DNA of 64,000 bases from Phyllobacterium sp. OV277 (lineage in GTDB: Bacteria; Pseudomonadota; Alphaproteobacteria; Rhizobiales; Rhizobiaceae). The position numbers and the translations under genes were made by a program. Shown here piece after piece: positions 1-64,000 of the stretch. The notes below the pieces were generated by a model. It had not been told where the DNA came from. It saw only the letters and a list, made by a program, of their open reading frames with translations, and did not search any database. How positions within the stretch are numbered: position 1 is the stretch's first letter; every line of letters starts with the position of its first letter. The stretch lies in assembly GCF_900104355.1 (NCBI RefSeq), contig NZ_FNIY01000001.1, forward strand, positions 496,001 to 560,000, read 5' to 3'.

Positions 1-486
1 GCCGGTTACTCTGCTCCCATTGTGCCGCAATCGATTGAAGGCAATTCGCAGGTTCTGCAAGTCAGAGATCACGGCAATTGGCGCATGCGCCCGCTTCGCG
101 GCGGTGATCGTGGTTGGCGCGGTGATCGCGGCTGGCGCGGCGGTGATCATTGGCGCGGCGGCGGCTGGCGCGGTGATCGTGGCTGGCGTGGTGATCGCGG
201 TTGGCGCGGTAACAGGGGCTGGCGTGGCGATCGCTGGTACAGAGGTCATCGCGGCTATTATGGCGATTATCGGCCCGGCTATCGCTATTATGACGGCGCG
301 TGGTTCCCTCTGGCAGCATTTGCCGGTGCTGTGATTGTGGGCAATGCCATCAACAATGACCGTATTGTCAGCCGTGGGTCGAGCTATCACACCCGCGCGT
401 GCTACAACCGCTACCGGTCTTATCGGGCCTATGACAATACCTATCAGCCCAATAACGGTCCTCGCCGTCAGTGCATTACCCGCTAA
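1..486 (+). CDS. BA14K family protein, 5' end outside window
   Basis: The reading frame is already open at base 1 (AGYSAPI...), so the start and the probable signal peptide lie upstream. Three parts are visible: a short N-terminal stretch, a low-complexity block rich in Arg, Gly, Asp and Trp built from RGDRGW-type units, and a hydrophobic segment (AFAGAVIVGNAI) followed by a Cys-rich tail with the pattern CYNRYRSY...RRQC. That tail matches the conserved C-terminal region of BA14K proteins, small secreted or membrane-anchored proteins of Brucella and rhizobia, first described as an immunoreactive, lectin-like 14-kDa Brucella protein. The frame ends in TAA and is followed by a hairpin terminator. 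A GTG at 22 is an internal codon and is unlikely to be the true start. The family call rests on the tail only. Confidence 0.75.
   Translation, partial: AGYSAPIVPQSIEGNSQVLQVRDHGNWRMRPLRGGDRGWRGDRGWRGGDHWRGGGWRGDRGWRGDRGWRGNRGWRGDRWYRGHRGYYGDYRPGYRYYDGAWFPLAAFAGAVIVGNAINNDRIVSRGSSYHTRACYNRYRSYRAYDNTYQPNNGPRRQCITR
101..240 (+). repeat. Low-complexity tandem repeat in BA14K gene
   Basis: This stretch is built from imperfect units of about 12-18 bases around GGTGATCGCGGCTGGCGC, encoding RGDRGW-like hexapeptides with some RGG and RGN variants. All three forward frames stay open through much of it because the repeat lacks stop codons, which produces spurious overlapping frames. Copy number could vary by slippage. 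Confidence 0.7.
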
Positions 487-513
487 GGCATAATTGACGA
501 CACATGATTCCCG

Positions 514-547
514 AACCTGGCTGCAGACGCGGCCGGGTTTCTTTTTG
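514..547 (+). terminator. Intrinsic terminator after BA14K gene
   Basis: An 8-bp stem (AACCTGGC with GCCGGGTT, one T-G pair) closes a 10-base loop and is followed by TTTCTTTTTG. It lies 28 bases after the BA14K stop. The rest of 487-727 shows no gene; I see no convincing promoter in it. Confidence 0.7.
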
Positions 548-727
548 TCATTCATTTCAATGCTGTAAACAGCCTATGCTTTAACCGCAGGGCCCCTTTG
601 ACTTGCCTCAAACGTGGCAGGCCTGCTCATTTTTTGGGCGATTTTCAGCGTTGCAGCGTAAATAGCGGAATGTGCTTGCATTTTTTTCCCAACGCGCTTG
701 AATGAACGTGTCTGAAGGGGATTATGA

Positions 728-2140
728 GTGAAGCCATTTGATGAGATGATCAAAACCGGCGGTCAGGTACGCCCGCCATATGAACAACTGCAATGCTGGC
801 TTGATACCCAGAACCCGGAAAGGTTTGCGCAGAAAGCGCGCGATGCAGAAAATGTCTTTCGCAAGACCGGGATTACCTTCGCCGTCTATGGCGACGAAGA
901 AGCGGCAGAGCGCCTGATCCCATTCGATATCATTCCACGCATCATCACCGGCAATGAATGGCGACGACTGTCGCAGGGCATCGAACAGCGCGTAATGGCC
1001 CTCAATGCTTTTCTTGATGACATTTATCACCGTCAGGAAATTATCCGCGCAGGCCGTATCCCGCGGGAACTTTTCACCCACAACGATGCCTTCCTGCCCG
1101 AGATGGTGGGTTTCCGGCCACCCGGCAATGTTTACACCCATATTATTGGTGTCGACATCGTCCGAACCGAAGAAAATCAGTTCTACGTTCTCGAAGACAA
1201 TGCCCGCACGCCGTCAGGTGTTTCCTATATGCTGGAAAACCGCGAGACGATGATGCAGCTGTTTCCGGAACTGTTCCAGCAGATCAAGGTCCGGCCCGTC
1301 GAAACCTACCCCAAATTGCTGCGGCAATCGCTGGCCGCCGTCGCGCCTCCCGGCTGCAATGGCACGCCGACAATCGCAGTTCTTACTCCCGGCATCTACA
1401 ACTCAGCCTATTTCGAACATGCGTTTCTGGCCGATCAGATGGGTGTTGAACTTGTCGAGGGCAGTGATCTCAAGATCGAGAACGGCAAGGTGGTCATGCG
1501 CACCACCGAGGGCAACCGCGCCATCGATGTGCTTTACCGGCGCGTGGACGATTCCTATCTCGATCCCCTCACCTTCCGCCGCGATTCAACGCTTGGCGTT
1601 GCCGGGATCATGGATGTCTACCGTTCGGGCAATATCACCATCGCCAATGCACCCGGCACCGGTATTGCCGATGACAAGGCGCTTTATTCCTACATGCCCG
1701 AGATTGTCGAGTTCTATACGGGCCGCAAGGCGATCCTTGAAAATGTTCCGACACATCGCTGCTCCGAGCCGGATACATTGAAATATGTGCTGGAAAATCT
1801 GGCGGAGCTTGTCGTCAAGGAAGTGCATGGTTCGGGCGGCTACGGCATGCTTGTCGGCCCGGCGGCTACAAAGAAAGAGTGCGAAGATTTTGCGCTAAAA
1901 CTCAAGGCCAATCCGAAGAACTATATCGCCCAGCCGACTTTGGCTCTGTCGACAACGCCGATCATGACCGAAAAAGGTCTGGCACCGCGTCACGTCGATT
2001 TACGCCCCTTCGTGCTTGTGTCGGACCGTATCCGCATCACGCCGGGTGGCCTGACGCGCGTGGCACTCAAAGAAGGCTCGCTCGTTGTCAATTCCAGCCA
2101 GGGAGGCGGAACAAAAGACACCTGGGTTCTCGACGATTGA
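728..2140 (+). CDS. Circularly permuted ATP-grasp protein
   Basis: The 470-residue product belongs to the circularly permuted ATP-grasp family (DUF404/DUF407), recognised by segments such as VLEDNARTPSGVSYMLENR near residue 155 and the glycine-rich VKEVHGSGGYGMLVGP near residue 365. Members are predicted carboxylate-amine ligases that form a peptide-like bond with ATP; the physiological substrate is not known. It starts at GTG 728, 7 bases after GAAGGGG; an ATG at 724 leads to a stop within a few codons and is excluded. It is the first gene of a set with the alpha-E protein (72 bases downstream), a transglutaminase and the Anbu peptidase, a combination repeatedly found in proteobacteria and suggesting a modification/hydrolysis pathway for a peptide or protein target. 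Confidence 0.9.
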   Translation: MKPFDEMIKTGGQVRPPYEQLQCWLDTQNPERFAQKARDAENVFRKTGITFAVYGDEEAAERLIPFDIIPRIITGNEWRRLSQGIEQRVMALNAFLDDIYHRQEIIRAGRIPRELFTHNDAFLPEMVGFRPPGNVYTHIIGVDIVRTEENQFYVLEDNARTPSGVSYMLENRETMMQLFPELFQQIKVRPVETYPKLLRQSLAAVAPPGCNGTPTIAVLTPGIYNSAYFEHAFLADQMGVELVEGSDLKIENGKVVMRTTEGNRAIDVLYRRVDDSYLDPLTFRRDSTLGVAGIMDVYRSGNITIANAPGTGIADDKALYSYMPEIVEFYTGRKAILENVPTHRCSEPDTLKYVLENLAELVVKEVHGSGGYGMLVGPAATKKECEDFALKLKANPKNYIAQPTLALSTTPIMTEKGLAPRHVDLRPFVLVSDRIRITPGGLTRVALKEGSLVVNSSQGGGTKDTWVLDD

Positions 2141-2212
2141 ATAAGCCGAATGGGTAATGAGGGCTGCCACAGACGGCCCCGTCAATAAATAAAAGAGGGA
2201 TACAACCGAAAC

Positions 2213-3154
2213 ATGCTTCTTGGTCGCACCGCGAATGGTCTCTACTGGATGTTCCGCTATATCGAGCGGGCAGAGAATATGGCGCGTCTGATCGACGCCG
2301 GCTTGCGGATGGCTTTGACAAAAACCTCGGACGCACCGGAGGAATGGTCTTCCGTGCTGATGAGTGCTGGTGTCAAAATCGGCTATGACGCAAAATACCG
2401 CGAGTACAATGCCAGCCTCGTCTCGGATTTTCTGTTGCGGGACCTCAGCAATCCATCGAGCGTGATGTCATGCGTTGAAACCGCCCGTTCCAACGCCCGC
2501 ATGGTGCGCACGGCGCTGACCCGCGAGGCATGGGAAAGCGTCAATGAGACGTGGATGATCCTGAAATCCACCCTCGCCTCCGCCATTCCGGAAACCGATC
2601 TTCCGCGCGTTCTGGACCAGATCAAGCGCGAAACCGCCATCATCCGCGGCGCCTTCCACGGCACCATGCTGCGCAACGAGATTTTCAACTTTGCCCGGCT
2701 TGGCACCTTTATCGAGCGGGCCGATAATACGGCACGCATTCTCGACGTGAAATATTATGTGCTGCTGCCCTCGATTTCCTATGTCGGCACGACGCTCGAC
2801 AACTTTCAGTGGGAGTCGATCCTGCGCTCAGTTTCAGCGCACCGCTCCTATCGCTGGGTCTATGATGTCGAATACAATCCGGTGAATATTGCGGATTATC
2901 TGATCCTCAACTCGCGCATGCCGCGTTCACTGAATTTCTGCTATTCGAACATCGTCGATAATCTCAAATATCTTGCCAGTGATTACGGCAAACGGCATGA
3001 GTGCCACGATATGTCGGAAAACATCATGACTCGGCTCGAGAACAACGAAATTCGCAGCATTTTCGACAATGGCCTGCACGAATTTCTGAGTGACCTGATC
3101 TATCAAACCAATGGTCTCGGCAGCAAAATCGCCGAAGCCTATAACTTTGATTGA
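2213..3154 (+). CDS. Alpha-E domain protein (DUF403)
   Basis: This 313-residue protein starts with the family signature MLLGRTANGLYWMFRYIERAEN and carries a second copy of the helical motif (FARLGTFIERADNTARILD, around residue 162), as expected for the all-helical alpha-E family. Alpha-E proteins are almost always encoded beside circularly permuted ATP-grasp and transglutaminase genes; their biochemical role is not established. ATG 2213 is preceded by the AG-rich AAAAGAGGGA. Its TGA overlaps the TTG at 3151, an alternative start of the next gene, so the set is probably translated in a coupled way. Confidence 0.9.
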   Translation: MLLGRTANGLYWMFRYIERAENMARLIDAGLRMALTKTSDAPEEWSSVLMSAGVKIGYDAKYREYNASLVSDFLLRDLSNPSSVMSCVETARSNARMVRTALTREAWESVNETWMILKSTLASAIPETDLPRVLDQIKRETAIIRGAFHGTMLRNEIFNFARLGTFIERADNTARILDVKYYVLLPSISYVGTTLDNFQWESILRSVSAHRSYRWVYDVEYNPVNIADYLILNSRMPRSLNFCYSNIVDNLKYLASDYGKRHECHDMSENIMTRLENNEIRSIFDNGLHEFLSDLIYQTNGLGSKIAEAYNFD

Positions 3155-3159
3155 AAATC

Positions 3160-3957
3160 ATGCTTCTGAACATCAAGCACACCTCCCGCTATCAATATGA
3201 CTATCCGGTGCAATACGCTGTCCAGCGGTTGCGTCTGCAGCCGTCAAGCTCTCCGGGGCAGAAAGTCATTGATTGGAACGTGACCGTCAGCGGCGCCGAG
3301 CAGGAAGCGAGTTATCGCGACGGCTATGGCAACCGCACCCAGCTTGTGCGACTTGATCGCGACGTCAAGGAACTCGTCATCGAGGCGACGGGACAGGTGG
3401 AAACCGAAGACCGCTCCGGCGTATTAGGCAAGGTCTACAATTTTATGCCCATCTGGCTTTATGAGCGTGAAACGGAGCTGACAAAGCCCGGAGATGCCAT
3501 AAAACAGCTGGCGGCAAGCCTTAAAGTCACAAATGACAGGCTGGCGGTTATGCACGAGCTGATGACCACGCTGCACAAGGTTGTCGCCTATACGCCGGGA
3601 ACGACCAACATCACCACCACGGCCGAGGAAGCCCTCACCCTTGGGACGGGCGTCTGTCAGGATCACACCCATGTTTTCCTCGCGGTTGCCCGCGTATTGA
3701 AAATCCCTGCCCGCTACGTTTCGGGGTATCTGATGATGCTGGATAGCATCGAGCAGACAGCCACCCATGCCTGGGCGGAAGCACATATTGACGGATTGGG
3801 CTGGGTGGGTTTCGACGCGGCCAATGATATCTGCCCGAACGAGCATTATATCCGTGTTGCCTGCGGCCTCGACTACAACGAAGCCTCGCCAATTTCCGGT
3901 ATGCGCTTCGGTCCCGGCATGGAATCACTTGCCGTCGACCTCAATGTAGAGCAGTAA
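3160..3957 (+). CDS. Transglutaminase family protein
   Basis: The product has the core of bacterial transglutaminase-like cysteine proteases: GTGVCQDHTHVF supplies the nucleophile (Cys166 with this start), THAWAEAHI the histidine (His204) and WVGFDAAND the aspartate (Asp219). No signal peptide is seen, so it should be cytoplasmic. I chose ATG 3160; TTG 3151, which overlaps the alpha-E stop, would add three residues and cannot be excluded. In related clusters this enzyme is thought to be a peptidase or amidase acting on the same target as the ATP-grasp and alpha-E proteins. It is followed after 32 bases by the Anbu gene. Confidence 0.88.
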   Translation: MLLNIKHTSRYQYDYPVQYAVQRLRLQPSSSPGQKVIDWNVTVSGAEQEASYRDGYGNRTQLVRLDRDVKELVIEATGQVETEDRSGVLGKVYNFMPIWLYERETELTKPGDAIKQLAASLKVTNDRLAVMHELMTTLHKVVAYTPGTTNITTTAEEALTLGTGVCQDHTHVFLAVARVLKIPARYVSGYLMMLDSIEQTATHAWAEAHIDGLGWVGFDAANDICPNEHYIRVACGLDYNEASPISGMRFGPGMESLAVDLNVEQ

Positions 3958-3989
3958 TCGCCGAGATTTTTTAGAATTCGGGATTCGCT

Positions 3990-4721
3990 ATGACCTATTG
4001 CGTCGGGCTTAAATTGGATCGTGGGCTTGTGTTCATGTCGGACACGAGAACCAATGCCGGCGTCGACAACATCTCCACGTTCAAGAAGATGTACACATGG
4101 GCAAAGCCCGGTGACCGCGTTATTACACTGCTGTCATCAGGCAATCTTGCCACCACCCAGACGGTCATCAGCATTCTCAACGAGCGGACAAAGATCCCTT
4201 CCGAGCGCGCACCATCGATCTTTGACATGCCATCCATGTTCCAGACGGCGAAGCTGGTGGGCGATACGATCAAAAGCGTCATTCACGATGTGGATTCCGA
4301 TGGCCAGCGCGCCGATTCCTTCGGCGCATCGATTATTCTCGGCGGCCAGATAAAGGGCGGCGAACCACGCCTGTTCCTCATCTATCCCGAAGGCAATTTC
4401 ATTGAATCATCCCCAGATACGCCGTTTTTCCAGATTGGCGAGCACAAATACGGCAAGCCGATTATTGTACGCTCCTACGATCCGGCAATGACATTTGAAG
4501 AAGCGACCAAGCTGCTGTTCGTGTCCTTCGATTCCACACTAAAATCCAATCTTTCGGTCGGATTGCCGCTGGATATGCAGTTCTATGAAGCCGACAGCCT
4601 CAAACTCGGCTTTGAAAAACGCATCGAGCGCAATGATCCCTATTACGAAGCCATTTCCGAAGGCTGGTCACAGGCCCTGAAACTGGCATTCCAAAGCCTG
4701 CCTACGTTCAAGATTGAATAG
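3990..4721 (+). CDS. Anbu, proteasome-like Ntn-hydrolase peptidase
   Basis: This 243-residue protein begins MTYCVGLKLDRGLVFMSDTR. Thr2 directly after the initiator Met is the expected N-terminal nucleophile, so no propeptide is needed; Asp18 in the SDTR motif and Lys32/33 in the following strand correspond to the other active-site residues of proteasome beta-type folds. The sequence matches the Anbu (ancestral beta subunit, bacterial proteasome homologue) family rather than HslV, being about 70 residues longer with an extended C-terminus. Published structures of Anbu show open helical or lock-washer rings, and its substrates remain unclear. No ATPase unfoldase gene is nearby; instead it closes the ATP-grasp/alpha-E/transglutaminase set. 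The start is fixed by the requirement for Met-Thr at the N-terminus. Confidence 0.92.
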   Translation: MTYCVGLKLDRGLVFMSDTRTNAGVDNISTFKKMYTWAKPGDRVITLLSSGNLATTQTVISILNERTKIPSERAPSIFDMPSMFQTAKLVGDTIKSVIHDVDSDGQRADSFGASIILGGQIKGGEPRLFLIYPEGNFIESSPDTPFFQIGEHKYGKPIIVRSYDPAMTFEEATKLLFVSFDSTLKSNLSVGLPLDMQFYEADSLKLGFEKRIERNDPYYEAISEGWSQALKLAFQSLPTFKIE

Positions 4722-4750
4722 AGCAGGCCCCACTCTCTACAACCGAACTA

Positions 4751-4796
4751 TCTCCGTCATCCTCGGGCTTGACCCGAGGACCGAGGATGACGGAGA
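4751..4796. repeat. Nested inverted repeat
   Basis: Two 16-base arms (4751-4766 and 4781-4796) are perfect reverse complements around a 14-base centre. A second, mutually exclusive hairpin is possible inside: CCTCGGG (4761-4767) with CCCGAGG (4773-4779). The arm contains CGTCATCCTCGG, a motif I associate with dispersed intergenic repeats in alphaproteobacteria. It lies 30 bases after the Anbu stop and may also act as a transcription-attenuating hairpin, although there is no T-run. Confidence 0.65.
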
Positions 4797-4910
4797 GTTG
4801 GGTGCTTTAGGATGACAGAGATGGATGGGTTGCAGGGAGTTAAATTCTGCAACATGGGTGACTACCGTTGTAGCGCTCCACTCTCCCTCCCCATTCGTTG
4901 CACAACTATT

Positions 4911-5050
4911 GGTTCGTGGTTCGACAAGCTCACCATGAGGGGCTTGGGTGGATGCAACGATAATCGCAAACATTCCATCGCTAATGTAGCAGAACTTGAC
5001 TCCCTGCAATCCTCACCCTCCCTCATGGTGAGCTTGTCGAACCACGAACC
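4911..5050. repeat. Composite palindromic element, copy A
   Basis: This 140-bp unit is bounded by perfect 30-base inverted arms (4911-4940 and 5021-5050) containing GGTTCGACAAGCTCACC. The interior has conserved blocks GATGCAACGATAATCGCA and AGAACTTGACTCCCTGCA, shared with copies B and C. A diverged fragment of the interior also appears just upstream, near 4830-4856. No transposase is encoded. The structure resembles a MITE or a paired REP (BIME-like) element. The remainder of 4722-5069 contains only the 4751 hairpin and this repeat material. Confidence 0.8.
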
Positions 5051-5069
5051 ACCCTCATGCAACGCACCG

Positions 5070-5363
5070 CTATGAATGCGGGCATCGGCTTCTTGAAAGC
5101 CGAGGCAAGCGTTCATAATCCAACGCGATCAACGCCTGTTTCTTAACCCGTGACCAGCCCTTGATCTGACGTTCCCGCGCTATCGCATCAAGGATGCGGT
5201 CATAGGTTTCTGTGAAAACCAATTGAACAGGGCGGCGGTTCTTTGTGTATCCATCGCAGATACCGGCATTGTGTTCCCAAACACGCGCTTCGATCTCCTG
5301 CTTTGTAAGCCCGGTATAATAGGACCCATCAGAGCATAGCAGTATGTAGACCGTGACTTCCAT
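5070..5363 (-). CDS. GIY-YIG nuclease family protein
   Basis: A 97-residue protein starting at ATG 5363 (MEVTVYILLCSDGSYYTGLT). The VYILLC...YYTGLT pair is the GIY-YIG core, followed by the expected Arg and His in ARVWEHN and the later ARERQIKGWSR segment typical of small single-domain UPF0213/URI-type members. Such proteins are predicted metal-dependent endonucleases; many have no known role. The frame stays open upstream to 5546, but that extension translates repeat copy B and is rejected. The gene lies between two repeats of the same family, ending 19 bases from copy A and starting 85 bases from copy B. This raises the possibility that gene and repeats form one unit. Confidence 0.85.
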   Translation of the reverse strand: MEVTVYILLCSDGSYYTGLTKQEIEARVWEHNAGICDGYTKNRRPVQLVFTETYDRILDAIARERQIKGWSRVKKQALIALDYERLPRLSRSRCPHS

Positions 5364-5448
5364 GATTGCCCCGCAGCATCCGAAGCAACATTCTAGAAAA
5401 GCGGGCTGGGCTGTACAATTCAACGAAAGTTGGATGAATAGGGTTCGT

Positions 5449-5583
5449 GGTTCGTGGTTCGACAAGCTCACCATGAGGGGCTTGGGTGGATGCAACGATA
5501 ATCGCAACATTACATCGCTAATGTTGCAGAACTTAACTCCCTGCAACCCTCACTCTCCCTCATGGTTGTTATGTTGAACCACG
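5449..5583. repeat. Composite palindromic element, copy B
   Basis: Same orientation as copy A. The left arm (5449-5478) is identical to that of copy A over 30 bases; the right arm (about 5558-5583) is eroded, reading CATGGTTGTTATGTTGAACC instead of the usual sequence. Interior blocks match copy A with few changes. The loss in one arm suggests an older or decaying copy. Confidence 0.75.
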
Positions 5584-5660
5584 CGCTATGCTCATGCCAC
5601 TATTCTCATATTCAAATAAATCCAACCGAGGAATTGACCAGTTGCAGACCCCGTTATGTC

Positions 5661-5798
5661 GTGGTTCGACAGGCTCACCATGAGGGGGAGTAGAGGGTTG
5701 CAGGGAGTCAAGTTCTGCAACATTAGTGATGGAATGTTTGCGATTATCGTTGCATCCACCCAAGCCCCTCATGGTGAGCTTGTCGAACCACGAACCAC
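5661..5798. repeat. Composite palindromic element, copy C (inverted)
   Basis: The unit is in the opposite orientation to copies A and B. Arms GTGGTTCGACAGGCTCACC... (from 5661) and the full-length complement (to 5798) flank the same interior blocks, now reading TTGCAGGGAGTCAAGTTCTG and TTGCGATTATCGTTGCATC. One arm has a single change (AGG for AAG). Apart from copies B and C, the stretch 5584-5660 and 5364-5448 shows no gene. Confidence 0.78.
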
Positions 5799-5837
5799 GC
5801 ACCGTAAACCACGCGTGACAGGACCTACAATCCATCA

Positions 5838-5861
5838 ACAAAAAGGGGCGCATTGCGCCCC
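5838..5861 (-). terminator. Intrinsic terminator of L,D-transpeptidase gene
   Basis: On the minus strand a 7-bp GC-rich stem (GGGGCGC with GCGCCCC, 3-base loop) is followed directly by TTTTTG. It lies 37 bases after the stop of the minus-strand transpeptidase gene and has the classical form of a Rho-independent terminator. Confidence 0.85.
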
Positions 5862-5897
5862 TCATCATATCAATATTCTGGCATCCCAAACCAACGC

Positions 5898-7814
5898 TTA
5901 GAGCTGTGCAGTCTGGTTGCTCACAGCCTGACGAACAGCCGTGGTCTTGACGATGGCTTTCTCCATATAGAGATCACGCTGGTAGACGTCATCGAAATAA
6001 TGGATGGCGCCTGTTTTGGCATCCGGCCATGCGGTGAAGTACGAGACGTAAACCGGTAGCTGATCCTTGACCCGGACACTCTTCTCGTTCTTGCCAAAGT
6101 ACTGATTCAGCTCCTCAACCGGCACACCAAGCACGGCAGCCGCCATATCGCGCGGGCGCTCCAGACGGATACAACCATGGCTCAGCGCGCGCATATCCTT
6201 CTTGAAGTAGGATTTCGCCGGTGTGTCATGCATGTAGATGTCATGGCTGTTCGGGAACAGGATTTTCAATTCACCCAGCGCATTGTCGAGGCTCGGCTTC
6301 TGGCGGATGCCAACGCCGCCGCCACTTGATGCAACCTGCGACCAATCGACCGAACTTGACGGGATAACACGTCCCGATTTGTCATAGACCTCATAGCCGC
6401 TATTTTCGAGATAGGATGGGTTGGCAAGAATCTTCGGCATCATCTCGTTGAGAATGATCGAGCGCGGCACACCCCAGGATGGGTTGAACACAACGGTCTC
6501 AATCGTATCGTCGAAGAAATAGGTCTGGTTGGTTGGCGAGCCAACAACGATGTTCATCGCCAGCTTTTCGGTGCTGTCATCAAAATACTGTGCCCGGAAG
6601 GCGGGCTGGTTGATGAAGACGTAACGCTTGCCGAAATCATGCGGCAGCCAGCGCAGACGTTCCATGGAATAGAGAATGCGGTCGCGCTTGGAACTGTTTG
6701 TCTCGCCCTGCAGCGAACTGATGGTGCCACGGCCAATCACACCATCAGGCTTCTTGCCCTGACTGGTCTGGAAATCCTTGATCGCCTCGACAAGGCTTTG
6801 GTCATAAACCGTCGCGTTCTCGTGTTCCTGCAACACGGCTTCGTGCTTGACCAGAAAATCTTTCGGCGCCTTCGCCTTGATGAGCGCAACCACGTTGCGC
6901 AGCTCAGGATTGTCTTCGCCCGGACGGATCATGGTGCCGGTGGCAACACGCACCACTGGCTCCGACCCTACATCACCACCGAGCGCATGCAGATTCTGTT
7001 TCAGCTCCGCATACCACTTGCTCTGCGGCTCAAAACCCTTGAGCAGCGCCGCGGCGTCATTGCTGGACGCGAGTTGTTCGATGACGGCACGCGGCTTGAC
7101 GCGGTCGACGGCTAGATCATGGAAGCCGCTCAGACGGTTTGGATTGATGCGGCCATCGCCCTGATCCATTGCGTAACGCAGGGCACGGGCCGACATTGTC
7201 AGTTCGAAATCGGCCAGTTCTTTCAGACGTGCCGGGATATCGGCCCGGTCATACGCGTCGCTTGGCAGCTTGACCGCGTAATCCTTAGGATCAAGGCCCT
7301 CTTCGCCCGCCGCGTTGAACAGGGCAGCCACAGCCTTGGCTTTGGCTGAAACATCATAAGACGACGTCCAGATGGGCTGCTGCTTGGTGGCGTAGTAGGA
7401 GACGACAGCATCCGCTATGTCTTTCTCCGCCAGAACATGGGCTTCCTTGATCTGCTCGATCTTCAGGCCAAACTGTTCAAGCGGTATCTGCGTCGCAGAA
7501 TCCGAATTGTGATTGGCCGAGGCAGTCAACTGGGAATCGATCTTGGAAAAATCGATCCGAACCAGCGCATCTGGCTTGTAATCATAATTTTTCGGGGCCG
7601 TTACCGTCACACGCTTGATCGGTGTCGAGCGGGACACGTTTGACTGGGCAGGCACAACTGGCCGGGGCGGATAGACAGGCTGCGCCTGTACCCGGCGGCT
7701 TCCGAACAGAAAATCCATCAGATTGTCGGCGGCCAGTGCCGGGGACATGGAAATGGCTGTTGCTGACAACATTGCAGCTACAAAAATCGCATGCTTTTTC
7801 GAATAGGAATTCAT
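5898..7814 (-). CDS. Murein L,D-transpeptidase, YcbB-like
   Basis: This 638-residue protein has an N-terminal signal peptide (KKHAIFVAAMLSATAISMSPALAAD), a peptidoglycan-binding segment around residues 340-380 (DFQTSQGKKPDGVIGRGTI) and a C-terminal YkuD domain with the catalytic motif SHGCIRLERP (Cys near residue 546). It should cross-link meso-diaminopimelate residues of peptidoglycan in the periplasm, forming 3-3 bonds, or attach proteins to the wall. Length and order match YcbB/LdtD-type enzymes. ATG 7814, preceded by GGGCGAG, gives an intact signal peptide; an upstream extension of 16 codons is rejected. It is divergent from a second, smaller transpeptidase gene. Confidence 0.9.
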   Translation of the reverse strand: MNSYSKKHAIFVAAMLSATAISMSPALAADNLMDFLFGSRRVQAQPVYPPRPVVPAQSNVSRSTPIKRVTVTAPKNYDYKPDALVRIDFSKIDSQLTASANHNSDSATQIPLEQFGLKIEQIKEAHVLAEKDIADAVVSYYATKQQPIWTSSYDVSAKAKAVAALFNAAGEEGLDPKDYAVKLPSDAYDRADIPARLKELADFELTMSARALRYAMDQGDGRINPNRLSGFHDLAVDRVKPRAVIEQLASSNDAAALLKGFEPQSKWYAELKQNLHALGGDVGSEPVVRVATGTMIRPGEDNPELRNVVALIKAKAPKDFLVKHEAVLQEHENATVYDQSLVEAIKDFQTSQGKKPDGVIGRGTISSLQGETNSSKRDRILYSMERLRWLPHDFGKRYVFINQPAFRAQYFDDSTEKLAMNIVVGSPTNQTYFFDDTIETVVFNPSWGVPRSIILNEMMPKILANPSYLENSGYEVYDKSGRVIPSSSVDWSQVASSGGGVGIRQKPSLDNALGELKILFPNSHDIYMHDTPAKSYFKKDMRALSHGCIRLERPRDMAAAVLGVPVEELNQYFGKNEKSVRVKDQLPVYVSYFTAWPDAKTGAIHYFDDVYQRDLYMEKAIVKTTAVRQAVSNQTAQL

Positions 7815-8107
7815 AATACTCGCCCAGATGGTACAGTCACGCCCGCAACGAATGCAGGCCACGAATGGTGATTCACAGCCAGTTTCGCCTCATCCTATTT
7901 ACAATCTTTTAACAATAACCCGTCCCCCGATTTATATTCACGCGAGCTGCAAAAGAGCTGTGAATACGACTTTTGTCTCATTTAACCCGATTCATCACAG
8001 CTTTCATGACGATTCGCATACCTGGCCCTTGACCAAATGAATTCTTTTGCAAAACATGCAAGAATGTCACAGTTCAAGTGACAGGAAACATTGAATTGGG
8101 GGATTCG
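7815..8107. other. Divergent intergenic region between two transpeptidases
   Basis: This stretch separates the starts of two L,D-transpeptidase genes pointing away from each other. The part 7880-8095 is AT-rich compared with the genes and must hold both promoters, but I see no -35/-10 pair strong enough to name. The GGGGGA at 8098-8103 is the ribosome binding site of the plus-strand gene. Confidence 0.4.
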
Positions 8108-8716
8108 ATGCATAGATGTCTCCAAGTAACTTTACTATTATTTACTATAGCAGGAATAAGTACTTTAAGCACGCCTGCAAGTGCAGGTGATAATCTTCTT
8201 AAGAAAATATTTCTTGCGGGGAAACCGGATCGACCCGCAGGGAAATACCAGTCAGACCGGTCACCGATCCCGCGCCAATATGTCTCTTTTTCAGAGGGCT
8301 ATGAGCCGGGCACCATTGTCATCAATACGCGGCAACGCAGGCTCTATCACGTCACCGAGTTTGGGCGGGCTATGGCCTATGGGATTGGCGTCGGCCGCGA
8401 AGGGTTTACCTGGAGCGGAACGAAGCGCATTTCGCGCAAGGCCGAATGGCCGGGCTGGACACCGCCAACCATCATGCGGACGCGTGAAGCCAGAAAAGGC
8501 CGTATCCTGCCAGCCTATATGGCCGGTGGTCCAAGCAATCCGCTGGGTGCGCGAGCCATGTATCTTGGTTCAAGCATGTATCGCATTCACGGTACCAATC
8601 AGCCATGGACGATTGGCCATGCCATGTCGTCAGGCTGTATCCGCATGGCCAATGATGATGTGATGGATCTCTATGATCAGGTTGGCATCGGTACGAAGGT
8701 TGTGGTCCTGCGATAA
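8108..8716 (+). CDS. L,D-transpeptidase (YkuD domain)
   Basis: A 202-residue secreted protein with an N-terminal signal sequence (LQVTLLLFTIAGISTLSTPASAG) and one YkuD domain covering most of the rest. The active-site motif is IHGTNQPWTIGHAMSSGCIRM, with the nucleophilic Cys near residue 179. It resembles the short ErfK/YbiS-type enzymes that form 3-3 cross-links or link lipoproteins to peptidoglycan. ATG 8108 is chosen because GGGGGA lies 4-5 bases upstream and it starts the signal peptide; a GTG at 8078 would add an unlikely extension. The gene ends 2 bases before the convergent DUF971 gene. Confidence 0.9.
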   Translation: MHRCLQVTLLLFTIAGISTLSTPASAGDNLLKKIFLAGKPDRPAGKYQSDRSPIPRQYVSFSEGYEPGTIVINTRQRRLYHVTEFGRAMAYGIGVGREGFTWSGTKRISRKAEWPGWTPPTIMRTREARKGRILPAYMAGGPSNPLGARAMYLGSSMYRIHGTNQPWTIGHAMSSGCIRMANDDVMDLYDQVGIGTKVVVLR

Positions 8717-8718
8717 AA

Positions 8719-9099
8719 TCAGTGGCGATGCCTGCTCACCACAGGCTCGCGGCTCAAGCCTTTTGCTGCCAGTTCGTCGAGATAAGCCTGCCAGCGTTCG
8801 TCCCGGTTACGGCCGAGATCAATGAGATAATCCCAGCTGAAAAGGCCGGTGTCGTGCATGTCATCGAAGGTGATGCGCACGGCATAATTGCCAATGGGCT
8901 CCATCTTGGCAATTTCAACATTCATCTTGCCCGGCACCGTCACGCGTTGCTCTGGCGAATGGCCCTGCACTTCTGCCGATGGCGAAGCAACGCGCAACAG
9001 TTCGGCGCCCAGCGTATAGGTCTCGCCCGTATCAAATGCGATAGTCAGTGAGCGGCGATCTTTGCTCACACGCAATTCCTTGGGCCAGGCAGTGGTCAT
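8719..9099 (-). CDS. DUF971 domain protein
   Basis: This 126-residue protein is almost entirely one DUF971 domain, with GETYTLGAELLRVASPSAEVQGH and PIGNYAVRITFDDMHDTGLFSWDYL as diagnostic blocks. The domain is also found at the N-terminus of gamma-butyrobetaine hydroxylases and in Fe-S cluster carriers such as some ApbC/Mrp proteins, so a metal or cluster-related role is possible but unproven. ATG 9099 follows AAAGGAG. The gene is divergent from moaA; neighbouring placement with a radical-SAM Fe-S enzyme fits a cluster-related function. Confidence 0.85.
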   Translation of the reverse strand: MTTAWPKELRVSKDRRSLTIAFDTGETYTLGAELLRVASPSAEVQGHSPEQRVTVPGKMNVEIAKMEPIGNYAVRITFDDMHDTGLFSWDYLIDLGRNRDERWQAYLDELAAKGLSREPVVSRHRH

Positions 9100-9163
9100 G
9101 GTAGATGCTCCTTTGTGCACACCCTGTCTAATCGCATGGTCATAGTGCCGCAAGCGGCCAATT

Positions 9164-9198
9164 ATTGGTATACATAACACCAAATTGCCATACATAAC
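9164..9198. promoter_or_regulatory. Tandem direct repeat upstream of moaA
   Basis: Two 15-base copies (9164-9178 ATTGGTATACATAAC and 9184-9198 ATTGCCATACATAAC) differ at two positions and are spaced 20 bases start to start, about two helical turns. They lie in the divergent DUF971/moaA promoter region. A tandem operator or overlapping promoter elements would both fit; no known regulator motif was recognised. Confidence 0.4.
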
Positions 9199-9255
9199 CC
9201 GAAGGTGACTAGACAACCCGTAACCGCCACCCTATCTCTTGCAAAGGAGGTTTGC

Positions 9256-10290
9256 TTGGACCATATCGCATTATTCGACAAAACGATTGCACAGACACCG
9301 ATGATTGATCCTTTTGGTAGGACAATCAGCTATTTACGCGTGTCTGTAACGGATCGTTGCGACTTCCGCTGCACCTATTGCATGTCCGAGCACATGACCT
9401 TTCTGCCCAAGAAAGATTTATTGACCCTCGAAGAACTGGATCGCCTTTGCACAGCCTTCATCGAAAAGGGTGTCAAGAAGTTGCGTCTGACCGGTGGTGA
9501 GCCACTGGTCCGCAAGAACATCATGCATTTGATTGGCGAACTCTCCCGCCACTTACGTTCAGGCGCTCTCGAAGAATTGACGCTGACCACCAATGGCTCG
9601 CAGCTTGCCCGCTATGCGGCAGAACTGGCCGACCACGGCGTCAAGCGCATCAATGTCTCGCTCGATACGCTCGATCCGGAAAAATTCCATGCCATCACCC
9701 GCTGGGGTGATTTGAACCGGGTCCTTGAAGGCATCGACGCCGCTCAGGCTGCCGGTATCCGGATCAAGCTCAATGCGGTCGCCCTCAAGGGGTTCAACGA
9801 TCACGAGATTCCGGAGATGATCCGCTGGGCCCATGGCCGCGATATGGATTTGACGCTGATCGAAACCATGCCGATGGGCGAGATTGATCTGGACCGTACC
9901 GACCAATATCTGCCGCTTTCCATGGTTCGCAGCGATCTTGCCAAACAGTTCACGCTTGAGGACATCCCTTACAAAACCGGTGGCCCGGCGCGCTATTCGC
10001 ACATTCGCGAAACCGGCGGCCGCATTGGCTTCATCACGCCGATGACCCATAATTTCTGCGAAAGCTGCAATCGCGTTCGTCTCACCTGCACTGGCACGCT
10101 CTATATGTGCCTCGGTCAGGAAGATGCCGCCGACCTGCGTGCGCCTTTGCGCGCTTCCGAGGGCAATGAACTTTTGAACGACGCGATTGACGAAGCCATT
10201 GGCCGCAAGCCCAAGGGGCATGATTTCATCATTGATCGCAGGCACAATCGCCCTGCCGTTTCCCGCCATATGAGTGTGACAGGCGGCTAG
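9256..10290 (+). CDS. moaA: GTP 3',8-cyclase MoaA
   Basis: MoaA is a radical SAM enzyme that starts molybdenum cofactor synthesis by converting GTP to 3',8-cyclo-GTP. The N-terminal CDFRCTYC gives the CX3CX2C motif for the SAM-binding cluster; the C-terminal [18 protein letters not shown] holds the second cluster, and the chain ends in the conserved double Gly (VTGG). Length (344 residues) is normal. I place the start at TTG 9256 because AAAGGAGG lies exactly 5 bases upstream; the frame is open further to a GTG at 9205 without a good binding site, and ATG 9301 would also keep the whole domain. Two bases of evidence, the strong binding site and family length, favour TTG. Confidence 0.93.
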
Positions 10291-10381
10291 AGCTTTTCTC
10301 AATATTCCGGATGCAAGAAGCCGTCAGGCTTGATATATCAATCTTGGCGATTCCGGGGGAGAATCGCGTGCTCTCATTCGG

Positions 10382-11311
10382 ATGAATGCCTTGGCGCTTA
10401 CGCCCAATCTTCGCGGCAGCCTGTATATGGCCATTGGTATGGCCAGCTTCACCTTCAATGACGCTACGGTAAAACTCGTTGGCGAGCATATGAATATGGG
10501 TCAGGTAATGCTGGTGCGCGGTTTGATGGCGACCACGCTCATCCTGCTCCTCGCCTGGCATCAGGGCATGCTCATACCACTGCGCCATGCTCTGCACCGC
10601 ATGACCATCCTGCGTGTTATCGGCGAAGTGGTGGGAACGGTCAGTTTTCTTATCGCTCTTGTTCATGTTCCGCTCGCCCTCACCTCGGCAATTCTGCAAG
10701 CCCTGCCTTTGGCAGTCACGCTGGGTGCCGCCATGTTTCTTGGCGAGCCAGTGGGCTGGCGGCGCTGGATCGCCATCGCCATTGGGTTTTGCGGCGTGCT
10801 CATTATCGTTCGCCCCGGTTATGAGGGCGTCAGCCATTATGTCCTGCTGATTGTTGTAACCGTGATCTTTGCTGCGATGCGCGATCTTGCGACGCGAAAA
10901 GTTCCGAAAACCATTCCTGTCCTGATGATATCGGCACTGACTTCAGTTGGCGTATCGCTCGCAGGCATTGGCCTGATTATCCCATTGGGCGGCTGGACGC
11001 CCATGACACTCACCCACACAGGCCTGCTGTTCTTCGCCTCCTGCTGCGTGATTGTGGCCTATCATTTCATCATTCTCGCCATGCGCGAGGGCGAGATTTC
11101 CTTCGTCGCCCCGTTCCGTTACACCAGCCTTGTCTGGGCCATTCTTTTGGGCTTTCTGTTCTTCGGCGACCTGCCTGACCTCCCCATGATCATCGGGGCG
11201 CTTATCGTTATTGGCAGCGGCCTTTATACACTCTACCGTGAACGCGTGGTCGGACGGATGGTCCCGGTCGCAACGATAGCGGCGGCAAGTTCATCGCCCG
11301 ACGGAGTGTAA
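10382..11311 (+). CDS. DMT (EamA) family transporter
   Basis: A 309-residue integral membrane protein with about ten hydrophobic helices arranged as two EamA repeats, the second starting near residue 155. The FTFNDATVKLVGEHMNMGQ opening and the LGEPVGWRRWIAIAIGFCGVLI helix are typical of RhaT/YdcZ-like drug-metabolite transporters. The substrate cannot be told from sequence. It sits between moaA and mobA, ending 3 bases before mobA, so it is probably cotranscribed with the cofactor genes; whether that reflects function is unclear. Confidence 0.85.
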   Translation: MNALALTPNLRGSLYMAIGMASFTFNDATVKLVGEHMNMGQVMLVRGLMATTLILLLAWHQGMLIPLRHALHRMTILRVIGEVVGTVSFLIALVHVPLALTSAILQALPLAVTLGAAMFLGEPVGWRRWIAIAIGFCGVLIIVRPGYEGVSHYVLLIVVTVIFAAMRDLATRKVPKTIPVLMISALTSVGVSLAGIGLIIPLGGWTPMTLTHTGLLFFASCCVIVAYHFIILAMREGEISFVAPFRYTSLVWAILLGFLFFGDLPDLPMIIGALIVIGSGLYTLYRERVVGRMVPVATIAAASSSPDGV

Positions 11312-11314
11312 ACA

Positions 11315-11962
11315 GTGCGCATTGCAGGGATTATTCTGGCGGGTGGCCGGTCGAGCCGCATGGACGGGCATGACAAGGCATTGCTGCCCTTTGGCAAAGC
11401 GCGCCTGATTGATTTCATAACTGAACGCCTGTCGCGGCAACTCGAAACTGTGGGGGTCAACAGCAATGGCGACCCCGCTGCCTTCGCTGATCTCACTCTC
11501 CCAATCATCGCCGATAGTGTTTCGGGCTTTGCCGGCCCCCTTGCGGGCATTCTGGCGGGCATGGAATGGGCAGCAGGCCAACCCGATCCATTCACCCACA
11601 TACTGACTGTTGCGACGGATACCCCGCTCTTCCCGCACGATCTCAGCGCAAAGCTTGGCAAGGCAATCGCCGACTCACCTGACCATATCGCTGTCGCTGT
11701 TTCCGGTAATATGTGGCACCCGGTCTTCGGACTTTGGCCGGTGACGCAGAAAGATGAGCTGAAACAATGGCTGCGCGATCCGCAAAACCGCCGTGTGCGC
11801 GTCTGGATTGAAGAGCACGCTCATCATCAGGTGGATTTTCCCCTTGTAACGACGCATTCGGGCGAGAGGTTCGATCCGTTCTTCAATATCAATCGCCCCG
11901 ATGACCTTGACCATGCCCGCGCGATGATTGCAGAATCGCATGACTGGAAAACACATTCATGA
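11315..11962 (+). CDS. mobA: Molybdenum cofactor guanylyltransferase MobA
   Basis: MobA couples GMP from GTP to molybdopterin, making the bis-MGD form used by DMSO-reductase-type enzymes. The N-terminal nucleotide-binding motif ILAGGRSSRMDGHDKALLPFG is diagnostic, and TDTPLFPHDL near residue 98 supplies the metal-binding Asp. The 215-residue length is typical. The start is GTG 11315, just after the upstream transporter stop. Its stop overlaps the mobB start in an ATGA, so translation is coupled. A molybdoenzyme of the bis-MGD family is encoded at the far end of this window. Confidence 0.93.
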   Translation: MRIAGIILAGGRSSRMDGHDKALLPFGKARLIDFITERLSRQLETVGVNSNGDPAAFADLTLPIIADSVSGFAGPLAGILAGMEWAAGQPDPFTHILTVATDTPLFPHDLSAKLGKAIADSPDHIAVAVSGNMWHPVFGLWPVTQKDELKQWLRDPQNRRVRVWIEEHAHHQVDFPLVTTHSGERFDPFFNINRPDDLDHARAMIAESHDWKTHS

Positions 11963-12468
11963 CTCACCGCATCTTTGGCATTACCGGCTGGAAAAACTCG
12001 GGCAAGACCACCCTGACGGTCAAGCTTGTAACCGAACTGACGCGGCGCGGCTGGAAGATTTCAACCATCAAGCATGCCCATCACGATTTCGACATCGATC
12101 ATGAGGGCACGGACTCCTATCGCCATCGCAAGGCCGGTGCCGGAGAAGTGGCAATCGTTTCGGATCGCCGCTGGGCATTGATGCACGAATTGACCGACGA
12201 AAATGAGCCATCTCTTGCCGATATTGTCGCGCGGTTCGCCCCTTGTGACCTTGTTCTTGTGGAAGGTTATAAACGCGAAGGCCATAAAAAGATCGAAGCA
12301 AGACGTCGCGAGGGCCGTTCAGGCGAAAGTCTGGCGCAGAATGATCCGAGCATCATCGCAATCGCCAGCGATTTCCCCATTGATGGCGAGCAGATTCCCG
12401 TCTTTGACCTTGATGACACGACGGGATTGGCGGACTTTATCGAACGTGAGATGGGTCTTACCCGCTAG
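11959..12468 (+). CDS. mobB: Molybdopterin-guanine dinucleotide protein MobB
   Basis: A 169-residue P-loop protein with Walker A GWKNSGKTTL near residue 10, followed by IKHAHHDFDIDHEGTDSYRHRKAGA, the conserved MobB block. MobB binds GTP and assists MobA in making the guanine dinucleotide form of molybdenum cofactor; it is helpful rather than essential in E. coli. It overlaps mobA by 4 bases. The stop codon lies in the loop of a short hairpin (ACCCG/CGGGT) without a T-run. Confidence 0.92.
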   Translation: MTHRIFGITGWKNSGKTTLTVKLVTELTRRGWKISTIKHAHHDFDIDHEGTDSYRHRKAGAGEVAIVSDRRWALMHELTDENEPSLADIVARFAPCDLVLVEGYKREGHKKIEARRREGRSGESLAQNDPSIIAIASDFPIDGEQIPVFDLDDTTGLADFIEREMGLTR

Positions 12469-12699
12469 ACGGGTCACGAAATGACGTTTCGCGCGGAAGC
12501 TGCGCAACAAAAATATAATCCCAAAACAATTATGTGGTTTTGCCTTGCAGATTCGCCGGGTAGCAAAAGATTCCCGGTTGCTTTTATCAGAAAACTAGTG
12601 GGAATATCGCCGTCAGGAGCAGTAAAAAACTGCGACCTTGCCCGGAAGGCTGTCCAAAAGAACAGGGGAACAGCCGGGCCACAAAAGAGAGGTTGAATA
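12469..12699 (+). promoter_or_regulatory. Leader region of amino acid ABC operon
   Basis: No gene is credible here. Between 12556 and 12590 CCGGG can pair with CCCGG and AGCAA with TTGCT in overlapping alternatives, and near 12640-12680 GGCTGT can pair with ACAGCC. These could be part of a structured leader, but no known riboswitch class was recognised. AGAGAGG just before 12700 is the ribosome binding site. Confidence 0.3.
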
Positions 12700-13488
12700 A
12701 TGCGTATCACCAAGCGTCTCGCACTCGGCGTTGCTGCCGTTGCCTTTGCATTGTCCATGGGAGCGGCCCATGCAGAGGACGCCCTGAAGCTGACCATCGC
12801 TTCAGAGGGAGCCTACCCACCCTTCAACAATCTGACGCCGGATGGCAAGCTTGAGGGCTTTGACATCGATATTGGCAAGGCGCTTTGCGAAGAGATGAAG
12901 GCACAGTGTACCTTCGTATCACAGGATTGGGACGGTATGATTCCGGCCCTGCAGGCGGGCAAGTTCGATGCCATTATCGCATCAATGTCCATCACCGATG
13001 AACGCCTGAAGAAGGTCGACTTCTCCAAGAAGTACTACAACACACCTCCAGGCATTGCCGTACCAAAGGATTCCAAGCTCAAGGACGTCACGCCAGAGTC
13101 GCTCAAGGGCAAGACACTGGGTGTTCAGGCTTCAACCAGCCACTCCAACTTTGCCGAAGCCAAATATGCCGGCTCCGACATCAAGATGTACCCGACAGCT
13201 GACGAATATAAGCTCGACCTGTCGAACGGTCGTATCGATGCCGCCATGGACGACTCGGTTGTGCTCGGTCAGTGGCTCGACAGCGATGCGGGCAAGTGCT
13301 GCAAGCTTCTCGGCACAATCACACCTGATCCAGTCATCCATGGCCCGGGTGCTGGCGTGACCGTCAAGAAGGGCAACACAGCCCTGGCTGACAAGTTCTC
13401 CGCTGCGATCCTGGCAATCCGCAAGAACGGAAAGTACAAGGAAATCAACGACAAGTACTTCAAGCTTGACGTTTATGGTGCCGAATAA
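12700..13488 (+). CDS. Polar amino acid ABC transporter, periplasmic binding protein
   Basis: A 262-residue binding protein with a clear signal peptide (RLALGVAAVAFALSMGAAHAED) and the SBP_bac_3 pattern: EGAYPPFNNLTPDGKLEGFDIDIGKALCEEM, then DWDGMIPALQAGKFDAIIASMSIT. This is the lysine/arginine/ornithine/histidine-binding family; basic amino acids or opine-like compounds are the likeliest ligands, but the exact one cannot be read off. Cys-Cys at residues near 199 and a pair in CEEMKAQC may form disulfides as in LAO-binding proteins. A strong hairpin separates it from the two permease genes, consistent with higher expression of the binding protein. Confidence 0.9.
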   Translation: MRITKRLALGVAAVAFALSMGAAHAEDALKLTIASEGAYPPFNNLTPDGKLEGFDIDIGKALCEEMKAQCTFVSQDWDGMIPALQAGKFDAIIASMSITDERLKKVDFSKKYYNTPPGIAVPKDSKLKDVTPESLKGKTLGVQASTSHSNFAEAKYAGSDIKMYPTADEYKLDLSNGRIDAAMDDSVVLGQWLDSDAGKCCKLLGTITPDPVIHGPGAGVTVKKGNTALADKFSAAILAIRKNGKYKEINDKYFKLDVYGAE

Positions 13489-13517
13489 CTAAGACTTAAG
13501 TCTAGAATTGACCAATG

Positions 13518-13546
13518 ATGGTTGGCGGAGATATTCCGCCAACCAT
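13518..13546 (+). promoter_or_regulatory. Hairpin between binding-protein and permease genes
   Basis: A perfect 12-bp stem (ATGGTTGGCGGA with TCCGCCAACCAT) closes a 5-base loop, 29 bases after the binding-protein stop. It is followed by TTCTGATCTTTG, only a weak T-tract. Such hairpins usually stabilise the upstream message or attenuate read-through into permease genes. Confidence 0.65.
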
Positions 13547-13629
13547 TTCTGATCTTTGAATTCAAGAATGACAGGTCTGCTCGAAAATCGAGCACTGGGG
13601 AATGACCTGCAAAAGAATGAAAGAAGCCT

Positions 13630-14340
13630 ATGGGCTCAATTGCGTTGTTGGGATTCGGTGAAGGCGGCTGGGGCACCAGCATTGCAGGCGGCATTCTCGT
13701 GACTGTCAGTCTTGCTCTTGCGACATTGCCCGTTGGACTGCTCATCGGATTTTTCGTGGCCTTGGGAAAACAGGCCGAAGAACCATCCATCAGGCTTGCG
13801 GCCAATATGTACACCACGATTTTCCGTGGCTTGCCTGAGCTTCTCACCCTCTTTCTGGTTTATTTCGGTGCCCAGATCGGTATTCAGAAGCTCGGCGTGA
13901 TGCTGGGTTATGCCGGAACCATCGAAATCAATTCCTTCCTTGCCGGCATGTTCGCCATGGGTGCAGTCTTTTCATCCTATGCAAGCGAGGTCTTTCTATC
14001 GGCTTTTCGCGCCATCCCGCGGGGACAGTATGAGGGTGGCTATGCCATCGGCCTTTCCTATGGCCAGACCATGTGGAAAGTGATCCTGCCACAACTGATC
14101 CGGGTTGCCCTGCCCGGTCTTTCCAATCTGTGGATGATCCTGCTCAAGGACACCGCACTTGTTTCCGCCATCGGCCTTGCTGACATCCTGCGCCAGACCG
14201 GCGTTGCAGCACGCGTCACCAAACATACATTTCTGTTTTACGGCACAGCCTGCCTGATCTATCTCGTGCTTGCCATCCTCTCATCCTTCGTCATCGGCGC
14301 AATTGAAAAGCGCACCAAAGCCAGTGGAGTGAGGCGATGA
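13630..14340 (+). CDS. Polar amino acid ABC transporter permease (HisQ-like)
   Basis: A 236-residue membrane protein of the HisQ/HisM family. The cytoplasmic coupling (EAA) loop is visible as AFRAIPRGQYEGGYAIGLSYGQTMWKVILPQ, where the ATPase would dock. About five hydrophobic helices are present. It forms the inner-membrane channel with the next gene's product, whose start it overlaps by 4 bases (ATGA). No ATPase gene follows, so the pair must share one encoded elsewhere. Confidence 0.9.
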   Translation: MGSIALLGFGEGGWGTSIAGGILVTVSLALATLPVGLLIGFFVALGKQAEEPSIRLAANMYTTIFRGLPELLTLFLVYFGAQIGIQKLGVMLGYAGTIEINSFLAGMFAMGAVFSSYASEVFLSAFRAIPRGQYEGGYAIGLSYGQTMWKVILPQLIRVALPGLSNLWMILLKDTALVSAIGLADILRQTGVAARVTKHTFLFYGTACLIYLVLAILSSFVIGAIEKRTKASGVRR

Positions 14341-15173
14341 CCGAAAGCTTCCTCAACGCCCGCACCGCTGTGGTGGCTCGTCCGCCCGCGCCACCAAAAC
14401 GCTGGACCAAGGCGCGGATCATCGGTCACCTGCTTGTCGCTGTCTGGGCGGCGCTGATCATCGGGATCATCCTCGATCTCTATTTTGCCTGGGATATCGT
14501 TCTCATCCAGACCTATGGCCCCAAATACTGGCAGGGTCTCGTCACCACTTTGACAATCGTATTCTCGGGTATTCTTTTCGGGGCAGTTCTTTCCATACCC
14601 GTCGCCTTTGGCCGAATGAGCAAGAACAGGATCGCTTCTGGGATAGCCTATGCCTATGTCTATTTCTTCCGCGGCACGCCTCTGATCGCGCAGGTATTCC
14701 TGATGTATTACGGTATCAGTGAATTCAGGACAGAAGTCGAAGCGATCGGCCTGTGGTGGTTCTTCCGCGAAGCCTGGTATTGCGGCTTTCTGGCCTTTGC
14801 CCTGAACACAGCAGCCTATCAGGCAGAAATATTGCGCGGCGCAATCCAGAGTGTGCCGCTCGGGCAATGGGAAGGCGCGGCGTCGCTTGGCATCTCGAAA
14901 TTCGTGACATTCCGCAAGGTTATCCTGCCACAAGCATTGATTGTTGCGCTCCGCCCCTATGGCAATGAGGTCATCCTGATGATCAAGGGCTCGGCCATCG
15001 TGGCTCTGATCACGGTGTATGACCTCATGGGCTACACCAAACTTGCCTATTCACGGACTTTCGATTTCCAGGCCTATCTGTGGGCCGCTATCATCTATCT
15101 CCTGCTCGTAGAAGTGCTACGCCACATCTGGGACTGGATGGAACGCCGTATCACCCGGCATCTGATACGCTAA
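14337..15173 (+). CDS. Polar amino acid ABC transporter permease (HisM-like)
   Basis: Second permease of the importer, 278 residues, with an N-terminal cytoplasmic extension of about 35 residues before the first helix. The coupling loop reads AIQSVPLGQWEGAASLGISKFVTFRKVILPQ. Helix pattern and EAA loop place it with HisM. The downstream GST gene begins 18 bases later and may be cotranscribed. The expected HisP-like ATPase gene is missing from this locus. Confidence 0.9.
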   Translation: MTESFLNARTAVVARPPAPPKRWTKARIIGHLLVAVWAALIIGIILDLYFAWDIVLIQTYGPKYWQGLVTTLTIVFSGILFGAVLSIPVAFGRMSKNRIASGIAYAYVYFFRGTPLIAQVFLMYYGISEFRTEVEAIGLWWFFREAWYCGFLAFALNTAAYQAEILRGAIQSVPLGQWEGAASLGISKFVTFRKVILPQALIVALRPYGNEVILMIKGSAIVALITVYDLMGYTKLAYSRTFDFQAYLWAAIIYLLLVEVLRHIWDWMERRITRHLIR

Positions 15174-15191
15174 ACTGAAAAGAAGTGAGCC

Positions 15192-15812
15192 ATGCTGAAA
15201 ATCTGGGGTCGAGCCAACTCGACCAACGTCAAGAAGGCACTCTGGGCTGCCGAAGAGCTTGCGATCCCCTATGAGAACATTCCGGCTGGCGGTGCTCATG
15301 GCATCGTCACCGACCCGGCGTATCGCGCCATAAATCCCAACAGCCGTGTCCCGGCCATTGAGGATGATGGACTGGCGCTATGGGAAAGCAACACGATTGT
15401 CCGCTATCTCGCCGCTCAATACGGAAAATCCAGCCTGTATATCGAGGACCCGGCAGCCCGCGCCAGCGCTGAAAAGTGGATGGATTGGACAACGGCGAGC
15501 ATTGCCGGTCCGTTCCGTGACGTGTTCTGGAACACAGTGCGCCTTGCACCTGACCAGCAGGACCATGCGGCCAAGGAAAAGGGCCTTGCAGCTTGCGGCG
15601 AGATGTTTGCCATTGCTGACGCAGCGCTTGCATCCCAGCCTTATCTCTCCGGCAAGACCTTCAGCATTGGCGACATTCCGCTTGGCTGCTTCGTCTATGC
15701 GTGGTTTGAAATGCCGATCAAGCGCCCTGATCATCCGCATTTGCTGGCATGGTATGAGCGTCTCAAAACCCGTCCTGCCTATCAAAAAGCGGTGATGACA
15801 CCTCTCACCTAG
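15192..15812 (+). CDS. Glutathione S-transferase family protein
   Basis: A 206-residue cytosolic GST. The thioredoxin-like N-terminal half contains the glutathione-site pattern NSRVPAIEDDGLALWESNTIVRYLA (cis-Pro and the E-S pair), and the helical C-terminal domain ends with HPHLLAWYERLKTRPAYQK. GRANSTNVKKALW near residue 6 suggests a Ser- or Asn-type active site of the theta/beta kind. The reaction is unknown. AGAAGTGAG precedes the ATG. It lies 3 bases from the end of the convergent penicillin acylase gene. Confidence 0.88.
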   Translation: MLKIWGRANSTNVKKALWAAEELAIPYENIPAGGAHGIVTDPAYRAINPNSRVPAIEDDGLALWESNTIVRYLAAQYGKSSLYIEDPAARASAEKWMDWTTASIAGPFRDVFWNTVRLAPDQQDHAAKEKGLAACGEMFAIADAALASQPYLSGKTFSIGDIPLGCFVYAWFEMPIKRPDHPHLLAWYERLKTRPAYQKAVMTPLT

Positions 15813-15814
15813 GC

Positions 15815-18271
15815 CTATTGCGGCTTCAACCGCCAGATGCCAAGTAGACCATCCTGATACACTTTCTCGTCCGTCGAGATCGTAATCGCCTGTGTATCGG
15901 CCCATTTCTGCGCAAAGTCGCGGTAATTGGCCGAAAACACATTGCCGGATTGTCCTGTTGTCTGGATATAGGTCGACCGGTTGAGATCAGCCAGATCGAA
16001 CAATCCGCGATAGCTGCTGCCATGCACCGCACGGTATGGATTGCTTTCATCCGTAAACAGCGACTTTGCCCGGTCAAGCGTGAATGCCCCGCCCGATGCC
16101 GGAACGTCCACGTTGAAAATCCGGTCAAGCGGGCTGACCTGCGCAAAAGGCCGGTGTGCGCCATAGGCATAATGCACAGCGCCCCAGTTCCATTTCGAAC
16201 GGTCTGTGCCAAGGCGTCCATCCAGATCCTTCAGCGCATCGCCGAGTGCCAGAGCAAGCACGTCGCCGCAGCTTTCCTTTTCTGGCGTGCGCCCGTCATC
16301 ACACCAATTGCGTACCGGATTGGGTCCGAGCCAGCGTAGCATGGCTGATACCCGGCCCTGCCAAAAGGCCGGGAAAGCCTCGCCAAGGTCATCCTCGACA
16401 ATCCGCTTGGTCGCCAAGCGCAGCCATGCATTGAACAGCAACGGCTCGATCTTGTTGCGGTCTTCCACATAGTCCCATTGGCTCAGTTGCTTGAAAGCCG
16501 CCTGATCCACATCCTTGCGCCCCTCAATGAGCTTCAGCATAACAGGGCCAAGTGCCGCATAGGCATTGGAATAGGCATCGCCCTGTGCCTTGCGATTGGT
16601 CTCCATTGATTGCTGGTTCGCGCCATAGACAAGCGATTTGATCCGGTCCATTCGCCATGTCTCATCCCAATCGAATGTCAGGAAATGCGGATAGGTCGCG
16701 TCGACCATCTTGGTATTGGCTGTGCCAATGACGTTATCGGCAGGGTTATAAGCGCGCGGCAGTTCCTCATAGGGGATATACCCCTTCCAGTCATAAGTTG
16801 CGTCCCAACCGGGGGATGGTGCGCGGCCCATGATCTGGTTGGCTGGATCGCGGACGGGCACCCGGCCCGGGGCAATCAGACCAATATTGCCATCAACATC
16901 CGCAATAACCATCGATTGCATCGGCGTCACGAAATCGCGCATTCCGTTCTGGAAATCGGTGACATTGGCAAAATCCCAGAGTTTCAAACCGGCAGATATG
17001 GTTTTGTCATCGGATGCAAGTGCGGTCCACGACAGTGCGGCAACCGTATTCTCGGGCAGATAGTGATCGAGACCACGATAATCGGTAGGCAAGACCGGAC
17101 CATGCCGCGTGACCATCCGGTTAAAGGTCACATCGCTCGCACCCTTGACCTTGATCGTCACCGGCTGCTTCTGGAAAGGCGCAAAACCCTCAGGTGTCTG
17201 ATATTCATCCGGATTGGCCGGATTGATGCGCTCGATAAAAATGTCCTGAACGTCGGAACCCGTATTGGTGAAGCCCCATGCTACCCGGTCATTACGTCCA
17301 AGCAGCACCAGCGGCGCACCGGGAAGTGTCACGCCGACGAGATTCCGGCTCGTGCCATCGGCATTTTTCACTTCAAGATGTGCCAGATACCATACGGCAG
17401 GTGCGCCCAACCCCAGATGCGGATCATTGGCAAGGATTGGCTTGCCCGTTTCCGTTCTCGCACCGCCCACGACCCAGTTGTTAGAAGCACCCGTCGACAT
17501 GATTGCATTGAGCGAGGCAAATTGCTCTTCGGCTTCCAGCGCACCGGTCTTGATGGTGCCGCTGGGCAAACCAAGCAATTGCTTCAGGTCAGGCATGGGC
17601 TGCGGTGCATCATCAGCAACCGGCGGCAACAGGTCTGATATTTCCGCATCCGACATACCAAGCCGGGCGAATTTCAGACGATTTACTTCCTGATCGATAT
17701 TCGCAGCCAGCGTCACCGACATCATCTTCAATGTCACGATGACATCTGCTGCGGTCCATTCATCCGGCTTGTAGCCAAGAACGACAAATTCCGGCGAATA
17801 TTTAGACGCGAAGGAACGCCCGCTGCTGTTGATGAACGCGTTGATGCCGCGCACATAGGCGTCAACATGCTTGCGATCTTCGGGGGCAAGTGCTGCAGCT
17901 GATGCAACAGCAGATTCATAAACGCCGAGCGAACGCAAAAAGCGGTCAGTGGAAACAGTCTTGTCACCAAACATTTCCGACAAGCGCCCCTGCCCGGCCA
18001 TGCGTGTGACTTCCATCTGCCACAAGCGCTCCTGCGCGTGGACAAAGCCAAGAGCCCTCAGGACATCATCGACATTGTTACCGACAATATGCGGAACAGC
18101 GTTCCTGTCGCGCGTCACGGTCACAGGTGCCGAAAGGTCGGCCAGCACCATTTCGCCCGTCGCCGGAGTTACTGAACGTGCGAGCCAGACATAACCAACC
18201 CCTGCTGCAATTAAAGCGATAGGGATGAGCGAGAAAACTATCCACAATAGGCCTTTGATGATCCGCCGCAT
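15815..18271 (-). CDS. Penicillin acylase family protein
   Basis: This 818-residue N-terminal-nucleophile hydrolase has one N-terminal hydrophobic segment (GLLWIVFSLIPIALIAAGVGYVWL), so it is exported or anchored at the periplasmic face. The precursor is expected to self-cleave before Ser263 in GASNNWVVGG, the conserved nucleophile of penicillin/acyl-homoserine-lactone acylases; downstream Asn in the NDPH/LANDPHL block also fits. Members cleave amide bonds of beta-lactams, AHL signals or other N-acyl compounds; sequence alone does not decide. The gene is single, divergent from the dehydrogenase gene at 18333, sharing a 61-base upstream region. Confidence 0.9.
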   Translation of the reverse strand: MRRIIKGLLWIVFSLIPIALIAAGVGYVWLARSVTPATGEMVLADLSAPVTVTRDRNAVPHIVGNNVDDVLRALGFVHAQERLWQMEVTRMAGQGRLSEMFGDKTVSTDRFLRSLGVYESAVASAAALAPEDRKHVDAYVRGINAFINSSGRSFASKYSPEFVVLGYKPDEWTAADVIVTLKMMSVTLAANIDQEVNRLKFARLGMSDAEISDLLPPVADDAPQPMPDLKQLLGLPSGTIKTGALEAEEQFASLNAIMSTGASNNWVVGGARTETGKPILANDPHLGLGAPAVWYLAHLEVKNADGTSRNLVGVTLPGAPLVLLGRNDRVAWGFTNTGSDVQDIFIERINPANPDEYQTPEGFAPFQKQPVTIKVKGASDVTFNRMVTRHGPVLPTDYRGLDHYLPENTVAALSWTALASDDKTISAGLKLWDFANVTDFQNGMRDFVTPMQSMVIADVDGNIGLIAPGRVPVRDPANQIMGRAPSPGWDATYDWKGYIPYEELPRAYNPADNVIGTANTKMVDATYPHFLTFDWDETWRMDRIKSLVYGANQQSMETNRKAQGDAYSNAYAALGPVMLKLIEGRKDVDQAAFKQLSQWDYVEDRNKIEPLLFNAWLRLATKRIVEDDLGEAFPAFWQGRVSAMLRWLGPNPVRNWCDDGRTPEKESCGDVLALALGDALKDLDGRLGTDRSKWNWGAVHYAYGAHRPFAQVSPLDRIFNVDVPASGGAFTLDRAKSLFTDESNPYRAVHGSSYRGLFDLADLNRSTYIQTTGQSGNVFSANYRDFAQKWADTQAITISTDEKVYQDGLLGIWRLKPQ

Positions 18272-18332
18272 TGTCCTAACCTCTCCCGCAAATCTTCGAA
18301 CACATAGCCTATCTGACAGAGGAAATTACGGA

Positions 18333-19202
18333 ATGGCAACAGTCACATTTATTGGTCTTGGTATTATGGGTTACCCGATGGCGGGTCATCTAAAGACCCG
18401 CGGGGGCCATGACGTCACCGTCTTCAACCGCAACGGCGAGAAGGCAAAGAAGTGGGCTGAACAGTTTCAGGGCCAACACGCGCCAACCCCCGCAGAAGCC
18501 GCTGCGGATAAGGATTTCGTCTTCTCCTGTGTCGGTAATGATGATGATTTGCGCGCTGTTACCATTGGCGACAATGGCGCTTTTCATGCGATGAAAAAGG
18601 GCTCGATTTTCATCGATCACACCACCGCCTCGGCAGAAGTGGCACGTGAACTCGGTGCAGAAGCAAGCAAGCGCGGCTTTCATTTTCTTGATGCGCCAGT
18701 CTCAGGTGGTCAGGCCGGTGCCGAAAATGGCGTTCTCACAGTCATGGTTGGCGGCGAATCGGAGGCCTTCGACAAGGCAAAGCCCGTCATCGGATCCTTC
18801 GCCAAGATGGTCGGCCTGATGGGGCCAGTTGGTGCCGGGCAGTTGACCAAGATGATCAACCAGATATGCATTGCCGGACTGGTCCAGGGGCTTGCCGAAG
18901 GCATTCATTTCGGCAAGAAGGCTGGCCTTGATATCGAAAAGGTCATTGAAGTCATTTCCAAGGGCGCTGCGGGCTCCTGGCAGATGGAAAACCGCCACAA
19001 GACCATGAATGCCGGAAAGTATGATTTCGGCTTTGCCGTGGACTGGATGCGCAAGGATCTCGGTATCTGCCTCGATGAGGCTGACCGCAACGGCGCACAA
19101 CTGCCGGTGACGGCGCTGGTCGATCAGTTTTACAAACAGGTGCAGAACATGGGCGGAAAACGCTGGGACACATCATCCCTGTTGGCACGGCTGGAGAAAT
19201 AG
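18333..19202 (+). CDS. NAD(P)-dependent beta-hydroxyacid dehydrogenase
   Basis: A 289-residue member of the 3-hydroxyisobutyrate dehydrogenase/tartronate semialdehyde reductase/GLYR family. The Rossmann motif is FIGLGIMGYPMAGHL at the N-terminus; DAPVSGGQAGAENGVLTVMVGG is the substrate loop and GAGQLTKMINQ carries the catalytic Lys. Its likely reaction is NAD(P)H-linked reduction or oxidation of a small beta-hydroxy acid or semialdehyde. ATG 18333 follows GAGGAAA; the frame is open upstream through antisense acylase DNA, which is rejected. The Lrp gene downstream is convergent. Confidence 0.9.
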   Translation: MATVTFIGLGIMGYPMAGHLKTRGGHDVTVFNRNGEKAKKWAEQFQGQHAPTPAEAAADKDFVFSCVGNDDDLRAVTIGDNGAFHAMKKGSIFIDHTTASAEVARELGAEASKRGFHFLDAPVSGGQAGAENGVLTVMVGGESEAFDKAKPVIGSFAKMVGLMGPVGAGQLTKMINQICIAGLVQGLAEGIHFGKKAGLDIEKVIEVISKGAAGSWQMENRHKTMNAGKYDFGFAVDWMRKDLGICLDEADRNGAQLPVTALVDQFYKQVQNMGGKRWDTSSLLARLEK

Positions 19203-19230
19203 CCAGCCGTGATGGATCGGGCTGATGATA

Positions 19231-19710
19231 TCAGCCCGATTCCTTTTCAATGCTCATATAATCAAGCGGCAGCTCGGTCGTGTATTTGATCTGCTCCATG
19301 GCGAAGGCCGATGACACATCGCGAATGTCGATCTTGGCGATCAGGCGCTTGTAGACCGCATCGTAAGCGGCAATATCAGGCACAACAACGCGCAGGAGAT
19401 AGTCAACATCGCCGCTCATGCGGTAGAACTCGACCACTTCCGGGAACTCCTGAACCACTTCGGAAAAGCGCTTCAGCCATTCATTGTTATGCGCACCGGT
19501 GCGGATCGACACGAACACCGTCACCCGCGTATTCACGCGCACCGGATCAAGAATGGCAACACGACGCTGGATTACGCCATCTTCCTCCAGTTTCTGGATG
19601 CGGCGCCAGCAAGGCGTCGTCGACAGCCCCACTTTCTTGGCGACATCAGCCACCGCGAGCGTTGCATCCTCCTGCAGGAGGCGAAGAATTTTTCGGTCGA
19701 GTCTGTCCAT
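19231..19710 (-). CDS. Lrp/AsnC family transcriptional regulator
   Basis: A 159-residue regulator. Residues 1-60 form the helix-turn-helix (LDRKILRLLQEDATLAVADVAKKVGLSTTPCWRRIQKLEEDGVI) and the rest is the RAM ligand-binding domain, with MSGDVDYLLRVVVPD as its core. Members bind DNA as multimers and respond to amino acids. ATG 19710 has AAGGGG about 10 bases upstream; the in-frame TTG at 19719 is too close to that site. No obvious target lies next to it; the convergent dehydrogenase or the UDG operon would be candidates. Confidence 0.92.
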   Translation of the reverse strand: MDRLDRKILRLLQEDATLAVADVAKKVGLSTTPCWRRIQKLEEDGVIQRRVAILDPVRVNTRVTVFVSIRTGAHNNEWLKRFSEVVQEFPEVVEFYRMSGDVDYLLRVVVPDIAAYDAVYKRLIAKIDIRDVSSAFAMEQIKYTTELPLDYMSIEKESG

Positions 19711-19820
19711 GACATTCAATCCCCTTGGAATGGGATACTTTATGGTCCGTTATTCGACCATCGTACAAGAAAATTATTCTAAACTTTATAAACTTCGAAA
19801 AAATTTCGTCCGGAAAGCGA

Positions 19821-20441
19821 TCAAATTAGAATCTTGACCTTCTCCCGCAGCACAGGAAGAACGTTCTCTCCGAACCATGGATTCTTCCGCAACCACCCGC
19901 TATTGCGCCAGGACGGATGCGGCAGCGCTAAAATGGAAGGCCCCGACGCAGGGTTGAAATAATCCTGCCAGTGAAAAACCGTTTCCGTCACGCTGGCCCG
20001 GCGATGCTTGCCGAGGTGATAGGTCTGCGCATATTGGCCGATTGTCAGGATCAACTCGACCTGCGGCATGGCGGCAAAAACCTGATCATGCCACGTCTCG
20101 CGGCACTCTTTACGCGGCGGCAAGTCCCCGCCATGCGCATCATAGCCGGGAAAGCAGAACCCCATCGGCACAATGGCGAATTTATGCGGATCGTAGAACT
20201 GATCCCTGTTAACCCCGAGCCACTCGCGCAGCCGGTCCCCCGATGGATCGTTGAACGGCAGGCCAGTGTTGTGAACACGAATGCCCGGCGCCTGTCCGCA
20301 AATGACGATACGCGCGCTCTGCGACATCACGCAGACAGGATTGGGCTCATGCGGCAAAGGCGGCAGATAGCGCGGCGCATCACGGCACAGGCGACACGCC
20401 TTGATCTGCGATGACAGGGGGGCGATCTCTGGCACGTTCAC
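19821..20441 (-). CDS. Uracil-DNA glycosylase family protein
   Basis: A 206-residue member of the UDG superfamily (COG1573 type). The first catalytic motif is GQAPGIRVHNTGLPFNDPSGDRLREWL and the second is LPHPSWRNSGWL near residue 173. CX2C at residues 17-20 (CRLC) plus later Cys residues could ligate an Fe-S cluster as in family 4 enzymes, though spacing was not checked against a structure. It would remove uracil or related damaged bases from DNA. Its ATG overlaps the stop of the GST gene by 4 bases, and that gene in turn overlaps a nuclease gene. Confidence 0.87.
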   Translation of the reverse strand: MNVPEIAPLSSQIKACRLCRDAPRYLPPLPHEPNPVCVMSQSARIVICGQAPGIRVHNTGLPFNDPSGDRLREWLGVNRDQFYDPHKFAIVPMGFCFPGYDAHGGDLPPRKECRETWHDQVFAAMPQVELILTIGQYAQTYHLGKHRRASVTETVFHWQDYFNPASGPSILALPHPSWRNSGWLRKNPWFGENVLPVLREKVKILI

Positions 20442-21049
20442 GCCTTGGCGCTTGGCCGGTTTGATACCGCCTCGTACCAGCGCCTCACATGCGTGACATA
20501 ATCGGGCAGCTGAATCCGGGCGGGCTTGAAGAAATCAATCGCCACGAGCGCTGTAATATCCGCGATGGAATATTCATCGCCCGCGATGAACGCATTGGTC
20601 TCAAGCTGCTTGTCCAGAACATCCAGAAAGGCGATGGCCTTTGGCTTGTTTGCCTCGCCCCATTCAGGAATTTGCGGCACCTCCCACTCGACCATAGCCG
20701 GATGAATGTGCCGGAAGGCGGAAGCAACCGTAGCAAGGAGGTTAAACTCCACCCGCCGCTGCCACATCTCCACCAAAGCCTTGCCAAGCGCCCCCCGGCC
20801 GAACAAAGCAGGCTCCGGATAAAGCTCCTCAAAATAGCGGGAGATAGCCACCGACTCCGCAATCACAGTGCCATCATCAAGTTCCAGCACAGGCAGACGC
20901 TGCAAGGGATTGAGTGCGGTGATTTCTGCACAGCGATGTCCCATCGCCCCCATATCAACAGGCACAAGCGGTACCTCGATGCCCTTTTCTGCCAGAAAAA
21001 TCCTTGCCCGCCGCGGGTTTGGCGCGCGTCCTCCATCATATAGTTTCAC
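20438..21049 (-). CDS. Glutathione S-transferase family protein
   Basis: A 203-residue GST with N-terminal thioredoxin fold (KLYDGGRAPNPRRARIFLAEKG), glutathione-site segment LQRLPVLELDDGTVIAESVAISRYFE and helical C-terminal domain with GDEYSIADITAL. I start it at GTG 21049, which overlaps the TGA of the nuclease gene as GTGA and lies after GGGAGA; the open frame upstream would duplicate nuclease DNA. It is unrelated in detail to the GST at 15192 and is cotranscribed with the nuclease and UDG genes. Confidence 0.87.
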   Translation of the reverse strand: MKLYDGGRAPNPRRARIFLAEKGIEVPLVPVDMGAMGHRCAEITALNPLQRLPVLELDDGTVIAESVAISRYFEELYPEPALFGRGALGKALVEMWQRRVEFNLLATVASAFRHIHPAMVEWEVPQIPEWGEANKPKAIAFLDVLDKQLETNAFIAGDEYSIADITALVAIDFFKPARIQLPDYVTHVRRWYEAVSNRPSAKA

Positions 21050-21690
21050 CAAAACTCTCCCAATTTCTGATACACCCAATCATAGGCGCTATTGATAGCG
21101 TCGAACAACCAGTCCAACAGCGAGGGCGATGTTTCCACGCTGCCTTCATGCACCTTTCGCCAATCCTGCGGCCTGTCAAAGGAACCCGCCCACAGGCCTT
21201 TTCGTTCCGCCTTCGCCCGCATTTCCTCGTCATAATAGGCGCCATAGGATGTCGCCTGCCCCGCCTCGACCATCATGCTGTTAAGATTGGTTTCACTGGC
21301 AAAACACGTGCCGAGATCGCGCTTATACTTGTCCTGTCCTGTTATCTCGCACCGCACGGCCCTGCTGCTGATCAGCTTGTCCAGTGCCCGCCTTGCCACC
21401 TGCCCGCAGGGGTAATCCGCAGGCACCTCGCCGCAACGCTGCGCAAGCTCAGGCGCGTCGATGCCCTTGAGGCGGATATGTTTGCCCGTCAAGACAATCG
21501 TGTCACCATCGATGACATAGGCCTTGCCGGTTATCTCCTGCTCATCGCGCGGAATGGACAACCGCGCCGCCAGAAGCGCAACCAGAGCAAAGAAAACCAG
21601 CATCAGGATGAAATCAACAAGTTTCCGCGCGAAAGAACGCGGTGGCCGTGCCTGACGTTGCTGATGGTATCCCCGGAAGCGTCCACTCAT
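21046..21690 (-). CDS. Thermonuclease family (SNase-like) protein
   Basis: A 214-residue protein with an N-terminal membrane-spanning or signal-anchor segment (KLVDFILMLVFFALVALLAARL) and a staphylococcal-nuclease-type OB fold. VIDGDTIVLTGKHIRLKGIDAPELAQ carries the calcium-binding Asp residues, the Arg of RLKGIDAPE and the general-base Glu. It should be a Ca-dependent nuclease facing the periplasm or outside. A C-terminal extension of about 50 residues beyond the nuclease fold has no recognised domain. First gene of the nuclease-GST-UDG set. Confidence 0.88.
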   Translation of the reverse strand: MSGRFRGYHQQRQARPPRSFARKLVDFILMLVFFALVALLAARLSIPRDEQEITGKAYVIDGDTIVLTGKHIRLKGIDAPELAQRCGEVPADYPCGQVARRALDKLISSRAVRCEITGQDKYKRDLGTCFASETNLNSMMVEAGQATSYGAYYDEEMRAKAERKGLWAGSFDRPQDWRKVHEGSVETSPSLLDWLFDAINSAYDWVYQKLGEFW

Positions 21691-21814
21691 CGCAAGAATA
21701 CGTCCATCAAGATTGATTCTCCCGGCAGGTTTGAAGTCTTTTAATCATTTATCCATAGGCTTGCGATGCAATGCTGCCAAATGAGCAGACAAACGATGAT
21801 CTGGAACAAGGCGC

Positions 21815-23338
21815 ATGGCATTACTCGACGCGGCAAATGCAGACAAAAACATTGTTGACCGGCGCAAACCGCCGCGCAACAAGGATTTGTCTGTTGTCGT
21901 GCGCCGCGCCCGTGATCGCCTGATGGAACATGCGGGCGTGAAGCATTTCGAGCGCGAATTGCTGTTCATGCACACCCGCGCCTTGATCGTGAACGCAGCC
22001 ACGCTCCCGCTTTTCATTGCGATGATTGCAGTGGCCGGTGTTTTCGCCGGGTTTGGCCGGGATATGGTCGTCTGGGCAACCATCACAATCGGCCTTTATG
22101 CTGTTCTCGGCCTCCTCGCCCGCCATCTGGATAAAATCGGCATCCACGATGAACAGGTCAAGAACTGGCAGGTTATCTATCTCGGTGGTCATTTCCTCAC
22201 CAGCATGGGCTGGGCCTATTTCTCCTTTTTGGGCTGTTCCACCTGTGGCATCAGCCTTTTCCCGGTTATTCAGGCGGTTGTGCTGATCCTCGCCATGGCC
22301 ATCACCGCCATCATCTGCTCGGCCTTGCGCGCTGCCATCCTCGCTGCGTTCACCCTGCCTGTTATCACCTATACAATTCTTGCCACGAGCCATCTGCAAA
22401 GTCCGATACAGGCAACGATGGTGATCATGCTTTTTGCCGGGCTGGCGTTCTTCTATCTCGTCGCCACGCGCCTCAACCGCTCGGTTTCCGTATCCCTCGC
22501 CCTGCAGGCGGAGAAAGACGCGCTGATTGCCGAGCTTGAAACCGCCAATGCCATGTCCGATGAAGGCCGCCGCCGCGCCGAGGAAGCCAATCTCGCCAAA
22601 TCACGCTTCCTCGCCTCCATGAGCCACGAACTGCGCACACCGCTCAACGCCATCCTTGGCTTTTCCGAAGTCATGGCCAAAGAAGTGCTCGGGCCCATGC
22701 AAAACGCCACCTACCGCGAATACGCAGGTGATATCCATGCATCAGGCGATCATCTGCTCAATCTGATCAATGAAATTCTCGATCTGAGCCGTATCGAAGC
22801 CGGGCGTTATTCCATCAATGAGGAACCCCTGCTCCTCAGCGATATTGCCGATGAATGCATCCACATGATGGATTTGAAAGCCCGCAACAAGAGTATCCGG
22901 GTCGTTCCCCAATTCGAAACCGGCTTGTGGCGGCTGCGCGCCGATGAGCGGTCGATCCGCCAGATCATTCTCAATCTCCTCGCCAATGCGATAAAATTCA
23001 CCCCGCAAAACGGCCGCATCGACGTCAAGGTCGGCTGGACAGCGGGCGGCGGGCAATATGTCTCCGTGCGCGACAATGGCCCCGGCATTCCGCCGGAGGA
23101 AATTCCCATTGTTCTCTCCACCTTTGGCCAAGGCTCGATCGCCATCAAGAATGCCGAACAGGGTACCGGCCTTGGTCTTCCCATCGTTCAGGCCCTCGTC
23201 CACATGCATGACGGTGAATTCCACCTGTTCTCAAAACTGCGCGAAGGCACGGAAGCACTGGCCACCTTCCCTCGCGCCCGCATCCTGCCATCAGCTGAAT
23301 CGGCAGTAAAAGTCGCAAAACGTCAAAAAGTTGCCTGA
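21815..23338 (+). CDS. Sensor histidine kinase, DivJ/PleC/PdhS-like
   Basis: A 507-residue membrane histidine kinase. Residues 55-215 contain about six hydrophobic helices, residues 225-262 a coiled coil, then the HisKA domain with SMSHELRTPLNAILGFSEVM (phospho-acceptor His271) and a HATPase_c domain with NLLANAIKFTP (N box), DNGPGIP (G1) and GTGLGLPIV (G2). The HELRTPLNAILGFSEVM...GDHLLNLINEILDLS block resembles the DivJ/PleC/PdhS kinases that control DivK and polarity in alphaproteobacteria, but there is no response regulator next to it to confirm this. No PAS domain is apparent. Start ATG 21815 has no strong binding site. Confidence 0.85.
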   Translation: MALLDAANADKNIVDRRKPPRNKDLSVVVRRARDRLMEHAGVKHFERELLFMHTRALIVNAATLPLFIAMIAVAGVFAGFGRDMVVWATITIGLYAVLGLLARHLDKIGIHDEQVKNWQVIYLGGHFLTSMGWAYFSFLGCSTCGISLFPVIQAVVLILAMAITAIICSALRAAILAAFTLPVITYTILATSHLQSPIQATMVIMLFAGLAFFYLVATRLNRSVSVSLALQAEKDALIAELETANAMSDEGRRRAEEANLAKSRFLASMSHELRTPLNAILGFSEVMAKEVLGPMQNATYREYAGDIHASGDHLLNLINEILDLSRIEAGRYSINEEPLLLSDIADECIHMMDLKARNKSIRVVPQFETGLWRLRADERSIRQIILNLLANAIKFTPQNGRIDVKVGWTAGGGQYVSVRDNGPGIPPEEIPIVLSTFGQGSIAIKNAEQGTGLGLPIVQALVHMHDGEFHLFSKLREGTEALATFPRARILPSAESAVKVAKRQKVA

Positions 23339-23427
23339 AAAACTCAACTTCAATTTATTGTTATTTGCTCGTTATTTAGCACCTGTCCATTGCTGCCATG
23401 TGCAACACGTTCACATGGGGAAATTTT

Positions 23428-23874
23428 ATGAACGCAAATGGCAACAACCGTCCGCTGATCATTCCTGCTCTTGGCGGCATCTACACTGGTCTGGCGCAAT
23501 TTTCTGAAACACTGCTGCGGGTCATCGCCGGGGGCGCGCTGGTCCTGCACGGCTCCGGCAAGATCGCCAATCCGTTCGGCGCTATCGAAATGGTCGAAGG
23601 ACTGGGCTTTTATCCCGGTGTGTTCTGGTCGCCGCTTCTCGCCGCAACAGAATTCTTCGGCGGCATTCTGCTGGTCCTTGGGCTCCTGACCCGCCCGGCC
23701 GCCTTCGCCACCACCATCGTCCTCCTTGTTACCGTCTATTTCCACTGGATCGCAAAGGGTCAGGGCTGGGACGGCTCGGAAAAATCCATCCTCTGGGCGG
23801 CAATCTTGTTCTTCTTCGTCATCCGCGGCGCCAGCAATTATTCGGTTGATGCCAGGATCGGTAAGGAATTCTAA
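23428..23874 (+). CDS. DoxX family membrane protein
   Basis: A 148-residue protein with four hydrophobic helices and the DoxX pattern RVIAGGALVLHGSGKI...GFYPGVFWSPLLAATEFFGGILLVLGLLTRPAA. DoxX proteins are small quinol-linked or stress-related membrane proteins of poorly defined role. ATG 23428 follows GGGGA. It is flanked by a strong hairpin downstream and appears to be a single-gene unit. Confidence 0.88.
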   Translation: MNANGNNRPLIIPALGGIYTGLAQFSETLLRVIAGGALVLHGSGKIANPFGAIEMVEGLGFYPGVFWSPLLAATEFFGGILLVLGLLTRPAAFATTIVLLVTVYFHWIAKGQGWDGSEKSILWAAILFFFVIRGASNYSVDARIGKEF

Positions 23875-23883
23875 CTGGCTATC

Positions 23884-23919
23884 GCTTTGCCGGCACTTAT
23901 CACAAAGTGCCGGCAAAGC
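23884..23919 (+). terminator. Hairpin terminator after DoxX gene
   Basis: A perfect 15-bp stem (GCTTTGCCGGCACTT with its complement) around a 6-base loop begins 9 bases after the stop. No T-run follows, so it may terminate with Rho or protect the 3' end. Confidence 0.6.
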
Positions 23920-24014
23920 CACCGATCTGCTCCAAGACTGCCTCATACTTATGTTGCACTTGACTATCCCGCGCATTTGCAAATTTATGAGCCGATATTC
24001 ATTGCCTGCTTTTT

Positions 24015-24043
24015 TTGATTTTACATTTTAAAAAATTTATAAT
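24015..24043 (+). promoter_or_regulatory. Promoter of the autotransporter gene
   Basis: TTGATT (24015-24020) and TATAAT (24038-24043) are spaced by exactly 17 bases in an AT-rich region, a near-consensus vegetative promoter. Transcription would begin around 24050, leaving only about 8 bases before ATG 24058, so the message could be almost leaderless. Confidence 0.55.
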
Positions 24044-24057
24044 GGGAACCATATTTC

Positions 24058-27000
24058 ATGTCTTTTCACGCCACAGATGCGGGCTTTTCCGCACGGACTA
24101 TTCGCCTTTCCATTTTTCGCAAGCATTTGATGAGCAGCGTTTGCGCCGGGTTGATTATTGCAGGTGCTGGACCGAGCGCGCATGCGCAGCAGGTCCCGAG
24201 CAAGTATTTTAATGCTGATGGCACACGTACTAGCGATTATGAAGCTGCCAAGAGAAGTTGGCTAGCTGACAAAGAGTTTCAAGGTAACTGGGGATTGAAA
24301 GCGATCCATGCTGAAAGCGCCTATGCGCATGGTTTTTCAGGCAAAGACATCAAACTCGGAATCATTGATGAAGGCACCTATAAATATCACCCCGAATTTT
24401 CGAAACCAGGCAAGCTGATCCCACTGATTACGAGGGCCATCCGCACAATGGATGATATCCACAATCCCAATGACGCTGCCAGCAAGAAAGGAATGCTCCT
24501 CGCAATTGATGGCGGAATGCCATTTTACGGGTTGAAGAATATTGATAATCCATTGGATGGCTATGAAATTAAAGATCACGGTACTCACACAGGCGCGATA
24601 GTTGCAGCCCAGCAGGATTATTCCGATAAAGGCATGTTGGGTGTCGCTTGGGGATCCACACTTTATGCATCCAATGGAATAGGTCTTGGCCCCAGTGTAG
24701 GTCCGATTGATGCACTAGACCCAGATATCTACGCAGTCGAGATAAATCAGCTAATCGCATCCGGCGCCATTGCGATTAACAACAGTTGGTCAATTGACCC
24801 TGCTACAGGTAGGGCACCTTGGCCATTGCCGGATGTCATTCATCAATATACCACAGCTAAGACCCGCGCGAATCTTGACACCGCGGAGCGCGCGACCAAA
24901 GCGGGTGTTATTTTGGTTTTCGCTGCGGGCAACGAAGCACGCTCTCATCCAAGCGTTCTCAACGGGTTACCCTACTTCAGGCCAAGTCCGGAAATTGAAA
25001 AGCATTTTGTTACCGTTGCCAATTTGCAGAAAAATGATGATCTTAGTGAGTCTTCCAACATTTGCGGCTACACCAAATATTGGTGCCTTTCCGCTCCTGG
25101 GACAGATATCCTTTCCGCAGTTGTGACAGGTGATCCTGATCATTTGAAGAGCGCATACAAAGAGCAAAGCGGCACATCCATGGCTGCGCCTCATGTGACC
25201 GGAGCGCTCGGACTACTCGCTGAGCGTTATCCATTTCTAACGACCGCCCAAATTCGAGATATAATGCTGACAACAGCAAGAGATCTGGGGGCGACCGGGG
25301 TCGATTCTACTTTTGGTTGGGGCGCACTTGATTTGAACAAGGCCCTTAATGGTCCGGGTCAATTCCTTGGGCGGTTTGAAGCCAATCTTGGCCTAGGTAA
25401 AAGCGGCACATGGAGCAATGACATCTCGCAGGACGCACTTAATCAGCGCAAGTTGGAAGACGCTGGAGAAATTGCTAAGTGGAATCAGGAGAAAGGCGCA
25501 AAGCATCTGTTCGCGAGCCAAACTGAGGCACAATCGAAAACAATGATTGAAAATCAGTCCAGCCGCGCTGCAGACCTACTCAAATCACTGCACGGCGCGA
25601 TTTCAACTGGTAAGTTTGAGAAAGAGGTTGGTGCGATCCTAGAAAATAACGTGGCTAGCGCATTGTTCTCACGTTTTTTGAAATCGTATCCCTCCGATGC
25701 AATAAATTTCAACACCTACCTGAAATGGGCTTCCAATCCGAAAGATCAGGACGCGGTTTTGTATGCTGGCAAACTGAGCGATGGACTAGCGGGGTTTAAC
25801 CACGCGTCCTTGCAAACCGGCATTCAGACACACCCTAGCGAAGTGGTGGAACTATTCAAATCACTGCAGGGTGCGGTTGCAACAGGCAAATTTGAGAAAG
25901 AACTCAAAGCTATTCGAGAAAATGATCTGGCGAATGGATTGTTTTCACAGTTTCTGAAATCGTATCCCTCCGATGCAATAAATTTCAACACCTACCTGAA
26001 ATGGGCTTCCAATCCGAATGATAACGACGCAGTTACTTATGCTGGAAAATTTGGCGATGGATTGACAAAATTTATTGCTGTAGATTTGCAAACAGCAATT
26101 GAGCCTCAGTCCGCCGGTGCGTTAGAACTACTGAAATCACTACAGAGTGCGATTGCGGCCCATAGTTTTGAGAAAGAACTCAAAGCTGTTCGAGAAAATG
26201 ATCGGGCGAACGGATTGTTTTCCCGCTTCCTGAACCAGCATACACCCGAATCTCTAACCTTTAGCGATATCTTAACACGGGCCTCCGGTGACGATGCCGA
26301 AAAAGCAGTTAGGAATAGAGACAGACTAAAAAAAGGATTGGTCGAATTTGCCGAAACAGGATTGCAAACAGCAATTGATCCTCAGTCCGCCGCTGCGTTA
26401 GAACTACTGAGATCACTACAGAGTGCGATTGCGGCCCATAGTTTTGAGAAAGAACTCAAAGCTGTTCGAGAAAATGATCGGGCGAACGGATTGTTTTCCC
26501 GCTTCCTGAACCAGCATACACCCGAATCTCTAACCTTTAGCGATATCTTAACACGGGCCTCCGGTGACGATGCCGAAAGCGCAGTTAGGAATAAAGACAG
26601 ACTGGTCGATGGATTGGCTAAACTTTTGAGCCCGTCTTCTTTTTCAATTTCCAATGCCGATATCGAGGAGGCAAAAAGAATATTGCAGGAGCGGATTACT
26701 GTAGGTCTTTCGGAATATGATTTTATAGAAGAAAGCCGAGTTCCCTACCTCACCAAGAAGCTCTCCGATCCATCCGCCTATCTCGGCGGATTGACGAAAT
26801 CCGGTGCCGGATCATTGTGGTTGACGGGGAAGAACACCTATCGCGGTGATACCATTGTCAACGGCGGTGAGCTTGGCATTAGCGCGGGCGGTTCGATCGT
26901 TTCGGCGTCCACCATTAATGATACCGGACTTTTGACCGTCGATGGCAGGGTAGCCTCAGTGACCGCAAATTCCGGTGGGATATTGAAAGTCAAGGCTCCG

Positions 27001-28935
27001 GGTGTCACCGGCGCTGTTACCCTCAATGGCGGTTTTGCCTCGGTTGATGGAACAAGCGGTGCAACTATTGTCAACGCGGACGGCACGCTCGCCGGCGTTG
27101 GAACGATAGACAGTCTCGCGGTGCATGCGGACGGTACGGTGTCTCCCGGCAATTCCGTCGGCACATTGCATGTCGGCACACTGCATGTTGACAATGACGC
27201 GACCTTTCATGCTGGTAGTTTCTATGACGTCGAGATTGCCCGGACTATGGACAAATCAGACAAACTGCTGATTGGCGGCAAGGCATCCTTACTGGGCGGT
27301 ACCGTGCTGGTGGGTATGGAAGACAGCGCAGCCCAGCTTGACGAGAAGGAGACAAAGGCTCTTTTCGGCAAGGGCTACGATATCCTGAGAGCCGGAACGA
27401 TCACCGGCCAATTTGCTGGCCTCGACCAGAAGGTGTTGTTCAACTATATCAGCCCCTTATTGGACTATGGTCAGGCAAATACTGTTTATCTGCGCTTTGA
27501 TTTTACGCAGACCGCAAAGGATGAGGCGGCACGGAAGCTTGCCGAGCAGTTGGCTGCCGTCAAGCGAGAACAGGAAAGGCTAGAGCAGCAGGGTGTGGAC
27601 CTCGCACAGGTCGAGCGAGCAAAGGGGCTTGTTGCAGTCAAGCAAGAAGCGGATATAGAAGCTGAACGAGAGCGAGTAGGAGCGCGGGCCGAGGACACAA
27701 AAAAAGCGGCGGCGGCCCAACGAGAAGTCGAACGGCTGGAGGCAGCTCTTCTGACAGAAAAGGCAAGAACCTTCTTTCCTTTTGACGCGATCACCCACAA
27801 CCAGAACAGTGTATGGAGTGGTATTCGATCGCAGGGAATGGGCAATTCTCTGTTTAATACGGTTCTGTTCTCCAAAGCGGGCGAGATATTTGATTACGAC
27901 GCCCTGTCAGGTGAAGTGCATGCTTCACTGCAAGCTGTGCTTGTTGAGGACAGCCGCTTTGTGCGCGATGCGGCTGCCAATCGCATCCGTGCCGCCTTTG
28001 GCAATATGGCAGGTGGCAAAACATCAGCGCCGGTTCTGGCCTATGGTCCTGATGCAAAGAAGGGCAGCAAAGCCGCAGGCGAAGCCTTTGTCCCGCTGCT
28101 GCCAGCTGTTCCCACCACTGCCTTTTGGGGTGAAGCCTATGGCTCACGCAGCCATGCGGATGGGACAAGCAATGCATCCGCCTATAGCCGCAATACCGGC
28201 GGCTTCGTCACCGGGTTTGACGGGGTGATTGCCGATACATGGCGCTTTGGTCTCTTGGCCGGTTATGGCAATACGTCTGTCAATACGGCGCGTGGTCATG
28301 CCACAGCCGACAGCTATCAGGTCGGTGTCTATGGCGGCACCAGACTGGATGCACTGACTTTAAGCCTTGGCACCAGCCTTGCCCATCATCAGATTGATAC
28401 GCGCCGCAAGGTCGTCTTCGGCGCTATCAATGACAGCAACACCGCAGACTATTCGGCCAACACAGTGCAGTTGTTCGGTGAAGCCGCCTACCGGATCGAT
28501 ACGGCCTATGCCGCCCTCGAACCCTTTGCGGCAGCCGCCTATACGCATCTGAAAACCGATGGCTTTACCGAGACAGGTGGCAAGACTGCTCTGTCAGGTC
28601 AATCTGATACAACTGACCTGACCACCACAACCCTTGGTCTCAGGGCCTCACATCGCTTTGCCTTGAGCGAGGGGACTGTCCTCACGGCTCATGGCATGGC
28701 GGGTTGGCGGCATGCCTTTGGTGATACCACACCGGAAGCCTCATTGGCCTTTGCCAGTGGCGGTCAGGCTTTTCCGGTCCATGGATTGCCCATTGCATCA
28801 GATACAGCCCTCGTCGAGGCCGGGCTGGACTTTGGTATCGGCAAGGCAACCACGCTTGGCCTCAGCTATACCGGCCAGTTTTCCAGCCAGAGCCATGATA
28901 ACGCCGTCAAAGCCGATCTGACTGTACGATTCTAA
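24058..28935 (+). CDS. Autotransporter serine protease (subtilisin-like passenger)
   Basis: A 1625-residue type V secreted protease. After an extended signal region ending near AHAQQ (residue 44) comes a peptidase S8 domain with Asp104 (GIIDEG), His174 (DHGTHTG) and Ser374 (SGTSMAAPHV) as the triad. Residues about 493-860 are four helical repeats of 92 residues. Then follow passenger beta-helix strands including a PATR-type unit (GAGSLWLTGKNTYRGDTIVNGGEL), a charged coiled coil near 1155-1240, and a C-terminal autotransporter barrel from about 1355 ending in VRF. The catalytic and repeat parts are more AT-rich and use rarer codons than the C-terminal half, suggesting a composite origin. ATG 24058 lacks a good binding site; ATG 24130 would leave a shorter signal peptide. 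Confidence 0.92.
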   Translation: MSFHATDAGFSARTIRLSIFRKHLMSSVCAGLIIAGAGPSAHAQQVPSKYFNADGTRTSDYEAAKRSWLADKEFQGNWGLKAIHAESAYAHGFSGKDIKLGIIDEGTYKYHPEFSKPGKLIPLITRAIRTMDDIHNPNDAASKKGMLLAIDGGMPFYGLKNIDNPLDGYEIKDHGTHTGAIVAAQQDYSDKGMLGVAWGSTLYASNGIGLGPSVGPIDALDPDIYAVEINQLIASGAIAINNSWSIDPATGRAPWPLPDVIHQYTTAKTRANLDTAERATKAGVILVFAAGNEARSHPSVLNGLPYFRPSPEIEKHFVTVANLQKNDDLSESSNICGYTKYWCLSAPGTDILSAVVTGDPDHLKSAYKEQSGTSMAAPHVTGALGLLAERYPFLTTAQIRDIMLTTARDLGATGVDSTFGWGALDLNKALNGPGQFLGRFEANLGLGKSGTWSNDISQDALNQRKLEDAGEIAKWNQEKGAKHLFASQTEAQSKTMIENQSSRAADLLKSLHGAISTGKFEKEVGAILENNVASALFSRFLKSYPSDAINFNTYLKWASNPKDQDAVLYAGKLSDGLAGFNHASLQTGIQTHPSEVVELFKSLQGAVATGKFEKELKAIRENDLANGLFSQFLKSYPSDAINFNTYLKWASNPNDNDAVTYAGKFGDGLTKFIAVDLQTAIEPQSAGALELLKSLQSAIAAHSFEKELKAVRENDRANGLFSRFLNQHTPESLTFSDILTRASGDDAEKAVRNRDRLKKGLVEFAETGLQTAIDPQSAAALELLRSLQSAIAAHSFEKELKAVRENDRANGLFSRFLNQHTPESLTFSDILTRASGDDAESAVRNKDRLVDGLAKLLSPSSFSISNADIEEAKRILQERITVGLSEYDFIEESRVPYLTKKLSDPSAYLGGLTKSGAGSLWLTGKNTYRGDTIVNGGELGISAGGSIVSASTINDTGLLTVDGRVASVTANSGGILKVKAPGVTGAVTLNGGFASVDGTSGATIVNADGTLAGVGTIDSLAVHADGTVSPGNSVGTLHVGTLHVDNDATFHAGSFYDVEIARTMDKSDKLLIGGKASLLGGTVLVGMEDSAAQLDEKETKALFGKGYDILRAGTITGQFAGLDQKVLFNYISPLLDYGQANTVYLRFDFTQTAKDEAARKLAEQLAAVKREQERLEQQGVDLAQVERAKGLVAVKQEADIEAERERVGARAEDTKKAAAAQREVERLEAALLTEKARTFFPFDAITHNQNSVWSGIRSQGMGNSLFNTVLFSKAGEIFDYDALSGEVHASLQAVLVEDSRFVRDAAANRIRAAFGNMAGGKTSAPVLAYGPDAKKGSKAAGEAFVPLLPAVPTTAFWGEAYGSRSHADGTSNASAYSRNTGGFVTGFDGVIADTWRFGLLAGYGNTSVNTARGHATADSYQVGVYGGTRLDALTLSLGTSLAHHQIDTRRKVVFGAINDSNTADYSANTVQLFGEAAYRIDTAYAALEPFAAAAYTHLKTDGFTETGGKTALSGQSDTTDLTTTTLGLRASHRFALSEGTVLTAHGMAGWRHAFGDTTPEASLAFASGGQAFPVHGLPIASDTALVEAGLDFGIGKATTLGLSYTGQFSSQSHDNAVKADLTVRF
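25534..26637 (+). repeat. Four 276-bp in-frame tandem repeats
   Basis: Units begin at 25534, 25810, 26086 and 26362, each 276 bases or 92 codons. Conserved cores are LLKSL..AI.....FEKE..A..EN..A..LFS.FL. Units 1 and 2 share an SDAINFNTYLKWASNP segment with identical DNA; units 3 and 4 share HTPESLTFSDILTRASGDDAE. Units 3 and 4 differ at only three bases over roughly the first 213, so their duplication is recent. Confidence 0.9.
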
Positions 28936-28955
28936 GGGGAAACGCAAAATCAACA

Positions 28956-28982
28956 GGCTGGCGGGAATAGACCTCGCCAGCC
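28956..28982 (+). terminator. Hairpin after autotransporter gene
   Basis: An 8-bp perfect stem (GGCTGGCG with CGCCAGCC), extendable by a G-T and a G-C pair, begins 20 bases after the stop. There is no T-run, so termination efficiency is uncertain. Confidence 0.5.
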
Positions 28983-29004
28983 CCGGAAACGATGGGTTTT
29001 GGTC

Positions 29005-29235
29005 ATGCCACATCAGATCGCCACACAATTGGTCGAATGCAGCCATTGCAGTACCCAGCATATGGTCACATTCCGCATGTCATGCTTCACCTACCAAGGA
29101 CAAATCCCCGAGGAGTTCGACTGTCTTCACTGTCAAAAACTCCTCGTCAGGGCAAAATGCCTGTCTATTTCAGCCGTCCTGCACCGGGTTCATTCCGATG
29201 CAGGGTCAAGGCTGCAAGTTCCAGCGCACCCCTGA
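29005..29235 (+). CDS. Putative small zinc-ribbon protein
   Basis: A 76-residue frame with two CX2C knuckles, ECSHCS near residue 14 and DCLHCQ near residue 43, separated by 26 residues, the layout of a zinc ribbon. Two more Cys lie at about residues 29 and 52. The function is unknown. No clear ribosome binding site is visible before ATG 29005, and the last 20 residues look unstructured. The alternative is a chance frame in the 345 bases between the autotransporter and cobT; the paired knuckles make a real gene somewhat more likely. Confidence 0.45.
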   Translation: MPHQIATQLVECSHCSTQHMVTFRMSCFTYQGQIPEEFDCLHCQKLLVRAKCLSISAVLHRVHSDAGSRLQVPAHP

Positions 29236-29280
29236 AAGCTGACCAGCAAGAAGCTGAATGGTCAGATCAGATGCCAGCCG

Positions 29281-30297
29281 CTAATCGCGGTTGCTGACAC
29301 CGGCCTGATCGAATGTTGCCATGCCGCTGTGGCAAAGCGCAGCCGCCTTGACGATACCGGCGGCAAGCGCTGCACCGGTGCCCTCGCCGAGCCGCATGCC
29401 AAGATCAAGCAATGGCTTTTTACCAAGCTTTTCCAGTGCCTTGCGATGGCCGGGCTCAGCTGACACATGGCCGAACAGGCAATGGTCGATGGCTTCAGGA
29501 TTGGCCGCATGCAGGATTGCAGCAGCTGAAGTTGCCACATAGCCGTCGATAATAACCGGGATTTTTTCCACACGGGTGGCTAGAATGGCGCCGACCATGG
29601 CAGCAATCTCGCGCCCGCCCAGACGGCGCAGCAGCTCCAGCGGGTCTTTCAAATGCGAAGCGTGCAATGCCACGGCGGTGCGCACGGCATCGGCCTTGCG
29701 CGTCAAGCCATCGCCGGTTGCGCCGGTGCCGGGACCGACCCACTCCTCGGCTGTTCCGCCATAAAGGCCATGGAAAATCGCCGCAGCAATGGTCGTATTA
29801 CCAATCCCCATCTCGCCAATGCACAAAAGATCCGTGCCACCGGCAATGGATTCCATACCAAACGCCATGGTGGCAGCGCAGGTCTTTTCATCCATCGCCG
29901 CTTCTTCGGTGATATCAGCGGTCGGATATTCCAGTGCGAGATCAAAAATTTTCAGGCCAAGATCATTGGCGATGCAAATCTGGTTGATCGCTGCGCCGCC
30001 AGCGGCAAAATTCTCCACCATCTGTGCCGTGACCGATGACGGATAGGGCGAAACGCCCTTGGCGGTCACGCCATGATTACCGGCGAAAACCGCAACCAGT
30101 GGCCGCGTTATCTGCGGACGCGAACGACCGGTCCATGCGGCCAGCCATTCGACAATCTCTTCCATACGCCCCAAGGCGCCTGGTGGCTTGGTCAAGGTCG
30201 AATCGCGCTTGCGCACCGCAGCAACAGCGGCTTCATCCGGTCCGGGCAGGGTTTCAATCAGAGTACGGAAATCGTCAAATGGCAGGCCAGTGGTCAT
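29281..30297 (-). CDS. cobT: Nicotinate-nucleotide:DMB phosphoribosyltransferase CobT
   Basis: This 338-residue enzyme transfers phosphoribose from nicotinate mononucleotide to dimethylbenzimidazole, giving alpha-ribazole phosphate for the lower ligand of cobalamin. Recognisable blocks are KPPGALGRMEEIVEWLAAW, VFAGNHGVTAKGVSPYPSSVTAQMV, GEMGIGNTTIAAAI and the C-terminal LGEGTGAALA with the catalytic Glu. ATG 30297 follows AAGGAA; upstream codons are rejected. It diverges from cobS with 126 bases between them, and no cobalamin riboswitch is recognisable there. Confidence 0.93.
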   Translation of the reverse strand: MTTGLPFDDFRTLIETLPGPDEAAVAAVRKRDSTLTKPPGALGRMEEIVEWLAAWTGRSRPQITRPLVAVFAGNHGVTAKGVSPYPSSVTAQMVENFAAGGAAINQICIANDLGLKIFDLALEYPTADITEEAAMDEKTCAATMAFGMESIAGGTDLLCIGEMGIGNTTIAAAIFHGLYGGTAEEWVGPGTGATGDGLTRKADAVRTAVALHASHLKDPLELLRRLGGREIAAMVGAILATRVEKIPVIIDGYVATSAAAILHAANPEAIDHCLFGHVSAEPGHRKALEKLGKKPLLDLGMRLGEGTGAALAAGIVKAAALCHSGMATFDQAGVSNRD

Positions 30298-30423
30298 GAT
30301 ATTCCTTGCAACCAGGTCTTCATGGCAAATTATCAATGCACGTCCTATAAGCTCTGGCGAAGGAAACGCAAAGGCTATCGGACGGCATTGAATGTCGCGC
30401 CCCTCAGCTTACGGGAACATGTC

Positions 30424-31197
30424 ATGGATCTGGTGAAGGAAACGATGCGCGCATTGGCCTTTTTGTCGCGCTGGCCGGTTTCGCCGCAATGGTTCGATGG
30501 TTACGAAGGCGCGCTGCACGACACGGTGCGCGGCTTTCCGCTGGCTGGTATTCTGATCGCCCTGCCCTCGGCGATTGTCATCCTTGCGGGCTCAGTGCTC
30601 GATTTGCCTGAATTCGTCACGGCATTGCTTGTGGTAACCGCATCGATCATCGTGACGGGTGCGCTGCATGAGGATGGCCTCGCCGACGTGGCCGATGGTT
30701 TTTATGGCGGTAAAACCCGCGAGCGGCGGCTTGAAATCATGAAGGATTCGGCCATCGGCTCCTATGGAACACTTGCGCTGATCATCTCGGTTCTCATGCG
30801 TATCGCCTTCTATATGGATATTCTTTCCGAGCTCAGCCCCGCCGCTTCCATCGCCATTCTCGCCGGAACAGAAGCGGCAAGCCGCGCAGTTCTGGTCAAA
30901 TTCTGGCAGATGCTGCCCTCAGCGCGTGAAGGCGGCGTCGCCGACCGGGCGGGCACGCCAACGGCGAATGCCGCCAATTTTGCCCTCATCATCGGCGCGG
31001 TTGTGTTTTCTATCGCCTATGGCGCAGCCGGAGGACCTTTTGCCGTGATTGTTCCCGCATGTCTGACCGCATTGGTCTTTTATGGGTTTTCAGCCCTATG
31101 CCGCGAGAAAATAGGTGGGCAAACCGGGGATACATTGGGCGCCATGCAGCAACTGGCAACAACTTCCCTTTTGCTCGGGCTTGTCATAACACTCTAA
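30424..31197 (+). CDS. cobS: Adenosylcobinamide-GDP ribazoletransferase CobS
   Basis: A 257-residue inner-membrane enzyme joining adenosylcobinamide-GDP to alpha-ribazole (phosphate), the last assembly step of cobalamin. The motif TGALHEDGLADVADGFYGG is characteristic, as is the C-terminal REKIGGQTGDTLGAMQQL. About six hydrophobic helices are present. I start it at ATG 30424 (MDLVKETMRALAFLSRW), which matches the family N-terminus; the frame is open far upstream through antisense cobT and that extension is rejected. It functions directly after CobT. Confidence 0.92.
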   Translation: MDLVKETMRALAFLSRWPVSPQWFDGYEGALHDTVRGFPLAGILIALPSAIVILAGSVLDLPEFVTALLVVTASIIVTGALHEDGLADVADGFYGGKTRERRLEIMKDSAIGSYGTLALIISVLMRIAFYMDILSELSPAASIAILAGTEAASRAVLVKFWQMLPSAREGGVADRAGTPTANAANFALIIGAVVFSIAYGAAGGPFAVIVPACLTALVFYGFSALCREKIGGQTGDTLGAMQQLATTSLLLGLVITL

Positions 31198-31215
31198 CCG
31201 CACCAAATTTGGGAT

Positions 31216-31449
31216 ATGAGCACCATCGAGTCACCCTGCATTCTCGTCTGCGCCATCGATATGAAAACCGGCTACTGCTTCGGTTGCGGGCGCACGCGTG
31301 AGGAAATCGGTGCCTGGTCGGTGATGACGCCTGAAACACGCCGCACCGTCATGGCTGGCCTCCCCGCCCGCATGGAAGCCATTGAACGCCGCCCGCGCCG
31401 CGAAACGCGCAGGGGCCGTATGGCGCGCGAGAAAGAACAGGGTATCTGA
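31216..31449 (+). CDS. DUF1289 domain protein
   Basis: A 77-residue protein with the DUF1289 pattern SPCILVCAIDMKTGYCFGCGRTREEIGAW, four Cys that probably bind a metal, followed by a very basic tail (RRPRRETRRGRMAREK). DUF1289 proteins are small predicted Fe-S or zinc proteins of unknown role, common in proteobacteria. Its TGA overlaps the ATG of the protease gene by one base, and it follows cobS by 18 bases. Confidence 0.88.
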   Translation: MSTIESPCILVCAIDMKTGYCFGCGRTREEIGAWSVMTPETRRTVMAGLPARMEAIERRPRRETRRGRMAREKEQGI

Positions 31450-32153
31450 TGCCACGGCTGTTCTGGATAATCATTGCACTCATGGCCGGAACGGTATTGC
31501 TCCTTATTGCCAACAATGGCAGCGGCACGACGCTTGGCCTTGCCAATGATCAATTTGCGCGCTTTGCCTATATGAGCATCTGGGGCATCGTGCTCGCCGC
31601 CGGTCTTCTCGGTTCCGGCATTCCGCTCAGCCACTTCCTGCGCAACATGGCCGTGTGGCTGATCATTTTGCTCGCACTGGTTGCGGGGTATCAATATCGC
31701 TACGAATTGCAGGATGTCGGCCACCGCATCACGGCTGGCCTCATTCCCGGCAGTCCGATTTCCGCCCGCGATGGCGATGGCGCCGTGACCGTTACCCTGG
31801 CCAAGGCTGAAAGCGGTCATTTCGAGGTCAATGGCTCGGTAAACAACACGTCGATAGGCTTCATGGTTGATACGGGAGCCTCATCCATTGTGCTGTCCTA
31901 TGATGACGCAAAGCGCGCCGGGCTCGATCCGGATAAGCTGTCCTACCGAACGCCGATCATGACAGCCAACGGCTCAACCACAGCGGCGATTGTCACATTG
32001 GATGAGATCAGGATCGGTGCCATTACGCGGCGCAATATCCGCGCCATGGTGGCGCAGGATGGGCGCATGGATGGCAGCCTTCTCGGCATGAATTTCCTCA
32101 ACACCTTGAACGGATTTTCCGTGCGCGGCGACCGGCTGATCCTGTCGGATTAG
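31449..32153 (+). CDS. Retropepsin-like aspartic protease (TIGR02281 family)
   Basis: A 234-residue membrane protein with three N-terminal hydrophobic helices (residues 3-20, 40-60, 68-85) and a periplasmic single-lobe aspartic protease domain. The active-site motif is FMVDTGASSIVLS near residue 140, and LLGMNFLNTL matches the flap-side conserved segment. Retropepsins of this type act as dimers; the rickettsial relative is SpRick/APRc. Substrates here are unknown. Confidence 0.88.
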   Translation: MPRLFWIIIALMAGTVLLLIANNGSGTTLGLANDQFARFAYMSIWGIVLAAGLLGSGIPLSHFLRNMAVWLIILLALVAGYQYRYELQDVGHRITAGLIPGSPISARDGDGAVTVTLAKAESGHFEVNGSVNNTSIGFMVDTGASSIVLSYDDAKRAGLDPDKLSYRTPIMTANGSTTAAIVTLDEIRIGAITRRNIRAMVAQDGRMDGSLLGMNFLNTLNGFSVRGDRLILSD

Positions 32154-32161
32154 CCAAAGCC

Positions 32162-33178
32162 TCAGGCAGCCTGATCGGCCATCCCCGTTTGCACGGCCTC
32201 ATAGGCGCGGCGGATAACACTGCTATCCGCATCCGGCTTGTTTGCTTCGGTGGAGAGTATCTGGCGCCAGCGCCGCGCTCCGGCAGCACCATGAAACATC
32301 CCGACCATATGGCGTGCCACATGGGAGACGCGGCCACCCTGACGGATATGATTATCCGCATAGGCACACATATGATCGATGATCGCGTCAATCGACACGG
32401 CTTGCGGCGCATCACCATAAATCGCCGCATCCACATCAAGCAGCATCATTGGATTGTTATAGGCGGCACGGCCAAGCATCACCCCATCCACATGATTCAG
32501 ATGATGAAGCGCTTCATCGAGCGTCTGAATACCACCATTGATCCCAATGAATTGACTCGGGTTTTGCCGCTTGAGGCGGTAGACGCGATCATAGTCCAGC
32601 GGCGGAATATCCCGGTTCTCTTTGGGTGACAGTCCCTTGAGCCAGGCTTTGCGGGCATGGACCCACAGCGCATCCGCTCCAGCGGCGAAGACGCCACCCG
32701 CAAGATCATCAAGCGCGGGTTCAACATCCTGATCGTCAACGCCGATACGGCATTTCACCGTCACGGGAATGGAGACCGACTGTTTCATGGCAGCCACGCA
32801 GTCCGCCACCAGACCCGGCGTTTTCATCAAACAGGCACCGAACGTGCCGGATTGCACGCGGTCAGACGGGCAGCCGACGTTCAGATTGATTTCGCGATAG
32901 CCAAAAGCTTCCCCCACTCGCGCGGCTTCCGCCAGCTTCGCCGGATCGGACCCGCCAAGCTGAAGCGCGACAGGATGCTCATCACTGGAAAAGCCCAGAA
33001 GCCGGTCGCGATTGCCATGGATCGCGGCGTCGGCAACGATCATTTCCGTATAGAGCAAGGCGTGGCGTGTGAACTGCCGGTGCAGTGTCCGGCAGTGGCG
33101 ATCGGTCCAGTCGATCATCGGTGCAACAGCAAAGCGGTTGTGCCCATATCCCTTGTCCTGTTCAGCCGTTTCCGCCAC
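32162..33178 (-). CDS. dusA: tRNA-dihydrouridine synthase DusA
   Basis: A 338-residue FMN enzyme that reduces uridines in the D-loop of tRNA (U20/U20a in E. coli). Conserved blocks are FAVAPMIDWTDRHCR at the N-terminus, INLNVGCPSDRVQSGTFGACLM with the catalytic Cys, VTVKCRIGVDD, and INGGIQTLDEA. Length is typical of DusA. The only suitable start is GTG 33178, as the next Met lies inside the conserved core. It converges with the retropepsin gene, 8 bases apart. Confidence 0.92.
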   Translation of the reverse strand: MAETAEQDKGYGHNRFAVAPMIDWTDRHCRTLHRQFTRHALLYTEMIVADAAIHGNRDRLLGFSSDEHPVALQLGGSDPAKLAEAARVGEAFGYREINLNVGCPSDRVQSGTFGACLMKTPGLVADCVAAMKQSVSIPVTVKCRIGVDDQDVEPALDDLAGGVFAAGADALWVHARKAWLKGLSPKENRDIPPLDYDRVYRLKRQNPSQFIGINGGIQTLDEALHHLNHVDGVMLGRAAYNNPMMLLDVDAAIYGDAPQAVSIDAIIDHMCAYADNHIRQGGRVSHVARHMVGMFHGAAGARRWRQILSTEANKPDADSSVIRRAYEAVQTGMADQAA

Positions 33179-33399
33179 GTCTCAGTTCTTTCGATTGGTT
33201 ATCTGACACCCATTGGCGCCAGTCATGATTGATGAAAACGAACATGGGGCAGCCAAACGGCCCTGCCCACCTCTTGCACATCACGCCGCCCCTCATAATC
33301 CGCCATGCCGATTTTGTCTACCAAACCGAGGATTTGGCTTGTTAAACCCGATGCATAAAAGCCGGATGCGGTAGCGTGATAAAACCGCAACAAGCTTTA

Positions 33400-33416
33400 T
33401 CGAACCGGTGGTTCGA
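33400..33416. promoter_or_regulatory. Palindrome upstream of porin gene
   Basis: TCGAACCGGTGGTTCGA has 7-base perfect arms around GGT, 73 bases before the porin ATG. It could be an operator for porin control. The rest of 33179-33488 (310 bases) contains no credible gene; CCAAA/TTTGG near 33325 is a weaker inverted repeat. Confidence 0.35.
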
Positions 33417-33488
33417 CATTATTTCAGTCTTACGTCATCATAAAAACCGGCCTAGAAATGATTCACTGATTTGAATGGAGGCTTCCAA

Positions 33489-34556
33489 ATGAACATCAAA
33501 GGTTTTCTTTTCGGTTCAGCTGCAGCACTTGTTGCAGTTACTGGCGCGCGTGCGGCAGATGCTATCGTTGTCGCAGAACCGGAACCGGTTGAGTATGTTC
33601 GCGTTTGCGATGCTTACGGCAAAGGCTTCTTCTACATTCCCGGTACCGAAACCTGCCTGAAGATTGGCGGCTATCTGCGTTACGACGCATCAGCGGGCGA
33701 TGATGTTTATAATGGCGGGGACCGCGACACATGGAACAAGCATCTGCGTACGGAAATTCGCTTTGATGCCCGTTCCGAAACTGAGCTTGGCACCCTGCGC
33801 TCTTACATCCAGACCCGTTTCGAATATACCGACGGCGTCAACAGCGGCGGCTCCATTCCGCAGGCATTTATTGAGCTTGGTGGTTTCCGCATCGGTGTTG
33901 CCGATGAAATCTTCGGATCATGGACCAATTATGCGGGCGATATCGTCAATGATGATGTGATCAACTACAACAGTTGGGCGAGCAATCAGGTCAGCTATAC
34001 CTATGCTGCCGGCAATGGCATCTCTGCAATCATTGCTGCCGAACAGGGCTCGGTCAATGAAGGTTACTCCGATTATGTTATCGATGACTACCTGCCGCAT
34101 CTTATGGCAGGTGTGAAGTTCGAACAGGGTTGGGGCGGCGTCAGCGCAATTGGTGGCTATGACTCAAACGTCGAAGAATTCGCAGGCAAGTTGCGCTTCG
34201 ATCTCAAATTCACCGATACGTTCTCTGCCTTCCTCATGGGTGGCTATCAGTCCGGTTATGACGACAGCCGCGTCAAGCGCAACTTCCTTGCGCCTTGGCA
34301 TGGTGATTGGGCTGCCTGGGGCGGACTTGCCGCCAAGGTTTCTGACAAGGCAACGATCAATGGTCTTATCGGCTACGAATCCGAGGGCACCATTGCTGCG
34401 GCTCTGAATGTTGGCTACGAAATCGTTCCGGGCTTTGTGATCACACCGGAACTGAACTACACCAAGTTTGATGGCGACCGTAAGGCGGATTCAATTGCCC
34501 ATGGTGGTAGTGACGATGCATTCGGTGGCACACTGCGCTTCCAGCGCAATTTCTAA
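33489..34556 (+). CDS. Outer membrane porin, Omp2a/2b (RopA) family
   Basis: A 355-residue porin with signal peptide (FLFGSAAALVAVTGARAADA) and the family opening YVRVCDAYGKGFFYIPGTETCLKIGGYLRYD, where two Cys probably form a disulfide in loop regions. The rest alternates as beta strands and ends in LRFQRNF with the C-terminal Phe required for barrel assembly. It forms a trimeric general diffusion pore. ATG 33489 has GGAGG 7 bases upstream; an in-frame TTG at 33471 is rejected. Strong binding site, isolated promoter region and terminator agree with a highly expressed single gene. Confidence 0.92.
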   Translation: MNIKGFLFGSAAALVAVTGARAADAIVVAEPEPVEYVRVCDAYGKGFFYIPGTETCLKIGGYLRYDASAGDDVYNGGDRDTWNKHLRTEIRFDARSETELGTLRSYIQTRFEYTDGVNSGGSIPQAFIELGGFRIGVADEIFGSWTNYAGDIVNDDVINYNSWASNQVSYTYAAGNGISAIIAAEQGSVNEGYSDYVIDDYLPHLMAGVKFEQGWGGVSAIGGYDSNVEEFAGKLRFDLKFTDTFSAFLMGGYQSGYDDSRVKRNFLAPWHGDWAAWGGLAAKVSDKATINGLIGYESEGTIAAALNVGYEIVPGFVITPELNYTKFDGDRKADSIAHGGSDDAFGGTLRFQRNF

Positions 34557-34577
34557 ACAAATCGCAAAAGCATAATA

Positions 34578-34601
34578 AAACCGGGGGCTTGCTCCCGGTT
34601 T
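34578..34601. terminator. Bidirectional terminator between porin and phnN
   Basis: An 8-bp stem (AAACCGGG with CCCGGTTT) around an 8-base loop lies between two convergent genes. On the plus strand TTTCTG ends it; on the minus strand the stem runs into TTTTATT. It can serve both the porin gene and the phn operon end. Confidence 0.7.
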
Positions 34602-34625
34602 CTGCATATATGAATTGAATTCAGT

Positions 34626-35252
34626 TCAGATTTGTTCCGAAACAGCCGCAAACGCAGCGGATTTCTTCAGAACTGCAACAAATGCAGCACCGGCATTGGC
34701 GACAACACCAGAATTATCGATCATCACGGCATCCAATGGATCGCAAGGGTTTGGTGCCGCCCGCATCAGGCGACGCTTGATTTCCTCAGCGCCTTCCCGC
34801 CCGCGCGCGGCAAGGCGCTGCGCCAGAACCTCATGCGAGGCCGTAATGTGCACCACGATGAAATTGGCATAGGACTCCCGCAACGCAGGCAGAATTGCCC
34901 GCGAGACATTGGCAATGGCAACGGTACCCTGTTCCACCTGCAGGTTTACCGAAACAGGCAGCCCATAACGCAGGCCATGCGCTTCCCAGCAGTGGCAGAA
35001 CGCCCCTTCCCGCTGCGCGGTCAGAAACGCCTCTTCGCTCAAGCTGTCATGGTCTTCTGCATCGACAGTCGATGGCCGTGTCACCACGCGGCGCACGAAA
35101 TGGAAATCCGGTTGGCCGCGCAGCGCCTCCCGCGCGAAATCCATGATTGTGTCCTTGCCCGCACCGCTTGGGCCGACCACCGCGACAAACACGCCGTTGC
35201 GCAAAGGGGCTGAGGCAGGATTGAGCGCGCGTTCGATCGTTGCCGCCGCCAT
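34626..35252 (-). CDS. phnN: Ribose 1,5-bisphosphate phosphokinase PhnN
   Basis: PhnN phosphorylates ribose 1,5-bisphosphate to PRPP, the last step of the C-P lyase pathway. The 208-residue product has a guanylate-kinase-like P-loop VAVVGPSGAGKDTIM at residue 22 and a RRVVTRPSTVDAEDHDSLS segment. ATG 35252 overlaps the phnM stop by one base (TGATG), fixing the start; the longer frame begins inside phnM. It is the last gene of the phn cluster. Confidence 0.92.
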   Translation of the reverse strand: MAAATIERALNPASAPLRNGVFVAVVGPSGAGKDTIMDFAREALRGQPDFHFVRRVVTRPSTVDAEDHDSLSEEAFLTAQREGAFCHCWEAHGLRYGLPVSVNLQVEQGTVAIANVSRAILPALRESYANFIVVHITASHEVLAQRLAARGREGAEEIKRRLMRAAPNPCDPLDAVMIDNSGVVANAGAAFVAVLKKSAAFAAVSEQI

Positions 35253-36391
35253 CAGACTACCCGGCGGCCTTCGCGCCAAACGGTGCGCACAACGGGAATG
35301 TGCTCATCAACACGAACCCGGACCAGATCGGCACGCTTGCCAATGTCGATAACACCGCGATCATCAAAACCAACAGCTTCGGCTGGATTTTTCGTCACCA
35401 GCCGCACCGCGTCGGGCAGGGTGATGCCATCGACAACTTCACTGAGGAAGAAGGTCGACTGGATCAGGCTGAACGGAATATAATCCGAGGACAGAATATC
35501 GAGGTGGCCGTGTTCGACCAATTCGCGAGCCGAAACATTGCCCGAATGCGAGCCGCCACGAACAACGTTCGGTGCCCCCATCAGCACAGCGAGCCCCGCC
35601 GCTTTTGAAGCAGCAGCCGCTTCCAGAGTCGTTGGAAATTCAGCCACATGAATGCCCTGCTCAATCGCTTCATCCACATGGGCTGATGTCGCGTCATCAT
35701 GGCTGGCCAGCACAATGCCACGCTCGCGGCACATATCAGAAATCGCCTTGCGCTGGGGTGCAGAGTTACGCGCAGATTCTTCCATGCGCTTTTCGCAGAA
35801 CACAGCGAATTCCACATCGGAAAGCTTCAGCTTGCGCTGATAGTAGTAGGCATAGGTTTCGAGATTGACGAACTGGCGCTGGCCGGGAGCGTGATCCATC
35901 AGCGATGCCAGCCGCACGCGGCTGTCATTATCGAAAAAGTGAAAGCCATTGAGGCAATCGGCTTCCGATACTTCGCAGCGCAAGTGAAAATAATGGTCGG
36001 CGCGCAAGCGGTCCTGCTGCACGCTGTCTTCAATCGCATCGGCCAGCTTGCGGATTTCCTCGGCTGACATATCCGCATCGCGGTCAAGACCGATCCGCAG
36101 CGCATCGAGAACCGTGGTGATGCCTGACGTGGCAATCTGCGCATCATGGGCAAGCACGGCGGCAATCGGGTTCCAGCGCACGCGCGGACGCGGTGCATAA
36201 TGCCCCTCCAGATGATCCGTATGCAATTCCACGAGACCGGGAATGAGATAATCGCCGTCAAAATCCTCGCCGCCCGCAATTGTGCCGGTTGAGATATCGG
36301 CAATCTTGCCATCACGGATCAGGACCGATCCGGTGATAACCTCGTTTTCGAGAACGATTTGCGCATTGTTCAGGCTCAATTCGGCGGACAT
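35252..36391 (-). CDS. phnM: RPnTP diphosphatase PhnM
   Basis: PhnM removes pyrophosphate from alpha-D-ribose 1-methylphosphonate 5-triphosphate, giving the substrate of the C-P lyase PhnJ. The 379-residue amidohydrolase-fold protein shows PGLVELHTDHLEGHYAPRPRV (metal-binding His pair), HDDATSAHVDEA and a C-terminal LSSDYIPFSLI. Length is typical. It lies 2 bases after the DUF1045 gene and overlaps phnN. Confidence 0.94.
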   Translation of the reverse strand: MSAELSLNNAQIVLENEVITGSVLIRDGKIADISTGTIAGGEDFDGDYLIPGLVELHTDHLEGHYAPRPRVRWNPIAAVLAHDAQIATSGITTVLDALRIGLDRDADMSAEEIRKLADAIEDSVQQDRLRADHYFHLRCEVSEADCLNGFHFFDNDSRVRLASLMDHAPGQRQFVNLETYAYYYQRKLKLSDVEFAVFCEKRMEESARNSAPQRKAISDMCRERGIVLASHDDATSAHVDEAIEQGIHVAEFPTTLEAAAASKAAGLAVLMGAPNVVRGGSHSGNVSARELVEHGHLDILSSDYIPFSLIQSTFFLSEVVDGITLPDAVRLVTKNPAEAVGFDDRGVIDIGKRADLVRVRVDEHIPVVRTVWREGRRVV

Positions 36392-36393
36392 GA

Positions 36394-37101
36394 TCAGGCA
36401 GTCTTTCTACGGTTGGTTCCGGCCAGCGGATGCAGCGAGTGAATTTCAAAGGGAAAGCCCGGCTCGGCTTCCGTAAACAAAGCGAGATTATTGATTTCGA
36501 CTGGTTCTTCGAGGACTGGTTCCAAGAATTCACCCAAAATGCGTTCGATTTTGGGCCTGTCGCGCTCGGGAACCGGGCCTGTTAACGTCATATGGAAGCG
36601 GAATTCCTCAAACACATAGGGATAGCCCCATTGTTCGAGATTGCGCCGCTGGGCCAGAGACAGTTTTTCCGGGTTGCGGCGCTTAACTTCGGCTTCGCTC
36701 GGCGGCGCACGAAAACGGTCAAAGGCAACGGTGACATCGTTCGCCAGTTGGTTCAGCCGCTCAACGGGTTCTTCAGGAACCAGCGCAAAAAACCCTTCGA
36801 GATTGGCAATCACCAGCTTTGGAATTTCCACGGGCTCAATCGACGAGGCAAAATGCATCATGGCCGACAAAAGCTCGCGCTCTTCAATGCCTTCAGCCAG
36901 ATGAAACGGCGCCTTCAGGGTCGCGTGAAAACCGTAGCGGCGCGCGGACTCGGTCAATTGCGCAAAATGCTCATGCGCCAGATCGCGGATCTGTGGCGGC
37001 CTGACCGGTTGCCCGGTAAAGGCGTTGCGGCCAAGCCAGTTCGCCGCCACTTTCAATAGCGGGTCGGCCGATGGCGGCGTGAAATAGATTGCATAGCGCA
37101 T
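36394..37101 (-). CDS. DUF1045 phosphonate-associated 2H-phosphoesterase-like protein
   Basis: A 235-residue protein of the phosphonate-operon family TIGR03223/DUF1045. Two HxT motifs, GFHATLKAP near residue 58 and RFHMTLTG near residue 168, are the signature of the 2H phosphoesterase superfamily, whose members open cyclic phosphates. In E. coli the cyclic ribose phosphate left by C-P lyase is opened by PhnP, which is not encoded in this cluster; this protein could do that step. That role is an inference from motif and context. It sits between phnE and phnM on the same strand. Confidence 0.85.
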   Translation of the reverse strand: MRYAIYFTPPSADPLLKVAANWLGRNAFTGQPVRPPQIRDLAHEHFAQLTESARRYGFHATLKAPFHLAEGIEERELLSAMMHFASSIEPVEIPKLVIANLEGFFALVPEEPVERLNQLANDVTVAFDRFRAPPSEAEVKRRNPEKLSLAQRRNLEQWGYPYVFEEFRFHMTLTGPVPERDRPKIERILGEFLEPVLEEPVEINNLALFTEAEPGFPFEIHSLHPLAGTNRRKTA

Positions 37102-37166
37102 GGGTGATTCCTCTGGAACAGTCTCGCGTTACGCCCCGAATATGACAAGCCTTTGAAGGTCACGAA

Positions 37167-38501
37167 TTAATGGTGCGACTTTCCGGCCAGACGGGATCGC
37201 AGCGCGTTCGATATGCCGTCGAAAATGAATATCACAGCAAGGATGAGGACGACCATATAGGCAACATTGTGCCAGTTTGTATTGGTGCGCATGGCCTCCC
37301 ACAGTTTGAGGCCGATACCACCCGCCCCCATCGCGCCGATAATAGTGGCCGAGCGCGTATTGGACTCCCAGAAATACAGCGCCTGGCTCGCAAAAACCGG
37401 CAGCACCTGCGGCATGACACCATAGCGCTGCACATTGGCCGGCGACGCACCGACGGATTTGACGCCCTCGCGCTGCTTGTCGTCGATATTTTCAAGCGTT
37501 TCCGAATAGACCTTGCCGAGCGTGCCGGTGTCGGTGAAGAAAATCGCCGAAATACCGGCAAGCGGTCCGGGACCGAAAGCCCGGGTAAAGAACAATGCCC
37601 AGATCAGCATATCCACCGAACGCAGGAAATCGAAGAAGCGCTTGGTGATCTGGTTGGCAAAGAAATTCGGCGTGATGTTGCGCGCCGCCATGAAGGCCAG
37701 CGGAAACGCCACCAGTGACGCCATGAGCGTGCCCATAAAGGCCATGACAATGGTCTGCAGGAGTTTTGTCCAGACATCGCCATGCTGCCACGACGAGTTG
37801 AACCAGATATTGTCGAAGGCCAACGCCGCATTCGACATTTCGGGCTTGATGCGGTCGCCGCTGACGATCATGGAAGTCACTTCACCGAACGACTTGCCCC
37901 AGAATGGCGACGCCGTATCGAACACAAAGTTCGCCCAGCCGAGGAACCGGCGGCTCACCACCACGCGTTGCGGAATAATATCCGCCTGCCCGGCAAAGCC
38001 GAAGGTCACGGTGACCTGATCTTCCTTGAGGGTCGCCCAATCCGGCAATGGTCCCTGCGGCTTGGCACCATCGGTTGCAAGGAGAACTGTCAGGCTCTCG
38101 GATCCACGCGTCGCGATGACCCGCTGATCGTTGATATCGAGCTTTTTGTCTGGACCGAATGCGATGGTGACATTGTTGCCGTCCTTGACAACCCAGCTTG
38201 GGTTCGGGTTGTCGCCGAGTTCAGAAAAGCGCGGATAGCTGACAGTTGTTCCCGTTGGCGTCGGGCGAACTGTGGTGCGGATCGCATAAGACACCCAATC
38301 GCGCGCATAAAGCTCGGCACGCTGCCATTGGCCGCTCGCCAGCACTGTCCCGATGGAAAAGAACCACCAGCAGTAGAAAACATAGAGCACAATCCCCGCT
38401 GCAATCACCAGAGGCATAAAACGCCGCCAGAATGGCGGATTAAACACGGCGGGATGCCGCAACTCAAAATCGGCAATGGCATCGGCTGTCATGGCGTTCA
38501 T
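37167..38501 (-). CDS. phnE: Phosphonate ABC transporter permease PhnE, long form
   Basis: A 444-residue permease, about 170 residues longer than E. coli PhnE. One N-terminal helix (residues 30-52) is followed by a soluble stretch to about residue 240, presumably periplasmic, before the membrane domain with the coupling loop ENIDDKQREGVKSVGASPANVQRYGVMPQ. The pairing with a second shorter permease suggests a heterodimeric channel. Importing phosphonates requires PhnC and PhnD encoded just upstream. It starts 9 bases after the other phnE ends. Confidence 0.9.
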   Translation of the reverse strand: MNAMTADAIADFELRHPAVFNPPFWRRFMPLVIAAGIVLYVFYCWWFFSIGTVLASGQWQRAELYARDWVSYAIRTTVRPTPTGTTVSYPRFSELGDNPNPSWVVKDGNNVTIAFGPDKKLDINDQRVIATRGSESLTVLLATDGAKPQGPLPDWATLKEDQVTVTFGFAGQADIIPQRVVVSRRFLGWANFVFDTASPFWGKSFGEVTSMIVSGDRIKPEMSNAALAFDNIWFNSSWQHGDVWTKLLQTIVMAFMGTLMASLVAFPLAFMAARNITPNFFANQITKRFFDFLRSVDMLIWALFFTRAFGPGPLAGISAIFFTDTGTLGKVYSETLENIDDKQREGVKSVGASPANVQRYGVMPQVLPVFASQALYFWESNTRSATIIGAMGAGGIGLKLWEAMRTNTNWHNVAYMVVLILAVIFIFDGISNALRSRLAGKSHH

Positions 38502-38510
38502 AAGAATTTC

Positions 38511-39470
38511 CTAACCGCCGAAGGCAAAGGCCTGCTCGCCAACGAGGCGGCGGCGCAGCCATGCGGAAAACTGGTCCACGGCAATGATGGTGATGAACAG
38601 AAGCAGGATGATTGCGAGCGTCTTGGCCTGATGGCCACGGCCGATAGACAGGCGCAGCTCCTCACCGATACCACCGCCACCGACAGCGCCGATGATGGTC
38701 GATGCCCGCACGTTGATCTCAAGCCGCAGAAGCGCATAGGACATGAAATTCGGCATGACCTGCGGCACGATGCCGAAGCCGACGCGCTCGATCCAGTTGG
38801 CACCGACAGCACGCAAGCCCTCGTCCGCCTTCATATCCGCGTTCTCGACCACTTCGAAGAACAGCTTACCGAGTGCACCGATGGTGTGAATGCCCACGGC
38901 AAACATCGCCGGGATCGGCCCGAGCGACAGGATCGCGGCAAAGAAACCGGCAATGACGATCTCGGGAAAGGCACGCAAAATTTCCATATAGCGGCGCGCG
39001 GCAAACCGGATGAACCGGTTTTTGACGAGGTTCTTGGCCGCCAGAAAGCAGATCATGAAACCGAAGATAAAACCCACAAGCGTCGCCAGGATCGCGATAT
39101 TCAGCGTCTCCAGCATCTTGTAGAAATATTCGGGCATATAGAAGCCGCCAAACAGATAAACCCGGCCTTCCGGATAATCATATTTCAGGCTTCCATCGAA
39201 ATAGGGCGACGGCAGATCGAACATGGCGCGCCAGACTTCCCAGCCGTCGCGCGGGATCAGATCCCCGGCAAAATCGAAAAGATGCGGCAAACGATCAAAG
39301 AACTTGCCGGCATTGGATTCATTGGCAAACCACAGGGACCCGGCGATAGTCACCAGCAGCCCGATAGCGATAATCCAGCTATAGGCGCGGCGGCGTCCGG
39401 CAAGCTCCTGCCAGTGCCGTTCGATCTGGATGCCGTCGGGTGACAACTCAGCGGAAGCGGTTTTGCTCAT
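38511..39470 (-). CDS. phnE: Phosphonate ABC transporter permease PhnE
   Basis: A 319-residue permease with N-terminal helix (SWIIAIGLLVTIAGSLWFA), an intervening stretch of about 80 residues, and the binding-protein-dependent transport core including ENADMKADEGLRAVGANWIERVGFGIVPQ as coupling loop. Together with the long PhnE it forms the inner-membrane part of the phosphonate importer. A stem-loop separates it from phnD. Confidence 0.92.
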   Translation of the reverse strand: MSKTASAELSPDGIQIERHWQELAGRRRAYSWIIAIGLLVTIAGSLWFANESNAGKFFDRLPHLFDFAGDLIPRDGWEVWRAMFDLPSPYFDGSLKYDYPEGRVYLFGGFYMPEYFYKMLETLNIAILATLVGFIFGFMICFLAAKNLVKNRFIRFAARRYMEILRAFPEIVIAGFFAAILSLGPIPAMFAVGIHTIGALGKLFFEVVENADMKADEGLRAVGANWIERVGFGIVPQVMPNFMSYALLRLEINVRASTIIGAVGGGGIGEELRLSIGRGHQAKTLAIILLLFITIIAVDQFSAWLRRRLVGEQAFAFGG

Positions 39471-39502
39471 TGCACAAATCCTTCAAGGTGCCAGCAAACA
39501 AA

Positions 39503-39533
39503 ATCACGGCCAGTCGTAAGGACCGGCCGTGAT
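39503..39533 (-). promoter_or_regulatory. Stem-loop between phnD and phnE
   Basis: On the minus strand ATCACGGCCGGTC pairs with GACTGGCCGTGAT (13 pairs, one G-T) around the 5-base loop CTTAC, followed by TTTGTTTG. It begins 15 bases after the phnD stop. It looks like a partial terminator or mRNA stabiliser that favours binding-protein expression. Confidence 0.7.
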
Positions 39534-39547
39534 GATGCGTGTCTGGC

Positions 39548-40462
39548 TTATCCGCCGATCTGCGCTTTGCGAGCGTCGATGATGGGCTGATAGAACTGGG
39601 TGTTCACCTCAGTGTAGCTCTTGAAATCACCGCCCATGGTGGCAGCAAAGCAGGCTGGATCGCTCTTTGGCAGGTCGAGCATGAATGCCTTGAACTTGGA
39701 CTTCAGGCCCGAATCCAGCGAGGTGCGGATAACAATAGGACCGTTCGGGATCAGCGGCGACTTCCAGAGTTCGACGAAATCCTTCATGTCGATCAGGCCC
39801 TTGTCGACCATCTTGCGCAGATTGCCGGATGTGTAGCCTTCATCAAACTTGCCAACGCCGGAGCCGAATGTCGTACCGGCATCGAACTTGCCATCCTTGA
39901 CGGCCAGAACGAGGTTTTCATGACCGCCGCCAAAGCCGGTTTCGGAGAAATAGTCCTTGACCGAAGTCTTGATGTCTTTTGGCAGCGAGGTCACTGGAAT
40001 GAGATAGCCGGACGTGGAATCCGGATCGGCAAAACCAAGCTTCTTGCCCTTCATGTCGGCAAGCGTCTTGATGCCGCTGTCCTTGCGGGCAACCATGATG
40101 GAGTAATAACCGGTCGCGCCATCGGTCTGAACGGTGGTCAGGATTGGTTCAACAGCGTTCGGGTTGGTCAGGTAGATCTTGGCAAAGCCAGAAGCGCCCA
40201 ATTCCGCATAATCGAGGGTGCCGCCGAGCAGGCCCTGGATGACGCCATCATAATCCGTCGCCGGGAACAGCTTGACGTCCTTGACGCCGAGAACTTTCGG
40301 CAGCTTGTCGACGATGCACTGGTAGTTGCGCAGACGGTCGGCTTCGTTTTCGCCGCCAATGATACCAACACGAAACGTTTCAAGGTTTTCAGCGCGGGCC
40401 ATTGTGCCGGTAAATATGGCGCTGATCGCAATCGCACCCATAAGGGCTTTCCTAAGCAACAT
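39548..40462 (-). CDS. phnD: Phosphonate ABC transporter binding protein PhnD
   Basis: A 304-residue periplasmic protein with signal peptide (KALMGAIAISAIFTGTMARAE), then FRVGIIGGENEADRLRNYQCIVDKL and FPATDYDGVIQGLLGGTLDYAELGASGFAKIY, the conserved phosphonate-binding fold. It captures alkyl- or aminoalkylphosphonates for PhnCE. ATG 40462 follows AGGAGA, and the short upstream extension is rejected. Confidence 0.93.
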   Translation of the reverse strand: MLLRKALMGAIAISAIFTGTMARAENLETFRVGIIGGENEADRLRNYQCIVDKLPKVLGVKDVKLFPATDYDGVIQGLLGGTLDYAELGASGFAKIYLTNPNAVEPILTTVQTDGATGYYSIMVARKDSGIKTLADMKGKKLGFADPDSTSGYLIPVTSLPKDIKTSVKDYFSETGFGGGHENLVLAVKDGKFDAGTTFGSGVGKFDEGYTSGNLRKMVDKGLIDMKDFVELWKSPLIPNGPIVIRTSLDSGLKSKFKAFMLDLPKSDPACFAATMGGDFKSYTEVNTQFYQPIIDARKAQIGG

Positions 40463-40540
40463 GACTATCTCTCCTGTCAAAGCTTCAAAGTTTTTTATGT
40501 GACTTGAGCCCGTTACGTGGGCAAGCCGATCCGTTTGCGC

Positions 40541-41374
40541 TTAACGCGCGGCCAATATGGCCTCCAATTCGGGGATTGGTGTCGGCGCTTGACGCGCAAT
40601 GCTTGTCGATGTGATGGCTTCCGAAAAAGCGTCCTTCAGGCCATCCGCACCATAGATGCGGCGGGCGGCGGCCTCAGTCAGGTCATCAGGTGTTCCATCA
40701 AAAACCACTTTGCCACCCTGCATGCCGATGATGCGCTCGCAGAAATGCCGCGCCGTATCGAGCGTGTGCAGGTTGGTGATAACGGTCAGACCCTCTTTCT
40801 CATTAATGTCGCGCAAAGATTCCATCACCACCTGCGCATTACGCGGATCGAGCGAAGCAATGGGTTCATCAGCAAGAATAACTTTGGGGTTCTGCATGAG
40901 CGCACGGGCAATGGCGACGCGCTGCTGTTGTCCGCCGGAGAGTGTTCCGGCCCGCTGCAATGCGGTTTTGGCAATATCGAGCCGCTCCAGCGCGGCGATT
41001 GCCATGGCACGTTCTTCCCGTGAGAAAATGCCAAGAATACTTTTGATGGTGGATCGGTGGTTGAGGCGTCCGAGGAGGACATTGGTCAGCACATCAAGGC
41101 GGGGAACAAGATTAAACTGCTGAAAGATCATCGCGCAATCGCGTTGCCAATTTCGCAGCGCCGACCCGTTCAGCTTCGCCACATCCTTGCCATCAAAGAT
41201 GATCGACCCTTCCGACGGGTCGATCAGGCGATTGATCATGCGCAGCAATGTCGACTTGCCCGCGCCCGAACGGCCGATGACGCCAACCATCTGCCCCTGC
41301 GGGATTTCAACATTGACATTGTCGATGGCAATATTGTTGCCAAAACGACGTGTCACGTTTTCAATCTTCAGCAT
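40541..41374 (-). CDS. phnC: Phosphonate ABC transporter ATPase PhnC
   Basis: A 277-residue ABC ATPase with Walker [18 protein letters not shown], signature [15 protein letters not shown], Walker [14 protein letters not shown] and a PhnC-like [23 protein letters not shown] segment. It energises phosphonate import through the two PhnE proteins. It is the first gene of the transport part; 98 bases separate it from the acetyltransferase gene, enough for an internal promoter. Confidence 0.93.
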
Positions 41375-41472
41375 AGGCCAATCCTTGTTGGTATTGCCCT
41401 GTCCTAAAGCTCTACTGTGAAGGTGCTATGGCACTTTTGTTGCACTTACGTGACAACTGTTGATAGCAAAAC

Positions 41473-42087
41473 TCAACTCGAATGTTTTTCGAGAAATGCC
41501 TCAATATCCAGAGCGCGAAAATCATCGAGAGCACCACGCAGGCGTGCATGGTCCCAGTCCCACCACGCCAGTGTTTGCAGGCGTTCGGCGATCTTCCGGT
41601 CGAAACGATCACGGATTTTGCGCGCAGGAACACCCCCGACAATCGTATAGGGATCAACATCGCGTGAGACGACCGCCCCTGCCCCGATCACCGCACCATC
41701 GCCGACCGTAACACCCGGCAAAACGGTCGCGCCATGGCCAATCCAGACATCATGGCCGATGCGCACCTGATTGGTGCGGCGCCATTCGAAAAAGTCCTCT
41801 TCCGGCCCGGCATCATCCCAGTAATCATTGGCCCGATAGGTGAAGTGGTGCAGCGTTGCGCGCCAGGTCGGATGGTTGGTCGCGTTGATGCGAACACTGG
41901 CGGCAATATTGGCAAATTTGCCTATCGTGGCACACCAGACCGCGCCGTCCTGCATGATGTAGGAATAATCATCGAGCCTCGTTTCGCTGATCCGGCAACG
42001 CTCGGAAATTTCCGTATAGCGGCCAAGTTCGCAATCCTCGACATGGGCGGTGGCATGAATAAGCGGTGTTTCGGAAAGCCGGGTCAT
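41473..42087 (-). CDS. Phosphonate-associated hexapeptide acetyltransferase
   Basis: A 204-residue left-handed beta-helix transferase. The hexapeptide repeats run through [51 protein letters not shown], close to chloramphenicol/xenobiotic acetyltransferases, and it belongs to the phn-linked family TIGR03308. By analogy with PhnO it may acetylate aminophosphonates before C-P cleavage, though the fold is different from PhnO. Its start overlaps the phnL stop by 4 bases. Confidence 0.88.
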
Positions 42088-42791
42088 GCTGCCTCGCTGG
42101 TCACGGCGAATGCGGTCACGTCGATAATCCTGTCGGCCACTGCCGTGCGGACATCCTCATCGTGGAAAATGCCGAGCATGGCGGTCCCTGCCTCTTTCTT
42201 GGCCCGGATCATGGAAACCACCACTTCACGGTTTTTCGCATCGAGCGATGCCGTCGGTTCGTCCAAAAGCAGGATCGGGTGATCGGTGATAAAACCGCGC
42301 GCAATGTTGACGCGTTGCTGTTCACCGCCGGAAAAGGTTGCAGGCGGCAACGACCAGAGCCGTTCCGGCAGGTTCAAACCTGCAAGCAACACAGCTGCCC
42401 TGTCACAGGCTTGCCTGCGATCAACACCACGCGCCACCAGCGGTTCAGCAACCACATCAAGCGCCGACACGCGCGGCACAGTGCGCAGAAACTGGCTGAC
42501 ATAACCGATCATATCGCGGCGCACGCCGAGAACCGTGCGCGGATCGGCGGACGCAAGATCAACAAGGCGGTCGCCATAGGGCACGATGATCTGGCCCTGA
42601 TCGACGGCATAATTGCCATAGACCATTTTCAGGATCGAGCTTTTGCCCGCTCCGGATGGACCACCGAGAACGGCACATTCGCCCGCCTTGATGGAAAACG
42701 AGACATTCGCCACCACGGGCAAACGAATACCGTCGCGCAGATGCATGGTGAAACTTTTGGCGACATCGGAAACAACAAGAGGTGTTGGCAT
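42084..42791 (-). CDS. phnL: C-P lyase complex ABC protein PhnL
   Basis: A 235-residue ABC-type protein with Walker [20 protein letters not shown], signature [14 protein letters not shown] and Walker [16 protein letters not shown]. PhnL works with PhnG, H, I and M in forming the ribose-triphosphate phosphonate and is not a transporter subunit. I start it at ATG 42791, 4 bases after the phnK stop; a longer frame reaches into phnK. Confidence 0.92.
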
Positions 42792-42795
42792 GATG

Positions 42796-43578
42796 TTAAA
42801 CCTGCAGAATGGAGGAAACGAGAAGCTGGGTGTATGGCGCCTGTGGGTCATCAAGCACCCGATCAGTCAGACCTGTCTCGACAATATGGCCATCCTTCAT
42901 CACCATCATTCGGTGTGAAAGCAGCCGTGCCACGGCGAGATCGTGGGTGACCACAATTGCCGCGAGCCCAAGATCACTCACCAAACCGCGCAAAAGATCA
43001 AGCAGACGCGCCTGCACGGAAACATCGAGGCCACCGGTTGGTTCATCCATGAACACAAGCCGGGGGTTGGTCACGAGATTGCGTGCAATCTGCAGACGCT
43101 GGCGCATGCCGCCGGAAAAGGCGCGCGGCTGGTCATCGATACGGTCAGAGGCAATTTCCACCCGGCCAAGCCAGTCGGTCGCCGTGGCGCGGATATTGCC
43201 ATAGTGCCGGTCACCGATAGCCATCAACCGTTCGCCGACGTTTGCACCGGCAGAAACAGTCATGCGCAGGCCATCCGCCGGGTTCTGGTGCACAAAGCCC
43301 CAGTCCGTGCGCATGAGGAACCGGCGTTCCGCCTCACTCAAACGGTAGAGATCGCGGAACTGGCCATCGCGCATGCGGTATTCCACCGAGCCTGCCGACG
43401 GGGCGAGCCGTGTGGCAAGGCAATTGAGCAGGGTCGTCTTGCCGGAACCGGATTCACCGACAATCGCCAGCACTTCACCCGGCCACAGCTCGAACGAGAC
43501 ATTCTGGCAGCCAATGCGGCTTCCGTAAAATTTTGACAGGTCCTTGACCTTTAAAAGGGGTGTGTCGCTCATATTCAT
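42796..43578 (-). CDS. phnK: C-P lyase complex ABC protein PhnK
   Basis: A 260-residue ABC protein with Walker A VGESGSGKTTLLNC, signature FSGGMRQRLQIARNL and Walker B LVFMDEPTGGLDVSVQ. PhnK binds to the PhnGHIJ core, contacting PhnJ, and its ATPase activity is needed in vivo. ATG 43578 overlaps the phnJ stop in an ATGA, which fixes it over the ATG two codons later. Confidence 0.93.
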   Translation of the reverse strand: MNMSDTPLLKVKDLSKFYGSRIGCQNVSFELWPGEVLAIVGESGSGKTTLLNCLATRLAPSAGSVEYRMRDGQFRDLYRLSEAERRFLMRTDWGFVHQNPADGLRMTVSAGANVGERLMAIGDRHYGNIRATATDWLGRVEIASDRIDDQPRAFSGGMRQRLQIARNLVTNPRLVFMDEPTGGLDVSVQARLLDLLRGLVSDLGLAAIVVTHDLAVARLLSHRMMVMKDGHIVETGLTDRVLDDPQAPYTQLLVSSILQV

Positions 43579-44462
43579 TCTGCTGCCTCCGCAGTCCCGG
43601 CCTCTGGCGCAAGTGCACCGCGATGCCCCTTGGCCTGCCGATCTTCACAAAAATCCGTATCCGAACAGACGAACATGCTGCCGCCCTTGTCATCGAGAAT
43701 GACCTCGTCCAGATAGCTGCCCTTGGCGCCGCACAAGGCACAGGGCTGGGAAAAAGTCTGGATTTCAAAGGGATGATCCTCGAAATCAAGGCTGACCACT
43801 TCCGTGTAGGGCGGGATGGCATAGATGCGCTTCTCGCGCCCTGCCCCGAAAAGCTGCAATGCCGGAGACATATGCATCTTGGGGTTGTCGAATTTTGGCG
43901 TTGGCGACGGGTCCATCACATAACGCCCCTCAACCTTCACCGGATAGGCATAGGTGGTGGCGATATGGCCATGCCGGGCAATGTCCTCGTAAAGCTTGAC
44001 ATGCATCAGGCCGTATTCTTCGAGCGCATGCATCTTGCGCGTTTCGGTCTCGCGCGGCTCCAGAAACCTCAGAGGTTCGGGGATCGGCACCTGATAGACA
44101 AGCGTCTGTCCCGCCTGCAATTGCATTTCCGGGATACGGTGGCGCGTCTGGATGATCGTCGCTTCTGAGGTCTTGGTGGTCACGCGGACATTGGCGACCT
44201 TCTGGAAGAACGCCCGGATCGACACGGCATTGGTGGTGTCATCAGCGCCCTGATCGATCACTTTCAACGTGTCGTCGGGGCCAAGCACCGCTGCCGTCAC
44301 CTGCACACCGCCAGTGCCCCAGCCATAGGGCATGGGCATTTCGCGCGAGGCAAAAGGAACCTGATAGCCGGGAATGGCAATGGCCTTGAGGATAGCGCGG
44401 CGGATCATCCGCTTCGTCTGCTCGTCCAGATAGGCAAAATTGTAGGTCGCTAGATCGGTCAT
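43575..44462 (-). CDS. phnJ: Alpha-D-ribose 1-methylphosphonate 5-phosphate C-P lyase PhnJ
   Basis: PhnJ is the radical SAM enzyme that breaks the carbon-phosphorus bond, releasing a hydrocarbon and ribose 1,2-cyclic phosphate 5-phosphate. The Fe-S motif near residue 240 has spacing CX2CX21CX5C (CALC ... FVCSDTDFC), exactly the PhnJ arrangement, and a Gly-rich QVPFASREMPMPYGWGTGG lies near residue 34. Length (295) is normal. It overlaps phnI and phnK by 4 bases each. Confidence 0.95.
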   Translation of the reverse strand: MTDLATYNFAYLDEQTKRMIRRAILKAIAIPGYQVPFASREMPMPYGWGTGGVQVTAAVLGPDDTLKVIDQGADDTTNAVSIRAFFQKVANVRVTTKTSEATIIQTRHRIPEMQLQAGQTLVYQVPIPEPLRFLEPRETETRKMHALEEYGLMHVKLYEDIARHGHIATTYAYPVKVEGRYVMDPSPTPKFDNPKMHMSPALQLFGAGREKRIYAIPPYTEVVSLDFEDHPFEIQTFSQPCALCGAKGSYLDEVILDDKGGSMFVCSDTDFCEDRQAKGHRGALAPEAGTAEAAE

Positions 44463-45565
44463 TCTGCTGCCTCTTTGGCTTCTTCGCCCGTCTGATGCTT
44501 GCGCTCGTGTTCGGCGCGCATGCGGCGGATAAGATCAAGCTCCGCCTGAAAATCCACGTAGTGCGGCAGTTTCAGGTGCTCGACAAACCCTGTGGATTGC
44601 ACATTGTCGCTGTGGGAAATGACGAATTCCTCGTCCTGCGCCGTAGCGGTGATATCTTCGCCGAGTTCCCTTGCCCGCAAAGCGCGATCACACAGAGCCA
44701 TGGACATGGCCTTGCGCTCACTCTGGCCGAAAACAAGACCATAGCCGCGCGTAAACTGCGGCGGCTGCTTTGCGGAGCCCTTGAACTGGTTGACCATCTG
44801 GCATTCGGTGACGCGGATGGTGCCGAGCGTCAGCGGGAAATCGAGTTCCGCCACTTCAAGCTCAATGTCCACTTCACCAATGCGGATTTCACCAGCAAAA
44901 GGGTGACTGCGGGCATAACCGCGCTGGGTCGAATAGGCCAATCCGAGCAGAAAGCCTTCATCACCGCGCGCCAGTGCCTGCAAGCGCAAATCCCGTTCCA
45001 GCGGAAAAGTCAGCGGCTCACGAGTCAAATCGCCGGCAACCGAACCTTCCGGCATTTCGCCATCTTCCTCGATCATGCCGTCATGGCCGAGAATGTCAGT
45101 CACACGCGGGGTAAATGCTTCCGGCTCGTCACGCTGTTCGGGCGCGTCAACCGGGCCATCCTCCGCCAATTCCGGATCAAGCAGACGATGGGTGTAGTCG
45201 AACGTCGGTCCCAGCAACTGGCCACCCGGCAAATCCTTGAACGCTGCTGAAATGCGCCGTTCAATCTGCATCTTTGATGTTTCCAGCGCTGTCGAATAAC
45301 CGAAACGCTGTAGGGTCGTCCGGTAGGCGCGCACCAGAAAGATCGCCTCGATCAGATCGCCCCGCGCCTGCTTGATGGCAAGTGCGGCAAGTTCCGGATC
45401 ATAGAGCGAGCCTTCGGCCATCACCCGGTCAACGGCCAGCGACATCTGCTCGACAATCTGGTTCAGTTCAATCGCAGGAACGTCCCGGTCGCCGCGACGG
45501 CGGTCGGCGAGAAGCTTGTGCGCATTGCGGATGGCGGCTTCACCGCCTTTGACTGCAACATACAT
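44459..45565 (-). CDS. phnI: C-P lyase core subunit PhnI
   Basis: A 368-residue protein starting MYVAVKGGEAAIRNAHKLL, the strongly conserved PhnI N-terminus. PhnI is the nucleosidase partner that, with PhnG, H and L, replaces the purine of ATP/GTP by the phosphonate. GYSTALETSKMQIERRISAAFKDLPGGQ and VDFQAELDLIRRMR are family blocks. Three bases separate it from phnH. Confidence 0.95.
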   Translation of the reverse strand: MYVAVKGGEAAIRNAHKLLADRRRGDRDVPAIELNQIVEQMSLAVDRVMAEGSLYDPELAALAIKQARGDLIEAIFLVRAYRTTLQRFGYSTALETSKMQIERRISAAFKDLPGGQLLGPTFDYTHRLLDPELAEDGPVDAPEQRDEPEAFTPRVTDILGHDGMIEEDGEMPEGSVAGDLTREPLTFPLERDLRLQALARGDEGFLLGLAYSTQRGYARSHPFAGEIRIGEVDIELEVAELDFPLTLGTIRVTECQMVNQFKGSAKQPPQFTRGYGLVFGQSERKAMSMALCDRALRARELGEDITATAQDEEFVISHSDNVQSTGFVEHLKLPHYVDFQAELDLIRRMRAEHERKHQTGEEAKEAAE

Positions 45566-45568
45566 GGC

Positions 45569-46180
45569 TCAAGCCTCCGTTTTCGTAATGCGGGTGGTGC
45601 GGGGCAAGGCTGCAAGCGCGCCCTTTGCGGCGAACACCAGATCAACACCGCGTGGGAAAGCCGCACGATTGGCAGCCCATTGGTCCCGGAACATTCTCGG
45701 CAGATGGCTTGGAGAGAAGGACTGTGTTTCCTTGATCCCCGGCCCTTCGAGCGTCAGGACATCCGCCCCATCGAAACTGTCGATCTGCAGGATCAGCGTG
45801 GTCGAACGATCAGGATATTCAGCCGTTCCCCGGCAAAAAGATTCCAGCGACGGCATCGCGTTGACATCGCTGATCAGGGCAAAATCCGCTTCCGCCGTAT
45901 CGCCAGTCAGTTCGAGGCCCGTGTGGAATTTGAGCCAACCGACAGCGGCGGCAGAACCCGATATGGCGCGATCACACCACACCGTTGCATCATGATCGAA
46001 CAGCGTCGCGGCAATGGATGCTGCGAGCGGCGTCAATGGCGCTGGCGGCGTGGTGAGATCGCTCACATCAACGATGCGTCCGGGATTGGCCATGGCATCC
46101 ATCAGCGCACGGAAAACATTTTGGGCATTCAGCACGCTATCGCTGAAACCGCCTTCAAAGACCTGTGTTTCAACACGCAT
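45569..46180 (-). CDS. phnH: C-P lyase core subunit PhnH
   Basis: A 203-residue protein with the family pattern FRALMDAMANPGRIVDVSDL near residue 24 and FPRGVDLVFAAKGALAALPRTTRI at the end. PhnH is a PLP-transferase-like fold without PLP and is part of the G2H2I2J2 core. It overlaps phnG by one base (TGATG). Confidence 0.93.
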   Translation of the reverse strand: MRVETQVFEGGFSDSVLNAQNVFRALMDAMANPGRIVDVSDLTTPPAPLTPLAASIAATLFDHDATVWCDRAISGSAAAVGWLKFHTGLELTGDTAEADFALISDVNAMPSLESFCRGTAEYPDRSTTLILQIDSFDGADVLTLEGPGIKETQSFSPSHLPRMFRDQWAANRAAFPRGVDLVFAAKGALAALPRTTRITKTEA

Positions 46181-46668
46181 CAGTCATCACCCCGTACCAT
46201 TGTGAAAAAGTCGACTTTCGTCGCAGCCGTCTGCGCATGCTTCAGCGCGCGCTGCTGCTCAAGGCGTTCGGCGATGGGTGCAAGCACCGCCTTCTCCACC
46301 GCATCACGGCAATCCGGCTGCTGCCACAATGCGTCGAACACAGCGGCAAGACGTACCTTTTCCCGGTGGCGACCAAGCGCATAGGCATGCCCGACGGCAC
46401 CATTGCCGAGCCGCACCGTGGCGCGGGTTACGGTCGCCTCACCCAGATTGAACGGAGCGCCACCGCCGCCGATACGGCCACGCAACATCACGAGGCCGGT
46501 TTCCGGACCGCGCAGAGTTTCCACATCGGGCTTGTCACCCCACCCAGCCCAGAAGGCCGCTATTTCGGGCGCTGTCGCCTGCGCCAGCAAGGCCATGGCG
46601 GCCTTGCGCTCCAGATCCGGCACATTGCCGGTTTCCGTGGACTGATTATTTTCTTTGATCATTGACAT
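46180..46668 (-). CDS. phnG: C-P lyase core subunit PhnG
   Basis: A 162-residue protein recognisable by RKAAMALLAQATAPEIAAFW, PETGLVMLRGRIGGGGAPFNLGEATVTRATVRL and GHAYALGRHREKVRLAAVFDAL. PhnG belongs to the core complex that attaches phosphonate to ribose triphosphate. It is the first gene of the phn operon, read from the promoter region shared with phnF. The start at ATG 46668 follows GAGCGAG; ATG 46662 is possible. Confidence 0.93.
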   Translation of the reverse strand: MSMIKENNQSTETGNVPDLERKAAMALLAQATAPEIAAFWAGWGDKPDVETLRGPETGLVMLRGRIGGGGAPFNLGEATVTRATVRLGNGAVGHAYALGRHREKVRLAAVFDALWQQPDCRDAVEKAVLAPIAERLEQQRALKHAQTAATKVDFFTMVRGDD

Positions 46669-46679
46669 CTCGCTCAGAT

Positions 46680-46707
46680 TTGTCTATTCATCTATACAAC
46701 TAGACAA
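46680..46707. promoter_or_regulatory. Candidate PhnF operator
   Basis: TTGTCTA (46680-46686) and TAGACAA (46701-46707) form a perfect 7-base inverted repeat with 14 bases between; inside, TCTA-N6-TAGA (46691-46704) is a second palindrome. The site lies between phnG and phnF, 12 bases from phnG, where a GntR-type autoregulator would bind. Confidence 0.5.
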
Positions 46708-46731
46708 TAAACCTACCTATAAATCCCGTCA

Positions 46732-46749
46732 ATGACAGGAGCATGACAA
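46732..46749 (-). promoter_or_regulatory. Pho box upstream of phnG
   Basis: On the minus strand the sequence reads TTGTCATGCTCCTGTCAT, matching the PhoB consensus CTGTCAT-N4-CTGTCAT at 13 of 14 defined positions. It is 63 bases upstream of phnG in the right orientation, implying induction of the phn operon by phosphate starvation. It also touches the phnF translation start. Confidence 0.75.
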
Positions 46750-46752
46750 AAC

Positions 46753-47499
46753 GTGAAAACCGCGCGATTCATCACACGCAATAGTGGTGTTGCCATCTGG
46801 CGGCAGATCGCCGATCAAATCCGTGGTGATATTACGGCGGGCAAAATGCCAAGCGGTGCCAAACTGCCGCCGGAGGTGACGCTGGCCGAGCGTTTCTCGG
46901 TCAATCGCCACACAATTCGCAGCGCCATTGCCGCCCTGACCAAGGAGGGCGTTCTGCGGGCTGAACAGGGTCGCGGCACATTTGTTGCCAACAGCAAGAA
47001 GCTAACTTACCGCATCGGCGAGCGGACGCGGTTTTCCGAGATACTGTCGACTCAGGTGCGCGAGACAAAGGGCATATTGCTCGGTCATCGCATCGAAGAC
47101 CCAACCGAGGATGTGGCGGCAGCGCTTGGCATGGTGGCTGGTCAGGTGATCAGGATGGATGCCATGCATACGGCAGACGGCAACCCCGTTTCCTGCGGCA
47201 CCACCTGGTTTGATGCGGCACGCTTTCCCGATATCGTTGAGGATTATCAGGCCTCCGGTTCAATTACCGCCGCACTCCGCGCTGCCGGTATCGATGACTA
47301 CCTGCGCAAATCAACCGTCATCGCCGCCCGTCACGCCGACGCGGAAGATTTGCGCCATCTGCGCCTGTCGCCCGGCGCTATTGTGCTGATATCAACCGCG
47401 ATCAATGTGGATATGGAGGGCAACCCGATTGAATATACCGTAAGCCGCTTTGCCGCTGATCGTATGGAGATAGCGATTGCCGGGAAATCTGCGGGTTAG
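46753..47499 (+). CDS. phnF: GntR family regulator PhnF
   Basis: A 248-residue regulator with an N-terminal winged helix (AIWRQIADQIRGDITAGKMPSGAKLPPEVTLAERFSVNRHTIRSAIAAL) and a C-terminal UTRA ligand domain of the HutC subfamily. PhnF usually represses phosphonate or phosphate uptake genes. GTG 46753 gives the normal family N-terminus. It is divergent from phnG with a shared operator region. Confidence 0.9.
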   Translation: MKTARFITRNSGVAIWRQIADQIRGDITAGKMPSGAKLPPEVTLAERFSVNRHTIRSAIAALTKEGVLRAEQGRGTFVANSKKLTYRIGERTRFSEILSTQVRETKGILLGHRIEDPTEDVAAALGMVAGQVIRMDAMHTADGNPVSCGTTWFDAARFPDIVEDYQASGSITAALRAAGIDDYLRKSTVIAARHADAEDLRHLRLSPGAIVLISTAINVDMEGNPIEYTVSRFAADRMEIAIAGKSAG

Positions 47500-47523
47500 G
47501 GTCCGTGTTGCAGGACTATTGTG

Positions 47524-47670
47524 CGTGGTTCGACAAGCTCACCATGAGGGAGAGAGGTGCTGTAACGCTAATCACCAACGTTGCAGATCAAAAAGGTTGC
47601 AGATCAAAGGTTGCAGAGTTTAGCTCCCTTTCATCACCCCTCTCCCTCATGGTGAGCTTGTCGAACCACG
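47524..47670. repeat. Composite palindromic element, copy D
   Basis: Perfect 28-base arms (47524-47551 and 47643-47670) contain the same GGTTCGACAAGCTCACC core as the copies near 5 kb. The interior is diverged and carries short GTTGCAGATCAAA repeats. It lies between phnF and the convergent ParB-like gene. A free CGAACCACAAACCACGCG tail follows. Confidence 0.8.
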
Positions 47671-47703
47671 AACCACAAACCACGCGAATGCAATCCCATT
47701 GTC

Positions 47704-48336
47704 CTAATCAATAACCGACCCGCACCAGCCCGGCAGATAACCCGCATCATCGCCCTTGGCTTCCTTCAACGCACGGTTGAGCGCGGTTTCAAAATCCGTT
47801 TCAACACTCTTGCGGTTCATCCTGCGCCGCAGGAAATCCGCCCAGAGAAACTCGCTGAATGGTGTTGTGTCCTTGGCAAAGCCACCGGCGCGGCGCAATT
47901 CGCCCGCCAGACTGCGGAACGGATCATCGGCAAGGTCCTTGATCGCTTTCGGGATTGCCCCATAGTCGCGCCGCTTGCCTTCTTCATCAAAGGGATGCAT
48001 CCAGCCGCGATTGTCGAGAACGACCATAAACGCATCCTTGTCGAGCGAAGAAAGATCGCTGATGACAGTCACCAGAATGTGCTTCACACCCTCTTCATAG
48101 AGCGCACGGGCAAGATGGTGATGATCGATCACATAGTTGCGCCGGTTAGGACCCAGCACCACGGGGATCATGTGTTCGCCGAGAAATTTTCCGCCCTTCT
48201 CGCCCTTTTGCTGACGCCATTTCTTGCGCTTCTCGTCCACTTCACGCATGCCGACCGTTATCTGCGTTGGCCGCAGATCCTTGATCGCAACCGGCGTTAC
48301 AATGGGTTCTCTTGCTCCGGATATCTGCATCGTCAT
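47704..48336 (-). CDS. ParB-like nuclease domain protein
   Basis: A 210-residue protein of the ParBc_2-type family. PVAIKDLRPTQITVGMREVDEKRKKW resembles the ParB N-terminal region and YVIDHHHLARALYEEGVKHILVTVISDLS the His-rich motif found in these proteins. It lacks a helix-turn-helix domain, so it is not a partition protein. The function is unknown. Its ATG overlaps the SulP stop by 4 bases, so it is translated with a membrane anion transporter. Confidence 0.85.
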   Translation of the reverse strand: MTMQISGAREPIVTPVAIKDLRPTQITVGMREVDEKRKKWRQQKGEKGGKFLGEHMIPVVLGPNRRNYVIDHHHLARALYEEGVKHILVTVISDLSSLDKDAFMVVLDNRGWMHPFDEEGKRRDYGAIPKAIKDLADDPFRSLAGELRRAGGFAKDTTPFSEFLWADFLRRRMNRKSVETDFETALNRALKEAKGDDAGYLPGWCGSVID

Positions 48337-50042
48337 TCCTCCGCGCTGGGCGCCAGTTTCCTGATCGCATCGTCGACACTATGAAATATATGATCCGATC
48401 CGATCAGAGAGATGAGCCCAAACCGTGACAGGGCGTCTTGCGCACGCACGGATTCCAGCCGCGCAATGGCAAATTTTACACCAGATGTCTGGCAGTAACT
48501 GATCACATCGGCGAGAGCCTGTGACGCGGTGTAGTCGATCTCGATAATGCTGCTGGCCTCAAGCACAACCAGATTAAGCTCGGTCCGGTTGGCATCGATG
48601 GTCTCACACAGGCCGCGCTTGAAATCATCCGCATTGACAAAGGATAGTGGCGCCTGAAACGCGATAACCAATACGCCGGGTAGCTTTTCACCGCCCTTTG
48701 CTGCGCTGGGCGGCCACCAGATGGAGCTGCCAGGCACCTTTTCAAATTCAATGGGCCGGGCCCGCATCACCGCCCACAAACCATGCAGCAGAGAAAGCCC
48801 AATGCCGATGGTCACACCCGCCTCAATGGGCAATGCGACAATGGCGGCCATGGTGATGAGGATCAGCGCGAATTCGCCTCGCGCCTCGCGGTAAACAGCG
48901 CCAATGGTCTGCCAGCGGATAATCCGCTGCGCCACGAAGAGAAGAATGCCCGCCAACGCCGCATGCGGCACACGCGCCAGCAACTGGCCGCCAAATGCTA
49001 CCAGTGCCAAAACGATCGCCGCTGCAATCAATCCGCTGACCTGCGAACGACCGCCGGTTTCGGCAACAATCGCTGTGCGCGGCGGGCTGGCATTGACAGG
49101 GAATGCACCGAAAAGTCCGGAAAGAATACTGCCTGCCCCTACCCCGATAAAATCGCGGTTCACATCAGGCGCTTCGCCATCTTTCGAGACAAAAGACCGC
49201 GTTGTTGCGGCCGTTTGCACCATCACGACCACCGCGACGAGCAGAGCGAGGGGAAGCAGGTTCCGCAGTTCCTCAAAACCAACCTCCGGTACAGAAATCT
49301 GCGGAAGGCTGTTGGGAAGCGCACCGAGCACCGAAACGCCGCAGCTCTCAAGGTTAAAAAGCACAACCGCGAGGGTTGAAAGAACAAGCCCGAGCAAGGC
49401 ACCGGGTATCCGCGCGTTGATCCGTTCGGAAAGCAACACAATCAGGAACACACCAGCGCCGAGGGCCACGCTGTAGACGTTGATTTGCGGCGCACTGGCA
49501 ATCGTTGCCGATATCCGCTGAAAGACATCTCCCGATTGCGCGGAGATACCCAAAAGCCCCGGCAATTGCGAAATGATAATGTGGACAGAGATACCAGCAA
49601 GAAAACCTGTTGTTACGGGCACCGACAAAAGATCGGCGATCCAGCCAAGCCGGAAAATACCGCTTGCCACCACGATCAGGCCAACAATTAAACCAAGCGC
49701 AGCAGCCAACAGACCAAACTCCGGCGACCCACTGGCAGCAAGCAGCGCCAGACTGCCGGCAAAGATCGGTGTGATGGTAGAATCCGAACCCGCAGACAAA
49801 TGCCGGCTTGCGCCAAAGATGGCAAAAGCCAGCGAACCGGCGATGAAGGCAAAAAAGCCGATCTCAGGCGCAAAACCGCCAAGCCGTGCCGTTGCCATCT
49901 GCTCGGGGATCGCGATAGCCGCCAGCGTAAGACCGGCAATGATATCGCCATTGAGATCAGATGGTTTCCATCCGGCAATGGAACGAAACGGCAGCCAGTT
50001 CCTGCCCCTTGCAATGGTTTGGGAAGCACGCGGCTGTTCCAT
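48333..50042 (-). CDS. SulP family inorganic anion transporter with STAS domain
   Basis: A 569-residue protein with about 11-12 hydrophobic helices, starting GWKPSDLNGDIIAGLTLAAIAIPEQMATARLGG as in SulP/SLC26 proteins, and a C-terminal STAS domain (residues ~445-565; VVLEASSIIEIDYTASQAL). SulP carriers move sulfate, bicarbonate or related anions. ATG 50042 is chosen over TTG 50045. It is upstream of and overlaps the ParB-like gene. Confidence 0.9.
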   Translation of the reverse strand: MEQPRASQTIARGRNWLPFRSIAGWKPSDLNGDIIAGLTLAAIAIPEQMATARLGGFAPEIGFFAFIAGSLAFAIFGASRHLSAGSDSTITPIFAGSLALLAASGSPEFGLLAAALGLIVGLIVVASGIFRLGWIADLLSVPVTTGFLAGISVHIIISQLPGLLGISAQSGDVFQRISATIASAPQINVYSVALGAGVFLIVLLSERINARIPGALLGLVLSTLAVVLFNLESCGVSVLGALPNSLPQISVPEVGFEELRNLLPLALLVAVVVMVQTAATTRSFVSKDGEAPDVNRDFIGVGAGSILSGLFGAFPVNASPPRTAIVAETGGRSQVSGLIAAAIVLALVAFGGQLLARVPHAALAGILLFVAQRIIRWQTIGAVYREARGEFALILITMAAIVALPIEAGVTIGIGLSLLHGLWAVMRARPIEFEKVPGSSIWWPPSAAKGGEKLPGVLVIAFQAPLSFVNADDFKRGLCETIDANRTELNLVVLEASSIIEIDYTASQALADVISYCQTSGVKFAIARLESVRAQDALSRFGLISLIGSDHIFHSVDDAIRKLAPSAEE

Positions 50043-50069
50043 CAAATGCCTCCCAGAGTTTGGCGCAGC

Positions 50070-50687
50070 CTACCACATGGTCTTGGCAGCGCGCGCAGCC
50101 CATTCACTGTCGTAGGTTTCACCGCCCACGCGGTTTTCACTCAATGCCGCCAGCATCTGGCCCGGTGTTGGAAACTCCTTGGGCGAGCGGAATTTCCCGG
50201 CGTTCCAAAGCTCGGATCGGATCAAAGCTCGGGCGCACTGGAAATAGGCTTCCTCGACTTCCATGGTGATGACCGAGCGCGGTGCCTTGCCGTCCATGAT
50301 GAAACTGTCGAGCAACTCCGGGGTCGTATCGATAAACGCGCGACCATTGACGCGGAACGTCGTGTTAATCCCGGGTATCAGGAAGAGCAGCGCCACACGC
50401 GGATCGCGTACAATATTGCGCAGGGAATCGACGCGGTTATTGCCGTGCCGGTCGGGCATCATCAGTGTCCGCTCGTCATGGATACGAATAAAGCCAGCAA
50501 GATCACCGCGCGGCGAGCAATCCAGCCCCTCCGGTCCGCTTGTTGCAAGCGCCACAAAGGGAGAGCCTTCGATCAAGGCCCGGTATTCCGGAATAATGCG
50601 GTTTGTTACCTTGGCGGTCGATGCTTCTGCAATCGCGCCGCCGCCATAAATGACCTCAAGTTCTTCGATTGTCGTAACGCGAGACAA
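50070..50687 (-). CDS. Pyridoxamine 5'-phosphate oxidase-like FMN-binding protein
   Basis: A 205-residue split-barrel flavoprotein of the family TIGR04025. RALIEGSPFVALATSGPEGLDCSPRGDLAGFIRI contains the flavin-site pattern and AYFQCARALIRSELW is a C-terminal family block. The reaction is unknown; relatives reduce or oxidise small molecules with FMN or F420. The start is TTG 50687: AGAAGGAGG lies 5 bases upstream, an unusually strong site that makes the rare codon convincing. Confidence 0.88.
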   Translation of the reverse strand: MSRVTTIEELEVIYGGGAIAEASTAKVTNRIIPEYRALIEGSPFVALATSGPEGLDCSPRGDLAGFIRIHDERTLMMPDRHGNNRVDSLRNIVRDPRVALLFLIPGINTTFRVNGRAFIDTTPELLDSFIMDGKAPRSVITMEVEEAYFQCARALIRSELWNAGKFRSPKEFPTPGQMLAALSENRVGGETYDSEWAARAAKTMW

Positions 50688-50832
50688 CGAAACCTCCTTC
50701 TGGATTGTTCAAATGTCTTTGCCGCCTAACATTGCATGTTTAAGCTATGATGACAGCCCGCATTTTTAGCAAATGACAGCGGCATTGCACTCGTATATCA
50801 GTTCGCGGCAGGCATATGTTTGGGAGGATTTC

Positions 50833-51750
50833 ATGGGCGGGTTTGCAGCCATCGGCGAGTGTATGATCGAACTGTCAGGAGCCAATGGCGACCAGTGGCG
50901 CATGGGCTTTGCCGGTGACACGCTCAACACCAGCTGGTATGTGCGCGCCCTCACCGATCCGGATTTCGCCGTCGATTACGTCACGGCCTTTGGTGACGAT
51001 CCTTTCTCCGTCAAACAGCGGGCATTCCTGAAGGAAAATGGCATCAACACAGCCTATAGCCCTGTCGTTGTCGGTGCCCGCCCCGGCCTTTATGCCATCA
51101 CGCTCACAGGCGTCGAGCGCTCCTTCACCTATTGGCGCAATGACTCGGCGGCACGCCATCTGGGCGATGACCCGTTAGCTCTCGCACATAGTCTGGACAG
51201 CAGAAAAATCATCTACTTTTCCGGTATCACCATGGGCATTCTCAGCCCCAAAAGCCGCCAGAATGTTCTAAACGCCGTCAGTAATGCCCGCAGACAGGGC
51301 ACACTTGTGGCGTTTGACGCGAATTACCGCCCGCGCCTGTGGGAAAACGCCGAAACAGCCAAGCAGGCTCTCATCGATGCCTATCACGTCGCAGACATTG
51401 CCCTTCCGACCTTTCCCGATGAAAACGCGCTGTTTGGCGACACAACACCTGAAGAGACAGCCGCGCGCATCACCACCTATGGCGTGAAGGAAATTGTGGT
51501 GAAGGATGGTACGGAGCCTGCTCTCGTCGTTGCTGATGGTAAGCACGAGCAGGTAGCGGCCGTGCGCGCCAATGCGGTGGATACAACAGGTGCCGGTGAC
51601 AGCTTCAATGGCGGTTACATCGCGTCGCGTCTGGCCGGTCTTGAACCTGTGGCCGCCGCTGCCCGCGCGCACAAGGTTGCGGCGCGGGTTGTCGAGTTCC
51701 ACGGCGCGCTCGCCCCGATGAGCGAAGCACGCAAAGCCTTCACGAACTAA
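50833..51750 (+). CDS. kdgK: Sugar kinase, probably 2-dehydro-3-deoxygluconokinase
   Basis: A 305-residue PfkB-family kinase. The N-terminal GECMIELSG...GDTLNTSWYVRAL and C-terminal VDTTGAGDSFNGGYIASRL (anion hole and catalytic Asp) match KdgK, which phosphorylates 2-keto-3-deoxygluconate. ATG 50833 follows GGGAGGA; the longer frame is rejected. Its stop overlaps the convergent aldose epimerase gene by 4 bases, and a semialdehyde dehydrogenase follows, suggesting sugar-acid metabolism. Confidence 0.8.
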   Translation: MGGFAAIGECMIELSGANGDQWRMGFAGDTLNTSWYVRALTDPDFAVDYVTAFGDDPFSVKQRAFLKENGINTAYSPVVVGARPGLYAITLTGVERSFTYWRNDSAARHLGDDPLALAHSLDSRKIIYFSGITMGILSPKSRQNVLNAVSNARRQGTLVAFDANYRPRLWENAETAKQALIDAYHVADIALPTFPDENALFGDTTPEETAARITTYGVKEIVVKDGTEPALVVADGKHEQVAAVRANAVDTTGAGDSFNGGYIASRLAGLEPVAAAARAHKVAARVVEFHGALAPMSEARKAFTN

Positions 51751-52772
51751 GCCTTATTCTTCTTGAACGTATAGTGTGTAAGGTGGCTGTATCCCTGCCC
51801 CGGACGCAGTATCGCTTGCGGGAAGTAAGGGAAATGCGTTGAATCAGGCCAATTCTGCGTTTCAAAGCAGAAACCGGCATAATTGCCATAGGTCTGACCT
51901 GTCAGGCCAAGCGGCGGGCGCCCGCCCAGCGTATTGCCTGCATAGAGCTGCACACCCGGCTCCGTCGTCAGCACATTCAGCTCAACGCCGCTCTTTGCAC
52001 CTTTGGCTGAGGCAACCCATTGCAGGGGGTGTCGTTGGCTGGCAACGCAGAAATTGTTGTCATAGACAATCTGCTTGCCATTCTCCTCGCGCCGGATGGT
52101 CCGGTATTCGCGGAAATCATGCGTTGTTCCGGCAACGGGAATAACCCGGCCATCGGGTAGAAGATCGCTGTTGACGGAGAGATAGGCATCCGCCCCGATC
52201 TTGACCTGATGATCAAGCGCATCGGTCAGCCCGCCATCATCAAGATTGAAATAGCTGTGATGCGCCAGATTGCAGATGGTCGGCTTGTCTGTCACCGCAT
52301 CGAGACGCACCACCAGCGTGCCTTTGGATTCCAGCATATAGGTGCAGGTGATGGTAAGATTGCCGGGAAAGCCCATTTCGCCATCGCCGAGCATGATCGT
52401 CAGCGTGACATAATCAGGGCCGACAGCCACAACATTCCAGACACGTCGCCCTGCGCCATGATCACCACCGTGAATGTTATGGACACCGTGGAAATTGCGC
52501 TGGAGTTCAAAAGTCTGGCCATCGATGACAAGCTCGCCATCGCGAATCCGGTTGATCGACCGCCCCACAGTCGCCCCCATATAGGGAGAATGCGCGGGAT
52601 AATCGGCAAAATCCTGATAGCCGAGCACGAGCGGATGCTCGTGCCCCTTGAAGCGCAAATCCTGAATGACTGCGCCCCAGGTAAGGACATTGGCGGTCAG
52701 CCCGCCGCCCGAGATTGTAATGCGGTGCACTGCCTCGCCATCGGGCGTATGGCCGAAAATTTCGGTATTCAT
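51747..52772 (-). CDS. Aldose 1-epimerase
   Basis: A 341-residue mutarotase with HGGDHGAGRRVW near residue 100, NLAHHSYFNLDDGG with the catalytic His near 168, and a C-terminal FCFETQNWPDSTHFPYFPQAILRPGQGY carrying the catalytic Glu. It interconverts alpha and beta aldoses. No signal peptide is seen. Five bases separate it from the dehydrogenase gene upstream on the same strand, so both are probably in one operon. Confidence 0.92.
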   Translation of the reverse strand: MNTEIFGHTPDGEAVHRITISGGGLTANVLTWGAVIQDLRFKGHEHPLVLGYQDFADYPAHSPYMGATVGRSINRIRDGELVIDGQTFELQRNFHGVHNIHGGDHGAGRRVWNVVAVGPDYVTLTIMLGDGEMGFPGNLTITCTYMLESKGTLVVRLDAVTDKPTICNLAHHSYFNLDDGGLTDALDHQVKIGADAYLSVNSDLLPDGRVIPVAGTTHDFREYRTIRREENGKQIVYDNNFCVASQRHPLQWVASAKGAKSGVELNVLTTEPGVQLYAGNTLGGRPPLGLTGQTYGNYAGFCFETQNWPDSTHFPYFPQAILRPGQGYSHLTHYTFKKNKA

Positions 52773-52777
52773 GTTTC

Positions 52778-54235
52778 TTAGAGTCCCAGGCCGCCGACGC
52801 AGACATATTTTGTGTCGAGATAGTCTTCGATGCCCTGATGCCCGCCTTCCTTGCCAAGACCGGATTCCTTCAGGCCACCAAACGGTGCTTCCACCGTGGT
52901 GATCATGCCTTCATTCACGCCGACCATGCCATATTTCAGGCCTTCAGAAACACGGAACACGCGTCCGAGATCCTGTGTGTAGAAATAGGAGGCAAGACCG
53001 AACTGGGTGTTGTTGGCCAGATCAATGGCTTCCTGTTCGGTTTCGAACTTATAGATGGGCGCAACCGGTCCGAAAATCTCTTCCGTTGTGAACAGCATAT
53101 CAGGCGTTGCATCGCCAATTACAGTCGGCTCGAAGAAGCTACCGCCCAGCGCATGGCGCTTGCCTCCGGTGATGATCTTGCCGCCCTTCTGCTTGGCATC
53201 GGCGATAAACTCTTCCACCTTGGCAACAGCCTTCTCGTCGATCAGCGGTCCCTGCTGTGTTCCGGCATCAAGCCCATTGCCGATCTTCAGCTTTTCCGTT
53301 GCCGCGGCAAACTTTTCGACAAAGGCGTCGTAAATGCCAGACTGGACAAGGAAACGGTTGGTACACACGCAGGTCTGGCCGGAATTGCGGAATTTCGCTG
53401 CAATAGCGCCGTCGACGGCGCGGTCCAGATCCGCATCATTGAACACGATAAACGGCGCATTGCCGCCCAGTTCCATCGAAACCTTCTTCACCGTATCGGC
53501 AGCCTGTTTGATCAGAATTTTGCCGATTTCGGTCGAGCCGGTGAAGGTGATCTTGCGCACCAGCGGATTGCTGGTGATTTCGCCGCCGATTTCCGAGGCA
53601 GAGCCGGTCAGAATATTGACTACGCCCTTGGGAATACCGACTTCCTCGCACAGCGCACCCCAGACAAGACCCGAATAGGGTGTCTGTGTTGCAGGCTTGA
53701 CCACCGCCGTGCAGCCCGATGCCAGTGCCGGACCGATTTTGCGGGCGAGCATGGAGGACGGGAAATTCCATGGTGTGATCGCACCGATAACGCCGAGCGG
53801 CTCTTTCGTTACCAGAATACGGCGATCAGCCCACGGTGACGGAACCACATCGCCATAGGTGCGACGTGCTTCTTCCGCATACCAGAGGATATAGGCGGCC
53901 GACATACCGACCTCGCCCTTGGCTTCCGTCAGCGACTTGCCCTGCTCCAGCGTCAAAAGTTCCGCCAGCGCGTCCTGATTGTCAAGGATTGCATCGTGCA
54001 GCTTGCGCATCAGTTTCGAGCGCTCCAGCACCGATGTCTTGCGCCATGTCTTGAACGCTTCGGCTGCCGCCTCGATGGCGCGCTGCGTTTCGGCTTTGCC
54101 TGAATTGGGAACAGTACCGATCTTCAGACCGGTTGCAGGGTTGATGACGTCAATCGTCTTGCCGGAATCTGCGGCCACCCATTCGCCATTGATCAGATTG
54201 GCCTGTTTCATGAACTGGCTGGATTTCTGCAACAT
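52778..54235 (-). CDS. NAD(P)-dependent succinate-semialdehyde dehydrogenase family
   Basis: A 485-residue aldehyde dehydrogenase. ITPWNFPSSMLARKIGPALASGCTAVVKPA, SMELGGNAPFIVF (Glu general base) and NSGQTCVCTNRF (catalytic Cys) are all intact. It resembles GabD-type succinate semialdehyde dehydrogenase. In the context of a KDG kinase and aldose epimerase it could also be an alpha-ketoglutarate semialdehyde dehydrogenase of sugar-acid oxidation, since these enzymes are closely related. ATG 54235 follows GGGAGA. Confidence 0.88.
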   Translation of the reverse strand: MLQKSSQFMKQANLINGEWVAADSGKTIDVINPATGLKIGTVPNSGKAETQRAIEAAAEAFKTWRKTSVLERSKLMRKLHDAILDNQDALAELLTLEQGKSLTEAKGEVGMSAAYILWYAEEARRTYGDVVPSPWADRRILVTKEPLGVIGAITPWNFPSSMLARKIGPALASGCTAVVKPATQTPYSGLVWGALCEEVGIPKGVVNILTGSASEIGGEITSNPLVRKITFTGSTEIGKILIKQAADTVKKVSMELGGNAPFIVFNDADLDRAVDGAIAAKFRNSGQTCVCTNRFLVQSGIYDAFVEKFAAATEKLKIGNGLDAGTQQGPLIDEKAVAKVEEFIADAKQKGGKIITGGKRHALGGSFFEPTVIGDATPDMLFTTEEIFGPVAPIYKFETEQEAIDLANNTQFGLASYFYTQDLGRVFRVSEGLKYGMVGVNEGMITTVEAPFGGLKESGLGKEGGHQGIEDYLDTKYVCVGGLGL

Positions 54236-54389
54236 GATATTCTCCCTGAAATGCTAGGCGGAGCGTTTGGTCCACTGATTTTGTGAGTTCCGTGAGAGGA
54301 CAATCCCGCATCGCAAGATGCCATGGATGTCCTGTGGAAGCGATGCCGCCACCCTGCTCCTTTTTGGCCAAAGCTGCAACAGCGTTCGA

Positions 54390-55346
54390 TTACCCAAAAA
54401 GGTGTACAGCGACGCTCGCCCAAAACACCACTGTCACTGCGGAAAGCGCCGTTGCTATGACCATGGAATTGGACGCAAGCGCTTCGGCGGTCCTGAATTT
54501 GGTGGCAATGAGATAGGAATTAACCCCGGCAGGCAGCGCCGCCGACACCACCGCGATCTTGGCTGTGAACGGCGTAAGACCGATGAGGAGCGCGACTGCC
54601 AGCACGATTGCAGGCATGACAAACAGTTTTATACCCGCAATGACAAGCGAAGGGGCAAGCTGCCCTGACGTGCCGAATTTCTTCAAGCCCATTCCCATGG
54701 CAAACAGGGCCACCGGCCCCGCCACACTCCCCAGCAACTGGACGAGGGAATCGACAACAACAGGCAATTGCAGCCCCGTAAAGCGCCACAGCCATCCAGC
54801 GAGAATACCGAGGACGAAAGGATTGCGCAGGAGGCTTTTGAAAAACGAGGCGACAACTGTGCCAAGCCGGGTCTCACCCTCAAACACACCATCACGGCGC
54901 AGGGCAATCTCATGCAGGGTGATCGAAGCGGCCATGACACTTGGCATATGAACAGCGACAATCAGCGACAGGATGGCAAACCCGTCCTGACCATAAACGC
55001 TTAACATCAGTGGCATGCCCAGAAACACGAGATTGGAAAACGCGCCGGAAACACCTGCGACCACCCCTGCTCGATTATCCCGCTTGAAGATTACTTTGAT
55101 TGCAAGATCAGAAAGAGCCCAGGCCAACGCCAAGCCGGTGAAATAAGCAATCCACAGTCCCCAAGGTGCCGTGCCGTGAAAATCTGCCGTCACCATGGTG
55201 CGGAACAGCAAAAGCGGTGCGGCGATCATGAAAACAAACTCGGAAAGTCCGTCGCCCACCCGCTCGTCAAGCAGCTTGAAATGCGCTGCGGCATACGCAA
55301 CGCCTATCACTCCAAAAACCACGATGATTGTTTGAACGAGACCCAT
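54390..55346 (-). CDS. AEC family transporter (auxin efflux carrier-like)
   Basis: A 318-residue protein with about ten hydrophobic helices arranged as two inverted halves; GAFSNLVFLGMPLMLSVYG and AALPAGVNSYLIATKF are family motifs. AEC proteins export or import malonate, malate or other organic acids. ATG 55346 follows GGGAAG; an upstream extension of 14 codons is rejected. The gene is alone; 154 bases with no feature lie between it and the dehydrogenase gene. Confidence 0.87.
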   Translation of the reverse strand: MGLVQTIIVVFGVIGVAYAAAHFKLLDERVGDGLSEFVFMIAAPLLLFRTMVTADFHGTAPWGLWIAYFTGLALAWALSDLAIKVIFKRDNRAGVVAGVSGAFSNLVFLGMPLMLSVYGQDGFAILSLIVAVHMPSVMAASITLHEIALRRDGVFEGETRLGTVVASFFKSLLRNPFVLGILAGWLWRFTGLQLPVVVDSLVQLLGSVAGPVALFAMGMGLKKFGTSGQLAPSLVIAGIKLFVMPAIVLAVALLIGLTPFTAKIAVVSAALPAGVNSYLIATKFRTAEALASNSMVIATALSAVTVVFWASVAVHLFG

Positions 55347-55448
55347 TACTTCCCGCAATAAGCCCGCCGCAGCAACCGTGCAAGGCAATCACAGTTTTTC
55401 ACTTTATTTTTCTTCGCCAAACCACCATCTCCACGCTAAGGAGAATGA

Positions 55449-56036
55449 ATGTTAAAGCCTTTGCGACTTTTTACCTTTTTGACCCTGACGCTTGCATCAA
55501 GCGTTTCCCTTTATATTCCTACTGCATTCGCCACCGACGCCGCCTGGGCAAGACTGGCACGCGGCGGCTATACGGTTCTTCTGCAGGGCGCTGATTCTTC
55601 GGGAACCTTAAGTCCTTCCACAGATAATTCCGCTGACTGCACACAAATACGCACGCTTTCGGATCGCGGCCATCAACTGGCGCAAAAGCTCGGCGCGCGC
55701 TTTGCCGCAAAAGCCGTGCGAATCGATAAGGTGCTGACCAGTCCCGTCTGCAATGCACAGGAAACCGCGCGGCTGGCATTTGGCTCGGCACCGGTGGAGA
55801 TCGTAAGTGCTCTTGGACCTTTGGCCGAAGACGAAACCGCGCAAAAATCGCAGATTGATCAAATTCGCGACCTGATTGCCGAATTCAAAAGCTCCGGCAA
55901 TCTGGTAATGATGACTGACCGTGCCAATATAACAGCACTGACCGGCATCACCCCGCGCCCAACCGAAGCGGTGGTGGTCTCGCCTCCAGAAGCTGGGGAA
56001 ACGGTTCATATTGCAGGCAGGATTATTTTCGACTGA
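55449..56036 (+). CDS. Secreted histidine-phosphatase-like protein lacking catalytic residues
   Basis: A 195-residue protein with signal peptide (RLFTFLTLTLASSVSLYIPTAFATD). The fold-defining DC..........LSDRGHQLAQKLGARF and VLTSPVCNAQETARLAFG segments place it in the histidine phosphatase superfamily. The catalytic RHG is replaced by QGA (residues 46-48), the CR..ET arginine by Asn (CNAQET, 101-106), and the second His by TDRANITALTG. It is probably a pseudo-enzyme with a binding or regulatory role in the periplasm. It precedes acpXL by 129 bases on the same strand. Confidence 0.82.
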   Translation: MLKPLRLFTFLTLTLASSVSLYIPTAFATDAAWARLARGGYTVLLQGADSSGTLSPSTDNSADCTQIRTLSDRGHQLAQKLGARFAAKAVRIDKVLTSPVCNAQETARLAFGSAPVEIVSALGPLAEDETAQKSQIDQIRDLIAEFKSSGNLVMMTDRANITALTGITPRPTEAVVVSPPEAGETVHIAGRIIFD

Positions 56037-56165
56037 CGACGGAATATGCTGGAGTAACAATGGATAGGGTATTTCGGTCTTTCCCTTAGCCATGAAAAAC
56101 GCTAGATACCGCCTCATGAGACATCAGTGCCTTTACGGAGGCACCGGAAGCAAAAGGAAACTGAA

Positions 56166-56447
56166 TTGACCTCAACATTTGACAAGGTCGCCGATATCAT
56201 CGCTGAAACCAGCGAAATCGACCGCGATTCCATCACGCCGGAAAGCCACACGATCGACGATCTCGGCATCGATAGCCTTGACTTCCTCGACATCGTTTTC
56301 GCGATCGACAAGGCCTTCGGTATCAAGATCCCGCTCGAGCAGTGGACGCAGGAAGTCAATGACGGCAAGGCTCCGACCGAAGAATACTTCGTTCTGAAGA
56401 ACCTGTGCGCCAAGATCGACGAACTCGTCGCGGCCAAAAAAGCCTGA
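56166..56447 (+). CDS. acpXL: Acyl carrier protein AcpXL
   Basis: A 93-residue specialised acyl carrier protein with the phosphopantetheine site [18 protein letters not shown] (Ser near residue 37) and the AcpXL-specific tail [23 protein letters not shown]. It carries the 27-hydroxyoctacosanoate-type very-long-chain fatty acid for lipid A. The start is TTG 56166 because the family N-terminus is [14 protein letters not shown] and AAAAGGAAA lies just upstream; the frame is open to 56127 without supporting signals. It is the first gene of the XL operon. Confidence 0.94.
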
Positions 56448-56519
56448 TTTCCGGATGCAACGTCTGGACTGATCATCTTCACCTAACCGGGTGCACCGTA
56501 TGAAAGGTGCTGCGAGAAA

Positions 56520-57704
56520 ATGCAGAACAACACCGTCGTTATCACTGGTATCGGACTGATTTCATCCCTGGGTGAAGGCGCTGATGCCCATTGGCAAGCG
56601 CTGAACAGCGGGGCCGATCCCCGCATCGATAGTGAGACGTTCAAGCCCTATACGGTTCATCCGCTCGGTGAAGTCGACTGGAACAACCAGATTCCGAAGC
56701 GCGGCGATCAGCGGCAGATGGAGACCTGGCAGCGCCTGGGTACCTATGCTGCCGGTCTCGCGCTGCAGGATGCGGGGATCAAGGACGATGAAGCGCTTTG
56801 CACGACCATGGATATGGTGGTTGCTGCCGGTGGCGGCGAGCGTGATGTCACTGTTGACACGCAAATCCTCGCCGAAGCGCGCGTGCGCAATGATCTCGGC
56901 ACAATGCTCAATGAGAAGCTGACAACGGAACTGCGCCCGACCCTGTTTCTGGCACAATTGTCCAACCTTCTGGCGGGCAATATCTCGATCGTCCACAAGG
57001 TCACCGGCTCGTCGCGTACATTCATGGGCGAAGAGGGTGCAGGTATTTCCGCGCTTGATACAGCCGCAGCGCGCATCCGCTCCGGTCAGAGCACCCATGC
57101 GCTCGTCGGCGGCTCCTATAATTCCGAACACCCTGACATGCTGCTCGGCTACGAGCTGAACGGCATGCTAAAATCCGATGGCTGGGCACCACTCTGGCAG
57201 CGTGAAGGCACGGCAGGCGGCGGTGTTGTCACCGGCTCCGGCGGCGCTTTCCTCGTGCTTGAGAGTGCTGACCATGCGGCCAAGCGTGGTGCCCGCGTCT
57301 ATGCGGCAATTGACGGTATCTACAGCGCGCAGATTCGCCGCAAGCGCGAAGACCTGCAGGAAACCATTGCGAAACTGGTTGCTGCCGCAAGTGCAGACAA
57401 GCCAGCTGGCTTGATTGTTTCTGGCGCAACTGGTGCACAGGGCGTTACTGCAACGGAAAAAGCCGCGCTTGATGTGTTCGCTTCCGCCGCTGTTCGCGGC
57501 GTTGCGGGTAAGATCGGCCATCTGCGTGAAGCACAGTTTCCGCTGGCTGTCGGTCTGGCTGCGCTCAGCCTGTTCCATGGAACAGCATTCCCGCCTATCG
57601 ATGCGAAGAATGAAAAGGCCGCTTCCGGCAGCCTTGATACGGCACTGGCGACCGCAATCGGCGCAACCCGGGGCGAAGGCGTCGCTCGCCTCGTCAAAGT
57701 TTGA
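56520..57704 (+). CDS. fabF2XL: Beta-ketoacyl-ACP synthase-like FabF2XL, no catalytic cysteine
   Basis: A 394-residue thiolase-fold protein of the ketosynthase family, the first of two KS genes in the operon. Where an active KS has TACASG, this protein has VTGSSRTFMGEEGAG (residues 161-175) with no Cys, and the first catalytic His motif AHGTSTP is replaced by SGATGAQG (301-308); the second His is kept in KIGHLREA. It is thus probably an inactive partner that forms a heterodimer with FabF1XL, like the chain-length factor of type II polyketide systems. It is 72 bases after acpXL and followed by fabF1XL after 11 bases. Confidence 0.88.
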   Translation: MQNNTVVITGIGLISSLGEGADAHWQALNSGADPRIDSETFKPYTVHPLGEVDWNNQIPKRGDQRQMETWQRLGTYAAGLALQDAGIKDDEALCTTMDMVVAAGGGERDVTVDTQILAEARVRNDLGTMLNEKLTTELRPTLFLAQLSNLLAGNISIVHKVTGSSRTFMGEEGAGISALDTAAARIRSGQSTHALVGGSYNSEHPDMLLGYELNGMLKSDGWAPLWQREGTAGGGVVTGSGGAFLVLESADHAAKRGARVYAAIDGIYSAQIRRKREDLQETIAKLVAAASADKPAGLIVSGATGAQGVTATEKAALDVFASAAVRGVAGKIGHLREAQFPLAVGLAALSLFHGTAFPPIDAKNEKAASGSLDTALATAIGATRGEGVARLVKV

Positions 57705-57715
57705 GAGATTGGCAC

Positions 57716-58993
57716 ATGTCAAAATACACTGACCATCTTGGCCGTCCCCTCGTTGCCGTCACTGGTCTTGGCGTTGTCTCCTCGCTCGGACAGGGCAAGA
57801 AGGACAATTGGGCCGCGCTGACTTCAGGCACCTCTGGCATCCACACCATCACGCGCTTTGCGCTTGATAATCTGCGCACGCAGATCGCCGGAACCGTTGA
57901 TTTCCTCAAGGAGAGCAATGAAGGTGCTTCGGCCCTCTCTGAAAAGCTGGCATCGCTCGCCGCCGAGGAAGCCATTGCGCAGGCCGGTTTCGACACGGAG
58001 AATTTTGGCGGACCACTGTTTCTCGCCGCTCCCCCCGTCGAACTTGAATGGCGCAACCGCTTTGCGCTCGATGCTCTGGTAAAGAGCGAGGGCGAACCGG
58101 GCTACGACCTGCTTCTCGCGGCCTGCCGCCGTGGCACGCAGGAAGCCATGTTCCACACCACCGAATTTGGCTATATTGCCGAGCGCCTTGCCGACACGTT
58201 CGGCACACGCGGCCTGCCGATCACGCTTTCCACCGCCTGTGCATCCGGCGCCACGGCTATTCAACTTGGCGTTGAGGCCATCCGGCGCGGCGAAAGCGAC
58301 AAGGTTCTGTCCATCGGCACCGATGGTTCCGTTTCGGCCGAAGCGCTCGTGCGCTTCTCACTGCTCTCTGCCCTTTCCACCCAGAATAACCCTGCCCACA
58401 AGGCGGCAAAGCCTTTTTCCAAGGACCGCGATGGTTTTGTCATGGCGGAAGGCTCCGGCGCGCTTGTGATGGAATCGCTGGAATCAGCAGTCGCACGCGG
58501 TGCAAAAATTCTCGGCATCATGCATGGCTGCGGCGAAAAGGCTGATGATTTCCATCGCACCCGGTCAAAGCCAGACGGCTCGCCCGCCATTGGCGCAGTG
58601 CGTGCAGCGCTTGACGATGCGGGTATCAAGGAAGATGCGATTGATTACATCAACGCGCATGGCACCTCGACACCCGAGAACGACAAGATGGAGTATCTCG
58701 CGCTCTCGACCGTGTTTGGCGAGCGTATTGCATCGCTGCCAGTCTCATCCAACAAATCGATGATCGGGCATACGCTGACTGCTGCTGGTGCGATTGAAGC
58801 CGTATTCTCCATGCTCACCATCGAGACCGGAACACTTCCGCCGACGATCAATTATGACAATCCGGACCCGGCAATCATCCTCGATGTTGTGCCGAACGTG
58901 AAGCGTGAAGCGAGCGTTTCATCGGTGCTCTCAAGCTCATTTGGCTTCGGTGGACAAAATACGTGTCTTGTCATGACGGCAGAACCGCACTAA
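57716..58993 (+). CDS. fabF1XL: Beta-ketoacyl-ACP synthase FabF1XL
   Basis: A 425-residue active ketosynthase: STACASG (Cys175), INAHGTSTP (His315), NKSMIGHTLTAAG (Lys347 and His352), and terminal SSSFGFGGQNTCLV. It elongates acyl chains on AcpXL towards the C28 hydroxy acid of lipid A. ATG 57716 gives the normal family N-terminus; a GTG at 57701 overlaps the previous stop and is less likely. With the Cys-less FabF2XL just upstream it probably forms a KS heterodimer. Confidence 0.92.
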   Translation: MSKYTDHLGRPLVAVTGLGVVSSLGQGKKDNWAALTSGTSGIHTITRFALDNLRTQIAGTVDFLKESNEGASALSEKLASLAAEEAIAQAGFDTENFGGPLFLAAPPVELEWRNRFALDALVKSEGEPGYDLLLAACRRGTQEAMFHTTEFGYIAERLADTFGTRGLPITLSTACASGATAIQLGVEAIRRGESDKVLSIGTDGSVSAEALVRFSLLSALSTQNNPAHKAAKPFSKDRDGFVMAEGSGALVMESLESAVARGAKILGIMHGCGEKADDFHRTRSKPDGSPAIGAVRAALDDAGIKEDAIDYINAHGTSTPENDKMEYLALSTVFGERIASLPVSSNKSMIGHTLTAAGAIEAVFSMLTIETGTLPPTINYDNPDPAIILDVVPNVKREASVSSVLSSSFGFGGQNTCLVMTAEPH

Positions 58994-59018
58994 TCCCTCT
59001 CCGAAAAGGAAAACGGAT

Positions 59019-60047
59019 ATGCGCGCATTACAGCTGATTGAAGACCGCAAGCTCGAGATTGTCGATGTTGCTCCCCCGCCCCCACCCGGTCCCGGTGAAG
59101 TAACCGTCAATATCAAGGCTGTCGCGCTCAATCATATCGATGTCTGGGGCTGGCGCGGTATGGCGTTTGCCAAGCGCAAGCTACCGCTAACCATCGGCGC
59201 GGAAGCATCCGGCGTGGTTGACGCAATCGGTCCCGGCGTTTCCAACCTTCTGCCCGGTCAGCTTGTGTCGATCTATGGCGCGCAGACCTGTGGTCTCTGC
59301 CGTCCCTGCCGCGAAGGCCGCGATAATTTATGCGAGCATGTTTCCGGCGTTTATGGCTTCCATCTCGATGGTTTTGCGCAGGAGAAGGTCAATCTCAAGG
59401 CACGCCTGCTCGTTCCTGCGCCTCCCGGCGTTGATGAAATCGGCGCTGCTGTTGCGCCCGTTACCTTCGGAACTGTCGAGCACATGCTGTTCGATAATGC
59501 CAAGCTTGAGCCGGGTGAAACTATCCTCGTGCACGCAGGCGGTTCGGGTATTGGTTCCGCAGCAATCCAGCTTGCCAAGAAGATCGGTTGCACCGTCATC
59601 ACCACTGTGGGTTCCGATGCAAAGATCGAAAAGGCCAACGCGCTCGGTGCCGATCACGTCATCAATTATCGCGAAGACCGATTTGAAGGTGTTGTGCGCA
59701 AGCTGACCAAGAAGAAGGGCGTTGATGTGGTATTCGAGCATGTTGGCGCGGATACATGGGCCGGTTCCATGCTGTCGTTGCGGCGCGGTGGACGGCTCGT
59801 CACCTGCGGTTCAACCTCGGGCGTTTCCACCAGCATGAACCTGATGATGTTGTTCCAGCAGCAGTTGAAACTGCTCGGCTCCTTCGGTTGCCGCATGGAA
59901 AACATGGCCGATGCCATGCAGAAAATGGCGCGCGGTCTGGTTCATCCGGTCATAGATACGGAAGTCGGCTTTGACGACATCGATACGGCGCTGAAGCGCA
60001 TGGAAGGCCGGGACGTCTTCGGCAAGATTATCCTGCGCGTCAACTGA
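59019..60047 (+). CDS. Zinc-binding alcohol dehydrogenase family protein AdhXL
   Basis: A 342-residue MDR-superfamily protein. The structural zinc loop CGLCRPCREGRDNLC is intact near residue 93, and VHAGGSGIGSAAIQLAKKIG is the nucleotide motif. The catalytic-zinc positions are not preserved: the usual Cys is replaced in VALNHIDVW and GHE by GAE, so it probably acts without catalytic zinc, as quinone oxidoreductases and enoyl reductases do. It could be the enoyl-ACP reductase of the very-long-chain pathway. It lies 25 bases after fabF1XL. Confidence 0.87.
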   Translation: MRALQLIEDRKLEIVDVAPPPPPGPGEVTVNIKAVALNHIDVWGWRGMAFAKRKLPLTIGAEASGVVDAIGPGVSNLLPGQLVSIYGAQTCGLCRPCREGRDNLCEHVSGVYGFHLDGFAQEKVNLKARLLVPAPPGVDEIGAAVAPVTFGTVEHMLFDNAKLEPGETILVHAGGSGIGSAAIQLAKKIGCTVITTVGSDAKIEKANALGADHVINYREDRFEGVVRKLTKKKGVDVVFEHVGADTWAGSMLSLRRGGRLVTCGSTSGVSTSMNLMMLFQQQLKLLGSFGCRMENMADAMQKMARGLVHPVIDTEVGFDDIDTALKRMEGRDVFGKIILRVN

Positions 60048-60054
60048 GCCGAGC

Positions 60055-60987
60055 ATGAACCTCAAATTTAAACTTGCTCTGTTCCGCTGGAGCCAGAAGT
60101 TGAAGGTTTTCAACTACTGGCTATCGGCTCATGTCATTTTCGGCATATTACGCGTCCTCCGGTTGCTACCGGCGGAAGCCGCGACCAATTTCATCGACGC
60201 TGCGGCACGTAAAATCGGACCGCTGATGGGGCGTCACCGGGTGGCGATGATCAATCTACGCAAAGCCTATCCGGAAAAACCGGAGGAGGAATTGCAGCTG
60301 ATCGCCCGCGATATGTGGGGCAGCATGGCGCGCCTTACCGCCGAATATGTCTTTCTCGACGCGATTTTCGACTATGATCCGCACAGCGAGACGCCGGGGC
60401 TGATTGAGGTCCAGGGCCGCGAAATATTCGAGCGCATCCGCGACGAGAGCGACCGCCCGCATATTTTCTTCACCGCTCATACGGGCAATTTCGAACTCTT
60501 GCCAATTTGTGCCGCCACGTTTGATCTGAATGTCACAGCGCTGTTCCGCCCGCCGAACAATCCCTATGTTGCCAAGAAAATACTTGGCGCACGCCGCACC
60601 AATATGGGCCACCTTGTTCCTTCAAAAGCCGGTGCCGCATGGTCGCTTGCCAGCGTTTTGAACACCAATGGCAATGTCGGCATGCTGGTTGACCAGAAAT
60701 TCCATCGCGGCCTGCCCTCGACCTTTTTTGACCGCCCATGCAAGACCAACCCGCTGCTGGCAAAGCTCGCCCGTCAATATGATTGCGATGTCTATCCCGC
60801 ACGCTGCGTCCGCCTGCCCGGTGGCCGGTTCAGGCTGGAGTTGGAAGAAAAGATGGAATTGCCACGCGATGAAACCGGCGCCGTCGATATTGCCCGCACA
60901 GTCCAACTGGTCAATGACAAGGTGGAAAGCTGGGTGCGCGAATATCCCGGCCAGTGGATGTGGTTTCATAAGCGCTGGAACGCCTGA
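60055..60987 (+). CDS. lpxXL: Lipid A very-long-chain fatty acid acyltransferase LpxXL
   Basis: A 310-residue LpxL/HtrB-family acyltransferase with the catalytic HX4E motif in FTAHTGNFELLPI (near residue 141), and N-terminal hydrophobic segment for membrane association. LpxXL transfers the C28 hydroxy fatty acid from AcpXL to lipid A. It is the last gene of the operon, 7 bases after adhXL, and stops next to the convergent DmsC-like gene. Confidence 0.93.
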   Translation: MNLKFKLALFRWSQKLKVFNYWLSAHVIFGILRVLRLLPAEAATNFIDAAARKIGPLMGRHRVAMINLRKAYPEKPEEELQLIARDMWGSMARLTAEYVFLDAIFDYDPHSETPGLIEVQGREIFERIRDESDRPHIFFTAHTGNFELLPICAATFDLNVTALFRPPNNPYVAKKILGARRTNMGHLVPSKAGAAWSLASVLNTNGNVGMLVDQKFHRGLPSTFFDRPCKTNPLLAKLARQYDCDVYPARCVRLPGGRFRLELEEKMELPRDETGAVDIARTVQLVNDKVESWVREYPGQWMWFHKRWNA

Positions 60988-61896
60988 TCAGTAATAGTTC
61001 ATGACGGCATGTTTCGCTTCGGCGAAAAACAGCCAGCGCTCAACGAACAGACCGAGCATATGTGTAAGCACGCCCATGGCCATCAGGCAGGTGCTCAATG
61101 CACCACCGCCAACGGCCATGGCAAGCAGCACCGCCAGAATTGGCAGCACAATCCCGCTGACAAACGCGATGACCCAAAGCTTTTGCGCATGTTTGCGCGC
61201 AACGCGAAAACCCATTTCCCGCGTCAGATAATTATCAAGCGCATGGGGTCGCTCCAGCAACCGCACTTTGCCGATACCGCCTAAGCCCGTGGCACTTTCC
61301 GGCGTTGACAGAGAAACAAGCGTCGTTGCGCGCTTGCGCCAGATCATCTTTGCAACAAGCGCCAGCAGCAAAAATAGCACCGCCAGCAATTGCAACGGCA
61401 AGACGTTGCCATCCCCAGCAAATAGCGCACCCAGCACCAGACCGCCCGCCAGCGCGAACAGCAAAAAACACAGCGGCGTCAGTTTCGTATGCCATGCATC
61501 AACGGTTTTAAGCGATGCATAGATCATCGAGGTGCAGTAAACCGTGATGACGGCCCCGAGAACGGTGATCAGGCCAAGGGTTGTGTCTTGCCGGTTGAGG
61601 AACAGGCACAGCGCGGCGTTTGAAGTCAGCGGTACAAACGTGGCAATCGCCATCACACCTTCACGCGATAGCCAGCTTGACCGCCATTGGCTCAGCGCCC
61701 GCCACGCCCGCTGCGGATTACCCAGATGCAACAGGGACGACAGAAGGCCAATGCTTATGAGCGCCAGTGCGGTGATGTAGGCAATTTTGGTTGGCAGTGC
61801 GGATGGATCAAGAAATCCCAAACCCAGAATGACGGCAAGGCCATAGCCAAGGCCTGACAGCGTGGTGAAGACGATGATGGAATAGGCTGGATGCAT
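60988..61896 (-). CDS. DmsC/SoeC-type membrane anchor subunit
   Basis: A 302-residue membrane protein with about eight hydrophobic helices and the DmsC/YnfH-like opening MHPAYSIIVFTTLSGLGYGLAVILG. It should anchor the molybdoenzyme to the membrane and pass electrons to or from the quinone pool. The stop abuts the convergent lpxXL stop. It is separated from the iron-sulfur subunit gene by 206 bases that carry a large inverted repeat, unusual for an operon of this kind. Confidence 0.88.
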   Translation of the reverse strand: MHPAYSIIVFTTLSGLGYGLAVILGLGFLDPSALPTKIAYITALALISIGLLSSLLHLGNPQRAWRALSQWRSSWLSREGVMAIATFVPLTSNAALCLFLNRQDTTLGLITVLGAVITVYCTSMIYASLKTVDAWHTKLTPLCFLLFALAGGLVLGALFAGDGNVLPLQLLAVLFLLLALVAKMIWRKRATTLVSLSTPESATGLGGIGKVRLLERPHALDNYLTREMGFRVARKHAQKLWVIAFVSGIVLPILAVLLAMAVGGGALSTCLMAMGVLTHMLGLFVERWLFFAEAKHAVMNYY

Positions 61897-61921
61897 TTAT
61901 GACAGCCTCGGGGGTGGGTGC

Positions 61922-62084
61922 TCACCCCCCTCTGTCCTGTCGGACATCTCCCCCACAAGGGGGGAGATCACATTGGCATCAACGCCTTTGCACAACAGGA
62001 AGCGTTTCAGATTGTGCAAAGACAGCCATGTAGGCTGATCTCCCCCCTTGTGGGGGAGATGTCCGACAGGACAGAGGGGGGTGA
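61922..62084. repeat. Long inverted repeat with internal hairpin
   Basis: Two 49-base arms (61922-61970 and 62036-62084) are perfect reverse complements around a 65-base centre. The centre has its own 10-bp hairpin (CTTTGCACAA at 61985 with TTGTGCAAAG at 62012). The arm contains GTCGGACATCTCCCCCAC, a motif I associate with dispersed palindromic repeats of rhizobial genomes. It lies inside the Dms/Soe gene set. Confidence 0.85.
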
Positions 62085-62102
62085 AAATGCACAACATCAT
62101 CC

Positions 62103-62870
62103 TCAAATCCGATCCAATGTCTTATCGAGCCAGGCAAAGAACCCGCGTGCGCCTTCCGTATTCTCGGCAAGCGGGATCATCGGGGCAGCATTGGCGAGAG
62201 AGGTGCGGGCGCGCGGTGGAAGATATTTGTTCGTCGGACGGGTCTCCTGTTCCGGCATCAGATCAAAACCACCCCGCGCGGCAACCATGATAGAAACCTC
62301 AGACGAAGGATCACCAAGATCGCCATAATGGCGTGCATTGGCCGGGCATGTGCGCACGCAGGAGGGCACGCGGTCCTCCTGCTGCAAAGTCTCGTTGTAA
62401 ATGCGGTCAACACACAGGGTGCACTTCTTCATCACCCCTGCCGCCAGATCCATCTCGCGCGCGCCATAGGCGCAGGACCAGGCACAGAGACCGCAGCCGA
62501 TGCACTTGTCCTCATCGACAAGCACAATGCCATCCTCGGCACGTTTGTAGGATGCACCGGTCGGGCAGACGGTAACACAGGGTGCATCCTCGCAGTGCAG
62601 GCAGGATTTGGGGAAATGCACCACCCGCGCATCACCAGCCTCACCAATCACCTGCCCGCCATCGGGCACCACTTCAAAACTGTGAATGCGGTTGAGAAAG
62701 GTGCCGGAGACATCATCACCATAGGGGTCCTGATCCGACAGCGCATTGCCATAGGCGCCGGTATTCCATTCCTTGCAACTGATGACGCATGCATGGCAGC
62801 CGACACAGACATCAAGGTCAATCACAAGGCCAAGCTTTTTCGCACCAAGGGTTTGCGGAAGGCTGGTCAT
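62103..62870 (-). CDS. 4Fe-4S ferredoxin subunit, DmsB/SoeB-like
   Basis: A 255-residue electron-transfer protein with four Cys clusters: CVGCHACVISC, CLHCEDAPCVTVC, CIGCGLCAWSC and CTLCVDR paired with CVRTC. It passes electrons between the molybdopterin subunit and the membrane anchor. The WNTGAYGNALSDQDPYGDDVSGTFLNR insert after the first cluster resembles SoeB of sulfite dehydrogenases. ATG 62870 overlaps the catalytic subunit stop in an ATGA; a start three codons earlier is less likely. Confidence 0.9.
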   Translation of the reverse strand: MTSLPQTLGAKKLGLVIDLDVCVGCHACVISCKEWNTGAYGNALSDQDPYGDDVSGTFLNRIHSFEVVPDGGQVIGEAGDARVVHFPKSCLHCEDAPCVTVCPTGASYKRAEDGIVLVDEDKCIGCGLCAWSCAYGAREMDLAAGVMKKCTLCVDRIYNETLQQEDRVPSCVRTCPANARHYGDLGDPSSEVSIMVAARGGFDLMPEQETRPTNKYLPPRARTSLANAAPMIPLAENTEGARGFFAWLDKTLDRI

Positions 62871-64000
62871 TTCGCCCACTCCTGTCCATAGCGTAATGCA
62901 TCGACAGGCGCGGGCTGACTGCCGGGCCGCTTGAGCGTACTGAAATGTGGCTCGCTGATGGCCTCACCGGCCTCGGCCTTTTCAATTTGCACGCGCAAAT
63001 CATACCAAGCGGCCTGTCCCGTGATCGGGTCCGAATTCGACCAGCGCATGCCATCGCCTTTTGGTGGCAGCAACTCATGGATGAGATGGTTGAGCAGAAA
63101 ACCCTTGGTAGCCTCTGGCGCGTTCTTGTCGAGTGCCCATGCGCCGCTGCGCTTGCCAATGGCATTCCATGTCCACATGGTCCTGCCATTCACCGCATCG
63201 GTGCGGGCAATCTCGCATTTGATCCGGCCATGATGGGAAGTCACCCACACCCAGTCGCCATCCTTCAAACCAAGCTCATCGCAAATGCCGCCGGGGACAT
63301 AAAGCGGGTTCTTGGTGTGGATTTGCCGCAACCAGGCATTTTGCGAGCCCCATGAATGGTACATCGCCATCGGTCGCTGGGTGATCGCGTGATAGGGGAA
63401 AGCATCGGTATCGACACCTTGCTCCTCGAACGGCCGGTACCACAGCGGCAGCGGATCAAAACACTCAAGCAATCGCTGGCGATATTGCTCCGGCGCGACG
63501 GGCTTGCGTACACCCTGCGCCGACAGGCGGAACTTTTGCAGCGTCTCCACATAAAGCTGGATGGTCACCGGCTGCGGCGTATCGAAGAAGCCCATATCAA
63601 TGGCGAACTGCTGGTAGGCCGCATTGTGATGTTTGAAATAGAGCGCTTCCTCCGGAATGTGCTTCATCCAGAATGCACCATTGCCGACATAGTTTTTCAG
63701 CTGGTCGGGGTTTGGCGTTCCGCGCCCCTCACCGCTTCCGTCCGTATCGCGCCAGCCTGATAGCGGACCGATACCCGGCTTGCGCTGATGATTGACGATG
63801 TAATCCGCATAATCCTTGTAGAGCGCCCCGCCCTGTTCATTAACAAATCCCGGCAGCTTCAGCCGAGCGCCAAGATCAATCAGCACTGACTGGAAGCCGC
63901 GCACATTGCGATCAGGCTCCAGCACCGGCCAGCGAATGGCATCGCAGGCAGCTTCCGGCTCGGAAATCGGTCTGTCGAGCAGCGAAATACAGTCATGCCG
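62867..64000 (-). CDS. Molybdopterin oxidoreductase catalytic subunit, 5' part outside window
   Basis: The C-terminal 377 residues of a DMSO-reductase-family subunit; the frame stays open to the window end with no stop. GGICDELGLKDGDWVWVTSHHGRIKCEIARTDAVNGRTMWTWNAIGKRSGAW is the cofactor-binding dinucleotide domain. Expected full length is about 900-1000 residues. With DmsB- and DmsC-like partners it is either a DMSO/N-oxide-type reductase or, more likely by the B subunit and organism type, a cytoplasmic sulfite:quinone dehydrogenase SoeA. The substrate cannot be decided from this fragment. Confidence 0.88.
   Translation of the reverse strand, partial: RHDCISLLDRPISEPEAACDAIRWPVLEPDRNVRGFQSVLIDLGARLKLPGFVNEQGGALYKDYADYIVNHQRKPGIGPLSGWRDTDGSGEGRGTPNPDQLKNYVGNGAFWMKHIPEEALYFKHHNAAYQQFAIDMGFFDTPQPVTIQLYVETLQKFRLSAQGVRKPVAPEQYRQRLLECFDPLPLWYRPFEEQGVDTDAFPYHAITQRPMAMYHSWGSQNAWLRQIHTKNPLYVPGGICDELGLKDGDWVWVTSHHGRIKCEIARTDAVNGRTMWTWNAIGKRSGAWALDKNAPEATKGFLLNHLIHELLPPKGDGMRWSNSDPITGQAAWYDLRVQIEKAEAGEAISEPHFSTLKRPGSQPAPVDALRYGQEWAK

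What the first reader, a model, noticed from the sequence alone, without database searches (positions are those of the whole stretch)
728..4721. Anbu proteasome-like peptidase in a four-gene set with ATP-grasp, alpha-E and transglutaminase
Four adjacent same-strand genes encode a circularly permuted ATP-grasp ligase, an alpha-E helical protein, a transglutaminase-type cysteine hydrolase and an Anbu peptidase whose Thr2 follows the initiator Met. This combination recurs in proteobacteria but its substrate is unknown. The mix of a ligase and two hydrolases suggests a tag-and-remove system or the making and recycling of a small peptide, as in amide-forming pathways.
Basis: partly seen in the sequence, partly recalled or inferred. 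Interest (0 to 1): 0.7.

Follow-up and report, generated by a model that had tools for sequence, protein, structure and literature searches.

The report
Known Anbu ligase-and-peptidase operon
The window holds a complete copy of a bacterial four-gene set that is already in the literature, a proteasome-like peptidase beside an amide-forming enzyme; its job is unknown, and relatives compared here hint that it touches a protein-labelling route bacteria use for turnover.

Summary
Window 728-4721 carries CP_ATPgrasp_2, Alpha-E, a transglutaminase-like cysteine hydrolase (TG) and Anbu on one strand, catalytic residues intact. This is the four-gene Anbu operon already described (PMC5666114, PMC6376114, both citing Iyer 2009); the tag-or-peptide-synthesis idea is in print too. 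New here:
(1) ATP-grasp and Alpha-E occur in the same 48 of 142 class genomes. Anbu genomes have Alpha-E in 35 of 35 (class) and 113 of 115 (phylum) cases; 13 of 48 and 58 of 171 Alpha-E genomes lack Anbu.
(2) TG is the loose part: absent from 5 of 21 linked Anbu operons, without its Cys in 2 more. Anbu's Thr-Asp-Lys is kept in 52 of 53 rows.
(3) Alpha-E is an internal duplication, one ER helix per half.
(4) In a sister clade (7 of 44 type-1 sets) the genome's only Bpt, an N-degron aminoacyl-transferase, follows Alpha-E. Those genomes carry an Anbu with an Arg-rich S1 pocket, within 2 kb of clpS in 6 of the 9 genomes that have it.
Best reading: a two-part ATP-dependent amide ligase whose product Anbu (often with TG) hydrolyses; substrate unknown. 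An N-degron link is the most novel reading not excluded.

The parts
728..2140 (+). Circularly permuted type-2 ATP-grasp amide ligase (type 1, clade I); GTG start
   Evidence: family-wide conserved residues; clade
2213..3154 (+). Alpha-E protein; two homologous halves (about residues 1-150 and 151-313), each with an ER helix (E18-R19, E168-R169)
   Evidence: predicted all-helical model
3160..3957 (+). Transglutaminase-like (papain-type) cysteine hydrolase, triad Cys166-His203-Asp219 intact; TTG at 3151 is an alternative start
3990..4721 (+). Anbu proteasome-like N-terminal-threonine hydrolase of the Anbu-1 type: Thr2, Asp18, Lys33; S1 pocket T-F-S-L-T
   Evidence: S1 residues as named in PMC5666114
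513..540 (+). Terminator-like hairpin with T tract that separates the set from the gene upstream
   Evidence: consensus match only

Best explanation
ATP-grasp and Alpha-E together form a two-part ATP-dependent amide ligase. It activates a carboxylate, probably on a short peptide or a protein end, as an acyl phosphate and joins it to an amine. Anbu, and in most species the TG-like cysteine hydrolase, then trims or removes what the ligase made. Anbu is the dependent, downstream enzyme. Shown here: family identity, intact catalytic residues, the obligate ATP-grasp/Alpha-E pair in the class sample, Anbu's dependence on that pair, and natural fusion of the two ligase parts. Inferred: ligase chemistry, order of action and substrate class. 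Not known: the substrate.
For: ATP-grasp and Alpha-E occur in exactly the same 48 of 142 genomes, and TG in those 48 plus one (compared). The two are fused in the type-2 form (about 800 aa), including the second set in the window's own genome. All 35 Anbu-bearing genomes of the class sample, and 113 of 115 in the phylum sample, have Alpha-E. A predicted fused ATP-grasp/Alpha-E protein of Rhizobium johnstonii matches 3n6x, then amide and peptide ligases: eukaryotic-type glutathione synthetases, E-64 ligase Cp1B, YgiC, YjfC, glutathionylspermidine synthetase and trypanothione synthetase; Cp1B is a tested amide former (passages). Anbu's catalytic Thr-Asp-Lys is kept in 52 of 53 rows. The Yersinia ATP-grasp releases phosphate from ATP.
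Against: No specific interaction among the Yersinia operon proteins in pull-downs and no Anbu peptidase activity on 20S substrates; phosphate release was not stimulated by Gln, Glu or Anbu, and plain ATPase activity was not excluded. Two genomes of one genus keep an intact-looking Anbu without ATP-grasp or Alpha-E. In PMC5666114 the authors judge a peptide-synthesis role less likely than protein degradation. Co-occurrence counts are not corrected for shared descent.
Confidence: 0.5

Rival explanations
1. The system serves the N-degron pathway. The ligase and Anbu make or edit protein or peptide ends that Bpt and ClpS/ClpA also handle, so Anbu acts on the same class of labelled ends. In the sister clade the ends are acidic; in the window's clade they are hydrophobic.
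For: In 7 of 44 type-1 sets, each from a different family, the gene right after Alpha-E on the same strand is the genome's only Bpt (46 to 238 bp between profile hits). All 7 are among the 9 genomes with the divergent Anbu (Fisher p 9e-7 over the 44, not corrected for descent). That Anbu lies within 2 kb of the only ClpS in 6 of 9 genomes (positions; four ClpS and two ClpA-type neighbours confirmed by Pfam), against 0 of the 26 other Anbu genomes. Its S1 pocket ends in R-R in 9 of 9 rows, the basic Anbu-2 kind that PMC5666114 proposes for acidic cleavage. Bpt's preference for acidic N-termini is recalled.
Against: The window's own genome has Bpt and ClpS on other contigs. In the sister clade Anbu points away from clpS and is at least as often beside a D-Ala carboxypeptidase (7 of 9) and a phasin (7 of 9), so inherited gene order may explain it. 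The Bpt link may be one ancestral event kept by descent. Bpt lies elsewhere in the two other divergent-Anbu genomes (G035, G112; G112's set ends at a contig edge). The pattern was found after the fact.
Confidence: 0.18
2. Anbu is an ATP-independent general protease for protein turnover under nitrogen shortage, and the ligase genes are only co-regulated.
For: PMC5666114 (section 14 read) argues for protein degradation, reports binding of proteasome inhibitors, and cites Anbu upregulation in nitrogen-limited P. putida. The related cluster I35_5080-83 of Burkholderia cenocepacia (ATP-grasp, Alpha-E, TG, large TG; no Anbu) falls 6.0- to 9.4-fold in an ntrC mutant. Sigma54-like sites were found before 2 of 41 type-1 sets at shuffle p under 0.01, one of them perfect, and before the Klebsiella set at p 0.043.
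Against: Anbu is almost never found without the ligase pair. It did not cleave 20S substrates. No sigma54 site stands before the window operon (best 11.5 of 16, shuffle p 0.46), and none before 72 type-2 sets at p under 0.01.
Confidence: 0.17
3. The set makes and recycles a free small peptide or peptide-amine conjugate (as glutathionylspermidine synthetase/amidase does), with no protein target.
For: Nearest folds after 3n6x are glutathione-type, Cp1B, YgiC/YjfC and glutathionylspermidine or trypanothione ligases. The own type-2 set is followed on the same strand by a class-V aminotransferase and, by eye from the ORF translations, a peptide ABC transporter.
Against: No metabolite is known to me. 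A multi-subunit proteasome-like hydrolase seems large for a free dipeptide. Clustering of called ORFs of 60 aa or more gave no group made only of short proteins (under 130 aa) in three or more genomes; that test is weak for short ORFs.
Confidence: 0.15

Closest known systems
Anbu operon as described for Yersinia bercovieri and other bacteria (PMC5666114, PMC6376114; Iyer 2009 cited there, not read)
   Same: Same four genes in the same order, seen also on a Klebsiella plasmid and in Burkholderia cenocepacia (L186); Anbu with the same catalytic residues; solved Anbu structures are its closest solved relatives
   Different: Nothing essential found. The window copy belongs to Anbu-1 and clade I
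Type-2 relative: fused ATP-grasp/Alpha-E with TG and a TG-DUF2126 amidoligase
   Same: Same ligase pair; also present in the window's own genome; beside Anbu and type-1 parts in some genomes of the phylum outside the class
   Different: Ligase parts fused, a second amidoligase added; no Anbu behind any of the 25 low-scoring (mostly fused) Alpha-E rows of the class sample
ATP-grasp peptide and amide ligases of the glutathione synthetase, GspS/YgiC and Cp1B kind
   Same: Fold of the ATP-grasp part
   Different: No Alpha-E partner recognised; their substrates are known, this one's is not
RimK/RimB and RloABC systems of Pseudomonas (PMC12239564, passages read)
   Same: ATP-grasp protein with a dedicated protease, and in rlo a transglutaminase-like protein; in rlo, ligase and protease act in one pathway by epistasis
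   Different: Unrelated protease fold (retropepsin), membrane TG that is inactive, no Alpha-E, no Anbu

Membership tests
Four-gene Anbu operon | ATP-grasp, Alpha-E, TG and Anbu in this order on one strand | tested here: met
Four-gene Anbu operon | Transcribed together | not testable with these tools
   Short gaps of 72, 5 and 32 bp fit but do not show it
Anbu (proteasome-like Ntn hydrolase) | N-terminal Thr after Met with Asp and Lys of the active site, homology to solved Anbu | tested here: met
Anbu-1 subtype | S1 pocket T20, F30, T48, L52, S55 as given in PMC5666114 | tested here: met
   Window T-F-S-L-T at the aligned columns; conservative changes at two of five
CP_ATPgrasp_2 amide ligase | Profile match over the full domain | tested here: met
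   positions 1-374 of 374, E 1.3e-164
CP_ATPgrasp_2 amide ligase | Amide bond formation | not testable with these tools
   Of the passages read, only phosphate release is reported, for the Yersinia homologue
Alpha-E | All-helical domain with conserved ER motif | tested here: met
   two ER motifs found, one per half
Transglutaminase-like cysteine hydrolase | Cys-His-Asp triad | tested here: met
   for the window; Cys lost in 4 of 25 type-1 relatives
N-degron-linked variant | Bpt directly after Alpha-E | tested here: not met
   In the window the next gene is TG and the genome's Bpt lies on another contig (C7)

The most novel reading that the evidence does not exclude
The ATP-grasp/Alpha-E ligase and Anbu are an unrecognised arm of bacterial N-degron biology. 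The ligase builds, and Anbu edits, short peptide labels on ends that Bpt and ClpS/ClpA also read. In the sister clade the ligase pair is followed by the only Bpt, and the acid-pocket Anbu mostly lies by clpS/clpA. Anbu would then be the proteasome-like editor of a second, ATP-grasp-made bacterial label.
Probability: 0.15. Interest if true: 0.85.

Novelty: already known. Interest (0 to 1): 0.45.

Why it matters
Anbu is a solved structure without a known job, and it stands near the origin of proteasomes. The window copy itself adds little. The comparisons give two handles that turn the open question into a test: Anbu depends on the ATP-grasp/Alpha-E pair and less on the TG beside it; and in one clade the pair is followed by Bpt while its Anbu carries an Arg-rich pocket and mostly lies near clpS. 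If the N-degron link holds, bacteria would have a second ATP-made end label with its own proteasome-like editor.

Tried and rejected
A sigma54/NtrC promoter before the window operon: best score 11.5 of 16, shuffle p 0.46. Of 41 type-1 sets 2 reached p under 0.01 (G033, perfect; G070) and 3 p under 0.05; of 72 type-2 sets none reached 0.01 and one 0.05; the Klebsiella set gave p 0.043, two Burkholderia sets and the own type-2 set were not significant. Nitrogen control is therefore not shown from sequence here.

A fold match for Alpha-E: none. Foldseek's best hit for Alpha-E alone had E 1.1, and nothing credible fell on that part of the fused model (which does not print aligned ranges; all hits under E 0.001 are ATP-grasp proteins). 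The models are of middling confidence (pLDDT 79.6 and 80.6), so this does not show a new fold.

Phage or mobile origin: one partial hit at a contig end in viral contigs and 4 phage records. The one opened carries gidA, dnaB, rplI and alr beside the full four-gene set and looks like bacterial chromosome under a phage name. Sets do occur on plasmids and large replicons. A mobile origin is not supported, and was not studied further.

A hidden precursor-peptide gene: clustering of called ORFs of 60 aa or more gave no group made only of short proteins in three or more genomes. That caller misses genes in G+C-rich loci (it found 31 Alpha-E proteins where 69 were found later), and shorter ORFs were not looked for.

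Alpha-E next to Bpt across the phylum sample: searches list only part of the matches, so no count is claimed there.

Strict four-gene unity: rejected.
Full report
What is there. Four same-strand genes fill window 728-4721: CP_ATPgrasp_2, Alpha-E, a transglutaminase-like hydrolase (TG) and a proteasome-family protein. The last is Anbu: its five PDB matches are solved Anbu or Anbu-like peptidase sequences, it keeps Thr2-Asp18-Lys33, and its S1 pocket reads T-F-S-L-T, the Anbu-1 type (type as defined in PMC5666114, passages). The ATP-grasp matches 3n6x over its length. Alpha-E has no solved homologue by sequence at E up to 1, nor by Foldseek of its model. The TG triad is intact. The genes lie 72, 5 and 32 bp apart.

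Already known. PMC6376114 and PMC5666114 (passages and some sections read) describe this operon, cite Iyer 2009 for the tagging or peptide-synthesis idea, and report limits: no specific interaction among the operon proteins, no cleavage of 20S substrates, phosphate release by the ATP-grasp that was not stimulated by Gln, Glu or Anbu. Iyer 2009 itself could not be read. A Klebsiella plasmid typed as conjugative carries the same four genes under standard names. So the finding is a further copy of a known set, and its interpretation is a published one.

The core and the extras. In a class sample of 142 genomes, nearly all from different families, ATP-grasp and Alpha-E occur in the same 48 genomes, and TG in those 48 plus G066 (compared). 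Anbu-like genes occur in 35 of 142: 25 strong, one partial (G075, with a changed Asp) and 9 divergent. All 35 lie inside the 48 (Fisher p 9e-23, not corrected for descent). In a phylum sample of 299 genomes (completeness 90 or more; Anbu sought with an 11-row profile) Anbu is in 115 and Alpha-E in 171; 113 of the 115 have Alpha-E. The two exceptions, G226 and G376, are one genus, also lack the ATP-grasp, and keep Anbu with all three catalytic residues beside neighbours shared with relatives that still have the pair. Dependence therefore runs from Anbu to the ligase pair: 13 of 48 and 58 of 171 Alpha-E genomes have no Anbu.

TG is the loose part. One search sorted 69 Alpha-E loci of the class sample; 25 rows scoring under 300 bits (the fused kind and a few separate ones) were set aside, leaving 44 type-1 sets. 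Within 2.6 kb downstream of Alpha-E on its strand stand TG and Anbu in 16, Anbu without TG in 5, TG without Anbu in 9 (in one, G041, Anbu lies right behind on the other strand), Bpt in 7, and none of these in 7, of which three lie at or near a contig end. In 4 of the 25 sets with TG the nucleophile Cys is gone (G012, G039, G043, G093), two of them beside an intact Anbu. So 7 of 21 linked Anbu operons have no TG with its Cys, while Thr-Asp-Lys of Anbu is kept in 52 of 53 rows. All these genomes have a TG-N-domain gene somewhere, so TG activity may come from elsewhere in the genome.

Alpha-E. The N half (residues 1-150 of the domain) and the C half of a 68-sequence alignment match each other at hhalign probability 99.4, E 6e-21, over 138 columns. 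Each half has its own ER helix; both E-R pairs are 97% or more conserved. In the type-2 form Alpha-E is fused behind the ATP-grasp. Of 80 named loci, mostly Hyphomicrobiales, 72 show TG-domain protein, fused protein, TG in this order on one strand; the other 8 lack one flank. A model of a fused protein resembles 3n6x and then glutathione-type, Cp1B, YgiC/YjfC and GspS-type ligases.

The window's genome has both forms. The second lies on contig 11 (L003): TG-DUF2126 amidoligase, fused ATP-grasp/Alpha-E, TG, then a class-V aminotransferase and ORFs that read like a peptide ABC transporter (by eye). In three genomes of the phylum outside the class (G156, G143, G149) type-1 parts, type-2 parts and Anbu stand together, and in G208, G171 and G197 Anbu stands next to the large TG protein; this ties the forms to one pathway.

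Two clades. A tree of the 44 type-1 ATP-grasps has two starred clades. Clade I, 26 rows with the window, holds all 21 sets with Anbu linked on the same strand. Clade II, 18 rows, holds Bpt 7, TG 6 and none 5. Bpt needs at least 2 changes on starred branches and 3-6 in bootstrap trees, and its clustering on the tree is not significant against shuffles (154 of 500 as low); old linkage with losses and repeated linkage are both open.

A link to the N-degron pathway. In G015, G028, G040, G051, G079, G105 and G135 the gene after Alpha-E is an ATE_N/ATE_C protein that NCBIfam calls arginyltransferase (four by Pfam, seven by NCBIfam); Bpt, the recalled name for the bacterial leucyl form, is used here. 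It is the only such gene in each of these genomes; 85 of 142 genomes have the family. The same 7 are among the 9 genomes with divergent Anbu. One of these Anbu proteins, searched against the PDB, matches solved Anbu first; all 9 rows have an I/V-A-x-R-R pocket. It lies within 2 kb of the genome's only ClpS in 6 of 9 (G015, G035, G040, G079, G112, G135; not G028, G051, G105). Of the 26 other Anbu genomes none shows this; one of them, G001, has no ClpS match, and contig breaks could hide some. PMC5666114 proposes acidic specificity for such pockets, and Bpt is recalled to act on acidic N-termini. Against this: Anbu and clpS point apart; a D-Ala carboxypeptidase and a phasin are at least as constant there, 7 of 9 each; the pattern was found after the fact; and the window's own genome lacks it. 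No paper in the held library has both words Anbu and ClpS; searches with Bpt-type terms gave nothing on the link among the rows listed (20 of 106, 1 of 1).

Regulation. The related Burkholderia cluster I35_5080-83 (no Anbu) is NtrC-dependent (PMC5491218, passages), DUF403/404/407 track urea genes in sea metagenomes (PMC3597751, passages), and Anbu is reported up in nitrogen-limited P. putida. The window operon shows no sigma54 site, so this is not carried over to it.

Verdict. Observation confirmed; system known; mechanism most likely a two-part amide ligase with Anbu as its dependent hydrolase, at 0.5. The N-degron reading is kept as the boldest not excluded, at 0.15.

Noticed in passing
window about 4900-5060 and 5650-5890; genome-wide: A REP-like repeat, TTCGACAAGCTCACCATGA, often in inverted pairs about 90-150 bp apart; 149 forward and 150 reverse sites in the genome at up to 1 mismatch, none for the reversed control.
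   Followed up: partly
window 5898-7862 (-) and 8078-8716 (+): Two L,D-transpeptidase genes follow the operon; the first by Pfam YkuD with Scaffold and PG-binding domains, the second by eye only.
   Followed up: no
window 5073-5546 (-): A GIY-YIG nuclease ORF whose upstream part, by eye, reads through the REP-like repeat.
   Followed up: no
L003 6094-16174: Type-2 set of the own genome followed on the same strand by a class-V aminotransferase and ORFs that look like a peptide ABC transporter by eye.
   Followed up: partly
L217: Record named Acinetobacter phage MD-2021a carries the full four-gene set beside gidA, dnaB, rplI and alr; probably bacterial chromosome under a phage name.
   Followed up: partly
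L041, L052, L038, L074: TG copies that have lost the catalytic Cys while His and Asp are kept; two stand beside intact Anbu.
   Followed up: yes
L189 and L190: Solitary Anbu with all catalytic residues in two genomes of one genus that lack ATP-grasp and Alpha-E: a natural test of what Anbu does alone.
   Followed up: partly
L037 (G033) upstream of the ATP-grasp: A perfect sigma54 consensus, TGGCACG-N4-TTGCT, at the called start of this relative's operon; 1 of 41 sets.
   Followed up: no
L213 5429-10608 and relatives: D-Ala carboxypeptidase, divergent Anbu, phasin, clpS, clpA: all five in 3 of 9 divergent-Anbu loci (L104, L212, L215), parts of it in most others, ClpS absent from 3.
   Followed up: yes
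G082:C24 and G128:C22: Second Anbu genes in two class genomes; their surroundings were not looked at.
   Followed up: no
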